Shown here: positions 1 to 64,000 of the stretch, in pieces
Layout: every line of letters starts with the position of its first letter
Numbering within the stretch: the stretch's first letter is position 1
NCBI RefSeq assembly: GCF_000252955.1
Contig: NC_014170.1
Location: forward strand, 62,001-126,000
From: Xenorhabdus nematophila ATCC 19061
Lineage (GTDB): Bacteria; Pseudomonadota; Gammaproteobacteria; Enterobacterales; Enterobacteriaceae
DNA length: 64,000 bases
Direction: 5' to 3'
Notes under the pieces: model-generated
Database searches by the model: none
The model's input: only the letters and a program-made list of their open reading frames with translations
What the model was told of the DNA's origin: nothing
Made by a program: the position numbers and the translations under genes

Positions 1-8067: not shown

Positions 8068-8358
8068 TTACCGATTTGGGTTTGAGTTTTTTAAATGCCG
8101 AAGTACGGTATTCAGGCCAATCCCCATCACGCGTGCTGTCGCCCGACAGCCCATCCCATTCATGGCCATATCGACGATTTGCTTATGGGTACCGGGACGA
8201 CAAGCGGCATAAGTGAACTCCCGTTGCCAGGAGTGACGGCAGGATTGGCAAAGATAACGTTGGTGACCAGAACGCGAGCGCCCATTGCGATGGATCCCTT
8301 TCACTGCCGAACAAGCGGGGCAAGTCACATCAATCTTTGCCATTTGAATATATTCCAA
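8068..8358 (-). CDS. insA: IS1-family InsA
   Basis: A 96-residue protein with the N-terminal zinc finger ([16 protein letters not shown]... [10 protein letters not shown]) and the HTH segment [20 protein letters not shown], typical of IS1 InsA. It binds the terminal repeats and represses transposition, and is the first part of the frameshifted transposase. Confidence 0.9.
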
Positions 8359-8408
8359 ATAGACAGATTATACATGATTCAACAAATTGATGTCACGACC
8401 AGAGTTTT

Positions 8409-8726
8409 TATATGGTTTTATCCATGAATAATAAAATTTTTCCGTGGATTTCAACGAATAAATTTTAATAAAAATAACACATTACGATAATCAGACTCTT
8501 CAAGGGTAACTTTCACTACGAGCAAACTTTATTTCCTAACACAACCTTTATTAATCAATATAATAGATGTAGATACTTTTTAAGGGCTTAACACTACCGC
8601 CGTAATTTACATTACGCAATAATTATGCAATGGTATTATCTTACATAAGATTGAAGAACAGAGTAGAAAGCTCTTGTATTTTGCTCACCGTCGTTTGCAT
8701 TGGATGCTGTAGTTAGGTTGGATATA
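8409..8726. other. Region without recognised genes
   Basis: AT-rich sequence between the IS1 target duplication and a short unknown frame. No gene, terminator or clear repeat was seen. Confidence 0.4.
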
Positions 8727-8880
8727 ATGGAAAAAACAGGATTAATTGTTTTCCCGTCAGATGGTGGAAAACACTTTTTATTAAATGAAGAATGCAAGTT
8801 ATTAACTAAATTAACAACAATTAAACAAAGACAAGACGGAAGAGCATGGAATAAATATCAATATCGACATTTTGTACCTA
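8727..8880 (+). pseudogene. Unknown gene truncated by a Tn3-family transposon
   Basis: The frame starts MEKTGLIVFPSDGGKHFLLN (a further TTG lies at 8700). About 51 native codons remain before the transposon repeat at 8881 takes over; the frame runs on to 8930 in transposon DNA. The remaining part (KLLTKLTTIKQRQDGRAWNK) matches no family I know. It is weakly supported as a gene. Confidence 0.3.
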
Positions 8881-8957
8881 GGGGTTTAGGGAGCAACGGA
8901 ACAGTAAACGTTGTTAAGCAGTCATTTTAAATAGCCATTTAAATACAAATCAACATA

Positions 8958-11936
8958 TTAGATATCTTCATTGAATGGTCTCAATTCACCTCTGCTGACA
9001 GTTTCCGGAACCGTAAAGGTGTAGCGTCCCTGCATGTTAATATGCCCGCATAGCAATGGAGACAACCTCTTTACATCTTCGTCATGCACCGGGTATCCTT
9101 CTCGCCTGAGTTGTTGCACTGCGGCGTCCATGTAAATCGTATTCCACAGGACGATCATATTTAACACTAAACCTAATGAACCCAACTGATCTTCCTGGCC
9201 TTCGCGATATGCCTGTCTCAGTTCACCTCGTTTTCCATGAAACACATTTCTGGCTACCGCGTGTCGTCCTTCTCCACGATTAAGCTGCTGCAATGTTTTA
9301 CGCCGTTTGGTTTCATCATCAAGGTAGGTCAGCATGTGGATGGTTTTATCTGCACGACCGATTTCCGCTATAGCCTGAGCTAGGCTGGTTGGTCTATCGC
9401 CAATTTGCAAGGTTTTCATGATCGACAGGATATTCAGACGTCCCAGTTTGAGTGAGACTATCAGTCGCAGAATATCATCCCAGTGCGGTACGACTTTTTT
9501 CTCAAAATTCAGGCGATGTGAGGAGATGGGATTAAATGGACCATAATCCGCTTTAGGATCAATGCGCCAGAATCTGGCTCCACCTGTATCGGCTAATCGT
9601 GGGCAGAATCTATACCCCAGCAAACGAAAAAGTCCGAAAATAATATCACTGTAGGCTCCCGTATCAGTCATGATTTGAAACGGCATTTGTTCCGTTTGTT
9701 GCTCCAGTACGACAGCCAGAATGACCAAACTATCCCTGAGTGTCCCCGGAACAACAATGTCGTTTAACCCAGAATATTGGTCAGATATTAGATTGTACCA
9801 AGTCACGCCACGTCCTTTACCGAAATATTTAGGGTTAGGTCCGGCATGAACAGTACGAACAGGAACAACGAATCTCATGCCATCCGCTGACGCAACTTCA
9901 CCCCCTCCCCAAAGACCCGACAATGAAATATCCGTCTGTGCCGAAACCAGAATGGCATTGGCATCTCGGATGGTTTCATCCCTGATATAATTACTGTCCG
10001 TCCAAGCCAGTCGGTCACGTTTCAGGGCTGCAATATCATTGCGAATAAAAGGTTCTGGTCCGGTATTACAGGCTTCAGCCATTAGCATGGCACATATACT
10101 GATATTCAGGTCAGCAACCCGGGAGTTCTGTTCTGATATATGGGTGAAGGCACGGCTAAACTGCGTCAGGGCATCAATTTCAAGTATGAGTTCCGATAAA
10201 TCCACGCGCGGTAGCATATCAGTCACGCACTGGCGCAACTCAATCAGTGAAGGGGTTTCTTCCATTGCGTCCAAAGGACTCAGGATGAGTTCGTCTGTAT
10301 CGGAAAATCTGACGGCCGGGTTTTCAGGAAGCCGGTTCAGTACGTCACGATAGGCTGTAATCAGCTCTACTTCTATTGCTGTCAATGTGGCAGCAGGCAT
10401 TAGTGACAGTCCCAAAGAGCGGCAGATAATAGGACGTAAAGCTTCCCATTCATTTCCTGCTATAAGTCCAGTTCGTGGATCAGCATAGCGCCAGCTGGGA
10501 GAAACATAAATATCTCTTTTTTTCAGCGTAATCTGAAGTTCTTTCAGGGTACAAAATGTATAAGCATGAAAATCAATACTGCCATCATTTCTTATAACAT
10601 GTTGTTGCCATGATTTATTAATGATTTCTCGGGGAGCATCGTTATCTGTTTTTTTCTTCTTAAGATTGTTCTCAATCCAGTAAAGCGCATTAATTAGTGC
10701 TTCGGCTGAAGCATTACCTTCAAAATGAATCTTTGAAAGAAATTCAGGTAAAAATAGACGGACAGTGCGGAATTTAGTATCCAGCTCATTGAAATAAACA
10801 TTATTAACCGGCCGAATAAGCGAAGTGATATTGTTTACAGCATTCTCCAGCACACTCTCAGGGATCAAATTATATATGCTATCACGAACATCCGCGTTTG
10901 ATAGTTTATCATCAAGCAGCATCTTACAGGCTTTTGCCAATATCTCCGCTGCCCGATCCAAATCTTTAATTGTACGTTGCCGATTCTTTTTATCTGCCTG
11001 AACCGCACCATTGAAGAGATCCCGGAGTAATGCTTCCAGTAATTCAAGTACATCATCCTGTGCGGTGGCTTCCATACAACAGGCAAATGCGACAAGGGTT
11101 GCCAGTTTTCTTTTTTCTGGCAGGCGTTGAAGAACTGTTATTTTGGCTGTTGCGGCATAACGAGCCAACGCTGCTATCCGGGTATCGGAAACAGGCGTTA
11201 TTGCTGGCAATGTAATGCCCAGATTGCGTATAGAGTGTAAGCGTGAAATAGCCTGGCGTAGTGATGATGAGTTAACTTTTGTTGGCGCTGTCCGTAACTG
11301 GTCAAGTAACGAATACCGACTTCCGGGTGGTACAGACAGAAGCTCAAGAAGGCATCGGGTTTGTGTTTCATCAATACAAGATGACAGTGTATGCCACAAC
11401 CTGTTTTCCACTCTGCTTCGTAACCGGGCTATATATCGCTCAATCAGAGAATAACCGGGTAATAATACTTTATGTGACAGTAGCCATCCGGTACATCTTT
11501 CGAAAAGAACTCCCGGCCGATTTGTTCCTGTCCAGCATAATGAATATAACCAGCGAGTCAGAGAAAAAGCGACTCGTGAGTCTGTAAACTCTGTGTATCC
11601 ATAAATACTTATAATTTCATCAATATGCTGCCTACGTTGCTTTCCTGAGTTATAAAGGTCAATAGCATTATTTATGTTTTCGGTATGTAATTGTTGTGCC
11701 AGAAATACAATAATAATATCGGGAACCTTGGAAATTTCTGGAAACTTTCCGATAAAACGTACAGTACACAACAAGATAGCGAAGCCTAAACGGTTATGCT
11801 CACCTCGTTTTTCTGAAATATTTAGACGATCAAAATCATCAAGATGGAAATATCTTGCCAGTGTTTCTTTTGTCAGCTCAACAGAATAATTACCATAATT
11901 TGTCCGCTGCTCTTCTGACAGGAAATTAACAGGCAT
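8958..11936 (-). CDS. tnpA: Tn3-family transposase TnpA
   Basis: A full-length 992-residue transposase with the DUF4158 N-terminal DNA-binding region (MPVNFLSEEQRTNYGNYS) and the DDE catalytic domain. Landmarks are SADGMRFVVPVRTVHAGPNPKYFGKGRG, TDTGAYSDIIFGLFRLLGYRFCPRLAD and the C-terminal LNRGEGRHAVARNVFHGKRGELRQAYREGQEDQLG. The order and length are normal and no stops are present. It uses the terminal repeats at 8881 and 12740. The upstream tnpR is 29 bp away on the same strand. Confidence 0.95.
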   Translation of the reverse strand: MPVNFLSEEQRTNYGNYSVELTKETLARYFHLDDFDRLNISEKRGEHNRLGFAILLCTVRFIGKFPEISKVPDIIIVFLAQQLHTENINNAIDLYNSGKQRRQHIDEIISIYGYTEFTDSRVAFSLTRWLYSLCWTGTNRPGVLFERCTGWLLSHKVLLPGYSLIERYIARLRSRVENRLWHTLSSCIDETQTRCLLELLSVPPGSRYSLLDQLRTAPTKVNSSSLRQAISRLHSIRNLGITLPAITPVSDTRIAALARYAATAKITVLQRLPEKRKLATLVAFACCMEATAQDDVLELLEALLRDLFNGAVQADKKNRQRTIKDLDRAAEILAKACKMLLDDKLSNADVRDSIYNLIPESVLENAVNNITSLIRPVNNVYFNELDTKFRTVRLFLPEFLSKIHFEGNASAEALINALYWIENNLKKKKTDNDAPREIINKSWQQHVIRNDGSIDFHAYTFCTLKELQITLKKRDIYVSPSWRYADPRTGLIAGNEWEALRPIICRSLGLSLMPAATLTAIEVELITAYRDVLNRLPENPAVRFSDTDELILSPLDAMEETPSLIELRQCVTDMLPRVDLSELILEIDALTQFSRAFTHISEQNSRVADLNISICAMLMAEACNTGPEPFIRNDIAALKRDRLAWTDSNYIRDETIRDANAILVSAQTDISLSGLWGGGEVASADGMRFVVPVRTVHAGPNPKYFGKGRGVTWYNLISDQYSGLNDIVVPGTLRDSLVILAVVLEQQTEQMPFQIMTDTGAYSDIIFGLFRLLGYRFCPRLADTGGARFWRIDPKADYGPFNPISSHRLNFEKKVVPHWDDILRLIVSLKLGRLNILSIMKTLQIGDRPTSLAQAIAEIGRADKTIHMLTYLDDETKRRKTLQQLNRGEGRHAVARNVFHGKRGELRQAYREGQEDQLGSLGLVLNMIVLWNTIYMDAAVQQLRREGYPVHDEDVKRLSPLLCGHINMQGRYTFTVPETVSRGELRPFNEDI

Positions 11937-11965
11937 AGTAAACTATCCTTAATAAATGACTCTGG

Positions 11966-12589
11966 TCATCCCGTTTTTTTAGACTGATAAATAGCCCAGA
12001 CTCGTTTAACCTGACTGATACTACACCCTGCCAGTGCAGCGGTACGTTCAATCGTCAAGCCTGACCGGCGAAGAGTGACAATACGTTCGTGAATTGAGAA
12101 ATCCGCTTTCCTGCCAGAATACTTACCGGATGCTTTGGCGAGTTGGATGCCCTGACGTTGCCTCTCACGGCGGAGTTCATAATCATCATGTGCCATTTGA
12201 AGAGCCACTTTCAATAACAGTTCCTGAACAGACTCGAGGACAATACGGGGTGTATCATCAGCTTCAGCAGCCAGCTCTGATAAGTCCACGATACCGGGAA
12301 CGGCCAGTCGTGCGCCTTTTCCTCTGATAGAGGCAATAAGTTTTTCTGCTTCAGGAATGGGAAGGCGGCTAATGCGGTCAATTTTTTCAGCGATCACCAC
12401 ATCGCCGGGCTGAAGATCCGCAATCATTCTGAGTAACTCGGGCCTATCTGCCCGGGCACCTGATGCTTTTTCCCGGTAAATGCCTGCAATATAGAAACCA
12501 TTATCTGTCGCCATTTTTTCGATACCAGCTTGGCGAGTCAGATCCTGCTCTGATGTGCTGACTCTTTCATAGATACGCGCCGTTTTCAT
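11966..12589 (-). CDS. tnpR: Serine resolvase TnpR
   Basis: A 207-residue serine recombinase starting MKTARIYERVSTSEQDLTRQ. The nucleophile Ser lies in YERVSTSEQD, with the conserved GDVVIAEKIDRISR motif and a C-terminal HTH (RSGLTIERTAALAGCSISQV). It resolves transposition cointegrates at the res site upstream (12597-12700) and usually represses its own operon there. Confidence 0.93.
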   Translation of the reverse strand: MKTARIYERVSTSEQDLTRQAGIEKMATDNGFYIAGIYREKASGARADRPELLRMIADLQPGDVVIAEKIDRISRLPIPEAEKLIASIRGKGARLAVPGIVDLSELAAEADDTPRIVLESVQELLLKVALQMAHDDYELRRERQRQGIQLAKASGKYSGRKADFSIHERIVTLRRSGLTIERTAALAGCSISQVKRVWAIYQSKKTG

Positions 12590-12596
12590 TTGAGAG

Positions 12597-12700
12597 TAGC
12601 CAAAATAAGTATAGTTAATTTGGCTATCGTAAAAGAGGTGGCTAAAAATGGCAATCGGCGATGTAAATTGGCTGGTTGATTTTTGGCTATTTAAAATGAC
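12597..12700. promoter_or_regulatory. Probable res site of Tn A
   Basis: Repeated TTGGCTA/TAGCCAA motifs: TAGCCAAA at 12597 pairs with TTTGGCTA about 22 bp later, and further GGCTA copies follow near 12640 and 12684. This is the spacing expected of resolvase-binding subsites between tnpR and the transposon end. Confidence 0.6.
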
Positions 12701-12740
12701 CGCTTAACGGTGTTTACTGTTCCGTTGCTCCCCAAACCCC

Positions 12741-13076
12741 ATAACGGCGTGTTCGGTCTCCGCATCCACACGGTTCTTCAGATTAGGGGTTTTTCTGCTT
12801 TGGTTGATTAATGCATCAATCCCGCCCGTTTCAACGAGTTCCTGATAACGATAAAACGTATCTCTGGATACGCCCATCACTTTACAGGCTCTCGAGACAT
12901 TACTGAGTTCTTCAGCGAGATTAAGCAGACCCGCCTTGTGTTTGATGATGGGATTGCTAGTATAAAGCATGAGAGTGACCTCTTAGTCTTTGATTATGGA
13001 TTCATCACCTTTAATCAAAGTCGGTAACTCTCTTCTTTTCAAACTGAAGTGTCAGATCTGGTCTGAACTAATACAC
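12741..13076 (-). pseudogene. IS481-family remnant, 5' part of transposase
   Basis: The frame from 12970 encodes the N-terminal HTH of an IS481 transposase (IIKHKAGLLNLAEELSNVSRACKVMGVSRDTFYRYQE on two helices). It is cut by Tn A at 12740, after about 76 codons. The upstream end with TGTGTATTAGTTCAGACC (minus strand, from about 13076) looks like the IS terminus. The catalytic core is missing. Confidence 0.75.
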
Positions 13077-13104
13077 ATTAACAGAGAAAATCTGAGTCAA
13101 TGTG

Positions 13105-13876
13105 GGGTTGGTTGTATTTTATGCAGCTAATCGGTAAAACATTTCTGCCGGTGACAATGCCTTATCTTCTGATTGTGAGTATTGTCCTTTACGTAGCATC
13201 GAAACGAGCTCTATCCCCGCTAAAATCGTTTGGGCCCGGCGAAACGATTTAAAGCCTGACATCGGCCGTATCCGACGTTTGATATTGTGGTGAGCTTGCT
13301 CAATGCGGTTATTCAGGTATTTATTTTGCCGGATTTCAATCCCCTGCTGAGGCTCACCTTCCGCATTGAGGAGGGTGAGCGCGGCGGTATTGGCCCCACT
13401 TTTATCGATAGTCACGACGGCGGGTCTGCCGTGCTGGCATATCGCTTTACGGAAAAAACGCCGGGCTGCCGTTGCATCGCGGCGAGCGGTCAGCAGGAAG
13501 TCAATCGTCTGACCGTCGGTATCGACCGCCCGGTAAAGGTATTTCCACTGACCTTTCACTTTGATGTACGTTTCATCCATTCGCCACCGGGAGCCAACGG
13601 GCTTTTTGCGAGGTCGGAAAGCCTTGCCGAGCAGGGGCACCAAACGTAACACCCAGCGATGTATCGTGGCATGGTCGACCCCAATGTCACGCTCTGCCAT
13701 CATCTCTTCGAGATTGCGCAGACTCACGGCATAAGCGAGGTACCCACGAACACATTGGGCAATGATATCGACAGGATAATGCAGACGTTTGAACGCTTTT
13801 CGGATAAGGGACATCACTCTGGACTCGCTCAAAAACAGGGAAGCTTACCTGATGACCGCTTAATGCGACAGAACCC
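13105..13876 (-). mobile_element. IS6-family insertion sequence
   Basis: The right end is clear: GGGTTCTGTCGCATTAA on the minus strand, 13860-13876. The same 17 bp recur at 36873 and in the inverted copy near 62352. The left end near 13105 (GGGTTGGTTGTATTTTA) is a weaker match. The element truncates the last gene of the peptide cluster. Confidence 0.75.
13119..13832 (-). CDS. IS6-family transposase
   Basis: A 237-residue DDE transposase. Landmarks are RWRMDETYIKVKGQWKYLYRAVD (first Asp), VVTIDKSGANTAAL (second Asp) and RQNKYLNNRIEQAHHNIKRR (Glu), then MSGFKSFRRAQTILAGIEL, as in IS26 relatives. It appears intact. Such elements move by forming cointegrates and often shuffle neighbouring plasmid segments. 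Confidence 0.92.
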   Translation of the reverse strand: MSESRVMSLIRKAFKRLHYPVDIIAQCVRGYLAYAVSLRNLEEMMAERDIGVDHATIHRWVLRLVPLLGKAFRPRKKPVGSRWRMDETYIKVKGQWKYLYRAVDTDGQTIDFLLTARRDATAARRFFRKAICQHGRPAVVTIDKSGANTAALTLLNAEGEPQQGIEIRQNKYLNNRIEQAHHNIKRRIRPMSGFKSFRRAQTILAGIELVSMLRKGQYSQSEDKALSPAEMFYRLAA

Positions 13877-14314
13877 CCAATAACCCCTATTATTAGATTT
13901 TTTCAGTTTTAGATCTCTGCGAGGAGGAAAAACAGGACAAGTATCTAATACACAATCTGTTTTACTGTTACTCAAATTATCGATTATATAACTGGCTGTA
14001 ATGCGTTCATGTTCTAATAACACACATTTTGAAGAAATAATATCCTCGCAATATCTGATTATTTCCTTAATAGTGTTAGGAGTATTAGCAGGAGTACCAA
14101 GGACATTATCAATTATTGGTGGTGTAGCCAAAAAACTTAATCGTTCTTGTAAATGTTTTGCTACTAATAATACACCAGAAAGTGATAATCCAACCTCAAT
14201 TTTAATATTGATTGAAGGTGACAATATTATTTCTTTAGATATAGATCCTATATGCTTGATAATCAGATCCAATGACCTACTATAAAAATTACGTAGATTA
14301 TAAATATTAATCAT
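13877..14314 (-). pseudogene. Last gene of the peptide cluster, truncated by IS6
   Basis: The start is taken at ATG 14314 (MINIYNLRNFYSRSLDLI), which overlaps the stop of the ClpX-like gene by 8 bp, so the genes are translationally coupled. About 145 native residues remain; from 13876 the frame reads IS6 DNA and ends at 13829. The protein is mostly helical, with several Cys (CEDIISSKCVLLEHE, DCVLDTCPVFPPRR). No family recognised. It could be an immunity protein or an accessory subunit. The amount lost is unknown. Confidence 0.5.
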
Positions 14315-15200
14315 CAGAGAACACCAAATCATGTTTACTGAATTCATGGGAACTATTCCCGATAATTATCATTTCCACAATTTTATCATAAACAATATTA
14401 TTGAATAGGTAGCTAACTGAACGGTAATGCCCTCCTAGTTTAAACGCTTCACGTGCAAGTAAAGATTTAAATGAATCATCGAAAGATATATTCATCCCTT
14501 TAGATTCTGCAAACCTAACTGCTTTCTCATAGAGTTCATCATCATTCGCCATCTTAAATAGCTCATTTTCATTTGGTTCTTTTAAGTGTATAAAAAAATC
14601 CACTCTATTCGCTAGTTCAGGAATAAATCCTGAATCGATCAAATTCTTTGGGCAAGACATTTTTTTTCCGTTAAAACTTCCTGTAAATACAAATATCATA
14701 TTATTAGTATTTAAATTCAGTATAGGATTTGGATTTATTCTGGAAGGATTCGGATTTGTAATACCAATCTCAACTCCATCCAGAGGTTTAAGTAATGACT
14801 GTTGAATACCAATTCCATTGACATCTTTTTCAACTGAAAAAGATGCACTTAACTTATCAAACTCATCTAAATGAATGATTCCTTTCGTAGCAACTTTACA
14901 ATCGCCTCCTGAAACATATAGTAATTTCTCAAATATACTATAGGGATCTTTTCCACTATAACCAACTTCAGATAATTCTTTGGAATCTATAGTTGACATT
15001 ACCCTAAAACTTACTTGCTTTAAGATATTCGCCAGACGAGTTTTTCCTGAACCTGATGCGCCAGAGATTAATAGACACTTAGGTTTATAACCGAATGTTT
15101 CAATATCTTCACTTAATAAAATAGAAAGTATACGATTTACTTTATCTATATTACTACCATTTTTCATTAGTTTTTTATTTATGCTAATTAAGCAACTCAT
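14307..15200 (-). CDS. ClpX-like AAA+ ATPase in the peptide cluster
   Basis: A 297-residue single AAA+ module. Walker A is GASGSGKT (47-54); SEVGYSGKDPYSIFEKLL (77-94) matches the ClpX segment carrying the GYVG pore loop, here GYSG. Walker B is IIHLDEFDK (108-116), then GIQQSLLKPLDG, sensor 1 at MIFVFTGSF and the arginine finger in FIPELANRVDF. The zinc-binding N domain of ClpX is absent, and the loop region where ClpX carries the IGF tripeptide for docking ClpP is shortened and lacks it. It should therefore unfold or remodel a partner without ClpP. Its ATG overlaps the MFS gene stop by 4 bp. It may act on the precursor peptide or provide immunity; this is inference. Confidence 0.7.
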   Translation of the reverse strand: MSCLISINKKLMKNGSNIDKVNRILSILLSEDIETFGYKPKCLLISGASGSGKTRLANILKQVSFRVMSTIDSKELSEVGYSGKDPYSIFEKLLYVSGGDCKVATKGIIHLDEFDKLSASFSVEKDVNGIGIQQSLLKPLDGVEIGITNPNPSRINPNPILNLNTNNMIFVFTGSFNGKKMSCPKNLIDSGFIPELANRVDFFIHLKEPNENELFKMANDDELYEKAVRFAESKGMNISFDDSFKSLLAREAFKLGGHYRSVSYLFNNIVYDKIVEMIIIGNSSHEFSKHDLVFSDD

Positions 15201-16393
15201 TTATCCTCCTTACTTATTTTATCTATATATATTTTAGCGCTTTTAGCTAGAAAAAATGGAGCAATTGAACCGATAGAAACAAATAAAAAAAATGGAATAA
15301 ATGAGCTAAATTTATTAACCAAAAACAACAGCACTACTGAATACATTGCTGTAATTCCTCTTACGATAGTATCACTGGCTAAAATCACTTCTCCCAAGTG
15401 TTCTTGTGGTGTAATGGCTTGTCCTAAAGTCATTCCTGCTATCCTAAAATAGAATTGTCCCCAACCTAATATTGCAGCCATTACATATAAAGAATATTTA
15501 TCAAATTTAAATATAGAGGCAATCACGATAGCCGCAATCGCAAATATCGTGGACGATTTAGAAAACATTGACACAATTTTAGGGTTGTTTTTTAAAACTT
15601 CATTTGAAATCAAGCCATTTACTACAAATCCCGCACTAATAAAAGAGAGGATAATATTTTGAATTACAGTAAATTGATCATTGCTTACTGATGATTTAGC
15701 AACCATAATAGGAATAAGCACAATCACACCTGTAAATATTAAGTTATTTAAAATTCTGTTTATTGTAAGCCCTTTTAGCGGAGCATTATTGGAAATAATT
15801 TTATACCCAAGCCAAACATCTGTACTACTGACTTCTTTATTTGTTCTCATCTTTCGCAATTCTGGACTAAGTATCCACGGAACACAAGTTACTAAATAAA
15901 AAATCATGAAAAAAACAAAAGACAAATTATGCCCAAAACTAACAATAATTGCAGCCGATAGCAACGGAGAAATAATTAGAGATGTTTGAACTGCTGTAGT
16001 ATACTTAGTGAAATTATGTGCTTTATCCTTATCCAACTTTATTAACTTGTTTAAAGATGAATTGTTATTCGGATTATCTAACCCTATAATTATAGAAAGC
16101 ATAAATATCGCAAATAAAACCACATATATATTGTTTGTGAATATCAATATAGGTATCAAAGAGGACGAAATTACAGGCCCAAAAAAACCGACTCTAAAGC
16201 CTTGATATTTACTTAAAACCCATCCCAAAAGAACTCCGGTGAAACTAATACCTAAAGAATTAGCTATGGTTATTGAGGATGAATAAATTCCCATACTATC
16301 AATTAATTCTAGTTTAGATATAGCTGTAGATATAATACCAATGCTAGAAAACTGAGTTAGACAACCAATAATTATTATCGCCAATATATTCAT
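15197..16393 (-). CDS. MFS transporter of the peptide cluster
   Basis: A 398-residue protein with about 12 hydrophobic spans, starting MNILAIIIIGCLTQFSSIGI, and lacking soluble domains. The layout, two halves of six spans with a basic cytoplasmic loop in the middle (SPELRKMRTNKEV), fits the major facilitator superfamily. It lies 14 bp after the PP-loop ATPase gene and overlaps the next gene, so it is in the same operon. The likely job is proton-driven export of the mature peptide or its product, as MFS pumps do in several microcin systems. Confidence 0.7.
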   Translation of the reverse strand: MNILAIIIIGCLTQFSSIGIISTAISKLELIDSMGIYSSSITIANSLGISFTGVLLGWVLSKYQGFRVGFFGPVISSSLIPILIFTNNIYVVLFAIFMLSIIIGLDNPNNNSSLNKLIKLDKDKAHNFTKYTTAVQTSLIISPLLSAAIIVSFGHNLSFVFFMIFYLVTCVPWILSPELRKMRTNKEVSSTDVWLGYKIISNNAPLKGLTINRILNNLIFTGVIVLIPIMVAKSSVSNDQFTVIQNIILSFISAGFVVNGLISNEVLKNNPKIVSMFSKSSTIFAIAAIVIASIFKFDKYSLYVMAAILGWGQFYFRIAGMTLGQAITPQEHLGEVILASDTIVRGITAMYSVVLLFLVNKFSSFIPFFLFVSIGSIAPFFLAKSAKIYIDKISKEDK

Positions 16394-16407
16394 AAATCAC
16401 ATATACG

Positions 16408-17607
16408 TTAGATATTTTTACCATAGTTGATATATTCACTCCACATTGACAATATATTCTCTGGTATATCAGGAATAGCACTAAATCCTAATTCATTATA
16501 ATATTCTAATTCAATCGGATTGCGATAACTTATCTTTTGCAATCCATCAATGAGCATGAATTCAATACCAGAAGATACCATAGAAACCGATTGAGCCAAA
16601 TAGTAACTTAATGCTCTCCAGTATAAATTACTAGGATATCTATCCATATAATTCTCTAATGAAAACTTAGGGTGACAGCCGTCTAAAATACGTTTAGGAC
16701 AACGATAGAGTGGATACCATATTTGGATTTCATCTATTTTCCTGATAGGAAATGATGAAAGGTTCTCTCCTTTTATCATAGAAAAAATTGCCTCGGCTAA
16801 AATATCTTCGAGATTTAATCCGGTAACAATAATATTTGTTTTATTTTGTCGAGCAACATGACTTAAAACTAAACGGATACCTAATGTTCCGATAACTTCC
16901 AAGTCAGAGTCAGGATAAAATTTCTCGAAATCTTCTGCCCAATGCCCTCCTTCTGTACCACGAATAATTTTGTTTACTTCTTCTTTTTCCATCACAAGAA
17001 GTTGCAAACCGACTTCCTGACAAACTTTATATGCTCGATTAATCCCTTTATCCCAATCAGCAATTCCCATAATCATAACAGGAGTGATATTTTCCTTCTT
17101 TATACCAGAATGAATAAGGCTAGTTAATAAAGTATTTGAATCACCACCGCCACTAATACCAACAATGATTTTTTCATCAGAATATGCTGACGCAAACTGT
17201 TCTTTGAATTTATCAACTTCAATTTTGACAAACTCATGACATTCTTTTTGACTAAACAATATATGTTTTTTATTTTCGCCATCATGGTTATCAAAAGTAT
17301 ACTCTGCGGTTGGTTCAGCATTTGGATCTTGGTAAAGGTCAATGTGTTTATTAATAACGGACGCATAATCGATATTACGATCTGCTCTAAATACCAGACT
17401 ATCTCCTTCCAGTTCATCCACTAACTCAGCTACTTTTTTATTTAAACACGGAATAACTTGATAATTTCCCATGTAATCTACTTTATAGGCAGAGACTGAG
17501 TTGAATGGAATTCCATTAACCATTAGGATATCTTTTAAAAATAAATCTTCTGATTGATAATTAAGAAGAAAATCACCATGCGGGGTAACAAGTTTTAATG
17601 ATTTCAT
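16408..17607 (-). CDS. PP-loop ATP-pyrophosphatase (peptide-modifying enzyme candidate)
   Basis: The start is taken at ATG 17607 (MKSLKLVTPHGDFLL); the frame extends to a GTG at 17619. Residue numbers are from that longer form. The ATP-pyrophosphatase signature SGGGDS is at 156-161 (VGISGGGDSNTLL). A GTLGIRLVLSH helix and the ligand-loop-like sequence VTGLNLEDILAEAIF follow. YPLYRCPKRILDGCHP carries two Cys. This fold, shared by asparagine synthetase, QueC and TtcA, adenylates a carbonyl. The N-terminal ~115 residues (beta-rich, VNGIPFNSVSAYKVDY) are not a glutaminase domain, so it is not a standard lasso cyclase. Next to a small peptide gene and an exporter it is the likely modifying enzyme. 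Confidence 0.65.
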   Translation of the reverse strand: MKSLKLVTPHGDFLLNYQSEDLFLKDILMVNGIPFNSVSAYKVDYMGNYQVIPCLNKKVAELVDELEGDSLVFRADRNIDYASVINKHIDLYQDPNAEPTAEYTFDNHDGENKKHILFSQKECHEFVKIEVDKFKEQFASAYSDEKIIVGISGGGDSNTLLTSLIHSGIKKENITPVMIMGIADWDKGINRAYKVCQEVGLQLLVMEKEEVNKIIRGTEGGHWAEDFEKFYPDSDLEVIGTLGIRLVLSHVARQNKTNIIVTGLNLEDILAEAIFSMIKGENLSSFPIRKIDEIQIWYPLYRCPKRILDGCHPKFSLENYMDRYPSNLYWRALSYYLAQSVSMVSSGIEFMLIDGLQKISYRNPIELEYYNELGFSAIPDIPENILSMWSEYINYGKNI

Positions 17608-17636
17608 TTCAAATTCCACTGTGCTGAATAAGAAAT

Positions 17637-17654
17637 GGGAGAGTTTCCTCCCCC
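17637..17654 (-). terminator. Weak stem-loop between peptide gene and modifying enzyme
   Basis: On the minus strand, a GGGAG/CTCCC-type stem with a short loop lies between the peptide stop and the ATPase start. A partial terminator here would give more peptide mRNA than enzyme mRNA, as seen in many bacteriocin operons. Confidence 0.4.
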
Positions 17655-17684
17655 ATAATTAATGAAAATTTTTCTCGTAGAAAT

Positions 17685-17855
17685 TCAACCACTCACAACT
17701 CGAGTTGAACCACCACAAATATCACCTTCACCATTCTTACCAATGTGTGCTTTAGCAATTGCAGTAAGTGATGCTAGGTTCGATTTTTCTTTTACATTTA
17801 CTTGAGAACCAAGAGATTGAGCTGATTTACGTGTAGACAGTTTATGTTTTTGCAT
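17685..17855 (-). CDS. 56-residue precursor-like peptide
   Basis: ATG 17855 follows AAAGGGTGT at good spacing. The peptide starts MQKHKLSTRKSAQSLGSQ, a basic leader-like part, continues NVKEKSNLASLTAIAKAHIG, and ends GKNGEGDICGGSTRVVSG. The last 18 residues are rich in Gly (7), with one Cys, Asp and Glu, and end in Gly, unlike the leader. Size, leader/core contrast and position as first gene before an adenylating-type enzyme and an exporter all suggest a ribosomally made, modified peptide. The core is not a clear lasso, thiazole or lanthipeptide type: one Cys, no Thr at the expected leader position. Confidence 0.6.
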   Translation of the reverse strand: MQKHKLSTRKSAQSLGSQVNVKEKSNLASLTAIAKAHIGKNGEGDICGGSTRVVSG

Positions 17856-17935
17856 TATAAACACCCTTTATTTAACAATTGGTGATGCTGCCAACTTACT
17901 GATTTAGTGTATGATGGTGTTTTTGAGGTGCTCCA

Positions 17936-18211
17936 GTGGCTTCTGTTTCTATCAGCTGTCCCTCCTGTTCAGCTACTGACGGGGTGGTGCGTAACGGCAA
18001 AAGCACCGCCGGACATCAGCGCTATCTCTGCTCTCACTGCCGTAAAACATGGCAACTGCAGTTCACTTACACCGCTTCTCAACCCGGTACGCACCAGAAA
18101 ATCATTGATATGGCCATGAATGGCGTTGGATGCCGGGCAACAGCCCGCATTATGGGCGTTGGCCTCAACACGATTTTACGTCACTTAAAAAACTCAGGCC
18201 GCAGTCGGTAA
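17936..18211 (+). CDS. insA: IS1 InsA
   Basis: A 91-residue protein with a GTG start ([20 protein letters not shown]), the IS1 zinc finger (CPSC...YLCSHC) and HTH. It acts as repressor and as the N-terminal part of the frameshifted InsAB' transposase. Practically identical to canonical IS1. Confidence 0.97.
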
Positions 18212-18633
18212 CCTCGCGCATACAGCCGGGCAGTGACGTCATCGTCTGCGCGGAAATGGACGAACAGTGGGGCTATGTCGGGGCTAAATCGCGCCAGCGC
18301 TGGCTGTTTTACGCGTATGACAGTCTCCGGAAGACGGTTGTTGCGCACGTATTCGGTGAACGCACTATGGCGACGCTGGGGCGTCTTATGAGCCTGCTGT
18401 CACCCTTTGACGTGGTGATATGGATGACGGATGGCTGGCCGCTGTATGAATCCCGCCTGAAGGGAAAGCTGCACGTAATCAGCAAGCGATATACGCAGCG
18501 AATTGAGCGGCATAACCTGAATCTGAGGCAGCACCTGGCACGGCTGGGACGGAAGTCGCTGTCGTTCTCAAAATCGGTGGAGCTGCATGACAAAGTCATC
18601 GGGCATTATCTGAACATAAAACACTATCAATAA
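18130..18633 (+). CDS. insB: IS1 InsB
   Basis: A 167-residue frame overlapping insA; the functional part begins near [12 protein letters not shown] with the catalytic residues ([30 protein letters not shown] at most in two blocks), and ends NIKHYQ. It is expressed mainly as an InsA-InsB fusion by -1 frameshifting. No disruption is visible, so this IS1 should be active. Confidence 0.95.
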
Positions 18634-18678
18634 GTTGGAGTCATTACCTTAACAATTAATTAAATATTTAACATCTTA

Positions 18679-18684
18679 ATTATA
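18679..18684 (-). promoter_or_regulatory. Candidate -10 box of the peptide operon, displaced by IS1
   Basis: On the minus strand the sequence reads TATAAT, with T-rich hexamers upstream as a weak -35. Before IS1 inserted, it would have lain about 55 bp upstream of the precursor ATG. IS1 now puts 768 bp between the two. Confidence 0.35.
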
Positions 18685-18738
18685 ACAACATATATTTAAA
18701 CAAAAACTCAACAACCACCTACTAAAGTTGGTGGATTA

Positions 18739-18776
18739 GGGGGCGTTTGGCGAAAGGGAAATTAAAGTACGCTAAG
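18739..18776. repeat. Orphan 38-bp Tn21-type terminal repeat
   Basis: The stretch starts GGGGGCGTTTGGCGAAAGGG and ends AAAGTACGCTAAG, which has the layout of Tn21/Tn5393-type 38-bp terminal repeats. No matching tnpA is next to it, so it marks a lost or rearranged transposon. 18777-18866 shows no gene. Confidence 0.6.
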
Positions 18777-18876
18777 ACTTAGGGAACGGCAATAACGGGC
18801 AGGGGTTACGCATGAAAATATTTAGTGGATAATTCTCTCATTTTTAGAGGGAATTCAGTTTATTAAGGAGAATGTA

Positions 18877-18930
18877 ATGAGCGCATCCCAATCACTTAGC
18901 CCTCGGCACCGTGCTGAAATTGAGAGGTGA
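18877..18930 (+). pseudogene. First 17 codons of an interrupted gene
   Basis: AAGGAGAATGTA precedes ATG 18877; the frame reads MSASQSLSPRHRAEIER and hits a stop where the IS110 element begins. The same fragment is repeated in inverted orientation at about 21865-21918. The gene cannot be identified from these residues. Confidence 0.4.
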
Positions 18931-19011
18931 AGCATGGATCCTCTCAGATTTCCGGCCTTATAGTGCCTAAGCGGGAAGCCTGTTGCTCCCTGATGACTGG
19001 AGGATCCACCC

Positions 19012-20031
19012 ATGAAATTTACTCCTGTTGGCGTCGATATTGCAAAACATTTGATGCAAATTCATTTTGTTGATGAATACACCGGCGAACTCATTGACAA
19101 GCAACTAAAACGAAATGATTTTTTAACTTTCTTTAGTAACCGTGAGCCTTGCTTGATTGGTATGGAAGCGTGCGGTGGCGCTCACTATTGGGCACGGGAA
19201 CTGAGAAAGCTGGGACATGAAGTGCGTTTGCTTAAGGCTCGGTTTGTCAGGGCATTTCGGATGGGAAATAAAAACGATGTTCAGGATGCCCGGGCGATTT
19301 GGCTGGCCGTTCAGCAACCCGGTAAATCCGTTGCTATCAAAAATGAAGAACAGCAGGCCATTCTGTCATTACACCGGATGCGCTATCAACTCGTCAAATT
19401 CAGAACCGCGCAGATCAATTCGTTACATGGTTTACTGCTGGAATTTGGTGAAACCGTACATAAGGGCAGAACCTTGCTGGATAAAGCCATGCCTGAAGTC
19501 CTTGAGCGACTAAAGGAAAAACTGGCACCATTCCTACTCAATCTGCTTGAAAAGCAATACCACCGTTTGAACGAAATCGATGAACAAATTGAACAGGTGG
19601 AAAAACAACTGACGACGTGGGCAAAGCAGAATGCTGATTGTCAGCGAATTATGAAAATTCCCGGCGTCGGTGTCTTAATTGCGACAGCCGCCATCGCAAC
19701 GATGGGCGATCCCAGAGCGTTTCGGTCGGGCAGGGAATTTTCGGCCTATTTGGGCCTGGTGCCGAAACAAACGGGAACGGGAGGCCGGGTCAAATTACTG
19801 GGCATCAGTAAACGGGGAGATACCTATCTGAGAACCCTGTTTATTCACGGTGCAAGAGCGGCCACCTTACTGACAAAAACCCCGCTGCCGTGGGTGACGG
19901 AGCTGAAAAAACGCCGTCCGGTCTGTGTAGTGATAGTGGGGATGGCCAATAAGCTGGCTCGTACCGTTTGGGCATTGGTCGCCCATCAGCAGGAATATCA
20001 AAAAGATTACGTCAGTGTCAGACCTTACTGA
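19012..20031 (+). CDS. IS110-family (IS1111 type) DEDD recombinase, copy 1
   Basis: A 339-residue protein. The N-terminal DEDD RuvC-like domain shows VGVDIAKHLMQIHF, then LIGMEACGGAHYWAREL and KNDVQDARAIW. The C-terminal Transposase_20 domain has KIPGVGVLIATAAIATMGDP and GRVKLLGISKRGDTYLRTLF with the catalytic Ser region HGARAA. Long non-coding DNA follows the gene, where an IS1111-type bridge RNA would be expected. Intact. Confidence 0.95.
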   Translation: MKFTPVGVDIAKHLMQIHFVDEYTGELIDKQLKRNDFLTFFSNREPCLIGMEACGGAHYWARELRKLGHEVRLLKARFVRAFRMGNKNDVQDARAIWLAVQQPGKSVAIKNEEQQAILSLHRMRYQLVKFRTAQINSLHGLLLEFGETVHKGRTLLDKAMPEVLERLKEKLAPFLLNLLEKQYHRLNEIDEQIEQVEKQLTTWAKQNADCQRIMKIPGVGVLIATAAIATMGDPRAFRSGREFSAYLGLVPKQTGTGGRVKLLGISKRGDTYLRTLFIHGARAATLLTKTPLPWVTELKKRRPVCVVIVGMANKLARTVWALVAHQQEYQKDYVSVRPY

Positions 20032-20039
20032 GGTGTTTC

Positions 20040-20300
20040 ACTGATCAACTTTCACTTTTAACGACAAGGATGAATGTAGAAAGATTGCTAAGGCAATGAT
20101 AATGATGGCAAAGACAGGTAAGACCGTGACTTGCTAAACCTGATTTATGCTCTGAGCGTCAAGCTCGTTAGGAGAGTGAGGAGTCAGTCAGCGGATTACA
20201 TCGAGGCCCGCAGCTCTGGCTGTAATAAGGCCGGATATAGAGCTGCAACCTACCGTCGATGTCAGAGTAATTTTTGTCTTGCAAACGGGATGCGTTCATA
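20040..20300 (+). ncRNA. Candidate bridge RNA region of IS110 copy 1
   Basis: IS110-family elements encode a bridge RNA that pairs with target and donor DNA; in the IS1111 group it lies downstream of the recombinase gene. The ~260 bp after the stop have no frame and are rich in short complementary stretches (CTCACTCTCC/GGAGAGTGAG-like and GAGCTGC/GCAGCTC). Assigned from position and structure only. Confidence 0.4.
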
Positions 20301-20301
20301 T

Positions 20302-20420
20302 AGAGCATAAAAATCCTTGGGGCAATCTTTTAATGTTCCCCTCAGATGACCGTTCTGAATGGCAAGCTAAAGGCACAACTTGAGCGTTGGTATCCCGGCA
20401 TCAAAATTATGAGCTAGCGG
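20302..20420 (+). mobile_element. ISKra4 remnant in the palindrome spacer
   Basis: It begins with the ISKra4 right end (GAGCATAAAAATCCTTGGGG). Further on, codons LNGKLKAQLERWYPGIKI match the C terminus of the ISKra4 transposase (LNGDLKTQFEHWYPGIKL). Everything between is deleted. Confidence 0.75.
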
Positions 20421-20494
20421 AGTACGGTTGATAGTTCTATATTAGCTATCGTGGCATAATACCAATGTAGTGACCCACGCTTTTTTATGCTCTA

Positions 20495-20755
20495 TATGAA
20501 CGCATCCCGTTTGCAAGACAAAAATTACTCTGACATCGACGGTAGGTTGCAGCTCTATATCCGGCCTTATTACAGCCAGAGCTGCGGGCCTCGATGTAAT
20601 CCGCTGACTGACTCCTCACTCTCCTAACGAGCTTGACGCTCAGAGCATAAATCAGGTTTAGCAAGTCACGGTCTTACCTGTCTTTGCCATCATTATCATT
20701 GCCTTAGCAATCTTTCTACATTCATCCTTGTCGTTAAAAGTGAAAGTTGATCAGT
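20495..20755 (-). ncRNA. Candidate bridge RNA region of IS110 copy 2
   Basis: Inverted copy of 20040-20300, downstream of the second recombinase gene. Same reasoning and same uncertainty. Confidence 0.4.
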
Positions 20756-20763
20756 GAAACACC

Positions 20764-21783
20764 TCAGTAAGGTCTGACACTGACGTAATCTTTTTGATAT
20801 TCCTGCTGATGGGCGACCAATGCCCAAACGGTACGAGCCAGCTTATTGGCCATCCCCACTATCACTACACAGACCGGACGGCGTTTTTTCAGCTCCGTCA
20901 CCCACGGCAGCGGGGTTTTTGTCAGTAAGGTGGCCGCTCTTGCACCGTGAATAAACAGGGTTCTCAGATAGGTATCTCCCCGTTTACTGATGCCCAGTAA
21001 TTTGACCCGGCCTCCCGTTCCCGTTTGTTTCGGCACCAGGCCCAAATAGGCCGAAAATTCCCTGCCCGACCGAAACGCTCTGGGATCGCCCATCGTTGCG
21101 ATGGCGGCTGTCGCAATTAAGACACCGACGCCGGGAATTTTCATAATTCGCTGACAATCAGCATTCTGCTTTGCCCACGTCGTCAGTTGTTTTTCCACCT
21201 GTTCAATTTGTTCATCGATTTCGTTCAAACGGTGGTATTGCTTTTCAAGCAGATTGAGTAGGAATGGTGCCAGTTTTTCCTTTAGTCGCTCAAGGACTTC
21301 AGGCATGGCTTTATCCAGCAAGGTTCTGCCCTTATGTACGGTTTCACCAAATTCCAGCAGTAAACCATGTAACGAATTGATCTGCGCGGTTCTGAATTTG
21401 ACGAGTTGATAGCGCATCCGGTGTAATGACAGAATGGCCTGCTGTTCTTCATTTTTGATAGCAACGGATTTACCGGGTTGCTGAACGGCCAGCCAAATCG
21501 CCCGGGCATCCTGAACATCGTTTTTATTTCCCATCCGAAATGCCCTGACAAACCGAGCCTTAAGCAAACGCACTTCATGTCCCAGCTTTCTCAGTTCCCG
21601 TGCCCAATAGTGAGCGCCACCGCACGCTTCCATACCAATCAAGCAAGGCTCACGGTTACTAAAGAAAGTTAAAAAATCATTTCGTTTTAGTTGCTTGTCA
21701 ATGAGTTCGCCGGTGTATTCATCAACAAAATGAATTTGCATCAAATGTTTTGCAATATCGACGCCAACAGGAGTAAATTTCAT
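20764..21783 (-). CDS. IS110-family (IS1111 type) DEDD recombinase, copy 2
   Basis: Identical in protein sequence to the gene at 19012-20031, on the opposite strand and convergent with it. Both copies appear intact, so either could provide recombinase. The pair forms a head-to-head palindrome that would be unstable in cells with strong hairpin-cleaving activity (SbcCD). Confidence 0.95.
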   Translation of the reverse strand: MKFTPVGVDIAKHLMQIHFVDEYTGELIDKQLKRNDFLTFFSNREPCLIGMEACGGAHYWARELRKLGHEVRLLKARFVRAFRMGNKNDVQDARAIWLAVQQPGKSVAIKNEEQQAILSLHRMRYQLVKFRTAQINSLHGLLLEFGETVHKGRTLLDKAMPEVLERLKEKLAPFLLNLLEKQYHRLNEIDEQIEQVEKQLTTWAKQNADCQRIMKIPGVGVLIATAAIATMGDPRAFRSGREFSAYLGLVPKQTGTGGRVKLLGISKRGDTYLRTLFIHGARAATLLTKTPLPWVTELKKRRPVCVVIVGMANKLARTVWALVAHQQEYQKDYVSVRPY

Positions 21784-21928
21784 GGGTGGATCCTCCAGTC
21801 ATCAGGGAGCAACAGGCTTCCCGCTTAGGCACTATAAGGCCGGAAATCTGAGAGGATCCATGCTTCACCTCTCAATTTCAGCACGGTGCCGAGGGCTAAG
21901 TGATTGGGATGCGCTCATTACATTCTCC

Positions 21929-22449
21929 GTGAAAGAGACCAGGTGATAGAGTTGGCTGTCACAGACATCTGGGGCGATGTTCTACTGAATACCAGGTTGT
22001 GGCCAACCGTGAAAATTTCCCCTAATGCAATGGATGTTCATGGAATCAGCGAGGCGGATCTGACGAATGAGCCTATGTGGCCTCAAATTGCGCCAGCTCT
22101 TGCCCAGCTTCTCTCTGGCCGACATGTAGTGATATTTAACTCCAGTTTCGATAGCAGGCTGTTGAGGCAGACTGCCGGTGCATTTGGAGATTATATGCCT
22201 TGGTGGGAAGAGAAAAATTTGCTGTGTGCGATGACGCTGGCGTCTGATGCCTTTGGTTCAACCAACCGGCACGGCACTATCTCGCTTGCGGATGCAACCT
22301 ACCAAGCAGGCGTCGTTTGGAAAGGTCGGGCTCATTCAGCAGCGACCGACGCCATTGCCACCGCCGATCTGGTGACAGAGATAGCAAAAGTCCAACGTAA
22401 TCTCGTGGTTCAGCTCCAGGAGCTTCAAAGCAAAGGTAATTTGGAATGA
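21929..22449 (+). pseudogene. DnaQ-like 3'-5' exonuclease, N terminus lost
   Basis: The first native codons are RERDQVIELAVTDIWGD. The DEDDh fold is clear: VHGISEADL, then a central Asp in FNSSFDSRLLRQ, and the C-terminal HSAATDAIATADLVTEI with the His and last Asp. The first catalytic motif (D-x-E in DTETTG) should lie just upstream but is replaced by the IS110 palindrome, so activity is probably lost. Codons before 21929 belong to the palindrome arm. The stop overlaps the next gene start (ATGA). Confidence 0.75.
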
Positions 22450-22937
22450 CAGAACAATCCTACGGCGAAAGCCTGAAATTTTTCTCAGACTGGCAGAAAG
22501 ACCCGGCGAAACGTACCGGCATTAATGTACAACACACGCTAACCAGAGGTGATTATCCTACTGTCAGCATCGAGATTGCACCGATCAGGGCGTCGGGGTC
22601 CAGCCCAGACTGGAAAAGCAAGATCACGGTGCAGCTCACTCGTGGCGAGCTGACTGCGTTTTGCTGTGTTCTCTTTGGCTTGCGTAGCAAGGCTGAGGGT
22701 TCCTATCACGGTGACTCGAAGAACAAGAGCTTTGCGGTTTACAACAACGGCAAAGCCGGTGTTGCAATCATCCTCAGCGAGCGAGGCAACCAGCTCCAGA
22801 ATTTCATCAATGATGACGACCGGATGGAACTTGCAGTTTTCGCAGTTCGCCAGCTTTCCAACGCATGGAAAGTCACCCCTTCTGATTCCATCGCGCTGCT
22901 ACGCCAATCAGCGTGGATGGACCGAAATTTGTCCTAA
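22446..22937 (+). CDS. Hypothetical 163-residue plasmid protein coupled to the exonuclease
   Basis: ATG overlaps the exonuclease stop (ATGA), so the two are co-translated. The protein (MTEQSYGESLKFFSDWQKD) has an alternating beta-rich middle (YPTVSIEIAPIRASG, KITVQLTRGELTAFCCVLFG) and a helical C terminus (AVFAVRQLSNAW). The pattern recalls small single-strand DNA-binding folds and would suit a partner of an exonuclease, but no family is recognised. Confidence 0.6.
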   Translation: MTEQSYGESLKFFSDWQKDPAKRTGINVQHTLTRGDYPTVSIEIAPIRASGSSPDWKSKITVQLTRGELTAFCCVLFGLRSKAEGSYHGDSKNKSFAVYNNGKAGVAIILSERGNQLQNFINDDDRMELAVFAVRQLSNAWKVTPSDSIALLRQSAWMDRNLS

Positions 22938-22982
22938 TCGCGCAAATCTAGGCACCCTAAAAGTCGTCCTACAACTACAAAG

Positions 22983-23011
22983 TTAGACCATCATGCAAAG
23001 TGGGGTATAAT
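22983..23011 (+). promoter_or_regulatory. Sigma70-type promoter
   Basis: TTAGAC and TATAAT are separated by 17 bp. The only plus-strand gene downstream is the tus-like one, 230 bp away, giving a long leader. Confidence 0.65.
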
Positions 23012-23191
23012 GGGTGCAGCCCCACCCCCGCAGTCCCACTCAGCCACATTTCTGGCCTGACCCGCGCTTTTCTTCTTTCTCTCTCTTTCTCAATCTAATC
23101 TCACACACGAAGGTCAAACAGGACACCCGCCGAAGCGAAGCGGAGGCTTATTCTTGCCCTTCCCCCTCATTGCATGATGGTCTAATACTGT

Positions 23192-23208
23192 CTACTATGT
23201 AACCAATG
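23192..23208 (+). promoter_or_regulatory. Candidate Ter (replication fork trap) site
   Basis: CTACTATGTAACCAATG resembles the core of E. coli Ter sites (GTATGTTGTAACTAAAG), sharing TGTAAC-AA and flanking bases. It lies 35 bp before the tus-like gene, as TerB does before E. coli tus, where Tus binding blocks its own promoter. Confidence 0.4.
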
Positions 23209-23242
23209 ATCTGTTAGAACAAACCCACACACAGGCGGCAAC

Positions 23243-24118
23243 ATGGCTAAAAACTTCATTTCAGAACAATTCTCGGCCATGTGCCGGGACTTAACGAACC
23301 TGTCTTCCATTATCAAACGACTACCACCACGGTACGCAAAAGTTGCGGCCATCCCCCCTACCAGAAAGGGAATGGAGAATGAGCGTATCAACAATATTGT
23401 CGTGACGGAACAAATAGGACGCGAAGCTCTTGAGCTCGCAGCGCATAGCTACAAAGATCTGCACATCAATCCAGACTATTCGCAAAAGTCTGCCAGACGC
23501 ACAGTGGGGGTCCTATGGTTTTCCCCTTCCAAAGTCGGGCTGGCTGCTAAAATTGCTGCGACAGTTGATCGTATCAATGCGGCCAAAGCCGGTATAGAAG
23601 AGTTCATTATCTCTACATACCCCTCCAGGCAAGAGCGGTTTGAAGCACTTCGAGTAGATTGCCCTGGAGTAATGACACTTCACCTTTACAGGCAAATCCG
23701 ATGCTATTCCAGTGGCGACATCGACTCTATCCGCTTCACCTGGCAACGGAAGGACTCTTTAAAGAAGCCAGTGAAAGAAGAACTCTTGCAACGAATAAGA
23801 GAGGAGCTTGAACGTTCTGGTGCTGACTATCAGCTTCCCCTTGAACAACTGATCCAGAGGATAGTCAGCACTCCAGAGCCTTACCTCCGGGAGCGAAGGG
23901 AGGTAAAAGTGCAGCCGGTAGCAAACGTCATGGCCGCAGGCGTACTCAAAACCGTTACCGCGCCCATGCCCCTGATCCTGCTGCAAGACAAGGATGTTGA
24001 GCTCAAAATGCTTCGCAGCTTCGACGCATCAGAACAGCGCAAAACACGCTCGGATAAGTCGGCTTCGGAAATCCTTGGCACCTTTGGCGGCGTCACCATT
24101 GAATCTACCCCTGAGTAA
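23243..24118 (+). CDS. tus: Tus-like replication terminus-binding protein
   Basis: A 291-residue protein close in length and order to Tus (309). Shared blocks: RYAKVAAIPP... NERINNIVVTEQIGREAL, GVLWFSPSKVGLAAKIATVD-like helix, RFEALRVDCPGVMTLHLYRQI, IRFTWQRKDSLKK and VKVQPVANVMAAG... APMPLILLQD. Tus binds Ter DNA and stops the replisome from one side. The lock residue His144 of Tus (in RFEWVHRHLPG) aligns with Arg137 here, while Phe133 (Tus Phe140) is kept. A candidate Ter lies upstream. Plasmid-borne Tus is known for some plasmids. The 3' end lies 13 bp before a Tn3 insertion. Confidence 0.85.
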   Translation: MAKNFISEQFSAMCRDLTNLSSIIKRLPPRYAKVAAIPPTRKGMENERINNIVVTEQIGREALELAAHSYKDLHINPDYSQKSARRTVGVLWFSPSKVGLAAKIAATVDRINAAKAGIEEFIISTYPSRQERFEALRVDCPGVMTLHLYRQIRCYSSGDIDSIRFTWQRKDSLKKPVKEELLQRIREELERSGADYQLPLEQLIQRIVSTPEPYLRERREVKVQPVANVMAAGVLKTVTAPMPLILLQDKDVELKMLRSFDASEQRKTRSDKSASEILGTFGGVTIESTPE

Positions 24119-24184
24119 ACGTGACCATGTAGGGGTGTTTTGACTTAAAGAACGGTTTGTCCGACGCCTCCTTGCAATCCCTTG

Positions 24185-27085
24185 TCACTCAAGGCTTTGA
24201 CCCAAAAAATCGATTTCAAAATCGGCAATGAGTTTATCTATAACATTTTGAATATTAATAACTTTATCCTTTCGATAAAATTCATAATTTCCGATTAAGT
24301 TCACAAACCGCCATGCGACTGGTGACCAATGAATAATTTCAAGACTTTTTTCTGGATCTTTTTCCGCATAATATTCGTAAAGGGCGGATAAAATTGTCGC
24401 ATTGTGATAAATAATCATGTTAGCAATTAATCGAATACACTCAGCATTGATAATTAAGTTACGTTCTTTTTTTCCACTCAGCTGCTTTCCTCCATTCACT
24501 TTAGCAATGCTGGCTGTCAACTGATGGTAAGACTCGCCTCGATTTAAACTTCGTTGGACGGCAATGCGTTGGTCTTGATCGTCTATATAGCCCAATAAAT
24601 AATCCGTCATGATGATTTCATCGAGAGCAATTAACGCTTTTAATGTTGAGTTTGACGATTTTGTCGTGGACAATTTACGAACAATCGTAGCTTGTGTGGT
24701 CTTTTTTAAGGCTAAAGAAACCAGTATTCGTAAAACTTTATCCCAATCACTGATTATTTGGTGTTTCTGTACTTTTTTACTGGGGCGGATAATGGACTCA
24801 TCATAATCAGCTAAAGCGCCAAAGCATACTAATTGTTGAGATGTTGTATTGGCTAATTGTGTAAATCGAGGCATGAATCAATACCCAAACATATACATTA
24901 AGGCAAAATTAACTCTATTGATGCTGTGCATATCACCAGAAACTGCCGTAATATTCACTTCTGAGCGATTACTTTCGACTAAATCCAGCAAATAATGGCT
25001 TTCGTGTTCATTTGCTCCGATCACTTTTAAGCAAATGGGTAACATATTCGCATTCAATGTCATCACGACTACGCCTTTCTTTAAACCAAAATATTTTTTT
25101 GCGTACCTTGATTTTATCGTATTAAAACGTGTCGTAAATTTTTGCCCATCCACACTCGCATGAACACCGTAATCAGCGAGGTTATACTCCTTAAATATAG
25201 GCAATTGTTCCGTATGATTAATGATAATATCACTGGCTTTGCTGAGTGTTTGCGGACGAATGAAATTTTGCTGTGTGTTTTTTAATGATTGACCATCAAC
25301 GTCACTGATATCCATCATTTTTTTCATCTCAGTGCCTGTCGCATTTGCTATCACACAAGCATTAATCAGTTCCATTTCAGGCGCTTCTTTTGCATAGTTC
25401 GGTTGTAAATGCGTGAAGGCTTTTCCATATCCTGTCGCGTCATGAACAAATCGGGCAATATCACTGATATTGAGTGTGGATAATTTTTTAAAAAAAGGAT
25501 TATCTGTACCATCATCTAACGGCGTATAAGGAAGAGTCCAAGAAACTACATGACGACGAGCGCTATGTTTTAGTTTGATACAGGCATTTTCCCCAGACAT
25601 AATTCGACGATTTACTTCTTGGTATTTTGTTTCTATGCTGTCTTCTAGCGAAGTCAGAATATCGACAATATTGCGAGAAAAAAGTGGCATATTAAGCTCT
25701 TTAATAAGCTGATTTTTATGCGTTTCCCAATATTCTATATCAATTAATTCATCTTCAAGTGCTCGATGGGAATAACTGTCCTTGATGTGCACAGAGATAT
25801 CACTTATCCCCTTTTGGAGTTGCCAATAAACCATAAATTCATAGCGATCTACATCGATTATTCTTTTGTGGTCAATTGGTGATTTAGTCATAATAAAGCG
25901 TTTTAAGGTCTTAGGAAAAAAATCGAGCGGGATCTCATCAATAGAATACTCATAAAATGACTTATTTCCATCAATGTATTGTTGTAGAAATTTAAGTGCC
26001 TTATCTAATCCCTCAATTTCACATGAAACCCTAAGAACACGAAATAAGGGGCGAAGATTACGTTTCATTTTTTGAGCTAGTTGTCCATAATATTCCCAAC
26101 GATAAAAATCTCGGGCAAAATTCGGTTTTTTAAAGTCAGACAAAAAACGCCGATATTCAAATTTAGGTACAATTTCAAACGCTTTTTCTCTCACTTGAGA
26201 ATCAGGTATTTTTTCATTCACATTAATCAACATGATTTTATGTGCCTGATTTCGCAGTTTTTTATCTGCAGACTCAACCGCTTCAATTTGTTTTTGTTGA
26301 TAATCATCCCCGAGCTTCTGATACATCAACATCTTTTGGAGAAAACTTGCTATCAGTTGATCATTGATTTGACGAAAACGATGACTGACATAACAAAGCA
26401 AATAAAGGCGTGCTTGATTTTTTACCCTGAAGCTTTTCAATTTCTGGATGGTATAAAATTGGGCGAGTTCGGAATAATAGATAATGTTTTGCTCTGAAAT
26501 GCCCAGCGTTTTCACTAGTTGTTGAGATTCAATGTATACATCGGCAATTGATTTTTGTTTCTCAATAGTTTGCTTTATTTCTGTTGTACTAAAATTCAGC
26601 TGTTCTTTTTTCAATAACGTCAGTGAGTAAATGAAATCTTCTTTATTCAATAAGTTATCCAATTGATCACGTAATTCTTTTTCGATAGAGGTGTAGAGTT
26701 TGTTGCTTAGACGATTTTTTTCAGCCTTTATAGCCAGAGAAATGATGCCTTGAAATGTTGAATAGGCGGGTTTAATAAAACATTTTTGCTGACAAAAAGT
26801 GAGTAACCCAGTTAATACAAATTTAGGTAGCATATGGATGGCTGCTAATCGTTTCGCTTCTCTTTCTAGCTGCAATAAGAACGTTTTCGTAGGTTCTTTT
26901 ATTGTGAGCCTTTGGCAAATTTGGAGCCTGTTTTTATAATGAATATGCTTTGATATGCCTTTTTTAGGAAATCCGAACATCGGAAAGTAATGATGCAGTA
27001 TAAATTGCACGTCATCTTTAACTTGTTGGAAAGTAAAACGAAAAAAGTAACTCACCGCACGGTAATTCTCGATTTTAATCGTCAT
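24185..27085 (-). pseudogene. tnpA: Tn3-family tnpA with in-frame TGA and lost 5' end
   Basis: Two frames in the same phase (24878-27085 and 24185-24874) are separated only by a TGA at 24878-24880. It interrupts the conserved motif FGY-x-F-x-PRF, where relatives have Arg or Gln, so a CGA to TGA change is likely. The body has the family landmarks VDGQKFTTRFNTIKSRYAKKYFGL and LNRGESYHQLTASIAKVNGG. The N-terminal ~80 residues found in relatives are missing: the similarity starts at SYFFRFTFQQVKDDVQF, right at a deletion that also removed the start of the divergent resolvase. Confidence 0.88.
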
Positions 27086-27391
27086 GATTTGAACTCTAAA
27101 GTGATCGTGACATTATTTTCATTGTTTGGAGAACTTGAGCGTGATTTCATCAGTTTAAGGACAAAAGAAGCACTGGCGTCAAAAAAAGCCAAAGGCCACA
27201 CATTAGGTAAGCCAAAAGGAACCATTCAAAAAAGCCAATTTGATGAAGATCGCGATAGAATTGTGGAATTATTGAGCTTAGGTCTTTCGGTCAGAAAAAT
27301 TGCCAACTTATTAAGTTATAAAAATCATATTTCATTGAACACATATATAAATAAACGCAACTTAAAAATTGGGTTGAATAACGAAAAATAA
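27070..27391 (+). pseudogene. tnpR: Headless serine resolvase (C-terminal part)
   Basis: The frame contains the end of the catalytic domain (VTLFSLFGELERDFISLRTKEALASKKAKGH on one helix) and the HTH (LSLGLSVRKIANLLS). The N-terminal part with the nucleophile Ser is gone; codons before about 27070 derive from the opposite strand of tnpA. The res site must have been deleted with it, so cointegrates cannot be resolved by this element. Confidence 0.85.
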
Positions 27392-27438
27392 TGATATTCA
27401 TTGCTAACCAAATAAATCAATAGAGCGGAAACAGTCTG

Positions 27439-27726
27439 ATGATTGAAGAAGAAGTCTCCGTTGCGGATATTAACGAGTTAACCGTTCGCCTCGATGCGCT
27501 GTCAAATATTTTAACGATTGTAATGAGTTCTTTAAGTAAAAGTGACCCTGGCTTATATGCTGATATTATTAATAACATTGAAGAATTTGCTGAGAGCATG
27601 CGTAGTAGTTTAGGTGAGGTCGATGAAGAGGATATTAGTGCTTATGCTCACAATGTAGCCGACAGCATGGAGGAGTTTCTTCCCTTAACAGAAGATGAAA
27701 TCAACGGCATTGAATTTATGAAATAA
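27439..27726 (+). CDS. Small acidic passenger protein of Tn B
   Basis: A 95-residue protein, MIEEEVSVADINELTVRLDA, strongly acidic (Glu/Asp rich) and predicted all-helical, with no Cys. It lies between tnpR and the transposon end and may be a DNA-mimic or antitoxin-like protein, but no family is recognised. 27727-27830 is non-coding. Confidence 0.5.
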   Translation: MIEEEVSVADINELTVRLDALSNILTIVMSSLSKSDPGLYADIINNIEEFAESMRSSLGEVDEEDISAYAHNVADSMEEFLPLTEDEINGIEFMK

Positions 27727-27869
27727 GAAAATAAAAAATAAGATTAATATTCAATTGGTTAATGTATTAAATGTTAAGCTTTAAAATTTAATCAATCGCT
27801 GTAATTCATTGTTTAAAAAAGAATTATTAGACAAAATCGGACAAACCGTTCTTTAAGTCAAAACACCCC

Positions 27870-28265
27870 ATTAAGCAGATCAACGATACTGGCCGCAGCC
27901 TCATTTTCCTCATCGTCTTCCCGACTGGTTAACACTGACTCTACCCAATCCTCAAGGCTTTCATGTTCCTCAGCCAGTTGTATTTGTCGGCATTCCTTTT
28001 CAATTAGGCTAGTAATCGCTTCATTGAGCATTCCGCCATGCGTCGTAATATTAAGAACAACACCAAACCCCGGGATCTTCTTTTGAATGGGTTTTGCTTT
28101 TATTGGGGCTGATTTAAGCCAAAGGAAAAACCAAATTCCTGAGTTTATTTCTTCCGGCTTAACCTGATTGGCCGCAAGGAACTTGGAAACTTCGTTATAG
28201 ATTGCGCCGTCTGGCGCGGCCATCTCGTAAATACCGGCCATCAGATCTTCAAGGCTCTTATACAT
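27870..28265 (-). CDS. Unknown plasmid gene, 3' end replaced by Tn B repeat
   Basis: The likely start is ATG 28265 (MYKSLEDLMAGIYEMAAPDG); a TTG at 28325 would add 20 residues. The protein is helical, with a hydrophobic middle (GIWFFLWLKSAP, GFGVVLNITTHGG) and an acidic end (SREDDEENEAAASIVDLL). The last codons NGVF and the stop (27858) come from the Tn B repeat, so few or many residues may be lost. An exact palindrome 115 bp upstream may control it. Confidence 0.5.
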
Positions 28266-28381
28266 ATTATTTCTCGCACCTGCACATGATGTGTTCACTA
28301 TCGTTGTTAAGCGTTTTTTCAGCAAGTATGTTCCAGCGCAACATCTTATACCATTCCGTTTAAATCTGTAAAATTATCGTA

Positions 28382-28408
28382 TTACCGTAATTATGATAAT
28401 TACGGTAA
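28382..28408. promoter_or_regulatory. Perfect 27-bp palindrome, probable operator
   Basis: TTACCGTAATTAT, one G, ATAATTACGGTAA. The 13-bp arms with a single central base are typical of a dimeric repressor site. It lies upstream of the minus-strand gene starting at 28265. Confidence 0.6.
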
Positions 28409-28466
28409 ATAAATTAGAATTTCCCTATTGTTGTTCTACTTATTAAAATATCCCTTTGAGAAAGTA

Positions 28467-28498
28467 GGGGTCGTCTCAGAAAACGGAATTTAAAGCAC
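28467..28498. repeat. Terminal repeat of Tn C, split by an IS110-type element
   Basis: The stretch starting GGGGTCGTCTCAGAAAACGG and ending AAAGCAC matches the Tn21/Tn5393-type 38-bp repeat. It stops where the IS110 element starts, and the missing GTTAAG part is found at 29880 next to tnpA. Confidence 0.8.
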
Positions 28499-28579
28499 TA
28501 TAAGGGCTTCCCCGAACAGTCAACGTCGGTTTTTTAATTTTCTGTCTGCCCCTCTCTGAAATAAAGGATAAGACTGCGG

Positions 28580-28760
28580 TACTATAAACGGTCATGATGA
28601 ATCATCTATTAATTCGGACCCTGATGAAAGACGCTCGTAAGGTTCTCGCTCGTTAAGCGGATACCAATATCCAGTGCTTTGTACAGATATGCCTTACGGG
28701 GTCTAACCCTTTAACATCAACGCTTGCAGCCAGAAAAGGTAATTTTTTCTACAGACTTGT
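28580..28760 (-). ncRNA. Candidate bridge RNA region of the IS5075-like element
   Basis: Non-coding DNA downstream of the recombinase, the expected bridge-RNA location in IS1111-group elements. Position only; no fold was calculated. Confidence 0.3.
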
Positions 28761-28761
28761 T

Positions 28762-29790
28762 TCAGGTATCTGATGCGCAATACAGTTTAAAGTCATCACC
28801 ATAGTTCAGTGATGCCCAGCATAAACGGGCATTTTTTGCCGCAATAGCCACCGCTGCGCACCAGTAACCTCGTCGATTGATCAGTGAGCTAACCCAACGA
28901 CTGAAGGGATCTTGTTTATTTTCCACACCAATCATCACAGAACGTGCCCCCTGAACAAGTAAAGTGCGCAGGTAACTGTCACCGGCTTTAGTGATTTTCC
29001 CCAAGCAGGATTTTCCTCCACTGCTGTATTGCGAGGGCGTTAGACCCAACCAAGCGGCCAGTTGGCGACCGTTTCTAAAACCATGGGCGTTACCGATGCT
29101 GGCAACCAACGCACTCGCTGTTGTCGGACCAATCCCTTTGAGTTTCATCAAATTTTTACTACGACTATCCTGACCCGCTATCTTTGCCAAAATACGATCA
29201 TACTCAGTAATTTTCAGATCAATGGCATCAATATGCCCCAGAAGATCAGCAACACACTGCCGAACCCAGTAGGGTAAAGCTTCCCTGTGTTCTGCGGCCA
29301 AATAACGAAGCTGTTCTGTGCGTTGCGGGGCAACGAGACCAAATTCAGATAGCAAGCCACGGAGCCGATTATATGAAGCCGTTCTTTCCTCAATAAACCC
29401 CTGGCGAGTACGATGCAAACACTGCATCGATTGTTGTTCTTCATCTTTAACAGGGACAAAGCGCATATGCGGACGCTGGACAGCTTCACAGATGGCTAAT
29501 GCGTCAGCGGCATCATTTTTTCCAACTTTACCCGCCAGACGATAGGGAGAAACAAATTTGGGGGCCATTAACCGGACATCATGGCCGTATTGCCGGAACA
29601 ACCTTGCCCAATAATGTGCGCCGGAGCAGGCTTCCATACCGATCAGGCAGGGCGGTAAATTAGCGATTAACTCAGGCAGCGCAGTCCTGGATACTTTGGG
29701 TTTAACAAGAAGAGGTTTGCCGTTGTGATCAACACCATGAACAGCAAAGATATTTTTTGCGAGATCGATACCCATAGTTGCGATGGTCAT
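28762..29790 (-). CDS. IS110-family DEDD recombinase (IS5075/IS4321-like)
   Basis: A 342-residue protein: MGIDLAKNIFAVHGVD, CLIGMEACSGAHYWARL and KVGKNDAADALAICEAV give the DEDD domain; LKGIGPTTASALVASIGN and LGKITKAGDSYLRTLLVQGARS give the C-terminal domain with its Ser. Complete. It differs clearly from the 339-residue recombinase of the palindrome. It sits in the terminal repeat of Tn C. Confidence 0.95.
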   Translation of the reverse strand: MTIATMGIDLAKNIFAVHGVDHNGKPLLVKPKVSRTALPELIANLPPCLIGMEACSGAHYWARLFRQYGHDVRLMAPKFVSPYRLAGKVGKNDAADALAICEAVQRPHMRFVPVKDEEQQSMQCLHRTRQGFIEERTASYNRLRGLLSEFGLVAPQRTEQLRYLAAEHREALPYWVRQCVADLLGHIDAIDLKITEYDRILAKIAGQDSRSKNLMKLKGIGPTTASALVASIGNAHGFRNGRQLAAWLGLTPSQYSSGGKSCLGKITKAGDSYLRTLLVQGARSVMIGVENKQDPFSRWVSSLINRRGYWCAAVAIAAKNARLCWASLNYGDDFKLYCASDT

Positions 29791-29880
29791 AATGAATCCC
29801 CTGTAATATGTTGGTTACTCCCCATGATGGCACGGAAAATCAATACAGTAACCAAATCGAGGGGAAGTCCCTTTCATTCG

Positions 29881-32466
29881 TTAAGCCAATTTGAGTTGCC
29901 GCAACGGCCTGAATTTTCCATTTCCAATTCTGGTACGACTGCCCCACACATAATCCCCGGTTAAATTAATGTGCTCCCAACCGAGTGGAGACAGGTACTC
30001 AAGTAGTGATTCATCAATACCGTATCCATGCTCCCGTAGACTCTTTACTGCCCGTTCCAGGTAAACCGTGTTCCATAACACTATTGCTGCTGTCACAAGA
30101 TTCAAGCCACTGGCGCGATAGCGTTGCTGCTCAAAATTTCTGTCACGAATTTCCCCAAGACGATTGAAAAACACAGCCCGCGCCAGCGCATTACGGGCTT
30201 CACCCTTCTTCAGCCCCGCCTGAACACGACGGCGCAATTCAGTACTCTGCAACCAGTCCAGAATGAACAGGGTTCGTTCAATTCGGCCCAATTCGCGCAA
30301 TGCCACAGCCAGCCCATTCTGACGGGGGTAACTGCTTAGCTTTCTCAGCATGAGTGAAGCTGTCACTGTACCTTGCTTGATCGAGGTCGCCAGCCGCAAA
30401 ATTTCATCCCAATGTGCATAGACATGCCTGATGTTAAGTGTACCGCCAATCATTGGCTTCAGTGTCTCATAAGGGGTATCGCTTTTCGGAATATAGAGCC
30501 TGGTGTCTTTCAAATCGCGGATGCGCGGGGCAAAACGAAATCCCAGAAGGTGCATCAAGGCAAACACGTGATCTGTAAAACCCGCTGTATCAGTGTAGTG
30601 TTCCTCAATACGCAGGTCAGATTCATGATATAGCAGGCCATCCAGTACGTAAGTTGAATCCCGCAGACCGACGTTAATGACTTTGGTATGAAATGGCGCA
30701 TCCTGATCGGAGATATGGGTGTAAAACATGCGTCCTGGGCTGCTACCGTATTTGGGATTGATGTGCCCCGTACTCTCTGCTTTGCTGCCCGCCCGGAAAT
30801 TCTGACCGTCTGACGAGGATGTCGTGCCATCTCCCCAATGCTCAGCAAAAGGATGCCGTAACTGAGCATTGACCAGTTCGGCCAGTGCCATTGAGTAGGT
30901 TTCGTCGCGAATATGCCAGGCTTGCAGCCAGGCCAGCTTCGCGTAGGTCGTCCCGGGGCAGCATTCTGTCATTTTAGTCAGCCCCAGGTTAATGGCATCG
31001 GCCAAGATAGTGGTCAGCAACAGCGTTTTATCCCTGGCAAGGTCACCTGATTTCAGATGAGTAAAGTGCCGGGTGAAATCTGTCCATTGATCAACTTCCA
31101 ACAGCAGTTCGGTGATCTTAACATGCGGCAGCAATGCCGCTGTCTGGTCGATCAGTGTCTGCGCTGACTCGGGAACCACTGTATCAAGCGGCGTTATCTT
31201 TAAGCCTGATTCGGTAATACCGGCATCCGGCAGTTCATTAACCTGTGCCATCCGGTTGACAGTAGCAAGTTGTGCTTCCAATTGTGTTAGCCGATCCTGT
31301 AAATACTGCCCGCAATCGGTGGCCACTGCCAGCGGCAATTCACTGGCCTGCCTGAGACGGGCAAATTTATCAGGTGGCACCAGATAGTCCTCGAAATCTT
31401 TGAACTGACGGGAACCCTGTACCCAGATATCACCGGAGCGCAAAGTGTTTTTCAGTTCTGAAAGTGCACACAGTTCATAGTAACGGCGATCGAGGCCTGT
31501 GTCGGTCACCACTAATTTTTTCCAACGGGGTTTAATAAATTCAATTGTCGCGTCAGCGGGCACCTTACGGGCATTGTTGCGGTTCATGTTGCGTAACACG
31601 TCAATGGCATCGAGGACATGTTTAGCGGCCGGAGCGGCGCGTAATTTAAGGATGTTGAGAAATTCTGGGGTATAGCGGCGTAACAGGGTAAAACCCTCTC
31701 CCATTCGATACAGAAAGTCGAAATCCCCGGGTTGTGTAAGCTTCTGTGCTTCGGTGACACTTTCAGCAAAAGAATCCCAGGATATAACGGTTTCAATGGC
31801 GGCGAACGGGTCGCTGCCGGTTTGCCTGGCGTCAAGCAGTACTTGACCAATTTGCCCGAGCAGACGTACCTTGGCATTAATGGCTTTACCGGAAGCCTGG
31901 AACTGTTGTTGATGCTTTTTCCTGGCATTATTGAACATTTTACCCAAAATACGATCATGCAGATCGATGATCTCATCAGTCACGGTGGCTATCCCCTCAA
32001 GGGTCAGTGCTACCAGGGTGGCATAGCGACGCCGTGGTTCGAATTTCGCCAGATCGGCAGGCCGCATCTGGGCTCCCTCGCGGGCAAGTTTAAGTAGCCG
32101 GTTTTGATGAACCGTCAATTCAATACCGGGAGGCAGTTTAAGCGCCTGCCATACTTTGAGGCGTTCGATATGCTCCAGTATATGCCGGGAATTGGGTTTC
32201 GTCGGAGATTGGCGCAACCAAGCCAGCCAGGTCATATTGCTGTTTTCACAACGCTTAAGCAGCTTGTCGAGACTGCGGTTATGCGCATCTGACAGAGGTT
32301 CAGTCAATGTATCATAGATGCGCCGGTTAGCGCGGGTGAGTGCTTCAGCGCAGATACGTTCAATGACACCGGGCGCAGGAAGGAGTATATGCTTTCGGCG
32401 TAGATTGCCCACTAAGGCGGTAGCCAGAACACTTCCCTTATCTGTTTGCCAGGCTAAATCCTCCAA
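29881..32466 (-). pseudogene. tnpA: Tn21/Tn5393-type tnpA of Tn C, N terminus lost
   Basis: 861 residues remain, ending [14 protein letters not shown]. Landmarks are [53 protein letters not shown] and [22 protein letters not shown]. Full-length relatives have ~970-990 residues; the first ~110 are replaced at 32466 by an IS3 fragment. The reading frame is otherwise open. Loss of the DNA-binding N terminus should inactivate it. Confidence 0.88.
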
Positions 32467-32472
32467 ACTATG

Positions 32473-32970
32473 AACGCAGATATTACGTATCTGCCCGTGA
32501 AAGCAGGAGAAGCGTATTTAAGTCTGATTACGGATGCCTGGTCACGTAAAATCGTGGGGTATCATGTTCACGATAACTTAAGCACAGGCTCGGTCATTCA
32601 GGCTTATAAACACGCCTTAAAAAGTCGAAAATTGATTGAACAATCGCTTATTCACCATTCAGATAGGGGATTGCAATATTGTTCAAAACACTATCAAGCG
32701 CTACATCAGCACCATGAGATTATCTGTTCAATGACAGACGGTTATGATTGCTATCAGCATGCCCTGGCAGAGCGAGTTAATGGTATCCTGAAAACTGAAT
32801 TTTTACTCTGTAAACCCGCAGACCTGAAAGAAGCGGCGAAAATGGTAAGTGAGTCGATAGATATTTATAATCGGTATAGGCCTCACTGAGCCTTACACTA
32901 TAAAACGCCCGATGAAGTCCATCATCAGGCGTTAAGCAAAATAAGTGTCAACGTATATCAGGACTAGACA
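32473..32970 (+). pseudogene. IS3-family orfB fragment with in-frame TGA
   Basis: The frame carries the integrase core: [38 protein letters not shown] and HALAERVNGILKTEFLL. At 32887 a TGA follows NRYRPH where the intact copy at 55402-56250 has Leu; beyond it the frame continues ALHYKTPDEVHHQAL. The 5' part (orfA and start of orfB) is deleted; the right end, ending AGTCCTGATATACG inverted, is intact at 32970. Confidence 0.88.
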
Positions 32971-32974
32971 TCAT

Positions 32975-33733
32975 TCAATTGTCAAAGTTAACAAGTTCAG
33001 GGTTAAATAATTGTTTATACAGATGCGTAGGAATTTGAACCTTAACAAACTCCCCATCAATGTCAGCACTAGCGACAATATCCAAAATTTCGTTTACGGC
33101 TTTTTTAGGAGGAGTATATTTTTTCGGTTTACTCTTATCAGCTAAGGCTGCATTAACAGATAACTTACCTTGCTGAATAAGCTTTTTTTTCTCAATGGGT
33201 AAATCGTGAACTTTCAGCATCATGTAGACATGCGCCGCAGTCTTTTTAACCATATCAGCGATTTCTTGCACGTTCTTTCCCCATGCATAGAAACGATGAT
33301 AAATTTCGGCTTTCTCAACGGGGGTTAATACTAATGAACTGCTCGAACTCAGCATCAAGAGATTTTGCTTAACTTCATCCCCTTTAAATTCGGTCACATA
33401 CACAAACTCAATACCTGCTCCCCGTTCTTTTGCTAACATCAATCCCTTAAAACGGTGGTGTCCATCACGTATGATGGCTTTTTGTGTATTAGGATCGAAC
33501 ACAACGACTAAAGGAGGAACCCATTCACCCGCTTCATAAGCGTATGACAGATTTAAAACATGTTCTTTTACGTGCTCTTGCTGCCAGTATTCATCTGACG
33601 ACATCCCCACACCACGCGCATTGAAAGTAGGGTCAATGGAGATAATTTCTGGTCTTATCATTAATAAATCACGTCTACGTACCGAGTCTTTATCAATTTT
33701 AGCTAAGTCCTCAAGAGAAATTAATTGCAAATC
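32975..33733 (-). CDS. ParB-like partition protein with IS630-altered N terminus
   Basis: The protein carries the ParB/Sulfiredoxin nuclease-like domain: PLVVVFDPNTQKAIIRDGHHRFKG, then an HTH region (LTPVEKAEIYHRFYAWGKNVQEIAD in two helices; MVKKTAAHVYMMLKVHDLP). It probably takes part in plasmid segregation by loading on centromere DNA. The N-terminal residues (MVTDLQL, start 33742) come from the IS630 end, so the original N terminus is lost; about 250 residues remain. The usual partner ParA is not visible next to it. Confidence 0.65.
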   Translation of the reverse strand, partial: DLQLISLEDLAKIDKDSVRRRDLLMIRPEIISIDPTFNARGVGMSSDEYWQQEHVKEHVLNLSYAYEAGEWVPPLVVVFDPNTQKAIIRDGHHRFKGLMLAKERGAGIEFVYVTEFKGDEVKQNLLMLSSSSSLVLTPVEKAEIYHRFYAWGKNVQEIADMVKKTAAHVYMMLKVHDLPIEKKKLIQQGKLSVNAALADKSKPKKYTPPKKAVNEILDIVASADIDGEFVKVQIPTHLYKQLFNPELVNFDN

Positions 33734-34713
33734 GGTCACCATAACCGGCTAATAATGTATTGATCTCATATTCCATTGTTTCCTGAGTCCAGGTGATAAA
33801 ACGTCGCCAGTGGTATTTAGCCTCCCTCCAGACGATTTCAATCAAATTCAGTTCTGGGCTGTAGGCGGGAAGGTAAAGTAAAAGCAGGTTGTGTTCTCGT
33901 AACCAGCGATTTTTAAGTTTTTCATCGATCCCATGATGGATAGGCGCATTATCTAACACGACAAATGTCAGGCGATGCTCGCCTTGTTGGGCGACCTGCT
34001 CTAAAAAATCAATGACATTACTTCGCGTGACACTGCTTGATATTATCTGATAAAACAGCCTGTTATCAGTGTAATTTAGCGCACCTAGCACTGACCGTCT
34101 GACAGAGCTTTGCGGCTCTGCTTCATGGGGCTTACCTCGTGGACTCCATCCATATTGGACCGGTGGGCAGGCGGAAAAACCCGCCTCATCAAGATAGAGC
34201 AGCCGATAATGACCTGCCCGTGCGCCCGCCTTAATTTTATTCAGTAAGGCGGCTTTTTCAGCAAATTCCGCTTCATTGCGTTTTTTTTAAAGACAGGCGA
34301 GCTCGCTTATAGGTTAACCCCTGTCTTTTCAGAGTATTAGCCAGCGTCTCAAGCGTACAAGGCAGTGGGCCATGCTGGTCCTCAACTTTCTGTGCGATCC
34401 GGGCTAGCGTCAGAGACTCTGCGCGAGCAGATTCGACTGCGGTGGCAATCATATCAGGTGTCATGGCGGGATATCGGCCTCCGACATGGCCACCTAATAA
34501 TCCGGCTATCCCTGAATCATGCCAGGCGTGAACCCAGTCATAGATAACTCTGAGACTACATCCTATCTCATCAGCGATCTGGCGGGGTTTGATGCCTCTG
34601 GCAAGCATGAGCAACCCCGTTCCTCGTGTACGGATGTCCCGATGTATATGGTTCAAAGCCAGTTGTTGTAATGTAATACGTTCAGGTTCAGACAGGGTGA
34701 TATTCGATTTCAT
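33711..34713 (-). CDS. IS630-family transposase in two frames (A8 slippery site)
   Basis: The N-terminal frame (34273-34713) starts MKSNITLSEPERITLQQLAL with the HTH LARGIKPRQIADEIGCSLRV. The C-terminal frame (to 33711) carries the DDE part LYLDEAGFSACPPVQYGW, VVLDNAPIHH and LPAYSPELNLIEIVWREAKYHW. They meet at a run of eight A (minus strand, about 34283-34290); seven would give one open frame, LSLKKRNEAEF. Frameshifting at such runs is described for some IS630 elements, so the gene could be functional through slippage or be a pseudogene. Confidence 0.8.
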
Positions 34714-34753
34714 AAGAACAGGCGGTAAGTCATCGGATTACCGATTTTAACAT
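33725..34753 (-). mobile_element. IS630-family insertion sequence
   Basis: Inside are the two halves of an IS630 transposase. The ends share AAATCGGT near 33730 and, inverted, near 34742. Exact ends and the TA target duplication could not be fixed by eye. It separates parB from the resolvase region. Confidence 0.7.
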
Positions 34754-34849
34754 CAATGCAGATAGTTTGTCTGATCAACTTATATAGATAAATTTAATAT
34801 TTATCAGAATTACATACATTAATTTTAGGTAGATTCACATACTTTTTGC

Positions 34850-34961
34850 ACTCGGGGGACGTCATGTCAAATTTACCACGATAATGGCTTCGTACAGTGC
34901 AAAAACCGTTGCTATAATCATCGTGCATTTATGATGTATATAAGTCAGGTTTTTGCACTAT
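34850..34961. promoter_or_regulatory. Probable res site upstream of a Tn3 resolvase
   Basis: Contains TTTTTGCACT at 34852, AGTGCAAAAACC at about 34896 and GGTTTTTGCACT just before ATG 34961. Several inverted copies of the same 12-mer are typical of resolvase subsites. Confidence 0.6.
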
Positions 34962-35576
34962 GAGTGACGGAATATCAAAATATTCTCCAAGTCGTGTGGG
35001 GTATGCCCGGGTCAGTAGCATCAGCCAAAATCTGGATTCACAAATTGATGCCTTAAAAACAGCGGGCTGCGGAAAAATATTTACCGACAAAATGACGGTT
35101 CACGCATGAACAGACCGGGCTGGGAACAACTTCTGGCCTATTTGCGTACGGGAGACAGTCTGGTCGTGACGGAACTGAGCCGGATGACACGTTCATTAAT
35201 GGATCTGTTACAAACCTGTCAGGCGCTGGAAGCACGACACATTAGCCTGGTCTCACTGAGAGAAAATATCGATACCACGACAGCAACAGGACGGGGTTTT
35301 CTGTCCATGATGGGCGTCATTCACCAGATGGAACGGGAACTAAAAGCAGAACGGGCAGCAGCCGGAAGAGCGGCGGCTAAAGCCAGAGGTAAAAGTGGTG
35401 GCCGCCCACGAACCCACATTGAGAAATTAGAAAACGCCAGAATTTTGTACGAAAATTCAGATAAAACGGCCGCAGAAGTTTGTGAACAGACCGGCGTTGG
35501 AAGACGAACCTTTTTTTCTTATCTTTTGCAATGCAGGAAAGAGATCAGCGAACAAGCTAAAGAAGAGCCGTACTGA
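34961..35576 (+). pseudogene. tnpR: Tn3-family resolvase with 1-bp deletion (copy A)
   Basis: The 5' frame starts [20 protein letters not shown] (nucleophile Ser) and stops soon after TDKMT. The rest continues in another frame with [33 protein letters not shown] and the HTH EVCEQTGVGRRTFFSYLLQ. Adding one G at ACGG (35094-35097) restores [13 protein letters not shown], so a single base was lost. The second copy (63649-64000) is cut by the window edge before this position. Confidence 0.88.
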
Positions 35577-35800
35577 AAATGCGATTCTAATCTAAAAAAC
35601 ATTGAGGCATCGTTACTCGTCATTTTCGAGAGTTCTTCCGCAGGACCCCTACTTGATTGGATACCATCCTTTTTTAAGCATGGCTTCCGAATGGTATGAA
35701 ACTTTTAACGAGTAAAAATAACCTTAAATTTTGAGTAGATTATAAAATGTATGGCATTAATTTTATCTTAAGCATAATTTTATTTAAATGGAGACTTATC
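35577..35800. other. Leader region of the lectin-like gene
   Basis: No gene. AT-rich towards the end (AAGCATAATTTTATTTAAAT) with GGAG before the start codon at 35801. The longer frame from 35747 lacks a ribosome site. Confidence 0.45.
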
Positions 35801-36718
35801 ATGAATATTATTCAAAAAAACTCTTCGAATATAATTTGGGGAGATGAAACAGATTCGGGTCAATTGGGACATTTTTATCCTTTTCTGTTTCCCTTTACGA
35901 TTGGGGATCATACGTTTTTTTATGGCCAAAACATAGAAAGATCTCGTTATGGTAGATTTATTCGGGAACTTCACCCCGGTGGCATAGTGAGTTGGACAAC
36001 AGATGAAACAGATATAAATTATGGGCCTTCTCTTTCTATTAGGCCGGTTCTTTATACCGTTGGAAAGCGTGTATTTATACGTGCTCAAATGATTGACCAT
36101 CATAAGCTATGGTACATTCAAGAAGTGTTACCAGGTGGAACATTCGGCTCCATAATAAATCAAGGCTATTATAATATTGAATATTCTGCACAGTTTCCCT
36201 ATTTAATTGATGGGAAGACATTTATATTTAATCAGACTTTTGATGAAAAAAAAGGTAACTTTTATATAGTTCAAGAAATGATGCCCGACGGTAATCATGG
36301 TGAAATAACGGACGAAGGAACATGGAACTCGTTTTACCCTTTCCAGTTTGCTTATACAGTTGGAAAGCGCACTTTCTATTATGGACAAACCAGAGATAAT
36401 AACTATTGGTTCATTCAGGAACTTTTGCCTGACGGTAGAATAGGGAGCACCACTGAAAGCGGAAATTGGCACAGTTTTTATGAGGTGCTATTTCCCTTCA
36501 TTTTTAAAGGGCGCACTTTCTATTATGGACAAACCAGAGATAATAACTATTGGTTTATTCAGGAACTTCTGGCTGACGGCAAGCTGGCGAGCAGCTATCA
36601 ATCAGGATATTTTGAGCATTTTTATGAGGTTCAATTCCCCTTCACTTTTGGAGAGCATACTTACTTCTTTCGGCACAGCAATGATAAAAGGTGGTTTATT
36701 CAAGAACTACTATTATAG
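35801..36718 (+). CDS. Six-repeat beta-propeller/lectin-like protein (copy A)
   Basis: The start is ATG 35801 (MNIIQKNSSNIIWGDE), with GGAG 8 bp upstream. The 305 residues consist of six repeats of ~48 residues. Each ends in a W/F-Y/F-I-Q-E-x-L-P-D/G-G motif (FIRELHPGG, WYIQEVLPGG, FYIVQEMMPDG, WFIQELLPDG, WFIQELLADG, WFIQELLL) and contains a YTVGKRTFYYGQ-type strand. Repeats 4 and 5 share a long identical stretch also at DNA level (36368 and 36512), so the array grew by duplication. No signal peptide. Aromatic-rich repeats like these are typical of propeller lectins, including those of Photorhabdus, but the family was not identified. Target and role unknown. Confidence 0.6.
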   Translation: MNIIQKNSSNIIWGDETDSGQLGHFYPFLFPFTIGDHTFFYGQNIERSRYGRFIRELHPGGIVSWTTDETDINYGPSLSIRPVLYTVGKRVFIRAQMIDHHKLWYIQEVLPGGTFGSIINQGYYNIEYSAQFPYLIDGKTFIFNQTFDEKKGNFYIVQEMMPDGNHGEITDEGTWNSFYPFQFAYTVGKRTFYYGQTRDNNYWFIQELLPDGRIGSTTESGNWHSFYEVLFPFIFKGRTFYYGQTRDNNYWFIQELLADGKLASSYQSGYFEHFYEVQFPFTFGEHTYFFRHSNDKRWFIQELLL

Positions 36719-37024
36719 TTTGTTTCACTCACTTTCATAGATAGTCTTGTGTTCATATCCAACTCAAATATTTCATAGGAGGATTCATATGGGATTAAAT
36801 CAACGAAGTTAAATCCCTGAAGTCCTCCATTTTCATCCTTGAAAGCCAGTTTGGTTCGTTAAGCACATATTTGGGTTCTGTCGCATTAAAGGGAGCTCAG
36901 GCAATATGTGACCTTTTGCAGAGCGATCCGTGTCTTTAATTGTAAGCGGCTCATTTAGACCGTCTATCGGTATTCCTCCGGTTCGGGGAAAATAGTGTCC
37001 ATCATTTTTAGTGGACATTATTGT
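36719..37024. other. Intergenic region with IS6 and IS21 ends
   Basis: It holds the 17-bp IS6 end GGGTTCTGTCGCATTAA at 36873 without a transposase. The IS21-type end TGTCCATCATTTTTAGTGGA follows near 36998. No gene is supported. Confidence 0.55.
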
Positions 37025-37262
37025 ATGAAATATCGGACATTGCTCCTCGACGCTTTGCGCTTACATTTTGATGAACACCTATCCAGACTCGATGTTGGCC
37101 GTCGGCTTGGGATCCCCAAAAGCACCCTCTGCGCTCTCTTTGTTCGCTTCAAAAAGCTGGGAATGAGCTGGCCGCTGCCTGATAACATGACCGCCGATAA
37201 GCTCGAATCGCAACTTTACCCCGCGCGTCCCCATGCCGTCAGGCTTGATATCCCTGCGCCTG
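37025..37262 (+). pseudogene. istA: IS21-family istA N-terminal fragment (copy A)
   Basis: Starts MKYRTLLLDALRLHFDEHLS with the HTH RLDVGRRLGIPKSTLCALF, as in IS21 IstA. It is cut after about 79 codons by a Tn3-type terminal repeat at 37267; the frame runs on to 37306. Confidence 0.75.
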
Positions 37263-37266
37263 TTTT

Positions 37267-37304
37267 AGGGGTTTTGTGCCCGATGCATCCAAAAGTTCCA
37301 TGGT
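37267..37304. repeat. Tn3-type terminal repeat (Tn D remnant, copy A)
   Basis: Starts GGGGTTTTGTGCCCGATGCA. It begins the Tn D remnant inside the IS21 gene; the same sequence is at 61921-61958 in inverted order. Confidence 0.7.
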
Positions 37305-37340
37305 GATGAATTAATGTTTTAAAATCATTTGATTATAGAG

Positions 37341-37505
37341 TTATTCTAAATTTTTGATGGTTTTTGAAACTTTGGATATGGTATGTCTGGAACATCCCAA
37401 TAAATAAACAATCGCGTTATAACTTTTTTTCTCTCTGAGAAGCCCTTCTATTTTTTGATGCAATTTTTTATCCACCGGGCGACCTTTATATTTACCTTCC
37501 TGTTT
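37341..37505 (-). pseudogene. Resolvase C-terminal fragment of Tn D (copy A)
   Basis: On the minus strand the frame reads KYKGRPVDKKLHQKIEGLL, then the HTH KSYNAIVYLLGCSRHTISKV and ends KTIKNLE. This is the DNA-binding end of a serine resolvase. The catalytic part is replaced at 37506 by the next transposon, which had inserted into it. Confidence 0.75.
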
Positions 37506-37548
37506 AAGGGATTTGTGCCCTTCCCCTCGGAAAGTTCACTGTGCAAAA

Positions 37549-38097
37549 TTAAATCATTTTTTTCAGCCGAAAGTAGGTCGCTCTGGATATTCCTGTTTTC
37601 TCCATCACCTCTTTCATCGAAATTTTCTGGGCTATCATTTTATTGGCTTCGGCTGTGCTTTTGTGCGGTTTTCGGCCAAACTTGACGCCTGATTCTTTCG
37701 CAAATTGGCGGCCTTCGTTGGTACGTTCAAGAATACGCTCACGCTCTGCTTCAGCAACCGCAGCCAAAATCTGGATCACCATTTTCCCCATTGTACCTTC
37801 AGTGCTGAGGTGGTTGTCCAAAAAACGAAGGGGAATTCCCTTTTTGTAGCAGTTATCGACAATTTTTATCATGTCAGCGGTATTCCGGCCTAAGCGATCC
37901 ATTTTGGTGCAGATAATGGTATCGTCCCGTTCTGCTCTGGCCAGCAATTTTTTCAGTCCCTCTCTGTCGTCCGTTTTTCCAGTCATTTTATCCGTGAAGA
38001 TCCGGTCTTCACGAACACCGGCCTGTTTCAGAGACGCAATCTGAATGTCAAGTTTCTGTTGTGAGGTGGATACCCTTGCATAGCCCAATAATGCCAT
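37549..38097 (-). CDS. tnpR: Serine resolvase TnpR of Tn E (copy A)
   Basis: The start is taken at ATG 38097 (MALLGYARVSTSQQKLDIQI); in-frame codons reach 38118. It has the nucleophile Ser in YARVSTSQQ, TIICTKMDRLGRNTADMIKI, the E-helix motif AAVAEAERERILERTNEG and the HTH SMKEVMEKTGISRATYFRL. Identical to the copy at 60106-60654. Complete. Confidence 0.93.
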   Translation of the reverse strand: MALLGYARVSTSQQKLDIQIASLKQAGVREDRIFTDKMTGKTDDREGLKKLLARAERDDTIICTKMDRLGRNTADMIKIVDNCYKKGIPLRFLDNHLSTEGTMGKMVIQILAAVAEAERERILERTNEGRQFAKESGVKFGRKPHKSTAEANKMIAQKISMKEVMEKTGISRATYFRLKKMI

Positions 38098-38118
38098 TTT
38101 CGTCATTCCCAGTATCAC

Positions 38119-38228
38119 AAGTCGATCCTGATACCATCAAGTCTCATAACTTGAAAAAGAAGATTTTTGATACTTCCTTATGTGCGTTGTTATAGAGTAT
38201 CAAATTTTACAAATTATGATACCTGAAG
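38119..38228. promoter_or_regulatory. res site of Tn E (copy A)
   Basis: Between the divergent tnpR and tnpA. It contains GATACCATCAAG... and repeated TATCAAA/TTGATA-type motifs (GATACTTCC, GAGTATCAAATTT, ATGATACC). The two Tn E copies are identical up to about 38276 and differ beyond. Confidence 0.6.
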
Positions 38229-41096
38229 ATGACAACTGACTGTACCAAGAAGAACGAAAAACGACTTCATATTTTAAACCCAAGTGAAGTCAGAGAATTG
38301 TATGAACGCCCTGTATTCAATCAGGCCGACAGAGAAGAATATTTTTCTTTAGACCCTTATACAACTAATATCGTTGCCGAACTGAATAAGCCGGAAACCC
38401 GGATCTATTTTATTTTGTTAATAGGCTATTTTCGGGCTAAACCAGTCATTCCCAAATTTAACCTTAATGAAGTCGCCGAAGATGCTGAATACATCCGTAA
38501 AACTTACTTCCCGGATGAAAATCCAGAATGGATGACTATGTCTAAAAGCACCCGTTCCAAACTCGTCAACAAAGCCCTCGACATCCTGAATTTTCAGCGT
38601 TTCACTGAGGCACATTATACTGTCCTGATAACCCGTCTAAAAGATGTGGTAACAATCTGTACCGAACCCCGCTATATTTTTGATGAGACTCTGGCTTTTT
38701 TCGGCCAAAAGCGAATTGCACTTCCCGGTTACACCCGCTTGCAAGAGCTGGTGACTGAGGCGCTTATCGCAGAACAACAACGTATTGAAGCCATCCTTTC
38801 ACAACAGATGTCTGAAGCGACTGCCGACAAACTGAAACAGCTCCTTTCTACCAAAGGCTTACTTAACCGTCTATCCGCTTACAAAGGGACTGCCCGGGAT
38901 TTTTCACCGTCTGAATTGGATCGAGAGCTGGAAACACATCTAACCATCAAGGATATCTACCCCGAACTGAAATCGTTGATGGGTTCATTAGGATTATCAC
39001 AAGGCAACACCCTTCATTATGCGTCAATCATAAAACATACTTCTGTTTATCAGGTTCGCCATTACCCACACTGGCAGGGCTTGCTGTATCTGACTTGCTA
39101 TCTTTATTTTCGCTATCGGGAAACCAATGACAAGTTGGTGATAGCTTTTTGTTACCTGACCCGTAAATATCATGAAGCCGCTAAAGCCTTTGCTAAGCAA
39201 AAAATAGCCGATGAACTGGAGCTGGTCAGGGAAAAGTTAAAATATGCCGGTGATATTCTCCACTACTTTGTTGACGAGAATGTCAGTGATGTCGTTGAAT
39301 TTGGCGAAATTCGCCAGCAGGCTTTTAGCCTGATCTCGAAAGAGGAAATCCATGCCATCAGTCAACACTTGGGTAAAAACGATTTTGACCTTGCCGGTTA
39401 CGAATGGGAGTATTTGGATAAACAATCCAGAAAAATTGCCAATTCACTTCGCAAGCTGTTTATCGCCATCGATATTGAATGTGAATCTGATCAGAAAGTA
39501 CTGTCAGATCAGATTATGCTATCGAAACATGAACTTGCTGGAAAACGAAAAATTATTACCACGCATCAGGAGATGTTAAAAAAAAGCGACCGTCGCTATC
39601 TCTGGATTAATGGTGAAGTTCATACAAAACGCTTTGAATTCTATCTGTATCAGAAAATCAGCAGACAATTAGATCGCGGTAAGGCTTACGTTACTGAAAG
39701 TGAGAAAAATAAACGACTGGAAGATGACCTTATCCCGGTCAAAGACTGGGAAAATGACCAGATTAACCTCATCGAGAAAACCGGTTTACAACGGTTATCA
39801 TCGCCGATTACTCAGACATTGAATGAATTTGAAAAACGGCTTGAGCTGCACATGAATCAGGTTGCGGCGAGTATTTCTGGCGACACCAATGAATTTGTCA
39901 AATTACAGCCTCGCTCAAACCAGCTCGCGTGGACGTTAGCTAACCAACGTTGGCGCGATGACATTGATAACCCGATTTATAGTCAGATCAGGCACATGGG
40001 AATTATTGAGATTATGAATCATGTCAATCGTAAAACGGGATTCCTTGGAGCTTTTAAAGGCATAGCCACCCGAAAACGGTGTACTAAAGCCGAAGCAGAT
40101 GACTTAATCGCCTGCATTTTTGGCAATGGCACTAATTATGGGCTTCACCGTATAGCGGCGATTTCAGATCGCAGCATTGGCGTTTTGCGGGGTGTCAACG
40201 ATGCATTTGTCCGGCCTGAAACGATTAGTGCAGCCAATGACCTCATCTCTAATGGAATAGCCCGCCTGCCGGTTTTCAGGTACTACACCCTCAACGAATC
40301 ATCGCCCTTCGGCAGTATCGATGGTCAGAAATATGCCTGTCGTATCAATACGTTTAAAGCCAGATTCTCGGCGAAATATTTCCGCAAGGGGAAAGGTGTT
40401 TCTGCAATGACATTGGTCTCCAATCATGTTCCAATCAAAACAACCGTAATTTCACCGAATGAATATGAAGGGCACTATGCCTTTGATTTACTGTACAACA
40501 ACAGCAGTGATATTCAGCCAAAATCGCTGGCAACGGATACGCATGGTATCAATAATGTCAATTTTGCTATTTTGGATCTGTTCGGTTATCAATTCTCGCC
40601 CCGTTATGCCCGGTTTAAACAGGCTTTTGCTGAACAATTTGAGGTCAATACAGGCACTGATATGACTATCAGCCTGAAAAAGCCCATCAAACGTAAATTA
40701 ATCGAGCAGGAATGGGGAAATATTCAGCACATTATCTGTTCACTCAGCCGTAAAGTGACCCAGCAAAGTACCGTTGTCAAAAAGTTGTCCAATAACAAGC
40801 GAAATAACCGAACCTTGTTAGCCCTTCATGAATACGACCGGTTGATTAAGTGTCTTTATCTGTTGGAGTATGTTGATAACAAAACGCTGGGGCAGTTTGT
40901 GCAACAAGCCCTGAATAGAGGAGAAGCCTATCACCAGTTACGCAGAGCGATTGCCTCGGTCAATGGCAATCAGTTCCGGGGTGGAAATGATTATCAAATT
41001 GAACAGTGGAATGACTGTGCCAGACTCATTGCCAATTGTATTATTTATTACAATTCAGCCTTGTTGTCTGCATTAATTGAGAAGTTTCAGGAAGAA
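38229..41096 (+). pseudogene. tnpA: Tn3-family tnpA of Tn E (copy A), 3' truncated
   Basis: Starts MTTDCTKKNEKRLHILNPSE and follows copy B residue by residue with scattered substitutions, through IDGQKYACRINTFKARFSAK and LNRGEAYHQLRRAIASVNGN. It ends at SALIEKFQEE; after that the frame reads into Tn F (stop at 41207). Copy B has ~55 more native residues (AGFSPVAWRHIQLSGNYVFG). Confidence 0.9.
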
Positions 41097-41137
41097 GGGG
41101 TTGTAAGCGGGAAGCCGCCAAAATTTTGCGGGCTTGA

Positions 41138-44100
41138 CTATGACAACGTCAGTCCTTCAATCATGGCGTCCAGATCGAGTTCTTTCCCTTCACTGATAAA
41201 GGTGTAATGGCCGTTCAGAAAGATATGCTGCCAGGCTACGGGCGACATTCGTCTGAGAAGAGCAAGTCCCCGGGAGTTACCGACATTTTCATACTTCTGC
41301 AGCAACCGCGACAACAGGGCGGAGTTATAATAAATAATAATGATGCTGAGCAGCCGCCCACACTGATTGCTGATTTCCAGCTCAATATCATTCTGACCTG
41401 TCAGCTCTTTTTTACCACCAACCTGCGCGATCGCTGAACGAAGCTGATGCCAGGATTCAATGCGATTTTGCGATCGATGGCTATTTCTGGCCACCTGCGG
41501 GTTACGAAGATACCGGAGAATGTAAAGACTACGGATCAGTTTATCAAACTCAAACAAGGCCTTCCTTGTCGGGTTTTCCGCTGAATAGGTACACAGTTTG
41601 CGGATAAGTGCACCCTGAGTAATTTCTTTCATCCCCAGCGTGGCGACAATCTGGTCCAGGTGTGGTTTTTCATCAATGATAACTTTCTGATTTAACTGCC
41701 CTACAGGCCGGATAAAACATTTTTTATAATGTTCCAGATCATCCGCGCAGTATAGTTCTTTCAGCATGTCCTCTGTCGAGGTAAAGCGGGGTTCGAAACG
41801 CAGGCCGAACCAGTGAAGAATGGCGAAATTAGCCTTGTTAATACTGTGCATGTCACCGGTTATCGTCGTTGGTACAATCCCGCTGGTATTTCTGTACCAG
41901 ATATCGAAAACATGATGTGCTTCATACTCATGAGCCCCAATGAGATAACCATTGAGTGGAATATGGTTGCATAGCAGGGTGTAAGCCACCACGCCTTTCC
42001 CGAGCCCAAAATATTTTTTTGATGCACGGGCTTTGATAGTCGGACGCTCAACGCTGAATTTTTGCCCATCGACAGCGCCATACAGCTCCCCTAACTCCAG
42101 GGAGTAATATGGGAAGACAGGAAGTGTCTTAATTCCGTCGCCAATGCAGTCACATGCTGCTTTCAGCGTGGAGAGACGCAGATATTGCTCGTAGGAATCA
42201 TTGAGCGCATGGTAAGGAATGTCGCTGGTCTGGGACATCGTCAGATTACCGTGATTCATGGCCTGTGCCATTATTACCGCCATCAGGCTGTCTGCATCAG
42301 CTCCCGTTTTCACATACAGGGGTTGTAGCGGTGTCAGTGCCGACAAAAACTGGCACTGTTGATTAACGAAGCGAAAAATATCCGCCAACTCACACAGGGG
42401 CAGTTGTGAATAAAAATCCGTCACACTGTCCGATGGCCCTGTTAAATCCGACTTACGCCAGCTTAGTTTCTGTGTATTATGATCAAACTCCAGATGTGAC
42501 AACTTACCCTGCTTAAGTTCTCTGTTGAACGCTATCCACTGGTCATGCAGTTCGCGGGCCAGTTCATCCAGTTGATGTTCGACCGGAGTACGTAAAAACG
42601 GGATATCCATCTGGGCCAGAATGTCGGATTTTTCTTCTACGGAAACCAGCTCATCTGAAAGGTGGCGGTGCTGCAGGCTGTCATCAAGATAAAGTTCTCC
42701 TGCCTCCAGTCGTTTTCTGATTTGCCGGTAAAGCCAGAATTCATAGCGATCGGCATGAAGCCCTGTCGGCGTATCTTTTTCATCAATGCTCAATAACCAG
42801 ATTCGCAGTCGTGGCGGGAGTGTGGCCGGAGGACATTCTGCTAGCGGTCGCTGCGTCAACCGCAACTGCTTAGAGAACGTCTCCCTGACCCATGTCAGTG
42901 CAGCAAGCTAGGGACATTCAGGCGTCACACTGGAAAAATTCAGAGTACAAAACAGCGGCCGTAAATGGCGTCGTATATGAGCCACCTGAGTGTCAACCGC
43001 CTCCCATTGTCGTGCCATCCGACTGGCTGGTTTAACCCGCATTCGCTGTGCGGTGCTTTGAAGAGTTTCCCTGGGCATGATTTTCCAGGCTCGCTGGCGT
43101 ACCTCACCAAAGGGGATGCTATCCGTCACATCATCATCGACAAACAGGGATAACAGCCGACCGACTTTATTATTCTCCTGCTGCCGTTGCAGAACGTCTG
43201 CTTCAAAGTTTTTTCTGGCCTCTTCCTTGCAGCGTTCTTCGGTCTGCTTCATGTGCCATATCATGGCGCTGGTGAGGTTATCTGACAGCTGACGGTAGCG
43301 AAGCCAGATATAGCACGTCAGATATAACCAGGTTTGTTCGGTTTTGAGGTTACGCAAATCATGGATGGTATAAAAGTTGACCAGACTGGCGAAGTACAGC
43401 AAATTTTGTTGCGAAATCCCGAGTCCGGGAAGTAATTGTCGAGCCTTCTGATATATCGGTGCCAGCTGGTTTCGTTTCTCCCTTTCCCTCGACATTTGCC
43501 GCCACCGAAAATCTTTCGCTTCCTGCTTCAACACAGCCAGTCCCGACAGCGCATCATCTTTCTTCAGAAGTGAATTCAGTGCGCTCTGTGTTTCTGTATC
43601 GAGGGAGGACAACAGTATTCCCGCCAATCGCTGCCGCTCAGTTGACAGTGCTTTACTAATTATTTTCTGGAGTGTGGAATATCCTGGCCGAACGATTTTC
43701 TGTTCATTCAGCCAGCAGATAAGTTCGGTAGCAACAAATCCAGGGGTAATATCACGACGCACAATCTGCGCTGCGCGGGCATTCAACTGCGGGCCAACGG
43801 AGCCTGACCACTGACGGTACCCAAAGAAGTCGGTAATAAGCTTACGCTGGGCGTAATATTCATGGGTGGTAATAGTTCTGTCGGTAAGGGATACCTCACG
43901 AAAGTAACGCTGAACCACAAAATCGAAATCACTTTCCACATCCTTCGGTGAAAAATGAAAGAAGGCGTGTTTGGCCTTAAAATAACCCGTTTGAAGGATA
44001 CAATAAATCTGCGACAGTATTTCGGGGCGACTGTTTGCCAGCGCCAGCTCATTTGCCGTAAGCGACAAATACTCCAACTGCTGGCCTTCATCAAAGTCAG

Positions 44101-44179
44101 GCAGGCCATACAGTGCGAATTTTTCTGCATCCGTTAAAACGGTGAGTCTTTTACCTTTATCTTTTCGACGGGATGTCAT
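41138..44179 (-). pseudogene. tnpA: Tn3-family tnpA of Tn F with a single in-frame TAG
   Basis: Frames 42908-44179 and 41138-42865 are in the same phase and separated by one TAG at 42908-42910. Read through, the sequence is TPECP-stop-LAALTWVRETFSKQLRL and gives a normal ~1013-residue transposase. The family motifs are VDGQKFSVERPTIKARASKK, DMHSINKANFAILHWFGLRFEPRF and the C-terminal SPVAWQHIFLNGHYTF. A GAG or CAG codon probably changed to TAG. The element may be stranded unless the amber codon is suppressed. Confidence 0.9.
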
Positions 44180-44327
44180 CCTGACCTCGCACTGAATATG
44201 TCCGTAAGAGGATCGCTCTGCGGACGGTAAAAATTAAATTTGCGCTTCAGAGAAAATCACTGCTGACGTTGTCTCATATAACTGGTACGGTATCAATCTC
44301 TTTCACGGCTCCTTAAACGTACACTTT
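44180..44327. promoter_or_regulatory. Probable res/promoter region of Tn F
   Basis: Between divergent tnpA and tnpR. It contains GTCCGTAAGAGGATC and CTCTGCGGAC as an inverted pair. Subsites were not resolved. Confidence 0.5.
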
Positions 44328-44903
44328 ATGACTGAAATACGGATTGGCTATGCCCGCTGCTCCACGGATAAACAGGATTTGACTGCCCAACAGGAAGCGT
44401 TGGTAAAACTCGGTGTCTCCCCGGACAGAATTTACATCGACAAAGGGCTGACGGGTTCAAACCGGCAAAGGCCTGGTCTGGATCAGGCACTAGCTGCCGT
44501 GCGTAGTGGAGACACGCTGGTTGTTCCCAAGCTTGACCGCCTGGCGCGTTCAGTACCTGACGCTCGTGAAATAGCTGATACATTGCAGTCCAGAGAAGTG
44601 AAACTGGCGCTTGGAACCAATATTTATGATCCGGCAGACCCGATGGGGAAAATGTTCTTCAACGTACTGGCCACCTTTGCTGAATTTGAAGGCGACCTGA
44701 TACGCCTGCGAACCCGGGAAGGCATGGCTATTGCGCGGGCGAAGGGGAAACTGAGGGGAAAACAACCAAAACTGTCTGAAAAACAACAAAAAGAGTTGTG
44801 CCGGATGCATGAAACCGGGCAGTACTCGATTAGCGATCTGGCTGAGTTGTTTTCAGTCTCAAGACCAACAGTCTACCGGACACTTTCAAGAGGGAAAAAA
44901 TGA
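44328..44903 (+). CDS. tnpR: Serine resolvase TnpR of Tn F
   Basis: A 191-residue resolvase: MTEIRIGYARCSTDKQDLTA with the nucleophile Ser in ARCSTDKQD, GDTLVVPKLDRLARSV, FFNVLATFAEFEGDLIRLRT and an HTH (ISDLAELFSVSRPTVYRTL). The stop overlaps the next start (ATGA). Intact. Confidence 0.93.
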   Translation: MTEIRIGYARCSTDKQDLTAQQEALVKLGVSPDRIYIDKGLTGSNRQRPGLDQALAAVRSGDTLVVPKLDRLARSVPDAREIADTLQSREVKLALGTNIYDPADPMGKMFFNVLATFAEFEGDLIRLRTREGMAIARAKGKLRGKQPKLSEKQQKELCRMHETGQYSISDLAELFSVSRPTVYRTLSRGKK

Positions 44904-45172
44904 TCGACTTAACCGCAGAACAGCGGCAGCTGGCAAAGATTGTCCATGATTATGCCTGTCGGTTTCCTCTGACAGAGAATGACGATACCCAGCTATTGCA
45001 GGGCTGTTATGACTATATGAATGCCTTTAAACGGGTGATGGACAGTGAGTCAAAAGTCCAGATGGATTACATCTGCCTGCAATATCCTGGGTATTTTCGC
45101 TTTGCAGTATGGATGGAACGAATGGCTCAGGGGATTGCTGATGGCGTTATTGAAGTTCCTAAAGATCACTAA
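44900..45172 (+). CDS. Small Tn3-associated protein of unknown function
   Basis: A 90-residue protein (MIDLTAEQRQLAKIVHDYAC), coupled to tnpR by an ATGA overlap. Helical and acidic, with aromatic residues towards the end (YICLQYPGYFRFAVWMERM). Proteins of this size follow tnpR in several Tn3 elements. Function unknown. Confidence 0.6.
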   Translation: MIDLTAEQRQLAKIVHDYACRFPLTENDDTQLLQGCYDYMNAFKRVMDSESKVQMDYICLQYPGYFRFAVWMERMAQGIADGVIEVPKDH

Positions 45173-45319
45173 AAATTACGATCCGGAAATTTTGATGAAT
45201 TTCAGCTTACTGCCTCAGGTTCGCGAGATAGCTGAATCTAGAACTGTGTGCATCCTAGATAGACCTTATCAGGAGTGATTTGATGCTTTCAATAGTCGAA
45301 AAAAATAAGGGGTAAACAG

Positions 45320-47104
45320 ATGTGGTCAGACAAGGAATCATCAGAAGATTACCTAAATTTTGGAGAAGTATCCCAATTAGCCGTCGATGTGCTCACTACC
45401 GAAGGTATGTTACCAGTATCGATAGGCATTTTTGGTAATTGGGGTGCTGGCAAATCCTCACTCTTGAAACTGATAGAGCAAAAACTTGAGAAAGATGATA
45501 AGGATTGGATTGTTATCAACTTTGACTCCTGGCTCTATCAAGGTTATGACGACGCTCGAGCTGCGCTTCTTGAAGTTATAGCTACATCATTGACGAAAGC
45601 TGCGGATGGGAATGCCTCCATCGTCTCAAAAGCGAAGAAACTCCTTAGTCGGGTAGATGGATTTAGGGCAATGGGGTTCTTGGCTGAAGGAGCGGCTTTA
45701 TTTGCCGGAGTTCCTACTGGGGGCTTTCTTGCTAGAGGTTTGGGAGCATTAAGAAATGTTTCAGATGGAATACAAAGTCAGGAAGAGTACGAAGATTTAG
45801 GCAATCTGGCTAAAGAAAGTAAGGAGAAGGTTGGTAATTTGCTCAAGCCAGAGGTGAAAAAAAGCCCTCCTCAACAGATTGAAGCTTTCCGTAAGGAATA
45901 TGGGGAAATTTTAGAAGAGCTTGGTAAGCCACTTATAGTGATAATAGATAATCTTGATCGCTGCCTCCCTGCTAACGCTATTCATACGCTTGAAGCTATC
46001 AGGTTATTCCTTTTCTTAACTAATACTGCCTTTATCATTGCAGCAGATGAGGACATGATTCGTTCTTCTGTGTCTGATTACTTCAAGGGGGCATCACAGC
46101 GCCATCAGATAGATTATCTCGATAAGCTCATCCAGGTTCCTATTCGGGTGCCAAAAGCTGGAGTGCGTGAGATTCGTTCATATCTGTTCATGCTTTATGC
46201 TATTGAACATGGCTTAAAAGGCGAAAAACTTACCAATCTCCGTGATGGTTTAGAAAGGGCATTACAGCATTCCTGGAAAGATGAACCAATCTCACGCCAG
46301 GACGTCCTGAAAATGACTGGTGAATCCGAGGATAGTAATCTAGCTTTGGCATTTGCACGTGCGGACCGTATTGCTCCTGTATTAGCGAACTCTCCAATAA
46401 TCCATGGCAATCCCAGAATCGTTAAGCGTTTGCTGAATGTTGTGAAAATGCGTTCTCAAATTGCTAAGCGACGAGCAATGCCTTTGGATGAAGCAATTAT
46501 CACTAAGTTAGTAATCTTTGAACGATGTGTCGGAGTAGATGGTACTGCTGATTTATATCACCTCGTGGATATTGAACAAGGTATGCCCCAGCTACTAAAA
46601 CAGCTTGAGGATACTAACGGTCAAGTACCTTCGGAAGCGCCAAAGACATGGACTGATAATCCAACAACTAAAGCTTTCATTGCTCAATGGGCTCAGCTTG
46701 AACCGCGCCTTGGTGGAATTGATTTGAGAGCCGCTATATACCTATCCAGAGAAACTATGCCAATAGGTGCATATGTGGTCGGTTTATCACCATCTGGACG
46801 GGAAGTACTGAATGCACTTATTGAACTGAAAAATACCAGTTCTCCTACAGCAGAAGACCTTTTGAAAACGCTTCCTCGTGAAGAGCAAGTACCTGTAATG
46901 GAAGGTTTAATTAGCCAATTAAGGCAAGTGTCAGATTGGGCTCGTAAACCTAAGGGTTTTTCCGGTGCATGCCTCTTAGCCCGCCATTCGGCAGATGCGG
47001 CCAGTATATTAATTCGTTTTTTGCAGGAGTTGCAACTGGGGATGAAACGGCCAGCGTGGATGACTGCAGCACTAAAAGATGAGCAATGGAATAAGGACGC
47101 TTAA
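45320..47104 (+). CDS. qatA: QatA, KAP-family P-loop NTPase of the Qat anti-phage system
   Basis: A 594-residue protein with the KAP NTPase layout: Walker A GNWGAGKS at 39-46, NFDSWLYQGYDDARAALL, a Gly-rich hydrophobic insert around 115-145, Walker B LIVIIDNLDRC (205-215) and FIIAADEDMIRSSVSDYFKG. In QatABCD, described as a four-gene anti-phage system, this ATPase acts with the QueC-like QatC and TatD-like QatD. ATG follows AAGGGGT. The next gene starts at the stop (TAATG). The mechanism is not known in detail. Confidence 0.9.
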   Translation: MWSDKESSEDYLNFGEVSQLAVDVLTTEGMLPVSIGIFGNWGAGKSSLLKLIEQKLEKDDKDWIVINFDSWLYQGYDDARAALLEVIATSLTKAADGNASIVSKAKKLLSRVDGFRAMGFLAEGAALFAGVPTGGFLARGLGALRNVSDGIQSQEEYEDLGNLAKESKEKVGNLLKPEVKKSPPQQIEAFRKEYGEILEELGKPLIVIIDNLDRCLPANAIHTLEAIRLFLFLTNTAFIIAADEDMIRSSVSDYFKGASQRHQIDYLDKLIQVPIRVPKAGVREIRSYLFMLYAIEHGLKGEKLTNLRDGLERALQHSWKDEPISRQDVLKMTGESEDSNLALAFARADRIAPVLANSPIIHGNPRIVKRLLNVVKMRSQIAKRRAMPLDEAIITKLVIFERCVGVDGTADLYHLVDIEQGMPQLLKQLEDTNGQVPSEAPKTWTDNPTTKAFIAQWAQLEPRLGGIDLRAAIYLSRETMPIGAYVVGLSPSGREVLNALIELKNTSSPTAEDLLKTLPREEQVPVMEGLISQLRQVSDWARKPKGFSGACLLARHSADAASILIRFLQELQLGMKRPAWMTAALKDEQWNKDA

Positions 47105-47856
47105 TGGGAACTTCACAATCAAGTACAGGTCCAGGTGGTGGTTCTCCACTAGTTCCACCTTGGGCTGATGATCAGCCACAGCAACCCTTGCCCCCGCCAC
47201 AAGAAAGAAGGTTTGCGCCGTTCCGGGAATCTTTGGGAAATGCGGTTTTAAACGGTAATAGAGCAGACTTCAGAAAAGCTATAGGGCATTACGCGCGAAA
47301 AGCCTCTGGAGGGAGCGGTAGTGCAGCTCGACGATTAGGGAGTGTCACACAGGCAGGGGGCGGATTGTTTGGGGCATTGGCGGGAATGCCTGCGGCTCCA
47401 GGAGAACCAAGCATTGATTTGGGCAGTTTGGCTGGCCTTCCATGCGAAATGGCAATATCAGCTATTGCTCAAGCTTTAACATCACAGGATGGTGATTCAG
47501 AAAAGATTTGTGCAGCCATGAACCATGCCTTAGTGGAGGCTCTCGATGGTGTAGCAATCTTCGATCCCCAAAAAATAACTGATGGTGTGATCGTTGACAC
47601 AATGATTTGTTATCTAGCTGAAAGCATTTTTCTGCAAATGGTCATGGATTCTAACAAGGCATGGAATAAAGCAGATACTCCTTCAAAAGCCATCCATGCA
47701 GAAACTGAACTTCGAGAATTGATCAAAGTTGTTGTTGATAAGCATATGGCTCCAAAACTTGTCGGTAACATCAGAACTTTTTCGAAAAATCAAATGATTA
47801 ATATTGAGCGTCAGGTAATCATTGAGGCTTGGCAAGAATGGGAGGCTTACCAATGA
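47104..47856 (+). CDS. qatB: QatB, partner protein of the Qat system
   Basis: A 250-residue protein beginning with a Pro/Gly-rich disordered stretch (GTSQSSTGPGGGSPLVPPWA), followed by a helical body (NAVLNGNRADFRKAIGHYAR; GSLAGLPCEMAISAIAQALT). This matches the layout of QatB proteins, which have no known enzymatic domain. Its start overlaps qatA and its stop overlaps qatC, so the complex is probably made in fixed ratio. Confidence 0.85.
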   Translation: MGTSQSSTGPGGGSPLVPPWADDQPQQPLPPPQERRFAPFRESLGNAVLNGNRADFRKAIGHYARKASGGSGSAARRLGSVTQAGGGLFGALAGMPAAPGEPSIDLGSLAGLPCEMAISAIAQALTSQDGDSEKICAAMNHALVEALDGVAIFDPQKITDGVIVDTMICYLAESIFLQMVMDSNKAWNKADTPSKAIHAETELRELIKVVVDKHMAPKLVGNIRTFSKNQMINIERQVIIEAWQEWEAYQ

Positions 47857-49157
47857 CACAATTAGTTTTCCATCATGATCATCGTCTCTTACCGTCAGCA
47901 GGTGATAGCTTGTTGCCCGTACAGCTCTATGGATTAAGCGGGCAGGGTCGGGGTGATATATCTATTATTGGGAATCCTGCGATTGATCGAATTAAGCGCT
48001 TGGGAGTCAAAATTCCAGCTCAGGTCATGGATTTTTTGAGCATCGCACTAGCGGTTACAGCCGCCGATACCTTCGTTCAGCGTGAAAGCTCTGAGGATGG
48101 TTGGACTCGCCAATTCTCGTTACGACTTCCCCTTCATGAGCCATCTCGATGGATTGCTCTTAAGAAGGAGCTTGAAAGCGCTTTGCATTTCCTTAGTGGA
48201 GACATCTGGGATTTTGAATTTTGTAACGGTGGTTATGTACCACCAGAACCGTATAGCCAGCATTCAAAATTTCATCTGATTAAACTCAAAGATCTTGACT
48301 GCGTCAGCTTATTTTCGGGCGGATTGGATTCGGCTATTGGCGCAATAGATCTTCTTGCAGCAGGGCGTGCCCCGCTTTTGGTTAGTCATGCTTATAAAGG
48401 AGACAAGTCACGCCAAGATCAGATTGCTGAAAAATTAAATGGTCGATACTCACGGTTTGAAATTAATGCTGATCCGCATATATATCAAGGTGATACTGAG
48501 ATTACGATGCGAACGCGTAGCCTCAATTTTCTTGCCTTTGCGGCTGTTGGCGCTTGTGCTGTACAAGAAGTATCTCAACAAGAAAAGGTCGATCTGTTTG
48601 TGCCTGAAAATGGGTTTATCTCGCTAAATGCGCCACTAACCCCACGAAGGATAGGTACGCTGAGCACACGAACTACACATCCACATTTTATTACGAGCGT
48701 ACAAAAGCTCTTTGATGCGGCCGGTATTCCTTGCCAAATAATCAATCCATATCAGTTCAAAACAAAGGGGCAAATGGCCTCCCAATGCTTGAATAAGCAA
48801 CTATTATCTGAAGTCGTGGAAAGTACAGTATCTTGCAGTCATTGGAAACGCCGGAATCAGCAGTGCGGAGTGTGTGTACCGTGCATCATTCGACGGGCAT
48901 CGCTTCATGCTGGGGGGATTGATAAAGACGCTGATTATACTTTTCAGTCCCTAGCTAAAGTAATAAATGAAATTGATCGCAGGGATGATCTCATGGCTCT
49001 TAGGATTGCGATCGCACAGAAATCGACTTTGAAAATAGGAACATGGATCGCCAAAAGCGGTCCTTTGCCTACGGCAACATTCAATAATTTTAAGCAGGTG
49101 TTTATAGACGGCCTGGATGAGGTCGAAAGCTACTTACTAAGTGAGAGCATAGTGTGA
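47853..49157 (+). CDS. qatC: QatC, QueC-like PP-loop enzyme of the Qat system
   Basis: The start is ATG 47853, overlapping the qatB stop (ATGA); upstream in-frame codons to 47829 lie inside qatB. The PP-loop SGGLDS is at 155-160. The C-terminal Cys cluster (CSHWKRRNQQCGVCVPC) matches the zinc site of QueC (7-cyano-7-deazaguanine synthase). The N-terminal ~145 residues are an extra domain typical of QatC. It suggests a nucleobase- or protein-modifying step in defence. Confidence 0.9.
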   Translation: MTQLVFHHDHRLLPSAGDSLLPVQLYGLSGQGRGDISIIGNPAIDRIKRLGVKIPAQVMDFLSIALAVTAADTFVQRESSEDGWTRQFSLRLPLHEPSRWIALKKELESALHFLSGDIWDFEFCNGGYVPPEPYSQHSKFHLIKLKDLDCVSLFSGGLDSAIGAIDLLAAGRAPLLVSHAYKGDKSRQDQIAEKLNGRYSRFEINADPHIYQGDTEITMRTRSLNFLAFAAVGACAVQEVSQQEKVDLFVPENGFISLNAPLTPRRIGTLSTRTTHPHFITSVQKLFDAAGIPCQIINPYQFKTKGQMASQCLNKQLLSEVVESTVSCSHWKRRNQQCGVCVPCIIRRASLHAGGIDKDADYTFQSLAKVINEIDRRDDLMALRIAIAQKSTLKIGTWIAKSGPLPTATFNNFKQVFIDGLDEVESYLLSESIV

Positions 49158-49879
49158 GCATCGATATGCACTGTCATCTCGACTTATATTCTCAGCCAGA
49201 ACAAGTGGCTGAGGAATGCAAGCGTCGAGGGACTTATATACTGTCGGTTACAACGACACCTAGAGCATGGCATGGGACCTCTTCACTAGCCAAAGGAAGC
49301 CAACGAATCCGAACAGCTCTTGGGCTTCATCCCCAAATAGCACATCAAAGATCGCATGAGTTAGAGCTATTTGATTCACTGCTTTCGGAAACTAGGTACA
49401 TTGGCGAAATAGGGCTTGATGGTGGTAAGGGATTTAAAGAGCATTGGGACATCCAGTTGAAGGTATTCCGACACATACTCAATAACGTAAATCGTGCTGG
49501 AGGCAAGATTATGACTATCCATAGCCGAGGAAGTGCGTCAGTTGTCCTCGATGAGATCGAAAATATTGATGGGGTAGCAGTATTGCATTGGTTCACAGGG
49601 ACACCTAAGCAGCTTGAAAGGGCAATCGATTTAGGGTGTTGGTTTTCAGTGGGGCCAGCAATGCTCGATACAATAAAGGGAAAGTCCTTAGCTTTGAAAA
49701 TTCCCAAATCACGCATTCTTACAGAAACAGATGGGCCATTTGGTAAGTTTCGTAATGACCCACTAATGCCATGGGACAGTGAGATTGCAGAGAAGCAGCT
49801 AACCACATTATGGGACATGAGCCAGATGGAGGTTAAAGCTCAGCTTTTTGAAAATTTTAGAGAGTTATGTAAATTGTAA
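49154..49879 (+). CDS. qatD: QatD, TatD-like metal-dependent hydrolase of the Qat system
   Basis: A 241-residue protein with a GTG start overlapping the qatC stop. It has the TatD metal ligands: HCHLD (His6, His8), EIGLDGG (Glu), TIHSRGS (His), LHWFTG (His) and TETDGPFG (Asp). TatD proteins are DNases; in Qat this one is needed for defence. 79 bp later the transposon ends, so qatABCD is the distal cargo of Tn F. Confidence 0.9.
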   Translation: MSIDMHCHLDLYSQPEQVAEECKRRGTYILSVTTTPRAWHGTSSLAKGSQRIRTALGLHPQIAHQRSHELELFDSLLSETRYIGEIGLDGGKGFKEHWDIQLKVFRHILNNVNRAGGKIMTIHSRGSASVVLDEIENIDGVAVLHWFTGTPKQLERAIDLGCWFSVGPAMLDTIKGKSLALKIPKSRILTETDGPFGKFRNDPLMPWDSEIAEKQLTTLWDMSQMEVKAQLFENFRELCKL

Positions 49880-49958
49880 AATATCGTGGATATCCGTTGC
49901 CATATCATGCTGGAACACCACGCTGACAAAATTTTGGCGGCTTCCGGCTTACAACCCC

Positions 49959-50219
49959 AAAATCGCTTAAAAAAACAGGCCGTGCAACCAGTTCAAGCCC
50001 AGCATTACCAAACTCATCAATTTTCAGCACCGCCAATCCGGTTTTAACAAATTCATTCACTGCGGCTTTATTCGATGTAATATCATGACCAGTATATAGA
50101 TTTGTATTCGTGTCATAGGTGGAATTATCAGAAAAACTCAATGGACGTTGTTTTACGTGGGCGGACGCTATGGCTACTATCAAACTAAAAAACGAATTAG
50201 AATTTTGCATTTTTAGCAT
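49959..50219 (-). pseudogene. Exported protein truncated by Tn F
   Basis: The start is ATG 50219 (MLKMQNSNSFFSLIVAIASA) after AAAGG. It has a signal-peptide-like N terminus, then PLSFSDNSTYDTNTNLYTGH and VKTGLAVLKIDEFGNAGLEL. The native part stops at LSDFG, where the transposon repeat begins (frame ends 49905). Family not recognised. It lies 43 bp behind the triple-XRE gene on the same strand and may be its regulated partner. Confidence 0.45.
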
Positions 50220-50262
50220 TGCAAACACCTTTAACTAAAATCTAGTGATATGGGGCAATGGG

Positions 50263-51138
50263 TTAAATCTTGGAATAACTATCCATAAACAGTCCACTAT
50301 CCGAACTTTTAAGTGATGTAAGTGGAAAGTCGTCATCCAAACTGGAATAGTCTATAAAAAACCAATCAATAGGAGTATTTAATGCAATGGCAATAATGAC
50401 TAAATCAGTCGAAGTTATTCTTTTCTTCCCTGTTTCATATCTGGATAATGTTTGTTGGTTCATGCCAGCCTGTTTAGCCAAGCCCTGTAAGGTGACATTC
50501 AGTTTCTTTCTCCGTACACGGATGCGTTGACCAATATTTTTAGCCATCATCTCTAATTCTGGTTTATCCATGATTTTGGTCGGTGTAGTCGGTAAATGAC
50601 TAGAAGTGTTCACCTCTAAATCAGGGTGGCAATCTATAAAAAACCAACTGATCGGAATACCTAGAGCAAGAGCGATGTTCACCAAATGATCTATATGTAT
50701 TCTATTTTTCCCGTGTTCATTCCTGGATATTTGTTGTTGAGACAAGCCAACACTGAGACCTAAAGCCGCAGCTGTTAACATCATGGTTTTCCGCCATATC
50801 TGGATGCGTAAACCAATATTTTTAGTAACCGCACCTGTTGTTAATGTGTCCATAATAAAACCATCTGATACATGCGGCAGCTTACTGGCATTGCTCACAT
50901 ATAAATCAGAGTATAAATCGATAAAAAACCACCCAGTCGGAGTATTCAATCCAGCAGAGATTTGGATCAAATGAGACAACGGGATGTCATCCAACCCTGT
51001 TTCATACATGATTAACTGTGCTTCCGAGATCCCGGTATGTTGAGCTAAAGTGTGAGTCGATAATCCCGCCTCTTTTCTCCGTATACAGACACGTTGACCA
51101 ATACTTTTAAAAAACACATCCAACATTGCTTTATCCAT
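50263..51138 (-). CDS. Regulator with three tandem XRE/Cro HTH domains
   Basis: A 291-residue protein made of three copies of one module: HTH_3 at about 11-75, 106-168 and 200-263. Each starts IGQR/IGLR-x-x-R, ends with a W-F-F-I-D motif (TGWFFIDLYSDL, ISWFFIDCHPDL, IDWFFIDYSSL) and is followed by a linker that finishes with MD. The third copy is closest to a canonical XRE domain (LQGLAKQAGMNQQTLSRYETG), the first the most diverged. Single-domain versions are common in Xenorhabdus/Photorhabdus. Three in one chain could bind three operator half-sites or recognise several promoters. Likely a repressor of the exported-protein gene behind it. Confidence 0.85.
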   Translation of the reverse strand: MDKAMLDVFFKSIGQRVCIRRKEAGLSTHTLAQHTGISEAQLIMYETGLDDIPLSHLIQISAGLNTPTGWFFIDLYSDLYVSNASKLPHVSDGFIMDTLTTGAVTKNIGLRIQIWRKTMMLTAAALGLSVGLSQQQISRNEHGKNRIHIDHLVNIALALGIPISWFFIDCHPDLEVNTSSHLPTTPTKIMDKPELEMMAKNIGQRIRVRRKKLNVTLQGLAKQAGMNQQTLSRYETGKKRITSTDLVIIAIALNTPIDWFFIDYSSLDDDFPLTSLKSSDSGLFMDSYSKI

Positions 51139-51562
51139 TAAATTCTCTATGAAAACGGTTTGCTATTCTGGTGTTACATTCAGACAGCAAAAATAATTTA
51201 CTTGGGAGTAACGCCTCGGCGCTTTCTATTAATCTTTGGGAAGACAAAGCGATGTCTCCCAAACATAAAACCCGTTAAAAATTCATAAAAAACCCCTGTA
51301 AAAACAGGGGAATATAGGATAGATGGTTAAATATTATATTGAGAGTTGTTTCGGGTAAAACTACTGGTATTGTCATAGAAACTAGTTCAACAGCTACATT
51401 GTGTTATCATAACAAATTGAAACTAATTTTTTCCCTGATGAAAATGTAACTGATTATACAAATTGTCGTACGGATACGGTGATGAATCCATGTAACTAAC
51501 ACTAATAGATATATTTTATAAAAAACTGGAACTTTTAGTCCTCTGAAAAGGATTTTGTAATA
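51139..51562. other. Divergent intergenic region between two XRE genes
   Basis: 424 bp without a gene. It contains a minus-strand intrinsic terminator at about 51285-51310 and should hold the promoters of both regulators. An inverted pair CTCCCAAA/TTTGGGAAG is seen near 51232-51260. Confidence 0.5.
51285..51310 (-). terminator. Rho-independent terminator, minus strand
   Basis: On the minus strand: CCCCTGT, TTTT, ACAGGGG followed by TTTTTT. It lies 150 bp upstream of the triple-XRE gene, so it ends an unseen transcript or acts as a leader attenuator. Confidence 0.7.
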
Positions 51563-51973
51563 GTGATAGAAAATAGTCAAGCTAAAACTATTCAAAAAAA
51601 TATATACATGAATGCAAATAGGTTAATCGAAGCCCGAAAATTCCGAGGATTATCACAACGGGAGCTAGGAGAGGCATTGGGGATCACTGACTCAGAGACA
51701 GCGGGGCAACACATCAGTAAATATGAGCGTGGCGTGAGGTTACCGCCATACAAGACCGTCCGTGAGATCGCTAAAATATTGGATATGCCCCCTTGTTATT
51801 TTTATATTGATGATGATGATTTATCCGCCGAAGAGGTGCAAATTTTCTATGAAAAATGCCTTTCTCATAAATCGGAAAGACGCTTCATTTCTGACCTTAT
51901 AGAAAAAAATCAGGAATATGAAAAAGTGATCAATAGCATAAAGAAAACGGTAAATTCGGTAAAAACCTCCTGA
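51563..51973 (+). CDS. XRE-family transcriptional regulator
   Basis: A 136-residue protein with GTG start preceded by AAAAGGA; an ATG at 51608 (MNANRLIEARKFRGLSQREL) is possible but has no ribosome site. HTH_3 spans about 18-75 (LSQRELGEALGITDSETAGQHISKYERG in two helices), followed by the phage-repressor-like CYFYIDDDDL and a coiled-coil-like C terminus (FISDLIEKNQEYEKVINSIK). A DNA-binding repressor of plasmid or phage type. A strong terminator follows. Confidence 0.85.
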   Translation: MIENSQAKTIQKNIYMNANRLIEARKFRGLSQRELGEALGITDSETAGQHISKYERGVRLPPYKTVREIAKILDMPPCYFYIDDDDLSAEEVQIFYEKCLSHKSERRFISDLIEKNQEYEKVINSIKKTVNSVKTS

Positions 51974-51990
51974 GATAGATACACTCTCAA

Positions 51991-52033
51991 CTATATTACC
52001 CTTATTCATGCCAAGTATGAATAAGGGTAATAT
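51991..52033. terminator. 18-bp stem-loop after the XRE gene
   Basis: TATATTACCCTTATTCAT, loop GCCAAGT, ATGAATAAGGGTAATATA, perfect in both arms. Its position 18 bp after the stop codon suggests a terminator, possibly in both directions. 52034-52159 has no gene. Confidence 0.7.
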
Positions 52034-52159
52034 AATTCAATGCGTTATAACTAAAATTTACTTCCAGCCTTTTTAGCGTATTGCAGCTAGGTAGTATCCA
52101 ATAAAATATCCCTTACCAAAAACGTCTTACGACAGGGCTGACAGAGGTAACAGCGACGA

Positions 52160-52353
52160 TTGAGCATGCAGCAGATGCAATGGAGCCAGCAAGGTGCGCA
52201 TTACTTACTCCAGACCCGCACAGCCGTACTTAATGATGATTTGAAAACCCAATTTGAGCATTGGTATCCGGGCATAAAATTAGGTGACGAAACGGAGCAT
52301 TCTTGGACAGAAAAGATTGCTGCATAAGTGCCCCACAGATTTTTATGGTCTCG
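52160..52353 (+). mobile_element. ISKra4 remnant (copy 3), left end
   Basis: The plus strand encodes the last ~50 residues of the transposase (MQWSQQGAHYLLQTRTAVLN, EHWYPGIKLGDETEH), stop at 52327, followed by the inverted terminal repeat ending GGTCTC at 52353. The rest of the element is gone. Confidence 0.85.
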
Positions 52354-52381
52354 TACAAATGGGGTCGGTTCCGGCTGGGGG

Positions 52382-52570
52382 CGAAATGACCCCCATAAGA
52401 ATGAAGTTCACCCTGGAGTTAACAGACCAGCCTTGCGGGGTTACCTGATACTCCGTATCGGATAAAGTGAAATAGTATTCTCGTTCCGCCAAAGTAAATC
52501 GAGGCAGGCCAAAATAGTCCTGAATTTCAGGCTGGGTCAGTATAGTCAGGCGCTTTTTATTGGTATTCAT
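52382..52570 (-). pseudogene. tnpA: Tn3-family tnpA N-terminal fragment (Tn G)
   Basis: The frame starts MNTNKKRLTILTQPEIQDYF and covers about 60 residues of the DUF4158 region (GLPRFTLAEREYYFTLSD) before it is lost at the ISKra4 remnant (frame end 52343). It is divergent from the KilA-N gene. Confidence 0.75.
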
Positions 52571-52702
52571 TTTTTTAATTCTTAATATGGCAGGGCTACA
52601 TTGAGTATGTCACTTTATACTTTCCTTACTACCTTTAATAGACATAGATTTATATACAGTTTATATTACATCTTTCCCTCCGTATTTAGGCTCAAACAAG
52701 GC

Positions 52703-52730
52703 TGTCATTTAAACGTTCGTTTAACTGACA
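52703..52730. promoter_or_regulatory. Imperfect 13-bp palindrome, operator or res subsite
   Basis: TGTCATTTAAACG, TT, CGTTTAACTGACA: arms pair at 12 of 13 positions. It lies between the tnpA remnant and the KilA-N gene, where a Tn3 res site would be. Confidence 0.55.
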
Positions 52731-52754
52731 CATCAAAAGCGAGAAGAAAGGTTT

Positions 52755-53585
52755 ATGGCGCAAAAAATTGATGTCCGGGGTATAAAAGTCTCTGTCTTTT
52801 CCGACAAACAAGATGACTATATATCGCTATCAGACATCGCCAAGTACAAAGATGGCGACCGCGGTGATTACATTCTGCAAAACTGGATGAGAAACCGCAG
52901 CACCATTGAGTTTATCGGTTTGTGGGAACAGCTCCATAATCCCGATTTTAATTCCATCGAATTCGATGGATTTAAACATGAAGCGGGCGCAAACAGTTTC
53001 TCTCTCACGCCAAAACGCTGGATCACAACCACCCATGCAATAGGGATCATCTCGAAAGCGGGCAGATATGGCGGAACTTATGCGCATCGGGATATTGCTT
53101 TTGAGTTTGCTTCCTGGATCAGCGCGGAGTTTAAGCTCTATCTATTAAAAGAATTCCAGCGGCTCAAACAAGCAGAAAATGAACAGAAAAATCTGGAATG
53201 GAATGTTTCGCGCACTCTGGCCAAGGTCAACTATCATATTCATACAGAGTCAATAAAAACGAACATTATTCCCGCCCTGGAGCTTAACCCAAAAGCAAGA
53301 AATTTTGCTTATGCTAATGAGGCCGATATATTGAATCTGGCGTTGTTTGGCAAGACAGCCAGTGACTGGCGCAAAGAGAACCCGGAACTAAAAGGCAATA
53401 TACGGGACTATGCCACACTGGAACAGCTTGTCGTGTTATCTAATTTAGAAAGCTTCAATGCTGAACTTATCGGACAAGGCCTCTCTGCAAACGACAGGTT
53501 CCAAAAGCTGAATCGCGTTGCGGTCAGTCAAATGGAGATCCTGATAGAAAACAAATCCATTGAAAAACTTAAACAATTAAAATAG
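52755..53585 (+). CDS. KilA-N domain protein, transposon passenger
   Basis: A 276-residue protein with a KilA-N domain at about 10-135: YISLSDIAKYKDGDRGDYIL, NWMRNRSTIEFIGLWE, and GRYGGTYAHRDIAFEFASWI. This DNA-binding fold is common in phages. The helical C terminus reads LNLALFGKTASDWRKENPEL, RDYATLEQLVVLSNLESFNA. It lies 7 bp before the resolvase gene, an arrangement found in some Tn3-family transposons. Role unknown; may influence resolution or immunity. Confidence 0.85.
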   Translation: MAQKIDVRGIKVSVFSDKQDDYISLSDIAKYKDGDRGDYILQNWMRNRSTIEFIGLWEQLHNPDFNSIEFDGFKHEAGANSFSLTPKRWITTTHAIGIISKAGRYGGTYAHRDIAFEFASWISAEFKLYLLKEFQRLKQAENEQKNLEWNVSRTLAKVNYHIHTESIKTNIIPALELNPKARNFAYANEADILNLALFGKTASDWRKENPELKGNIRDYATLEQLVVLSNLESFNAELIGQGLSANDRFQKLNRVAVSQMEILIENKSIEKLKQLK

Positions 53586-53592
53586 GCCGTTC

Positions 53593-54204
53593 ATGCGAAT
53601 TGGGTATACCCGTGTCTCCAAATCTGATGGAAGTCAGGTGCAGGATCTCCAACTGGATGCTTTACTTGCTGCCGGTGTCAATAAAGAAAACATCTATCAG
53701 GATGAAATATCCGGGAAATCAGACAAACGTCCTGGATTGGATGCCTGTTTGAAAGCCCTCAGGTCTGGCGATGTGTTAATGGTATGGAAGCTTGACAGGC
53801 TTGGCCGAAGCTTAAAACACCTGGTGAACACTATCCATGATCTTGCGGACCGAAAAATCGGATTTAAGGTACTGACCGGGCAGGGTGCAGAAATTGATAC
53901 GACGACGGCCAGTGGCAAATTGGTCTTTGGGATTTTTGCCGCGCTGGCCGAATTTGAACGGGAGTTGATCAGTGAACGAACAAAAGCAGGGCTGGCAGCG
54001 GCCAGAGCAAGAGGACGTGAAGGTGGACGTTCTTTTAAACTCACAAAATCTCAGGTTCGCCTGGCACAGGCTTCTATGAAAAGTAGGGATTGTAGCGTAT
54101 CTGAATTATGTGAAGAGCTTGGAATTAGCAGACAGGCTCTCTATAAGTATGTAGGGCCAGATGGGGAACTCAGAGAACACGGCAAAAGAGTATTAAAATC
54201 TTAG
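53593..54204 (+). CDS. tnpR: Serine resolvase of Tn G
   Basis: A 203-residue resolvase/invertase: MRIGYTRVSKSDGSQVQDLQ with the nucleophile Ser, GDVLMVWKLDRLGRSLKHLV, FGIFAALAEFERELISERTK and the HTH CSVSELCEELGISRQALYKY. Complete. Its own tnpA is deleted, so it can act only on res sites in trans or in other copies. Confidence 0.93.
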   Translation: MRIGYTRVSKSDGSQVQDLQLDALLAAGVNKENIYQDEISGKSDKRPGLDACLKALRSGDVLMVWKLDRLGRSLKHLVNTIHDLADRKIGFKVLTGQGAEIDTTTASGKLVFGIFAALAEFERELISERTKAGLAAARARGREGGRSFKLTKSQVRLAQASMKSRDCSVSELCEELGISRQALYKYVGPDGELREHGKRVLKS

Positions 54205-54388
54205 CGCTAACTGAGTACCCATTTTTTTCCTCATCAACTTTGAACCCTATCGGGGGATGGGCAAAAATAGCCCAGTATTGGCTCAAGGTTTGGGTAATCA
54301 CTGGGTTTATCATCCGATTAAAAAGAAAAATAAAGAGCAATGCTAAAAACGAAGCTCTTTCTCAATATAATTCAATGTGATATCTAAA

Positions 54389-54426
54389 GAAGGTGGGACT
54401 TTTGGAGGAAATGGGCGCGGAACCCC
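54389..54426. repeat. Terminal repeat of Tn G
   Basis: Read inward on the minus strand: GGGGTTCCGCGCCCATTTCC, continuing TCCAAAAGTCCC. The partner repeat is lost with tnpA. 54205-54388 contains no gene. Confidence 0.75.
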
Positions 54427-55000
54427 TAAAAGCCCCCTAATAGGAGACCATAAAAATCTGTGGGGCACTTATGCAGCAACTGCCTCTGTCCAATAATGAT
54501 CCGTTTTGTCACCTAATTTTATACCCGGATACCAGTGCTCAAATTGGGCTTTTAAATCACCATTGAGTACCGCTGTGCGTGTCTGGAGTAAGTAATGTGC
54601 ACCTTGCTAGCTCCATTGCATCTGCTGCTTTTTCACCATCCGTTTAGCGATAACTTCATTGATCGTCGATTCAACAAATGAAGAGGAAATTGCTTCACCA
54701 TATCGGTACATTTCACCGTAATTCGGGATCATCATGCTGTTATTTTCAATATAGGTATACATTTCATCTATATGTTTTAACAATGATTTATTATTACCAT
54801 AATGCGATATGTCCTCATCACACATTGCCGCACAATCATCCAGGTGTTCTAATGCCTTAATCACATTTCCATGCCAGATATACCATTTTGTGCTGGTTAA
54901 AGAGTCCAATAATTCTGCACCAAGTTCAGGGGCGTTTTTTGATACCCTGTCCCGTCCTAAATAAGGTTGACACTTTTCTTCATCCATTGAGGAGAATGTT

Positions 55001-55390
55001 ATGAAATCAGAAAGCAAACGAACTCAGCGTGATTATTCACTGGCTTTTAAATTGGCCGTTGTTGATCAAGTTGAAAAAGGCGAGATGACGTACAAACAAG
55101 CCCAAAGTCGGTACGGTATTCAAGGGCGTTCAACCGTTTTAGTTTGGCTTAGGAAGCATGGTCAGTTAGATTGGAGTCTGGGTTGGACACCTTTACATCC
55201 TCAAGGAGCTGCCATGACCTCATCTTCATCGCTTACACCTGAGCAACACATAAAAGAACTTGAACAGCAACTCACTGAAATGGAAAAGAAAGCCGAGTTT
55301 TTTGAGGCAGTTGTTGAGGTGTTAAAACGGGATTATGGGGTAACTATCGTAAAAAAGCCACGAGGCAAGTCATTCAGGCGAAAAAAGTAA
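55001..55390 (+). CDS. IS3-family OrfA
   Basis: A 129-residue protein: MKSESKRTQRDYSLAFKLAV with the HTH (MTYKQAQSRYGIQGRSTVLV) and a leucine-zipper-like C terminus (IKELEQQLTEMEKKAEFFEA). Near its end the sequence C-GAA-AAA-AG (A6G, about 55380-55386) is a classic -1 slippery site for making the OrfAB transposase. Confidence 0.93.
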   Translation: MKSESKRTQRDYSLAFKLAVVDQVEKGEMTYKQAQSRYGIQGRSTVLVWLRKHGQLDWSLGWTPLHPQGAAMTSSSSLTPEQHIKELEQQLTEMEKKAEFFEAVVEVLKRDYGVTIVKKPRGKSFRRKK

Positions 55391-55401
55391 CCGGCTTTCA
55401 T

Positions 55402-56250
55402 GTGACTCAATGTTGCCGTTATCTGGGTATCACACGGCAAGCTTATTATCAGCAATGTCAGCGGACAGCCATCAAAGAACAACAGGAACAGGATACCTTG
55501 AGGCAAGTGCAGTCAATCCGCCTGAAGCAGCCCCGTATTGGCACGAGAAAGCTTCAGTATTTGTTGAATCAATCAAGCCCATTAAAAATAGGCAGAGACA
55601 GCCTGTTCGACTTACTCAGAACCCATCATTTGTTAGTCAGACCCAAACGGGCTTACCACAAAACGACGCAGAGTCATCATCGTTTTTACTGCCACCCTAA
55701 TTTACTTAAAGCGGGTTCTAATAAGATAACCCCAACGGGGCCAGAACAAGTTTGGGTGGCTGATATTACGTATCTTCCCGTGAAAATGGGGGAAGCATAT
55801 TTAAGCCTGATTACGGATGCCTGGTCACGTAAAATCGTGGGGCATCATGTGCATGATAACTTAAAAACAGACGCGGTTATCAAGGCGTACAAGCAGGCCT
55901 TAAAAAACCGAAAATTAGCCGAAAAATCACGGATCCATCATTCAGACAGAGGGTTACAATATTGTTCAAAACGCTATCAGGCGCTACATAAGCACCATGA
56001 AGTGATTTGTTCAATGACAGATGGTCACGATTGCTATCAGAATGCGTTGGCAGAGCGTGTTAATGGCATCCTGAAAACAGAATTTTTACTCAGTAAACCG
56101 TCTGATCTTGAAGAAGCGATCAAAATGGTGAGTGAATCGATAGAAATTTATAATCGGTATCGGCCGCACTTAGCGCTAAAATATAAAACGCCGGATGAAG
56201 TTCATCATCAGGCGTTAAGTAAAAATAGTGTCAACGTATATCAGGACTAG
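55402..56250 (+). CDS. IS3-family OrfB, integrase core
   Basis: A 282-residue frame (GTG) open upstream to the slippery site, where it reads KKVTGFHVTQCC. The DDE residues lie in [38 protein letters not shown] and QNALAERVNGILKTEFLL. Complete; the fragment at 32473-32970 is a decayed relative. The product is most likely a frameshifted OrfAB. Confidence 0.93.
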   Translation: MTQCCRYLGITRQAYYQQCQRTAIKEQQEQDTLRQVQSIRLKQPRIGTRKLQYLLNQSSPLKIGRDSLFDLLRTHHLLVRPKRAYHKTTQSHHRFYCHPNLLKAGSNKITPTGPEQVWVADITYLPVKMGEAYLSLITDAWSRKIVGHHVHDNLKTDAVIKAYKQALKNRKLAEKSRIHHSDRGLQYCSKRYQALHKHHEVICSMTDGHDCYQNALAERVNGILKTEFLLSKPSDLEEAIKMVSESIEIYNRYRPHLALKYKTPDEVHHQALSKNSVNVYQD

Positions 56251-56789
56251 ACACCCCTCTGGCATATTGTTTCAATACGGTCAGACGCATCGTGATATGA
56301 AACCAGTCGAGTACGTGCTGGGATTCGGGGTACAAGTTAAATTGCAGATCCCTGATATTATCGGCACCATCCGATAAGAAAGTAATTTGTTGATTAGCCT
56401 GCATACCCTGTGAAGATAACTGGGCGATGAGTTTTCTTCTGGGGTGATTTTCCAGACATTGCACAAAACCAAAGCGTTTGGTTGGGACATTAGCCGCGAA
56501 TGATTTTCCGGCGATGACTTCGAAATGATGTTTTCTGTCGTCCCGGTTTCTGACGTAGCCCCCATCGATGCCCACTGTCATCGGTTTTCCCGGTTTGGGT
56601 AATTTTTCCCATTTTCTGGGATCACCGGGGAGAAAATCCGACAACCCCTCTAATTCGGCTTCTTGTCTTTTGGCGGTCTGACAAAGGTGATTTCTGACTG
56701 TAGCGGCATTATAGTGTTCCCCCACCGGCAGAATATCTTTGAGCAGATTAGCGGTCAATTCATAAGACATCGGTCATATATCCAATGCG

Positions 56790-56881
56790 TTGATTGACTC
56801 TAAATATAATATTCTCTTTCAATAAAAGTACCGATGACTTTCTCATGCATTTCCGGCGATTTTGAATAGCCCAATGTTTTA
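56790..56881 (-). pseudogene. IS1-family InsB C-terminal fragment
   Basis: The minus strand reads KTLGYSKSPEMHEKVIGTFI, like the InsB end [20 protein letters not shown]. Only ~30 codons remain, cut by the transposon end at 56882. Confidence 0.6.
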
Positions 56882-56932
56882 GGGGGTTTGTGACCATTCC
56901 CTCGGAAAGTTCACTCCCCCACTAATTCATGA

Positions 56933-59900
56933 TTAAGCGGCAAGTTCCTCAGTTTCAATATTGACCAGCGGATCAACGCGTTCCAACATATTGTACAGAT
57001 TCAACAAACCATCACGATTTCCAAAAACATAGTTTCCTGACAATTGGATGTGACGCCAGGCGACTGGTGAAAAACCAGCGATTTGGTTGACGGCTTTCTG
57101 ATTGTCCTCATCCTGACACTTTTCAATTAATGCAGATAACAACGCAGAGTTGTAATAAATAATACAGTTGGCAATAAGTCTGGCGCAGTCATTCCACTGT
57201 TCGATTTGATAATCACTTCCGCCCCGGAACTGATTGCCATTGACCGAGGCAATCGCCCTGCGTAACTGGTGATAGGCTTCCCCTCTATTCAGGGCTTGTT
57301 GCACAAACTGCCTCAGCGTTTTATTATCAATATACTCCAATAGATATAGGCACTTAATCAGCCGGTCATATTCATGAAGGGCTAACAACGTTCGGTTATT
57401 TCGTTTGTCGTTGGACAGTTTTTTGATAACGGTACTTTGTTGGGTCGCTTTACGGCTGAGTGAACAGATAATATGCTGAATATTTTCCCATTCCTGCCCG
57501 ATTAATTTACGGTTGATGGGCTTTTTCAGCCTGATTTCCACATTCGTACCTGAATTGACCTCAAATTGCTCAGCAAAAGCCTGTTTAAACCGGGCATAAC
57601 GGGGCGAAAACTGATAACCAAATAAATCCAGGATGGCAAAATTAACGTTATTTATGCCGTGTGTATCCGTTGCCAGCGATTTTGGTTGAATGTCACTGCT
57701 GTTGTTGTACAGTAAATCAAAGGCATAGTGCCCTTCATATTCATTCGGTGAAATCACGGTTGTCTTGATTGGAACGTGGTTGGAGACCCGTGTCATTGCA
57801 GAGACACCTTTCCCTTTACGGAAATATTTCGCCGAAAATCTGGCTTTAAATGTATTGATGCGACAGGCATATTTCTGACCATTGATACTGCCGAAAGGCG
57901 ATGATCCGTTGAGGGTGTAGTGCCTGAAAACCGGGAGGCGGGCTGTTCCATTAGAGATGAGGTCATTGGCGGCGCTGATTGTTTCAGGCCGGACAAAGGC
58001 ATCGTTAACACCCCGTAAAACGCCAATGCTGCGATCGGAAATCGCCGCGATACGGTGAAGTCCATAATTAGTGCCATTGCCAAAAATACAAGCGATTAAG
58101 TCATCTTCTTCGGCTTTGGTACACCGTTTTCGGGTGGTTATGCCTTTAAAAACCTCCAAAAATCCCGTTTTACGATTGACATAATTCATAATCTCAATAA
58201 TGCCCATGTGCCTTATCTGACTATAAATCGGGTTATCAACGTCGTCTCGCCAACGTCGGTTGGCTAACATCCACGCGAGCTGGCTTGAACGAGGCTGTAA
58301 TTTGACGAACTCATTGGTGTCACCAGAAATACTTGCCGCAACCTGATCCATGCGCCGCTCAAGCCGTTTTTCAAATTCATCCAGTGTTTGAGTAATCGGC
58401 GATGACAGCCGTTGTAATCCGGTTTTCTGGATGAGGTTAAGCCTGTCATTTTCCCAGTCTTTGATTGGGATAAGGTCATCTTCCAGTCGTTTATTTTTCT
58501 CACTTTCAGTGACGTAAGCCTTGCCACGATCTAACTGTCTGCTGATCATACGATACAGATAAAATTCAAAGCGTTTTGTATGAACTTCCCCATTAATCCA
58601 AAGATAGCGATTGTCACTTTTCTTAATTCCTTCCTGATGCACGGTGATAATTTTTCGTTTTTCAGTCAGTTCCTGTTTCGATAACGTAATCTGAGCTGAC
58701 AATATTTTTTGATCAGCCTCGCATTCAATGTCGATGGCAATAAACAGCTTACGCAATGAGTTGGCAATTTTTCTGGATTGTTTGTCAATGTATTCCCATT
58801 CGTAACCGGCAAGGTCAAAATCGCGTTTACCCAAGTGTTGACTGATGGCATGAATTCCCTCTTTCGGAATAAGGCCAAAAGCCTGCTGGCGAATTTCACC
58901 AAATTCGACGACATTACTGACGCTCTCGTCAACAAAGTAGTGGAGAATATTCCCGACATATTTCAATTTTTCCCTGATTAGCTCCAGTTCATCGGCTATC
59001 TTTTGCTTGGCAAAGGCTTTAGCGGCTTCATGATATTTACGGGTCAGGTAGCAAAAAGCCGTTACCAATTTGTCATTGGTTTCCCGGTAGCGGAAGTAGA
59101 GATAACAGGTCAGATACAACAAACCTTGCCAGTGTGGGTATCGGCGTACCTTGTAAACAGAAGTCTGTTTTATAATCGATGCATAGTGAATAATATTGCC
59201 TTGTGACAATTCTAATGATCCAATCAGCGATTTTAGTTCAGGGTAAATCCCTTTAATAGCGCGATGTGTTTCCAGCTCCCGATCCAATTTAGACGGTGAA
59301 AAATCACGAGCGCTTCCCTTATAAGCCGATAAACGATTAAGCAAGCCGTTAGTAGAAAGGATCTGTTTCAGTCTGTCGGCAGTCTCTTTAGACATCTGTT
59401 GAGAAAGGGTAGCTTCAATGCGCTGTTGTTCTGCCATAAGCGCTTCCGTTATCATCTCTTGCAGGCGGGTGTAACCGGGAAGAGCAATTCTCTTCTGACC
59501 AAGAAATGCCAGAATCTCATCAAAAATATACCGGGGATCAGTACAGATTGTTGCCACATCTTTTAGACGAGTTATCAAAGCAGAATAATGCGCCTCAGTG
59601 AAACGCTGAAAATTCAGGATGTCGAGGGCTTTGTTGACGAGTTTGGAACGGGTGCTTTTAGACAGAGTTATCCATTCAGGATTTTCATCCGGAAAGTAGG
59701 TTTTATGGATGTATTCGGCATCTTCGGCAACTTCATCAAGATTAAATTTGGGAATGACTGGTTTCGCCCGAAAATAGCCCATTAACAAAATAAAATAGAT
59801 CCGGGTTTCCGGCTTATTCAACGCTGAAACGATATTGGCTGTATGGGGATCTAAAGAAAAATAATCTTCCCTGTCGGCCTGATTGAATACGGGACGTTCA

Positions 59901-59974
59901 TACAATTCTTTGACTTCACACGGGCTTAAAATATGAAGTCGTTTTTCGTTCTTCTTGGTACAGTCAGTTGTCAT
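56933..59974 (-). CDS. tnpA: Tn3-family transposase TnpA of Tn E (copy B)
   Basis: A complete 1013-residue transposase (MTTDCTKKNEKRLHILSPCE to NIETEELAA). Landmarks: INGQKYACRINTFKARFSAK, DTHGINNVNFAILDLFGYQF, SPRYARFKQAFAEQF, LNRGEAYHQLRRAIASVNGN and AGFSPVAWRHIQLSGNYVFG. It differs from copy A by many scattered substitutions while the neighbouring tnpR is identical, so the two transposons are hybrids joined near res. Confidence 0.95.
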   Translation of the reverse strand: MTTDCTKKNEKRLHILSPCEVKELYERPVFNQADREDYFSLDPHTANIVSALNKPETRIYFILLMGYFRAKPVIPKFNLDEVAEDAEYIHKTYFPDENPEWITLSKSTRSKLVNKALDILNFQRFTEAHYSALITRLKDVATICTDPRYIFDEILAFLGQKRIALPGYTRLQEMITEALMAEQQRIEATLSQQMSKETADRLKQILSTNGLLNRLSAYKGSARDFSPSKLDRELETHRAIKGIYPELKSLIGSLELSQGNIIHYASIIKQTSVYKVRRYPHWQGLLYLTCYLYFRYRETNDKLVTAFCYLTRKYHEAAKAFAKQKIADELELIREKLKYVGNILHYFVDESVSNVVEFGEIRQQAFGLIPKEGIHAISQHLGKRDFDLAGYEWEYIDKQSRKIANSLRKLFIAIDIECEADQKILSAQITLSKQELTEKRKIITVHQEGIKKSDNRYLWINGEVHTKRFEFYLYRMISRQLDRGKAYVTESEKNKRLEDDLIPIKDWENDRLNLIQKTGLQRLSSPITQTLDEFEKRLERRMDQVAASISGDTNEFVKLQPRSSQLAWMLANRRWRDDVDNPIYSQIRHMGIIEIMNYVNRKTGFLEVFKGITTRKRCTKAEEDDLIACIFGNGTNYGLHRIAAISDRSIGVLRGVNDAFVRPETISAANDLISNGTARLPVFRHYTLNGSSPFGSINGQKYACRINTFKARFSAKYFRKGKGVSAMTRVSNHVPIKTTVISPNEYEGHYAFDLLYNNSSDIQPKSLATDTHGINNVNFAILDLFGYQFSPRYARFKQAFAEQFEVNSGTNVEIRLKKPINRKLIGQEWENIQHIICSLSRKATQQSTVIKKLSNDKRNNRTLLALHEYDRLIKCLYLLEYIDNKTLRQFVQQALNRGEAYHQLRRAIASVNGNQFRGGSDYQIEQWNDCARLIANCIIYYNSALLSALIEKCQDEDNQKAVNQIAGFSPVAWRHIQLSGNYVFGNRDGLLNLYNMLERVDPLVNIETEELAA

Positions 59975-60105
59975 CTTCAGGTATCATAATTTGTAAAATT
60001 TGATACTCTATAACAACGCACATAAGGAAGTATCAAAAATCTTCTTTTTCAAGTTATGAGACTTGATGGTATCAGGATCGACTTGTGATACTGGGAATGA
60101 CGAAA

Positions 60106-60654
60106 ATGGCATTATTGGGCTATGCAAGGGTATCCACCTCACAACAGAAACTTGACATTCAGATTGCGTCTCTGAAACAGGCCGGTGTTCGTGAAGACCG
60201 GATCTTCACGGATAAAATGACTGGAAAAACGGACGACAGAGAGGGACTGAAAAAATTGCTGGCCAGAGCAGAACGGGACGATACCATTATCTGCACCAAA
60301 ATGGATCGCTTAGGCCGGAATACCGCTGACATGATAAAAATTGTCGATAACTGCTACAAAAAGGGAATTCCCCTTCGTTTTTTGGACAACCACCTCAGCA
60401 CTGAAGGTACAATGGGGAAAATGGTGATCCAGATTTTGGCTGCGGTTGCTGAAGCAGAGCGTGAGCGTATTCTTGAACGTACCAACGAAGGCCGCCAATT
60501 TGCGAAAGAATCAGGCGTCAAGTTTGGCCGAAAACCGCACAAAAGCACAGCCGAAGCCAATAAAATGATAGCCCAGAAAATTTCGATGAAAGAGGTGATG
60601 GAGAAAACAGGAATATCCAGAGCGACCTACTTTCGGCTGAAAAAAATGATTTAA
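60106..60654 (+). CDS. tnpR: Serine resolvase TnpR of Tn E (copy B)
   Basis: Identical in protein sequence to the copy at 37549-38097 (MALLGYARVSTSQQKLDIQI). The start is taken at the ATG 60106; in-frame codons reach 60085. It lies divergent from tnpA with the res site in between (about 59975-60084). Confidence 0.93.
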   Translation: MALLGYARVSTSQQKLDIQIASLKQAGVREDRIFTDKMTGKTDDREGLKKLLARAERDDTIICTKMDRLGRNTADMIKIVDNCYKKGIPLRFLDNHLSTEGTMGKMVIQILAAVAEAERERILERTNEGRQFAKESGVKFGRKPHKSTAEANKMIAQKISMKEVMEKTGISRATYFRLKKMI

Positions 60655-60697
60655 TTTTGCACAGTGAACTTTCCGAGGGGAAGGGCACAAATCCCTT

Positions 60698-60825
60698 AAA
60701 CAGGAAGGTAAATATAAAGGTCGCCCGGTGGATAAAAAATTGCATCAAAAAATAGAAGGGCTTCTCAGAGAGAAAAAAAGTTATAACGCGATTGTTTATT
60801 TATTGGGATGTTCCAGACATACCAT
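60698..60825 (+). pseudogene. Resolvase C-terminal fragment of Tn D (copy B), cut by IS982
   Basis: The same coding remnant as at 37341-37505 (KYKGRPVDKKLHQKIEGLL) on the plus strand. The IS982 insertion after SRHT separates it from its last codons (ISKVSKTIKNLE), which lie at 61848-61882. Confidence 0.75.
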
Positions 60826-61842
60826 AACGCGATGCTCGACTTTAACATCCTATAACGTTGGCTTGTTGAAGCCAGTCGCGTTGACTTTTACCTTGTTTAA
60901 AATTGGCAAAAATACCCAACGTGTGAGAAAGCAGTTTTCTGGCAATTCGATTACTCAAATGCCACAAATCCCGTGCCCAGCACTTCTCGATAGCAAATTG
61001 TCCGGCGAGTTGACCAATCACGGTTTCAATTAAACGGCGTTTGGCGTTAATGACCCTTCTCGTTTTTCTGGGGATGGGGTCAGCCATATTGGCTCGCACC
61101 GGGGTAATCATTTCAATACCCTCTGCCTTCATTTCCTGTTTAAATTCAACACCTAAATACCCTTTATCGCCGAGCAAACAGTCTTTTATCGAGCCGATCA
61201 CATCCCCGGTTGCTTCACGCTCACTGACATTGGCGGGCGTCAGTGTCAACCCGGTTACCACGCCGATTTCATCTATCATGAGATGTCCTTTGAAGCCGTA
61301 GTAAGTTTCGTTTTTGGCTGCGCAGTACCCATAATCGGCTTATCCTTTGAAATTGGCACAGCCTTTTGCTCTTTTGAATCCACAGACGGGCAGCGGAAAT
61401 CCGTCGATAATATGGACCGGTCTGTCGAATGCGCCCAATAATATCGCCAACTTCTCTTGCAGTTTTTGTTTGACAACCCAAAGGTTAGCGGCCTGTTTGG
61501 CAAAGTTGGCCCGTGAACCTAACCCAGGAAACCAGTCGCGCCAATGATGACAAAAATATGTCCAAATCCCTTTATCTGTTGAAAATCCTAAGAATTCACC
61601 AATCACTTCCATCGTGATGACTTCCGCATCACTCAATTTAGGTGGGAGCCCTCGGCTTCTGAATCGCACACCTTGTTGTAACTGCGTTAAATTGTCATCT
61701 ACCCAACAAAACACCCAAATGATAAAATCTTGCTGTGACATAGCCTTTTGTTCCTTTATTTCTCTATTTTTGACGACTTAAAGTTATTTATAAAGGAGCG
61801 GCTATGTCATTTCAATTCATCATAAAAGTCGAGCATCGCGTT
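60826..61842 (-). mobile_element. IS982-family insertion sequence with 5-bp duplication
   Basis: Inverted ends AACGCGATGCTCGACTTT at 60826 and 61842. ACCAT at 60821-60825 and 61843-61847 is the target duplication; the empty site is preserved in arm A near 37365-37380. Length is 1017 bp. Confidence 0.95.
60842..61741 (-). pseudogene. IS982-family transposase with a single in-frame TAA
   Basis: Starts MSQQDFIIWVFCWVDDNLTQ and runs to GCANFKG, where TAA at 61340-61342 interrupts; the same phase continues ADYGYCAAKNETYYGFKGHL to the end (LLGDKGYLGVEFKQEM, SNRIARKLLSHTLGIFANFK). One codon change (for example GAA to TAA) would explain it. The ends and target duplication are perfect, so the lesion is younger than, or was tolerated during, insertion. 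Confidence 0.88.
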
Positions 61843-61920
61843 ACCATATCCAAAGTTTCAAAAACCATCAAAAATTTAGAATAACTCTATAATCAAATGA
61901 TTTTAAAACATTAATTCATC

Positions 61921-61958
61921 ACCATGGAACTTTTGGATGCATCGGGCACAAAACCCCT
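61921..61958. repeat. Tn3-type terminal repeat (Tn D remnant, copy B)
   Basis: Inverted copy of 37267-37304. Confidence 0.7.
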
Positions 61959-61962
61959 AAAA

Positions 61963-62200
61963 CAGGCGCAGGGATATCAAGCCTGACGGCATGGGGACGC
62001 GCGGGGTAAAGTTGCGATTCGAGCTTATCGGCGGTCATGTTATCAGGCAGCGGCCAGCTCATTCCCAGCTTTTTGAAGCGAACAAAGAGAGCGCAGAGGG
62101 TGCTTTTGGGGATCCCAAGCCGACGGCCAACATCGAGTCTGGATAGGTGTTCATCAAAATGTAAGCGCAAAGCGTCGAGGAGCAATGTCCGATATTTCAT
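61963..62200 (-). pseudogene. istA: IS21-family istA N-terminal fragment (copy B)
   Basis: Inverted copy of 37025-37262 (MKYRTLLLDALRLHFDEHLS), cut at the same point by the Tn D repeat. Confidence 0.75.
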
Positions 62201-62506
62201 ACAATAATGTCCACTAAAAATGATGGACACTATTTTCCCCGAACCGGAGGAATACCGATAGACGGTCTAAATGAGCCGCTTACAATTAAAGACACGGATC
62301 GCTCTGCAAAAGGTCACATATTGCCTGAGCTCCCTTTAATGCGACAGAACCCAAATATGTGCTTAACGAACCAAACTGGCTTTCAAGGATGAAAATGGAG
62401 GACTTCAGGGATTTAACTTCGTTGATTTAATCCCATATGAATCCTCCTATGAAATATTTGAGTTGGATATGAACACAAGACTATCTATGAAAGTGAGTGA
62501 AACAAA

Positions 62507-63424
62507 CTATAATAGTAGTTCTTGAATAAACCACCTTTTATCATTGCTGTGCCGAAAGAAGTAAGTATGCTCTCCAAAAGTGAAGGGGAATTGAACCTCA
62601 TAAAAATGCTCAAAATATCCTGATTGATAGCTGCTCGCCAGCTTGCCGTCAGCCAGAAGTTCCTGAATAAACCAATAGTTATTATCTCTGGTTTGTCCAT
62701 AATAGAAAGTGCGCCCTTTAAAAATGAAGGGAAATAGCACCTCATAAAAACTGTGCCAATTTCCGCTTTCAGTGGTGCTCCCTATTCTACCGTCAGGCAA
62801 AAGTTCCTGAATGAACCAATAGTTATTATCTCTGGTTTGTCCATAATAGAAAGTGCGCTTTCCAACTGTATAAGCAAACTGGAAAGGGTAAAACGAGTTC
62901 CATGTTCCTTCGTCCGTTATTTCACCATGATTACCGTCGGGCATCATTTCTTGAACTATATAAAAGTTACCTTTTTTTTCATCAAAAGTCTGATTAAATA
63001 TAAATGTCTTCCCATCAATTAAATAGGGAAACTGTGCAGAATATTCAATATTATAATAGCCTTGATTTATTATGGAGCCGAATGTTCCACCTGGTAACAC
63101 TTCTTGAATGTACCATAGCTTATGATGGTCAATCATTTGAGCACGTATAAATACACGCTTTCCAACGGTATAAAGAACCGGCCTAATAGAAAGAGAAGGC
63201 CCATAATTTATATCTGTTTCATCTGTTGTCCAACTCACTATGCCACCGGGGTGAAGTTCCCGAATAAATCTACCATAACGAGATCTTTCTATGTTTTGGC
63301 CATAAAAAAACGTATGATCCCCAATCGTAAAGGGAAACAGAAAAGGATAAAAATGTCCCAATTGACCCGAATCTGTTTCATCTCCCCAAATTATATTCGA
63401 AGAGTTTTTTTGAATAATATTCAT
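62507..63424 (-). CDS. Six-repeat beta-propeller/lectin-like protein (copy B)
   Basis: Protein identical to the copy at 35801-36718, with the same ribosome site. The exact match shows that the inverted duplication is recent or kept equal by gene conversion. The upstream and downstream DNA is also duplicated, so both copies should be expressed alike. See copy A for the repeat structure. 62201-62506 holds the same IS6/IS21 ends as arm A and no gene. Confidence 0.6.
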   Translation of the reverse strand: MNIIQKNSSNIIWGDETDSGQLGHFYPFLFPFTIGDHTFFYGQNIERSRYGRFIRELHPGGIVSWTTDETDINYGPSLSIRPVLYTVGKRVFIRAQMIDHHKLWYIQEVLPGGTFGSIINQGYYNIEYSAQFPYLIDGKTFIFNQTFDEKKGNFYIVQEMMPDGNHGEITDEGTWNSFYPFQFAYTVGKRTFYYGQTRDNNYWFIQELLPDGRIGSTTESGNWHSFYEVLFPFIFKGRTFYYGQTRDNNYWFIQELLADGKLASSYQSGYFEHFYEVQFPFTFGEHTYFFRHSNDKRWFIQELLL

Positions 63425-63648
63425 GATAAGTCTCCATTTAAATAAAATTATGCTTAAGATAAAATTAATGCCATACATTTTATAATCTACTCAAAATTTA
63501 AGGTTATTTTTACTCGTTAAAAGTTTCATACCATTCGGAAGCCATGCTTAAAAAAGGATGGTATCCAATCAAGTAGGGGTCCTGCGGAAGAACTCTCGAA
63601 AATGACGAGTAACGATGCCTCAATGTTTTTTAGATTAGAATCGCATTT

Positions 63649-64000: not shown

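Follow-up and report, generated by a model that had tools for sequence, protein, structure and literature searches.

The window analyzed here is the 64,000-nt stretch at positions 62,001–126,000 of the forward strand of NC_014170.1, a plasmid of Xenorhabdus nematophila ATCC 19061 (GCF_000252955.1), an insect pathogen. All coordinates below are window positions, with position 1 being the first letter of the stretch. Five ORFs form one minus-strand run. Four of them encode a 56-codon peptide, a PP-loop ATP-pyrophosphatase, a transporter of the MFS type and an AAA+ protein resembling ClpX; a fifth ORF completes the run. The features are as follows.

13119..13832, minus strand: IS6-family transposase, a boundary element outside the system; an IS6 element is annotated at the matching place of the sister plasmid
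13877..14314, minus strand: fifth ORF, starting at 14314 (RefSeq) or 14347 (longest ORF), cut by the IS6-family element
14307..15200, minus strand: ClpX-like AAA+ protein, without zinc finger and IGF loop
15197..16393, minus strand: MFS transporter (PF07690, 63.6 bits)
16408..17619, minus strand: PP-loop ATP-pyrophosphatase from a GTG start; when begun at the ATG at 17607, it has 399 aa
17635..17656, minus strand: hairpin with a 9-bp stem and a T-rich tail, a possible partial terminator between the peptide and PP-loop genes
17685..17855, minus strand: putative precursor peptide gene (ORF), 56 aa, start codon at 17855, C-terminus GDICGGSTRVVSG
17881..18648, plus strand: IS1, a boundary element with matching terminal repeats, whose near end lies 25 nt ahead of the start codon of the peptide

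The initial annotation described five minus-strand genes with overlaps of 4–8 bp or short gaps. The ORFs and the overlaps were confirmed, with 4 bp shared by the MFS and AAA genes and 8 bp by the AAA gene and the fifth ORF at its RefSeq start; however, the fifth ORF is incomplete and the 77-nt gap between the peptide and PP-loop genes holds the hairpin. This gap is measured to the ATG at 17607, which corresponds to a 1200-nt CDS in RefSeq, the GTG at 17619 being the start of the longer ORF; the gap between the PP-loop and MFS genes is 14 nt. The 81-nt stretch with the hairpin at 17656–17635 folded with a z of −2.53, and 5 of 200 shuffles folded equally well. Four of the six terminator-like matches are forms of this hairpin, where 1.3 matches were expected. 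The proposed 56-codon peptide starting at 17855 agrees with a 171-nt CDS in RefSeq at the matching place of the sister plasmid of strain AN6/1.

A 9-bp repeat, TTAACAATT, flanks IS1 on both sides. The AN6/1 plasmid is without IS1 at this site and both copies of the repeat stand there in tandem. In the window strain, expression is doubtful owing to this IS1, which cuts the peptide gene off from its original upstream sequence. At the other end, the frame of the fifth ORF runs into the end of the IS6-family element at ~13876–13880; the best candidate pair of ends for this element matches at 12 of 18.

The window enzyme carries the PP-loop motif GISGGGDSN and an extra N-terminal domain of ~110 aa. 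It scored 23.4 bits against PF02540 (cut-off 21), with the match spanning profile positions 11–88 of 242, 24.1 bits against PF01171 (cut-off 27) and 24.2 bits against NCBIfam TIGR00552 (cut-off 63.65). A search returned 132 homologues at E ≤ 1e-3, the best 120 of which were listed. By profile comparison the enzyme resembles tRNA thiolases and NAD synthetase, and its closest solved relatives are tRNA thiolases. The weak matches to TilS, TtuA, NadE and LarE would fit a protein that acts on a nucleic acid or a small molecule, as in tRNA or metabolite modification, with the small gene as a regulator or toxin-antitoxin partner. We consider such a role highly improbable, because these matches are all far under the NCBIfam cut-offs, the distribution is sparse and a peptide gene is tightly linked. 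The window enzyme reached 27.1 bits with the TilS equivalog TIGR02432, against a cut-off of 93.6 (2 of 5 relatives matched it, with 22.0 and 26.1 bits), and passed none of the curated cut-offs for the TilS, NcsA/TtuA and NadE equivalogs. NcsA/TtuA [4Fe-4S] thiolases have three cluster cysteines. The CxxC of the solved thiolase 6scy, presumably its cluster ligands, aligns to non-Cys columns of our enzymes, which also argues against this role; an iron-sulfur thiolase identity was ruled out because these cysteines are missing. Apart from a weak 'NAD synthetase' match (E 0.053), and from names of the replication type that it returned for the AAA protein, PHROGs gave no function.

Two other cysteines, C200 and C315, are nearly invariant, each being present in 48 of 50 enzyme rows (of 56 in all; L033, L028, L004, L025, L034 and L038 were left out and L015, which looks mis-framed, was included). 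They could be structural. For the N-terminal domain, a Pfam search for a PqqD-like RRE gave no match in the window proteins or in 22 such domains; not all RiPPs require an RRE. A visual impression that this domain is a sulfur carrier like ThiS/MoaD was not confirmed: hhalign gave a probability of 0.3%, in a weak test, as the reference of 30 closely related MoaD-type proteins makes a narrow profile. Two ubiquitin-like Pfam families each matched 1 of the 22 domains, with E values of 0.025 and 0.12.

The association of the peptide with the enzyme was examined in 45 loci and the window. The initial annotation had suggested a neighborhood search and had argued that ATPase homologues consistently in a non-peptide pathway, without a conserved small gene upstream, would speak against its view. 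The outcome was in its favor, as a small gene stays linked with the PP-loop gene across clades: in 39 of 43 fetched PP-loop loci exactly one ORF matched the precursor models at E ≤ 1e-3, directly upstream of the PP-loop gene in 32 and elsewhere in 7. Just one further ORF matched at E ≤ 1 (E 0.7). Since letter-shuffled ORFs gave no match at E ≤ 1e-3, the linkage exceeds chance. A short precursor gene linked to the gene of a putative modifying enzyme, one general criterion for a RiPP system, was thus found in these 39 loci. No matching peptide was detected in L025 and L033, both at contig edges, or in L004 and L037. Nine of the 39 peptides had been absent from model building (L011, L014, L015, L018, L019, L026, L032, L039 and L045); L011 is almost a duplicate of L008, with 96% identity, and the others matched with E values from 1.6e-28 to 3e-12. 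Two loci fetched later, L084 and L085, hold one peptide each by eye.

In a leave-one-out test, the C-terminal model missed all nine divergent peptides that were tested, those of the window, L003, L005, L024, L027, L028, L029, L030 and L043 (E 0.43 or worse, with no match reported for L027 and L028). Their assignment therefore rests on position and on a pattern of S at −7 and [ILVM] at −11. This pattern occurs upstream in 8 of the 11 loci that belong to neither group B nor group C, the window included, where 0.77 would be expected; three related Flavobacteriaceae loci are counted separately here, and L024, L028 and L030 lack the pattern. The precursor groups track the enzyme clades in a tree of 52 of the 56 enzyme rows (L033, L028, L004 and L025 left out), in which support for group A is weak (82/59) and the group-A enzyme P0005 was given its label with no precursor in evidence on the contig. 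The enzyme ORF of L015 looks mis-framed (branch of 10).

The other three genes behave differently. Outside the window, an MFS homologue, as clustered by BLAST, adjoins the enzyme in 5 of the 43 loci (L003, L004, L027, L029 and L030); when three of these were tested with Pfam, that of L003 passed the MFS cut-off, that of L029 fell below it and that of L027 had no match. The ClpX-like protein has what we take to be Walker motifs and a GYxG pore loop. Alignment showed that it is without the zinc finger and the ClpP-docking IGF loop, both present in the genome's own ClpX, and it scored 104.8 bits against the ClpX NCBIfam (cut-off 359). Proteins of the same trimmed type were found only in the window and L003. 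The fifth ORF had no homologue at E ≤ 1e-3 in a protein search and no Pfam or NCBIfam family above cut-off, its one weak match being to an M42 peptidase (E 0.089). An anti-phage system was also considered: PADLOC, run on four of the five proteins (the peptide excepted), gave nothing convincing, only the AAA protein matching DolB (E 5e-5) and VakA (E 6e-3). Because the unit can do without the MFS and AAA genes, and because the fifth ORF is a truncated orphan, the five-gene set that had been proposed as the unit was abandoned. What the comparison shows to travel together is the small peptide gene and the PP-loop enzyme gene. Given their linkage, the common C-terminus described below and the precursor types that follow enzyme clades, this pair is a real, mobile and sparse unit of at least five bacterial lineages, with the transporter, ClpX-like and fifth genes as options.

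The window peptide has six relatives that are 68–75% identical. Peptides P0136, P0138 and P0135 lie on contigs that match in length the contigs encoding PP-loop homologues P0002, P0004 and P0003. The common C-terminus usually consists of E followed by exactly 12 residues of the form x-[ILV]-x-x-x-S-x(6). In a table of 44 peptides, E stands at −13 in 35, I/V/L at −11 in 40 and S at −7 in 38. The alignments thus show, for these putative precursors, that the last stretch of 12 residues is constant in length and follows a weak fixed pattern. Ahead of it, 12 aligned group-B peptides have FxLK, LExxR and ASxxGxE; these motifs vary in the more distant group-B peptides of L014 and L019, and the group-A peptides are weakly alike.

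PP-loop enzymes activate amide-like carbonyls, and many cores hold side-chain nucleophiles: of 44 cores, 20 have Cys at −10, 12 have Cys at −9 and 5 have Thr at −10, besides the common Ser at −7. The enzyme might accordingly be a YcaO-independent cyclodehydratase that forms azolines or a similar ring at these residues (−10/−9 or −7). We think this unlikely, since three cores (L032, L040 and L044) lack both Cys and a Ser at −7, two of these (L032 and L044) are devoid of Cys, Ser and Thr ahead of −4, and a local ring would not need a fixed C-terminal length. That length, a constant 12-residue reach to a variable last residue, would suit a peptide that serves as a carrier or scaffold, its C-terminus being activated for the addition of an amide, an amino acid or a thiocarboxylate, with the appended group as the product. 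In agreement with such a carrier, the core is kept among relatives and is not hypervariable, contrary to the variable core noted initially. Moreover, some loci hold neighboring genes for HisRS-like, PheRS-like, carbamoyltransferase and nucleotidyltransferase proteins, and some for an M28 peptidase, an amidase, an aminotransferase or a luciferase-like enzyme. The window cluster, however, has none of these extra enzymes, and we view a carrier function as rather unlikely.

We propose instead that this is probably a RiPP-like peptide-modification system whose PP-loop enzyme would act on the last 12 residues of the peptide by adenylating one of the main-chain carbonyls there. From the enzyme family we infer the adenylation itself; TilS and tRNA thiolases adenylate an amide carbonyl of a base, and NadE activates a carboxylate. 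We prefer the main chain over side chains, as there is no side-chain nucleophile that every core contains. The enzyme would recognize the peptide and, with MgATP, adenylate a carbonyl within the C-terminal 12 residues, an amide carbonyl being our first choice and the C-terminal carboxylate, in a NadE-like manner, our second. A nucleophile would then displace AMP. In the window, export of the product would fall to the MFS protein. The product may be pulled off the enzyme by the ClpX-like protein, or this protein may give self-protection, a guess and the weakest step. Other lineages would add other tailoring enzymes. A more specific and rather unlikely version is a RiPP class that ranges widely, with members in Xenorhabdus, Streptomyces and Patescibacteria. 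Its defining enzyme, a TilS/NcsA-like PP-loop ATP-pyrophosphatase, would use its two conserved cysteines to replace the oxygen of a main-chain carbonyl, giving a thioamide or amidine in the absence of YcaO, and the fixed 12-residue tail would be substrate or product.

Related pairs are scattered over bacteria of several phyla. Among the best 5000 plasmid records, only that of AN6/1 covered at least 80% of the cluster. A plasmid search by protein gave four records, of which those from Pantoea, Paenarthrobacter and Geobacillus are less than 36% identical. The enzyme had no homologue in 29 same-genus genomes and was found in 1 of 99 genomes overall, the window's own; protein databases hold homologues from Xenorhabdus bovienii (97% identical) and X. 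doucetiae (80%). Wider genome samples were positive in 1 of 369 (its own), 2 of 397 and 3 of 299, known positives included. No record in ecoli_genomes covered 80% of the cluster, the 40 places listed, out of 9266 records, covering ~2% at the IS1 end, and the 87 pattern matches in Viral_contigs included no true relative.

The peptide/PP-loop pairs thus point to an unrecognized way to make modified peptides. The first modifying enzyme defines a RiPP class. If the proposal is true, a PP-loop ATP-pyrophosphatase acting on a ribosomal peptide would, lasso cyclases aside, represent a new activation chemistry and show the recruitment to peptides of an enzyme family known from tRNA modification. The enzyme family and the 12-residue tail would then provide a search handle for unexplored clusters in several phyla. 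In line with the initial view that no named peptide class has this gene set, our literature search found no description of a peptide/PP-loop enzyme system. The excerpted main text of a survey of Xenorhabdus and Photorhabdus clusters (PMC9177418), whose supplements may list single clusters, has none of the terms 'PP-loop', 'pyrophosphatase' and 'precursor peptide', and gives 97% of its RiPP clusters as unidentified.

Among known systems, the best sequence matches of the window enzyme are the N-type PP-loop ATP-pyrophosphatases TilS, NcsA/TtuA and NadE, with which it shares the SGGxDS loop and the ATP-pyrophosphatase region. It differs from them in its additional N-terminal domain, a conserved GLNLED further on, its linkage to a peptide gene, the lack of CxxC at the thiolase-aligned place and its low NCBIfam scores. 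Sulfur modification of tRNA is the subject of a review (PMC6225789, in excerpt). The AAA protein shares the Walker motifs and GYxG pore loop with ClpX, whereas the zinc finger and docking loop are found only in ClpX. As was first noted, the five window proteins have no YcaO, lasso-cyclase, radical-SAM, ATP-grasp or lanthipeptide-synthetase (LanM) match in Pfam or NCBIfam at E ≤ 1. In lasso clusters, an ATP-pyrophosphatase/Asn-synthetase-like enzyme adjoins a small precursor gene. The McjC-type systems and ours thus both have a small precursor gene beside an ATP-pyrophosphatase-type enzyme, but the window proteins are without an Asn-synthetase domain, the transglutaminase-like lasso protease and an RRE; excerpts of a lasso-peptide genome paper describe an Asn-synthetase-like enzyme for one lasso cluster (PMC9774768). 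A parallel in proposed chemistry is given by the YcaO-dependent RiPPs with azolines, thioamides and amidines. In these, a peptide backbone carbonyl is activated with ATP and, although the window has no YcaO domain, ATP-driven activation of a backbone carbonyl is likewise what we propose here.

The window is part of a Xenorhabdus nematophila plasmid: positions 13830-17880 match plasmid II of strain AN6/1, which types as conjugative, IncC and MOBH, at 100.0% identity over 99% of the query. All five ORFs of the minus-strand operon for which the initial annotation had proposed a RiPP-type system are present in the sequence.

ORFs of the candidate cluster (all on the minus strand)
Peptide, 56 aa: no family match in Pfam or NCBIfam
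PP-loop ATP-pyrophosphatase: PF02540, 23.4 bits (cut-off 21); PF01171, 24.1 bits, below its cut-off of 27
MFS protein: PF07690, 63.6 bits
ClpX-like AAA+ protein: PF07724, 48.6 bits; NF003745, 104.8 bits against a cut-off of 359
Fifth ORF: no Pfam or NCBIfam family over a cut-off; interrupted by an IS6-family element

The 77 nt between the peptide gene and the ATG of the PP-loop gene contain a terminator-like hairpin, which would allow production of the peptide in excess. An IS1 element with ends at 17881 and 18648, flanked on both sides by 9-bp repeats, stops 25 nt ahead of the peptide start codon, and promoter-like matches near the operon in the window were at chance level (3 seen, 2.9 expected). 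The AN6/1 plasmid (locus L001, around 20000) is without this IS1, yet it carries both 9-bp copies in tandem, as might be left after loss of IS1 or might represent an older tandem repeat. Both plasmids have the junction of the fifth ORF with the IS6-family element. The AN6/1 plasmid also has an insecticidal delta-endotoxin-like protein annotated at L001 30563-32530, about 6.5 kb from the cluster.

Other features of the window
19012-20031 (+) and 20764-21783 (-): transposase ORFs beside the cluster, facing each other, with identical translations; IS110 family by the sister plasmid's annotation
35747-36718 (+) and 62507-63478 (-): one 323-aa ORF present twice in opposite orientations, with internally repeated motifs (FYYGQTRDNNYWFIQELL)
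45320-49879 (+): all four genes of the anti-phage system QatABCD, identified with PADLOC (QatA 1080 bits, QatB 415, QatC 460, QatD 324); QatC also weakly matches the QueC model

The PP-loop protein has 132 homologues, of which the best 120 were listed. An alignment of it with 29 homologues served as the query for 43 loci (L numbers) from genome_contigs, and the small ORFs preceding the enzyme gene, listed for all 43, included many that were similar at their C-termini. Three profile models (a 24-residue C-terminal model and one each for precursor groups B and C) were trained on 31 peptides, the window's own and those of 30 loci. They were run over every stop-to-stop ORF with 25 codons or more that the 43 loci contain, 14,532 in total. 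The association of a small gene with the PP-loop gene, which the initial annotation had raised as a check on its proposal, was borne out: exactly one peptide matched at E ≤ 1e-3 in 39 of the 43 loci. The next-best ORF in any locus reached E 0.7, and no shuffled ORF matched at E ≤ 1e-3 (best 0.45). Most matched peptides (32/39) were encoded directly upstream on the same strand; others lay farther upstream (L014, L019, L039, L045), downstream (L015) or on the opposite strand (L018, L026). The models found no peptide in L004, L025, L033 and L037. Nine of the 39 peptides were outside the training set: that of L011 nearly duplicates the one in L008, and the other eight had E values of 1.6e-28 to 3e-12. 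Such a peptide was also seen by eye in the later loci L084 and L085. The peptide gene is linked to the PP-loop gene.

When left out of the C-terminal model in turn, none of the nine divergent peptides tried, including that of the window (E 4.6e2), was recovered, and a second test was therefore based on a residue pattern taken from groups B and C: Ser at -7 with Ile, Leu, Val or Met at -11, counted from the C-terminus. The pattern occurred in 84 of 4,118 other small ORFs (2.0%); among the 11 loci that belong to neither group, 8 had it upstream of the enzyme. The expectation was 0.77 (P about 6e-8), a value obtained with a pattern picked after all cores were seen and with 11 loci that are not all independent, as L005, L006 and L007 are related. 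L024, L028 and L030 lack the pattern. The window peptide has six relatives at 68-75% identity. Three of these (P0136, P0138, P0135) are on contigs equal in size to those of the PP-loop homologues P0002, P0004 and P0003 (77739, 1074445 and 4656, respectively), which suggests that each pair are neighbours.

Precursor peptide groups
Group A (window, Vibrio, Flavobacteriaceae, L003): ...CGxS...
Group B: FxLK ... LExxR ... AS..G.E + x[IL][CT]GAS...
Group C: E + xVLCxSALTAxx and kin

The remaining peptides fall in none of these groups. Aligned from the C-terminus, 44 peptides (two of them close relatives, one the window's own and the rest from 41 loci) show a tail of fixed length: position -13 is Glu in 35, -11 is Ile, Val or Leu in 40 and -7 is Ser in 38, while Cys occupies -10 in 20 and -9 in 12. 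The L084 peptide has Glu at -13 but Ser at -6, and the final residue is of at least 10 different kinds. Since the cores of L032, L040 and L044 have neither Cys nor Ser at -7, one side-chain reaction there cannot serve all cores, and main-chain chemistry is preferred.

The enzyme family of the PP-loop protein has 41 positions at 85% conservation or more over 50 aligned rows (one of which, L015, is probably mis-framed); they include the SGGGDSN loop as well as C200 and C315, each present in 48 rows. By profile, the nearest solved sequences were a [4Fe-4S]-dependent tRNA thiolase (E 4e-10), TtuA (2e-6) and NAD synthetase (2e-6), but the CxxC of the thiolase falls on non-Cys columns. Neither the window protein nor the five relatives tested reached an NCBIfam cut-off, and profile comparisons placed the roughly 110-residue N-terminal domain in no family. 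The precursor groups track enzyme clades, as they need 2 changes in all against a shuffled mean of 16.7, on a tree of 52 rows in which 15 belong to no group, group A is weakly supported (82/59) and the enzyme row P0005 is labelled group A with no precursor shown alongside. The homologue in L029 (Bordetella hinzii) is in two pieces in different frames and may thus be inactive.

Candidate partner genes differ among loci. An MFS homologue adjoins the enzyme in the window, L003, L004, L027, L029 and L030; Pfam placed that of L003 over the cut-off and that of L029 below it, with no match for L027. The trimmed ClpX-like protein is found in the window and L003, whereas a third protein clustering with it, in L018, retains the zinc finger and IGF loop. 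One protein lies 3' of the enzyme in the Flavobacteriaceae (L005, L006, L007), in L005 a nucleotidyltransferase. Within group B, Pfam identified M28 peptidases in L010, L014 and L022, while in L017 it recognised a luciferase-like protein, an amidase, an aminotransferase and an enolase; BLAST-clustered relatives extend to 16 loci for M28, 6 for luciferase-like, 8 for amidase, 6 for aminotransferase and 7 for enolase, one of the last (L032) being group C. Group C neighbours are HisRS-like (L032, L037, L040) or PheRS-like (L031, L036, L041) proteins, TauD and P450 (L038) and a carbamoyltransferase (L039, L045).

The surroundings of the pair are fairly constant in six group B loci (L008, L009, L011, L012, L016, L017), with luciferase-like and amidase proteins, M28 in most, enolase and aminotransferase in some, and an NDK-like protein recognised by eye with no Pfam match. 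This constancy suggests that actinomycetes, myxobacteria and proteobacteria have an undescribed natural-product pathway.

We propose that the enzyme would recognise the peptide and adenylate a main-chain carbonyl, which S, N or another nucleophile could then attack, with the product presumably exported by the MFS protein. The ClpX-like protein might, as a guess, serve in unfolding or release, or in self-protection. If the enzyme acts on the peptide, we give about half of the weight to an internal main-chain amide as its target, about a third to the C-terminal carboxylate and the rest to a side-chain ring. The literature searched yielded no description of a peptide/PP-loop ATP-pyrophosphatase system, which is weak evidence of absence given thin coverage of subscription journals and bioRxiv, and passages of a Xenorhabdus gene-cluster survey (PMC9177418) make no mention of one. 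We regard the peptide/PP-loop system as a probable new variation on the RiPP theme.
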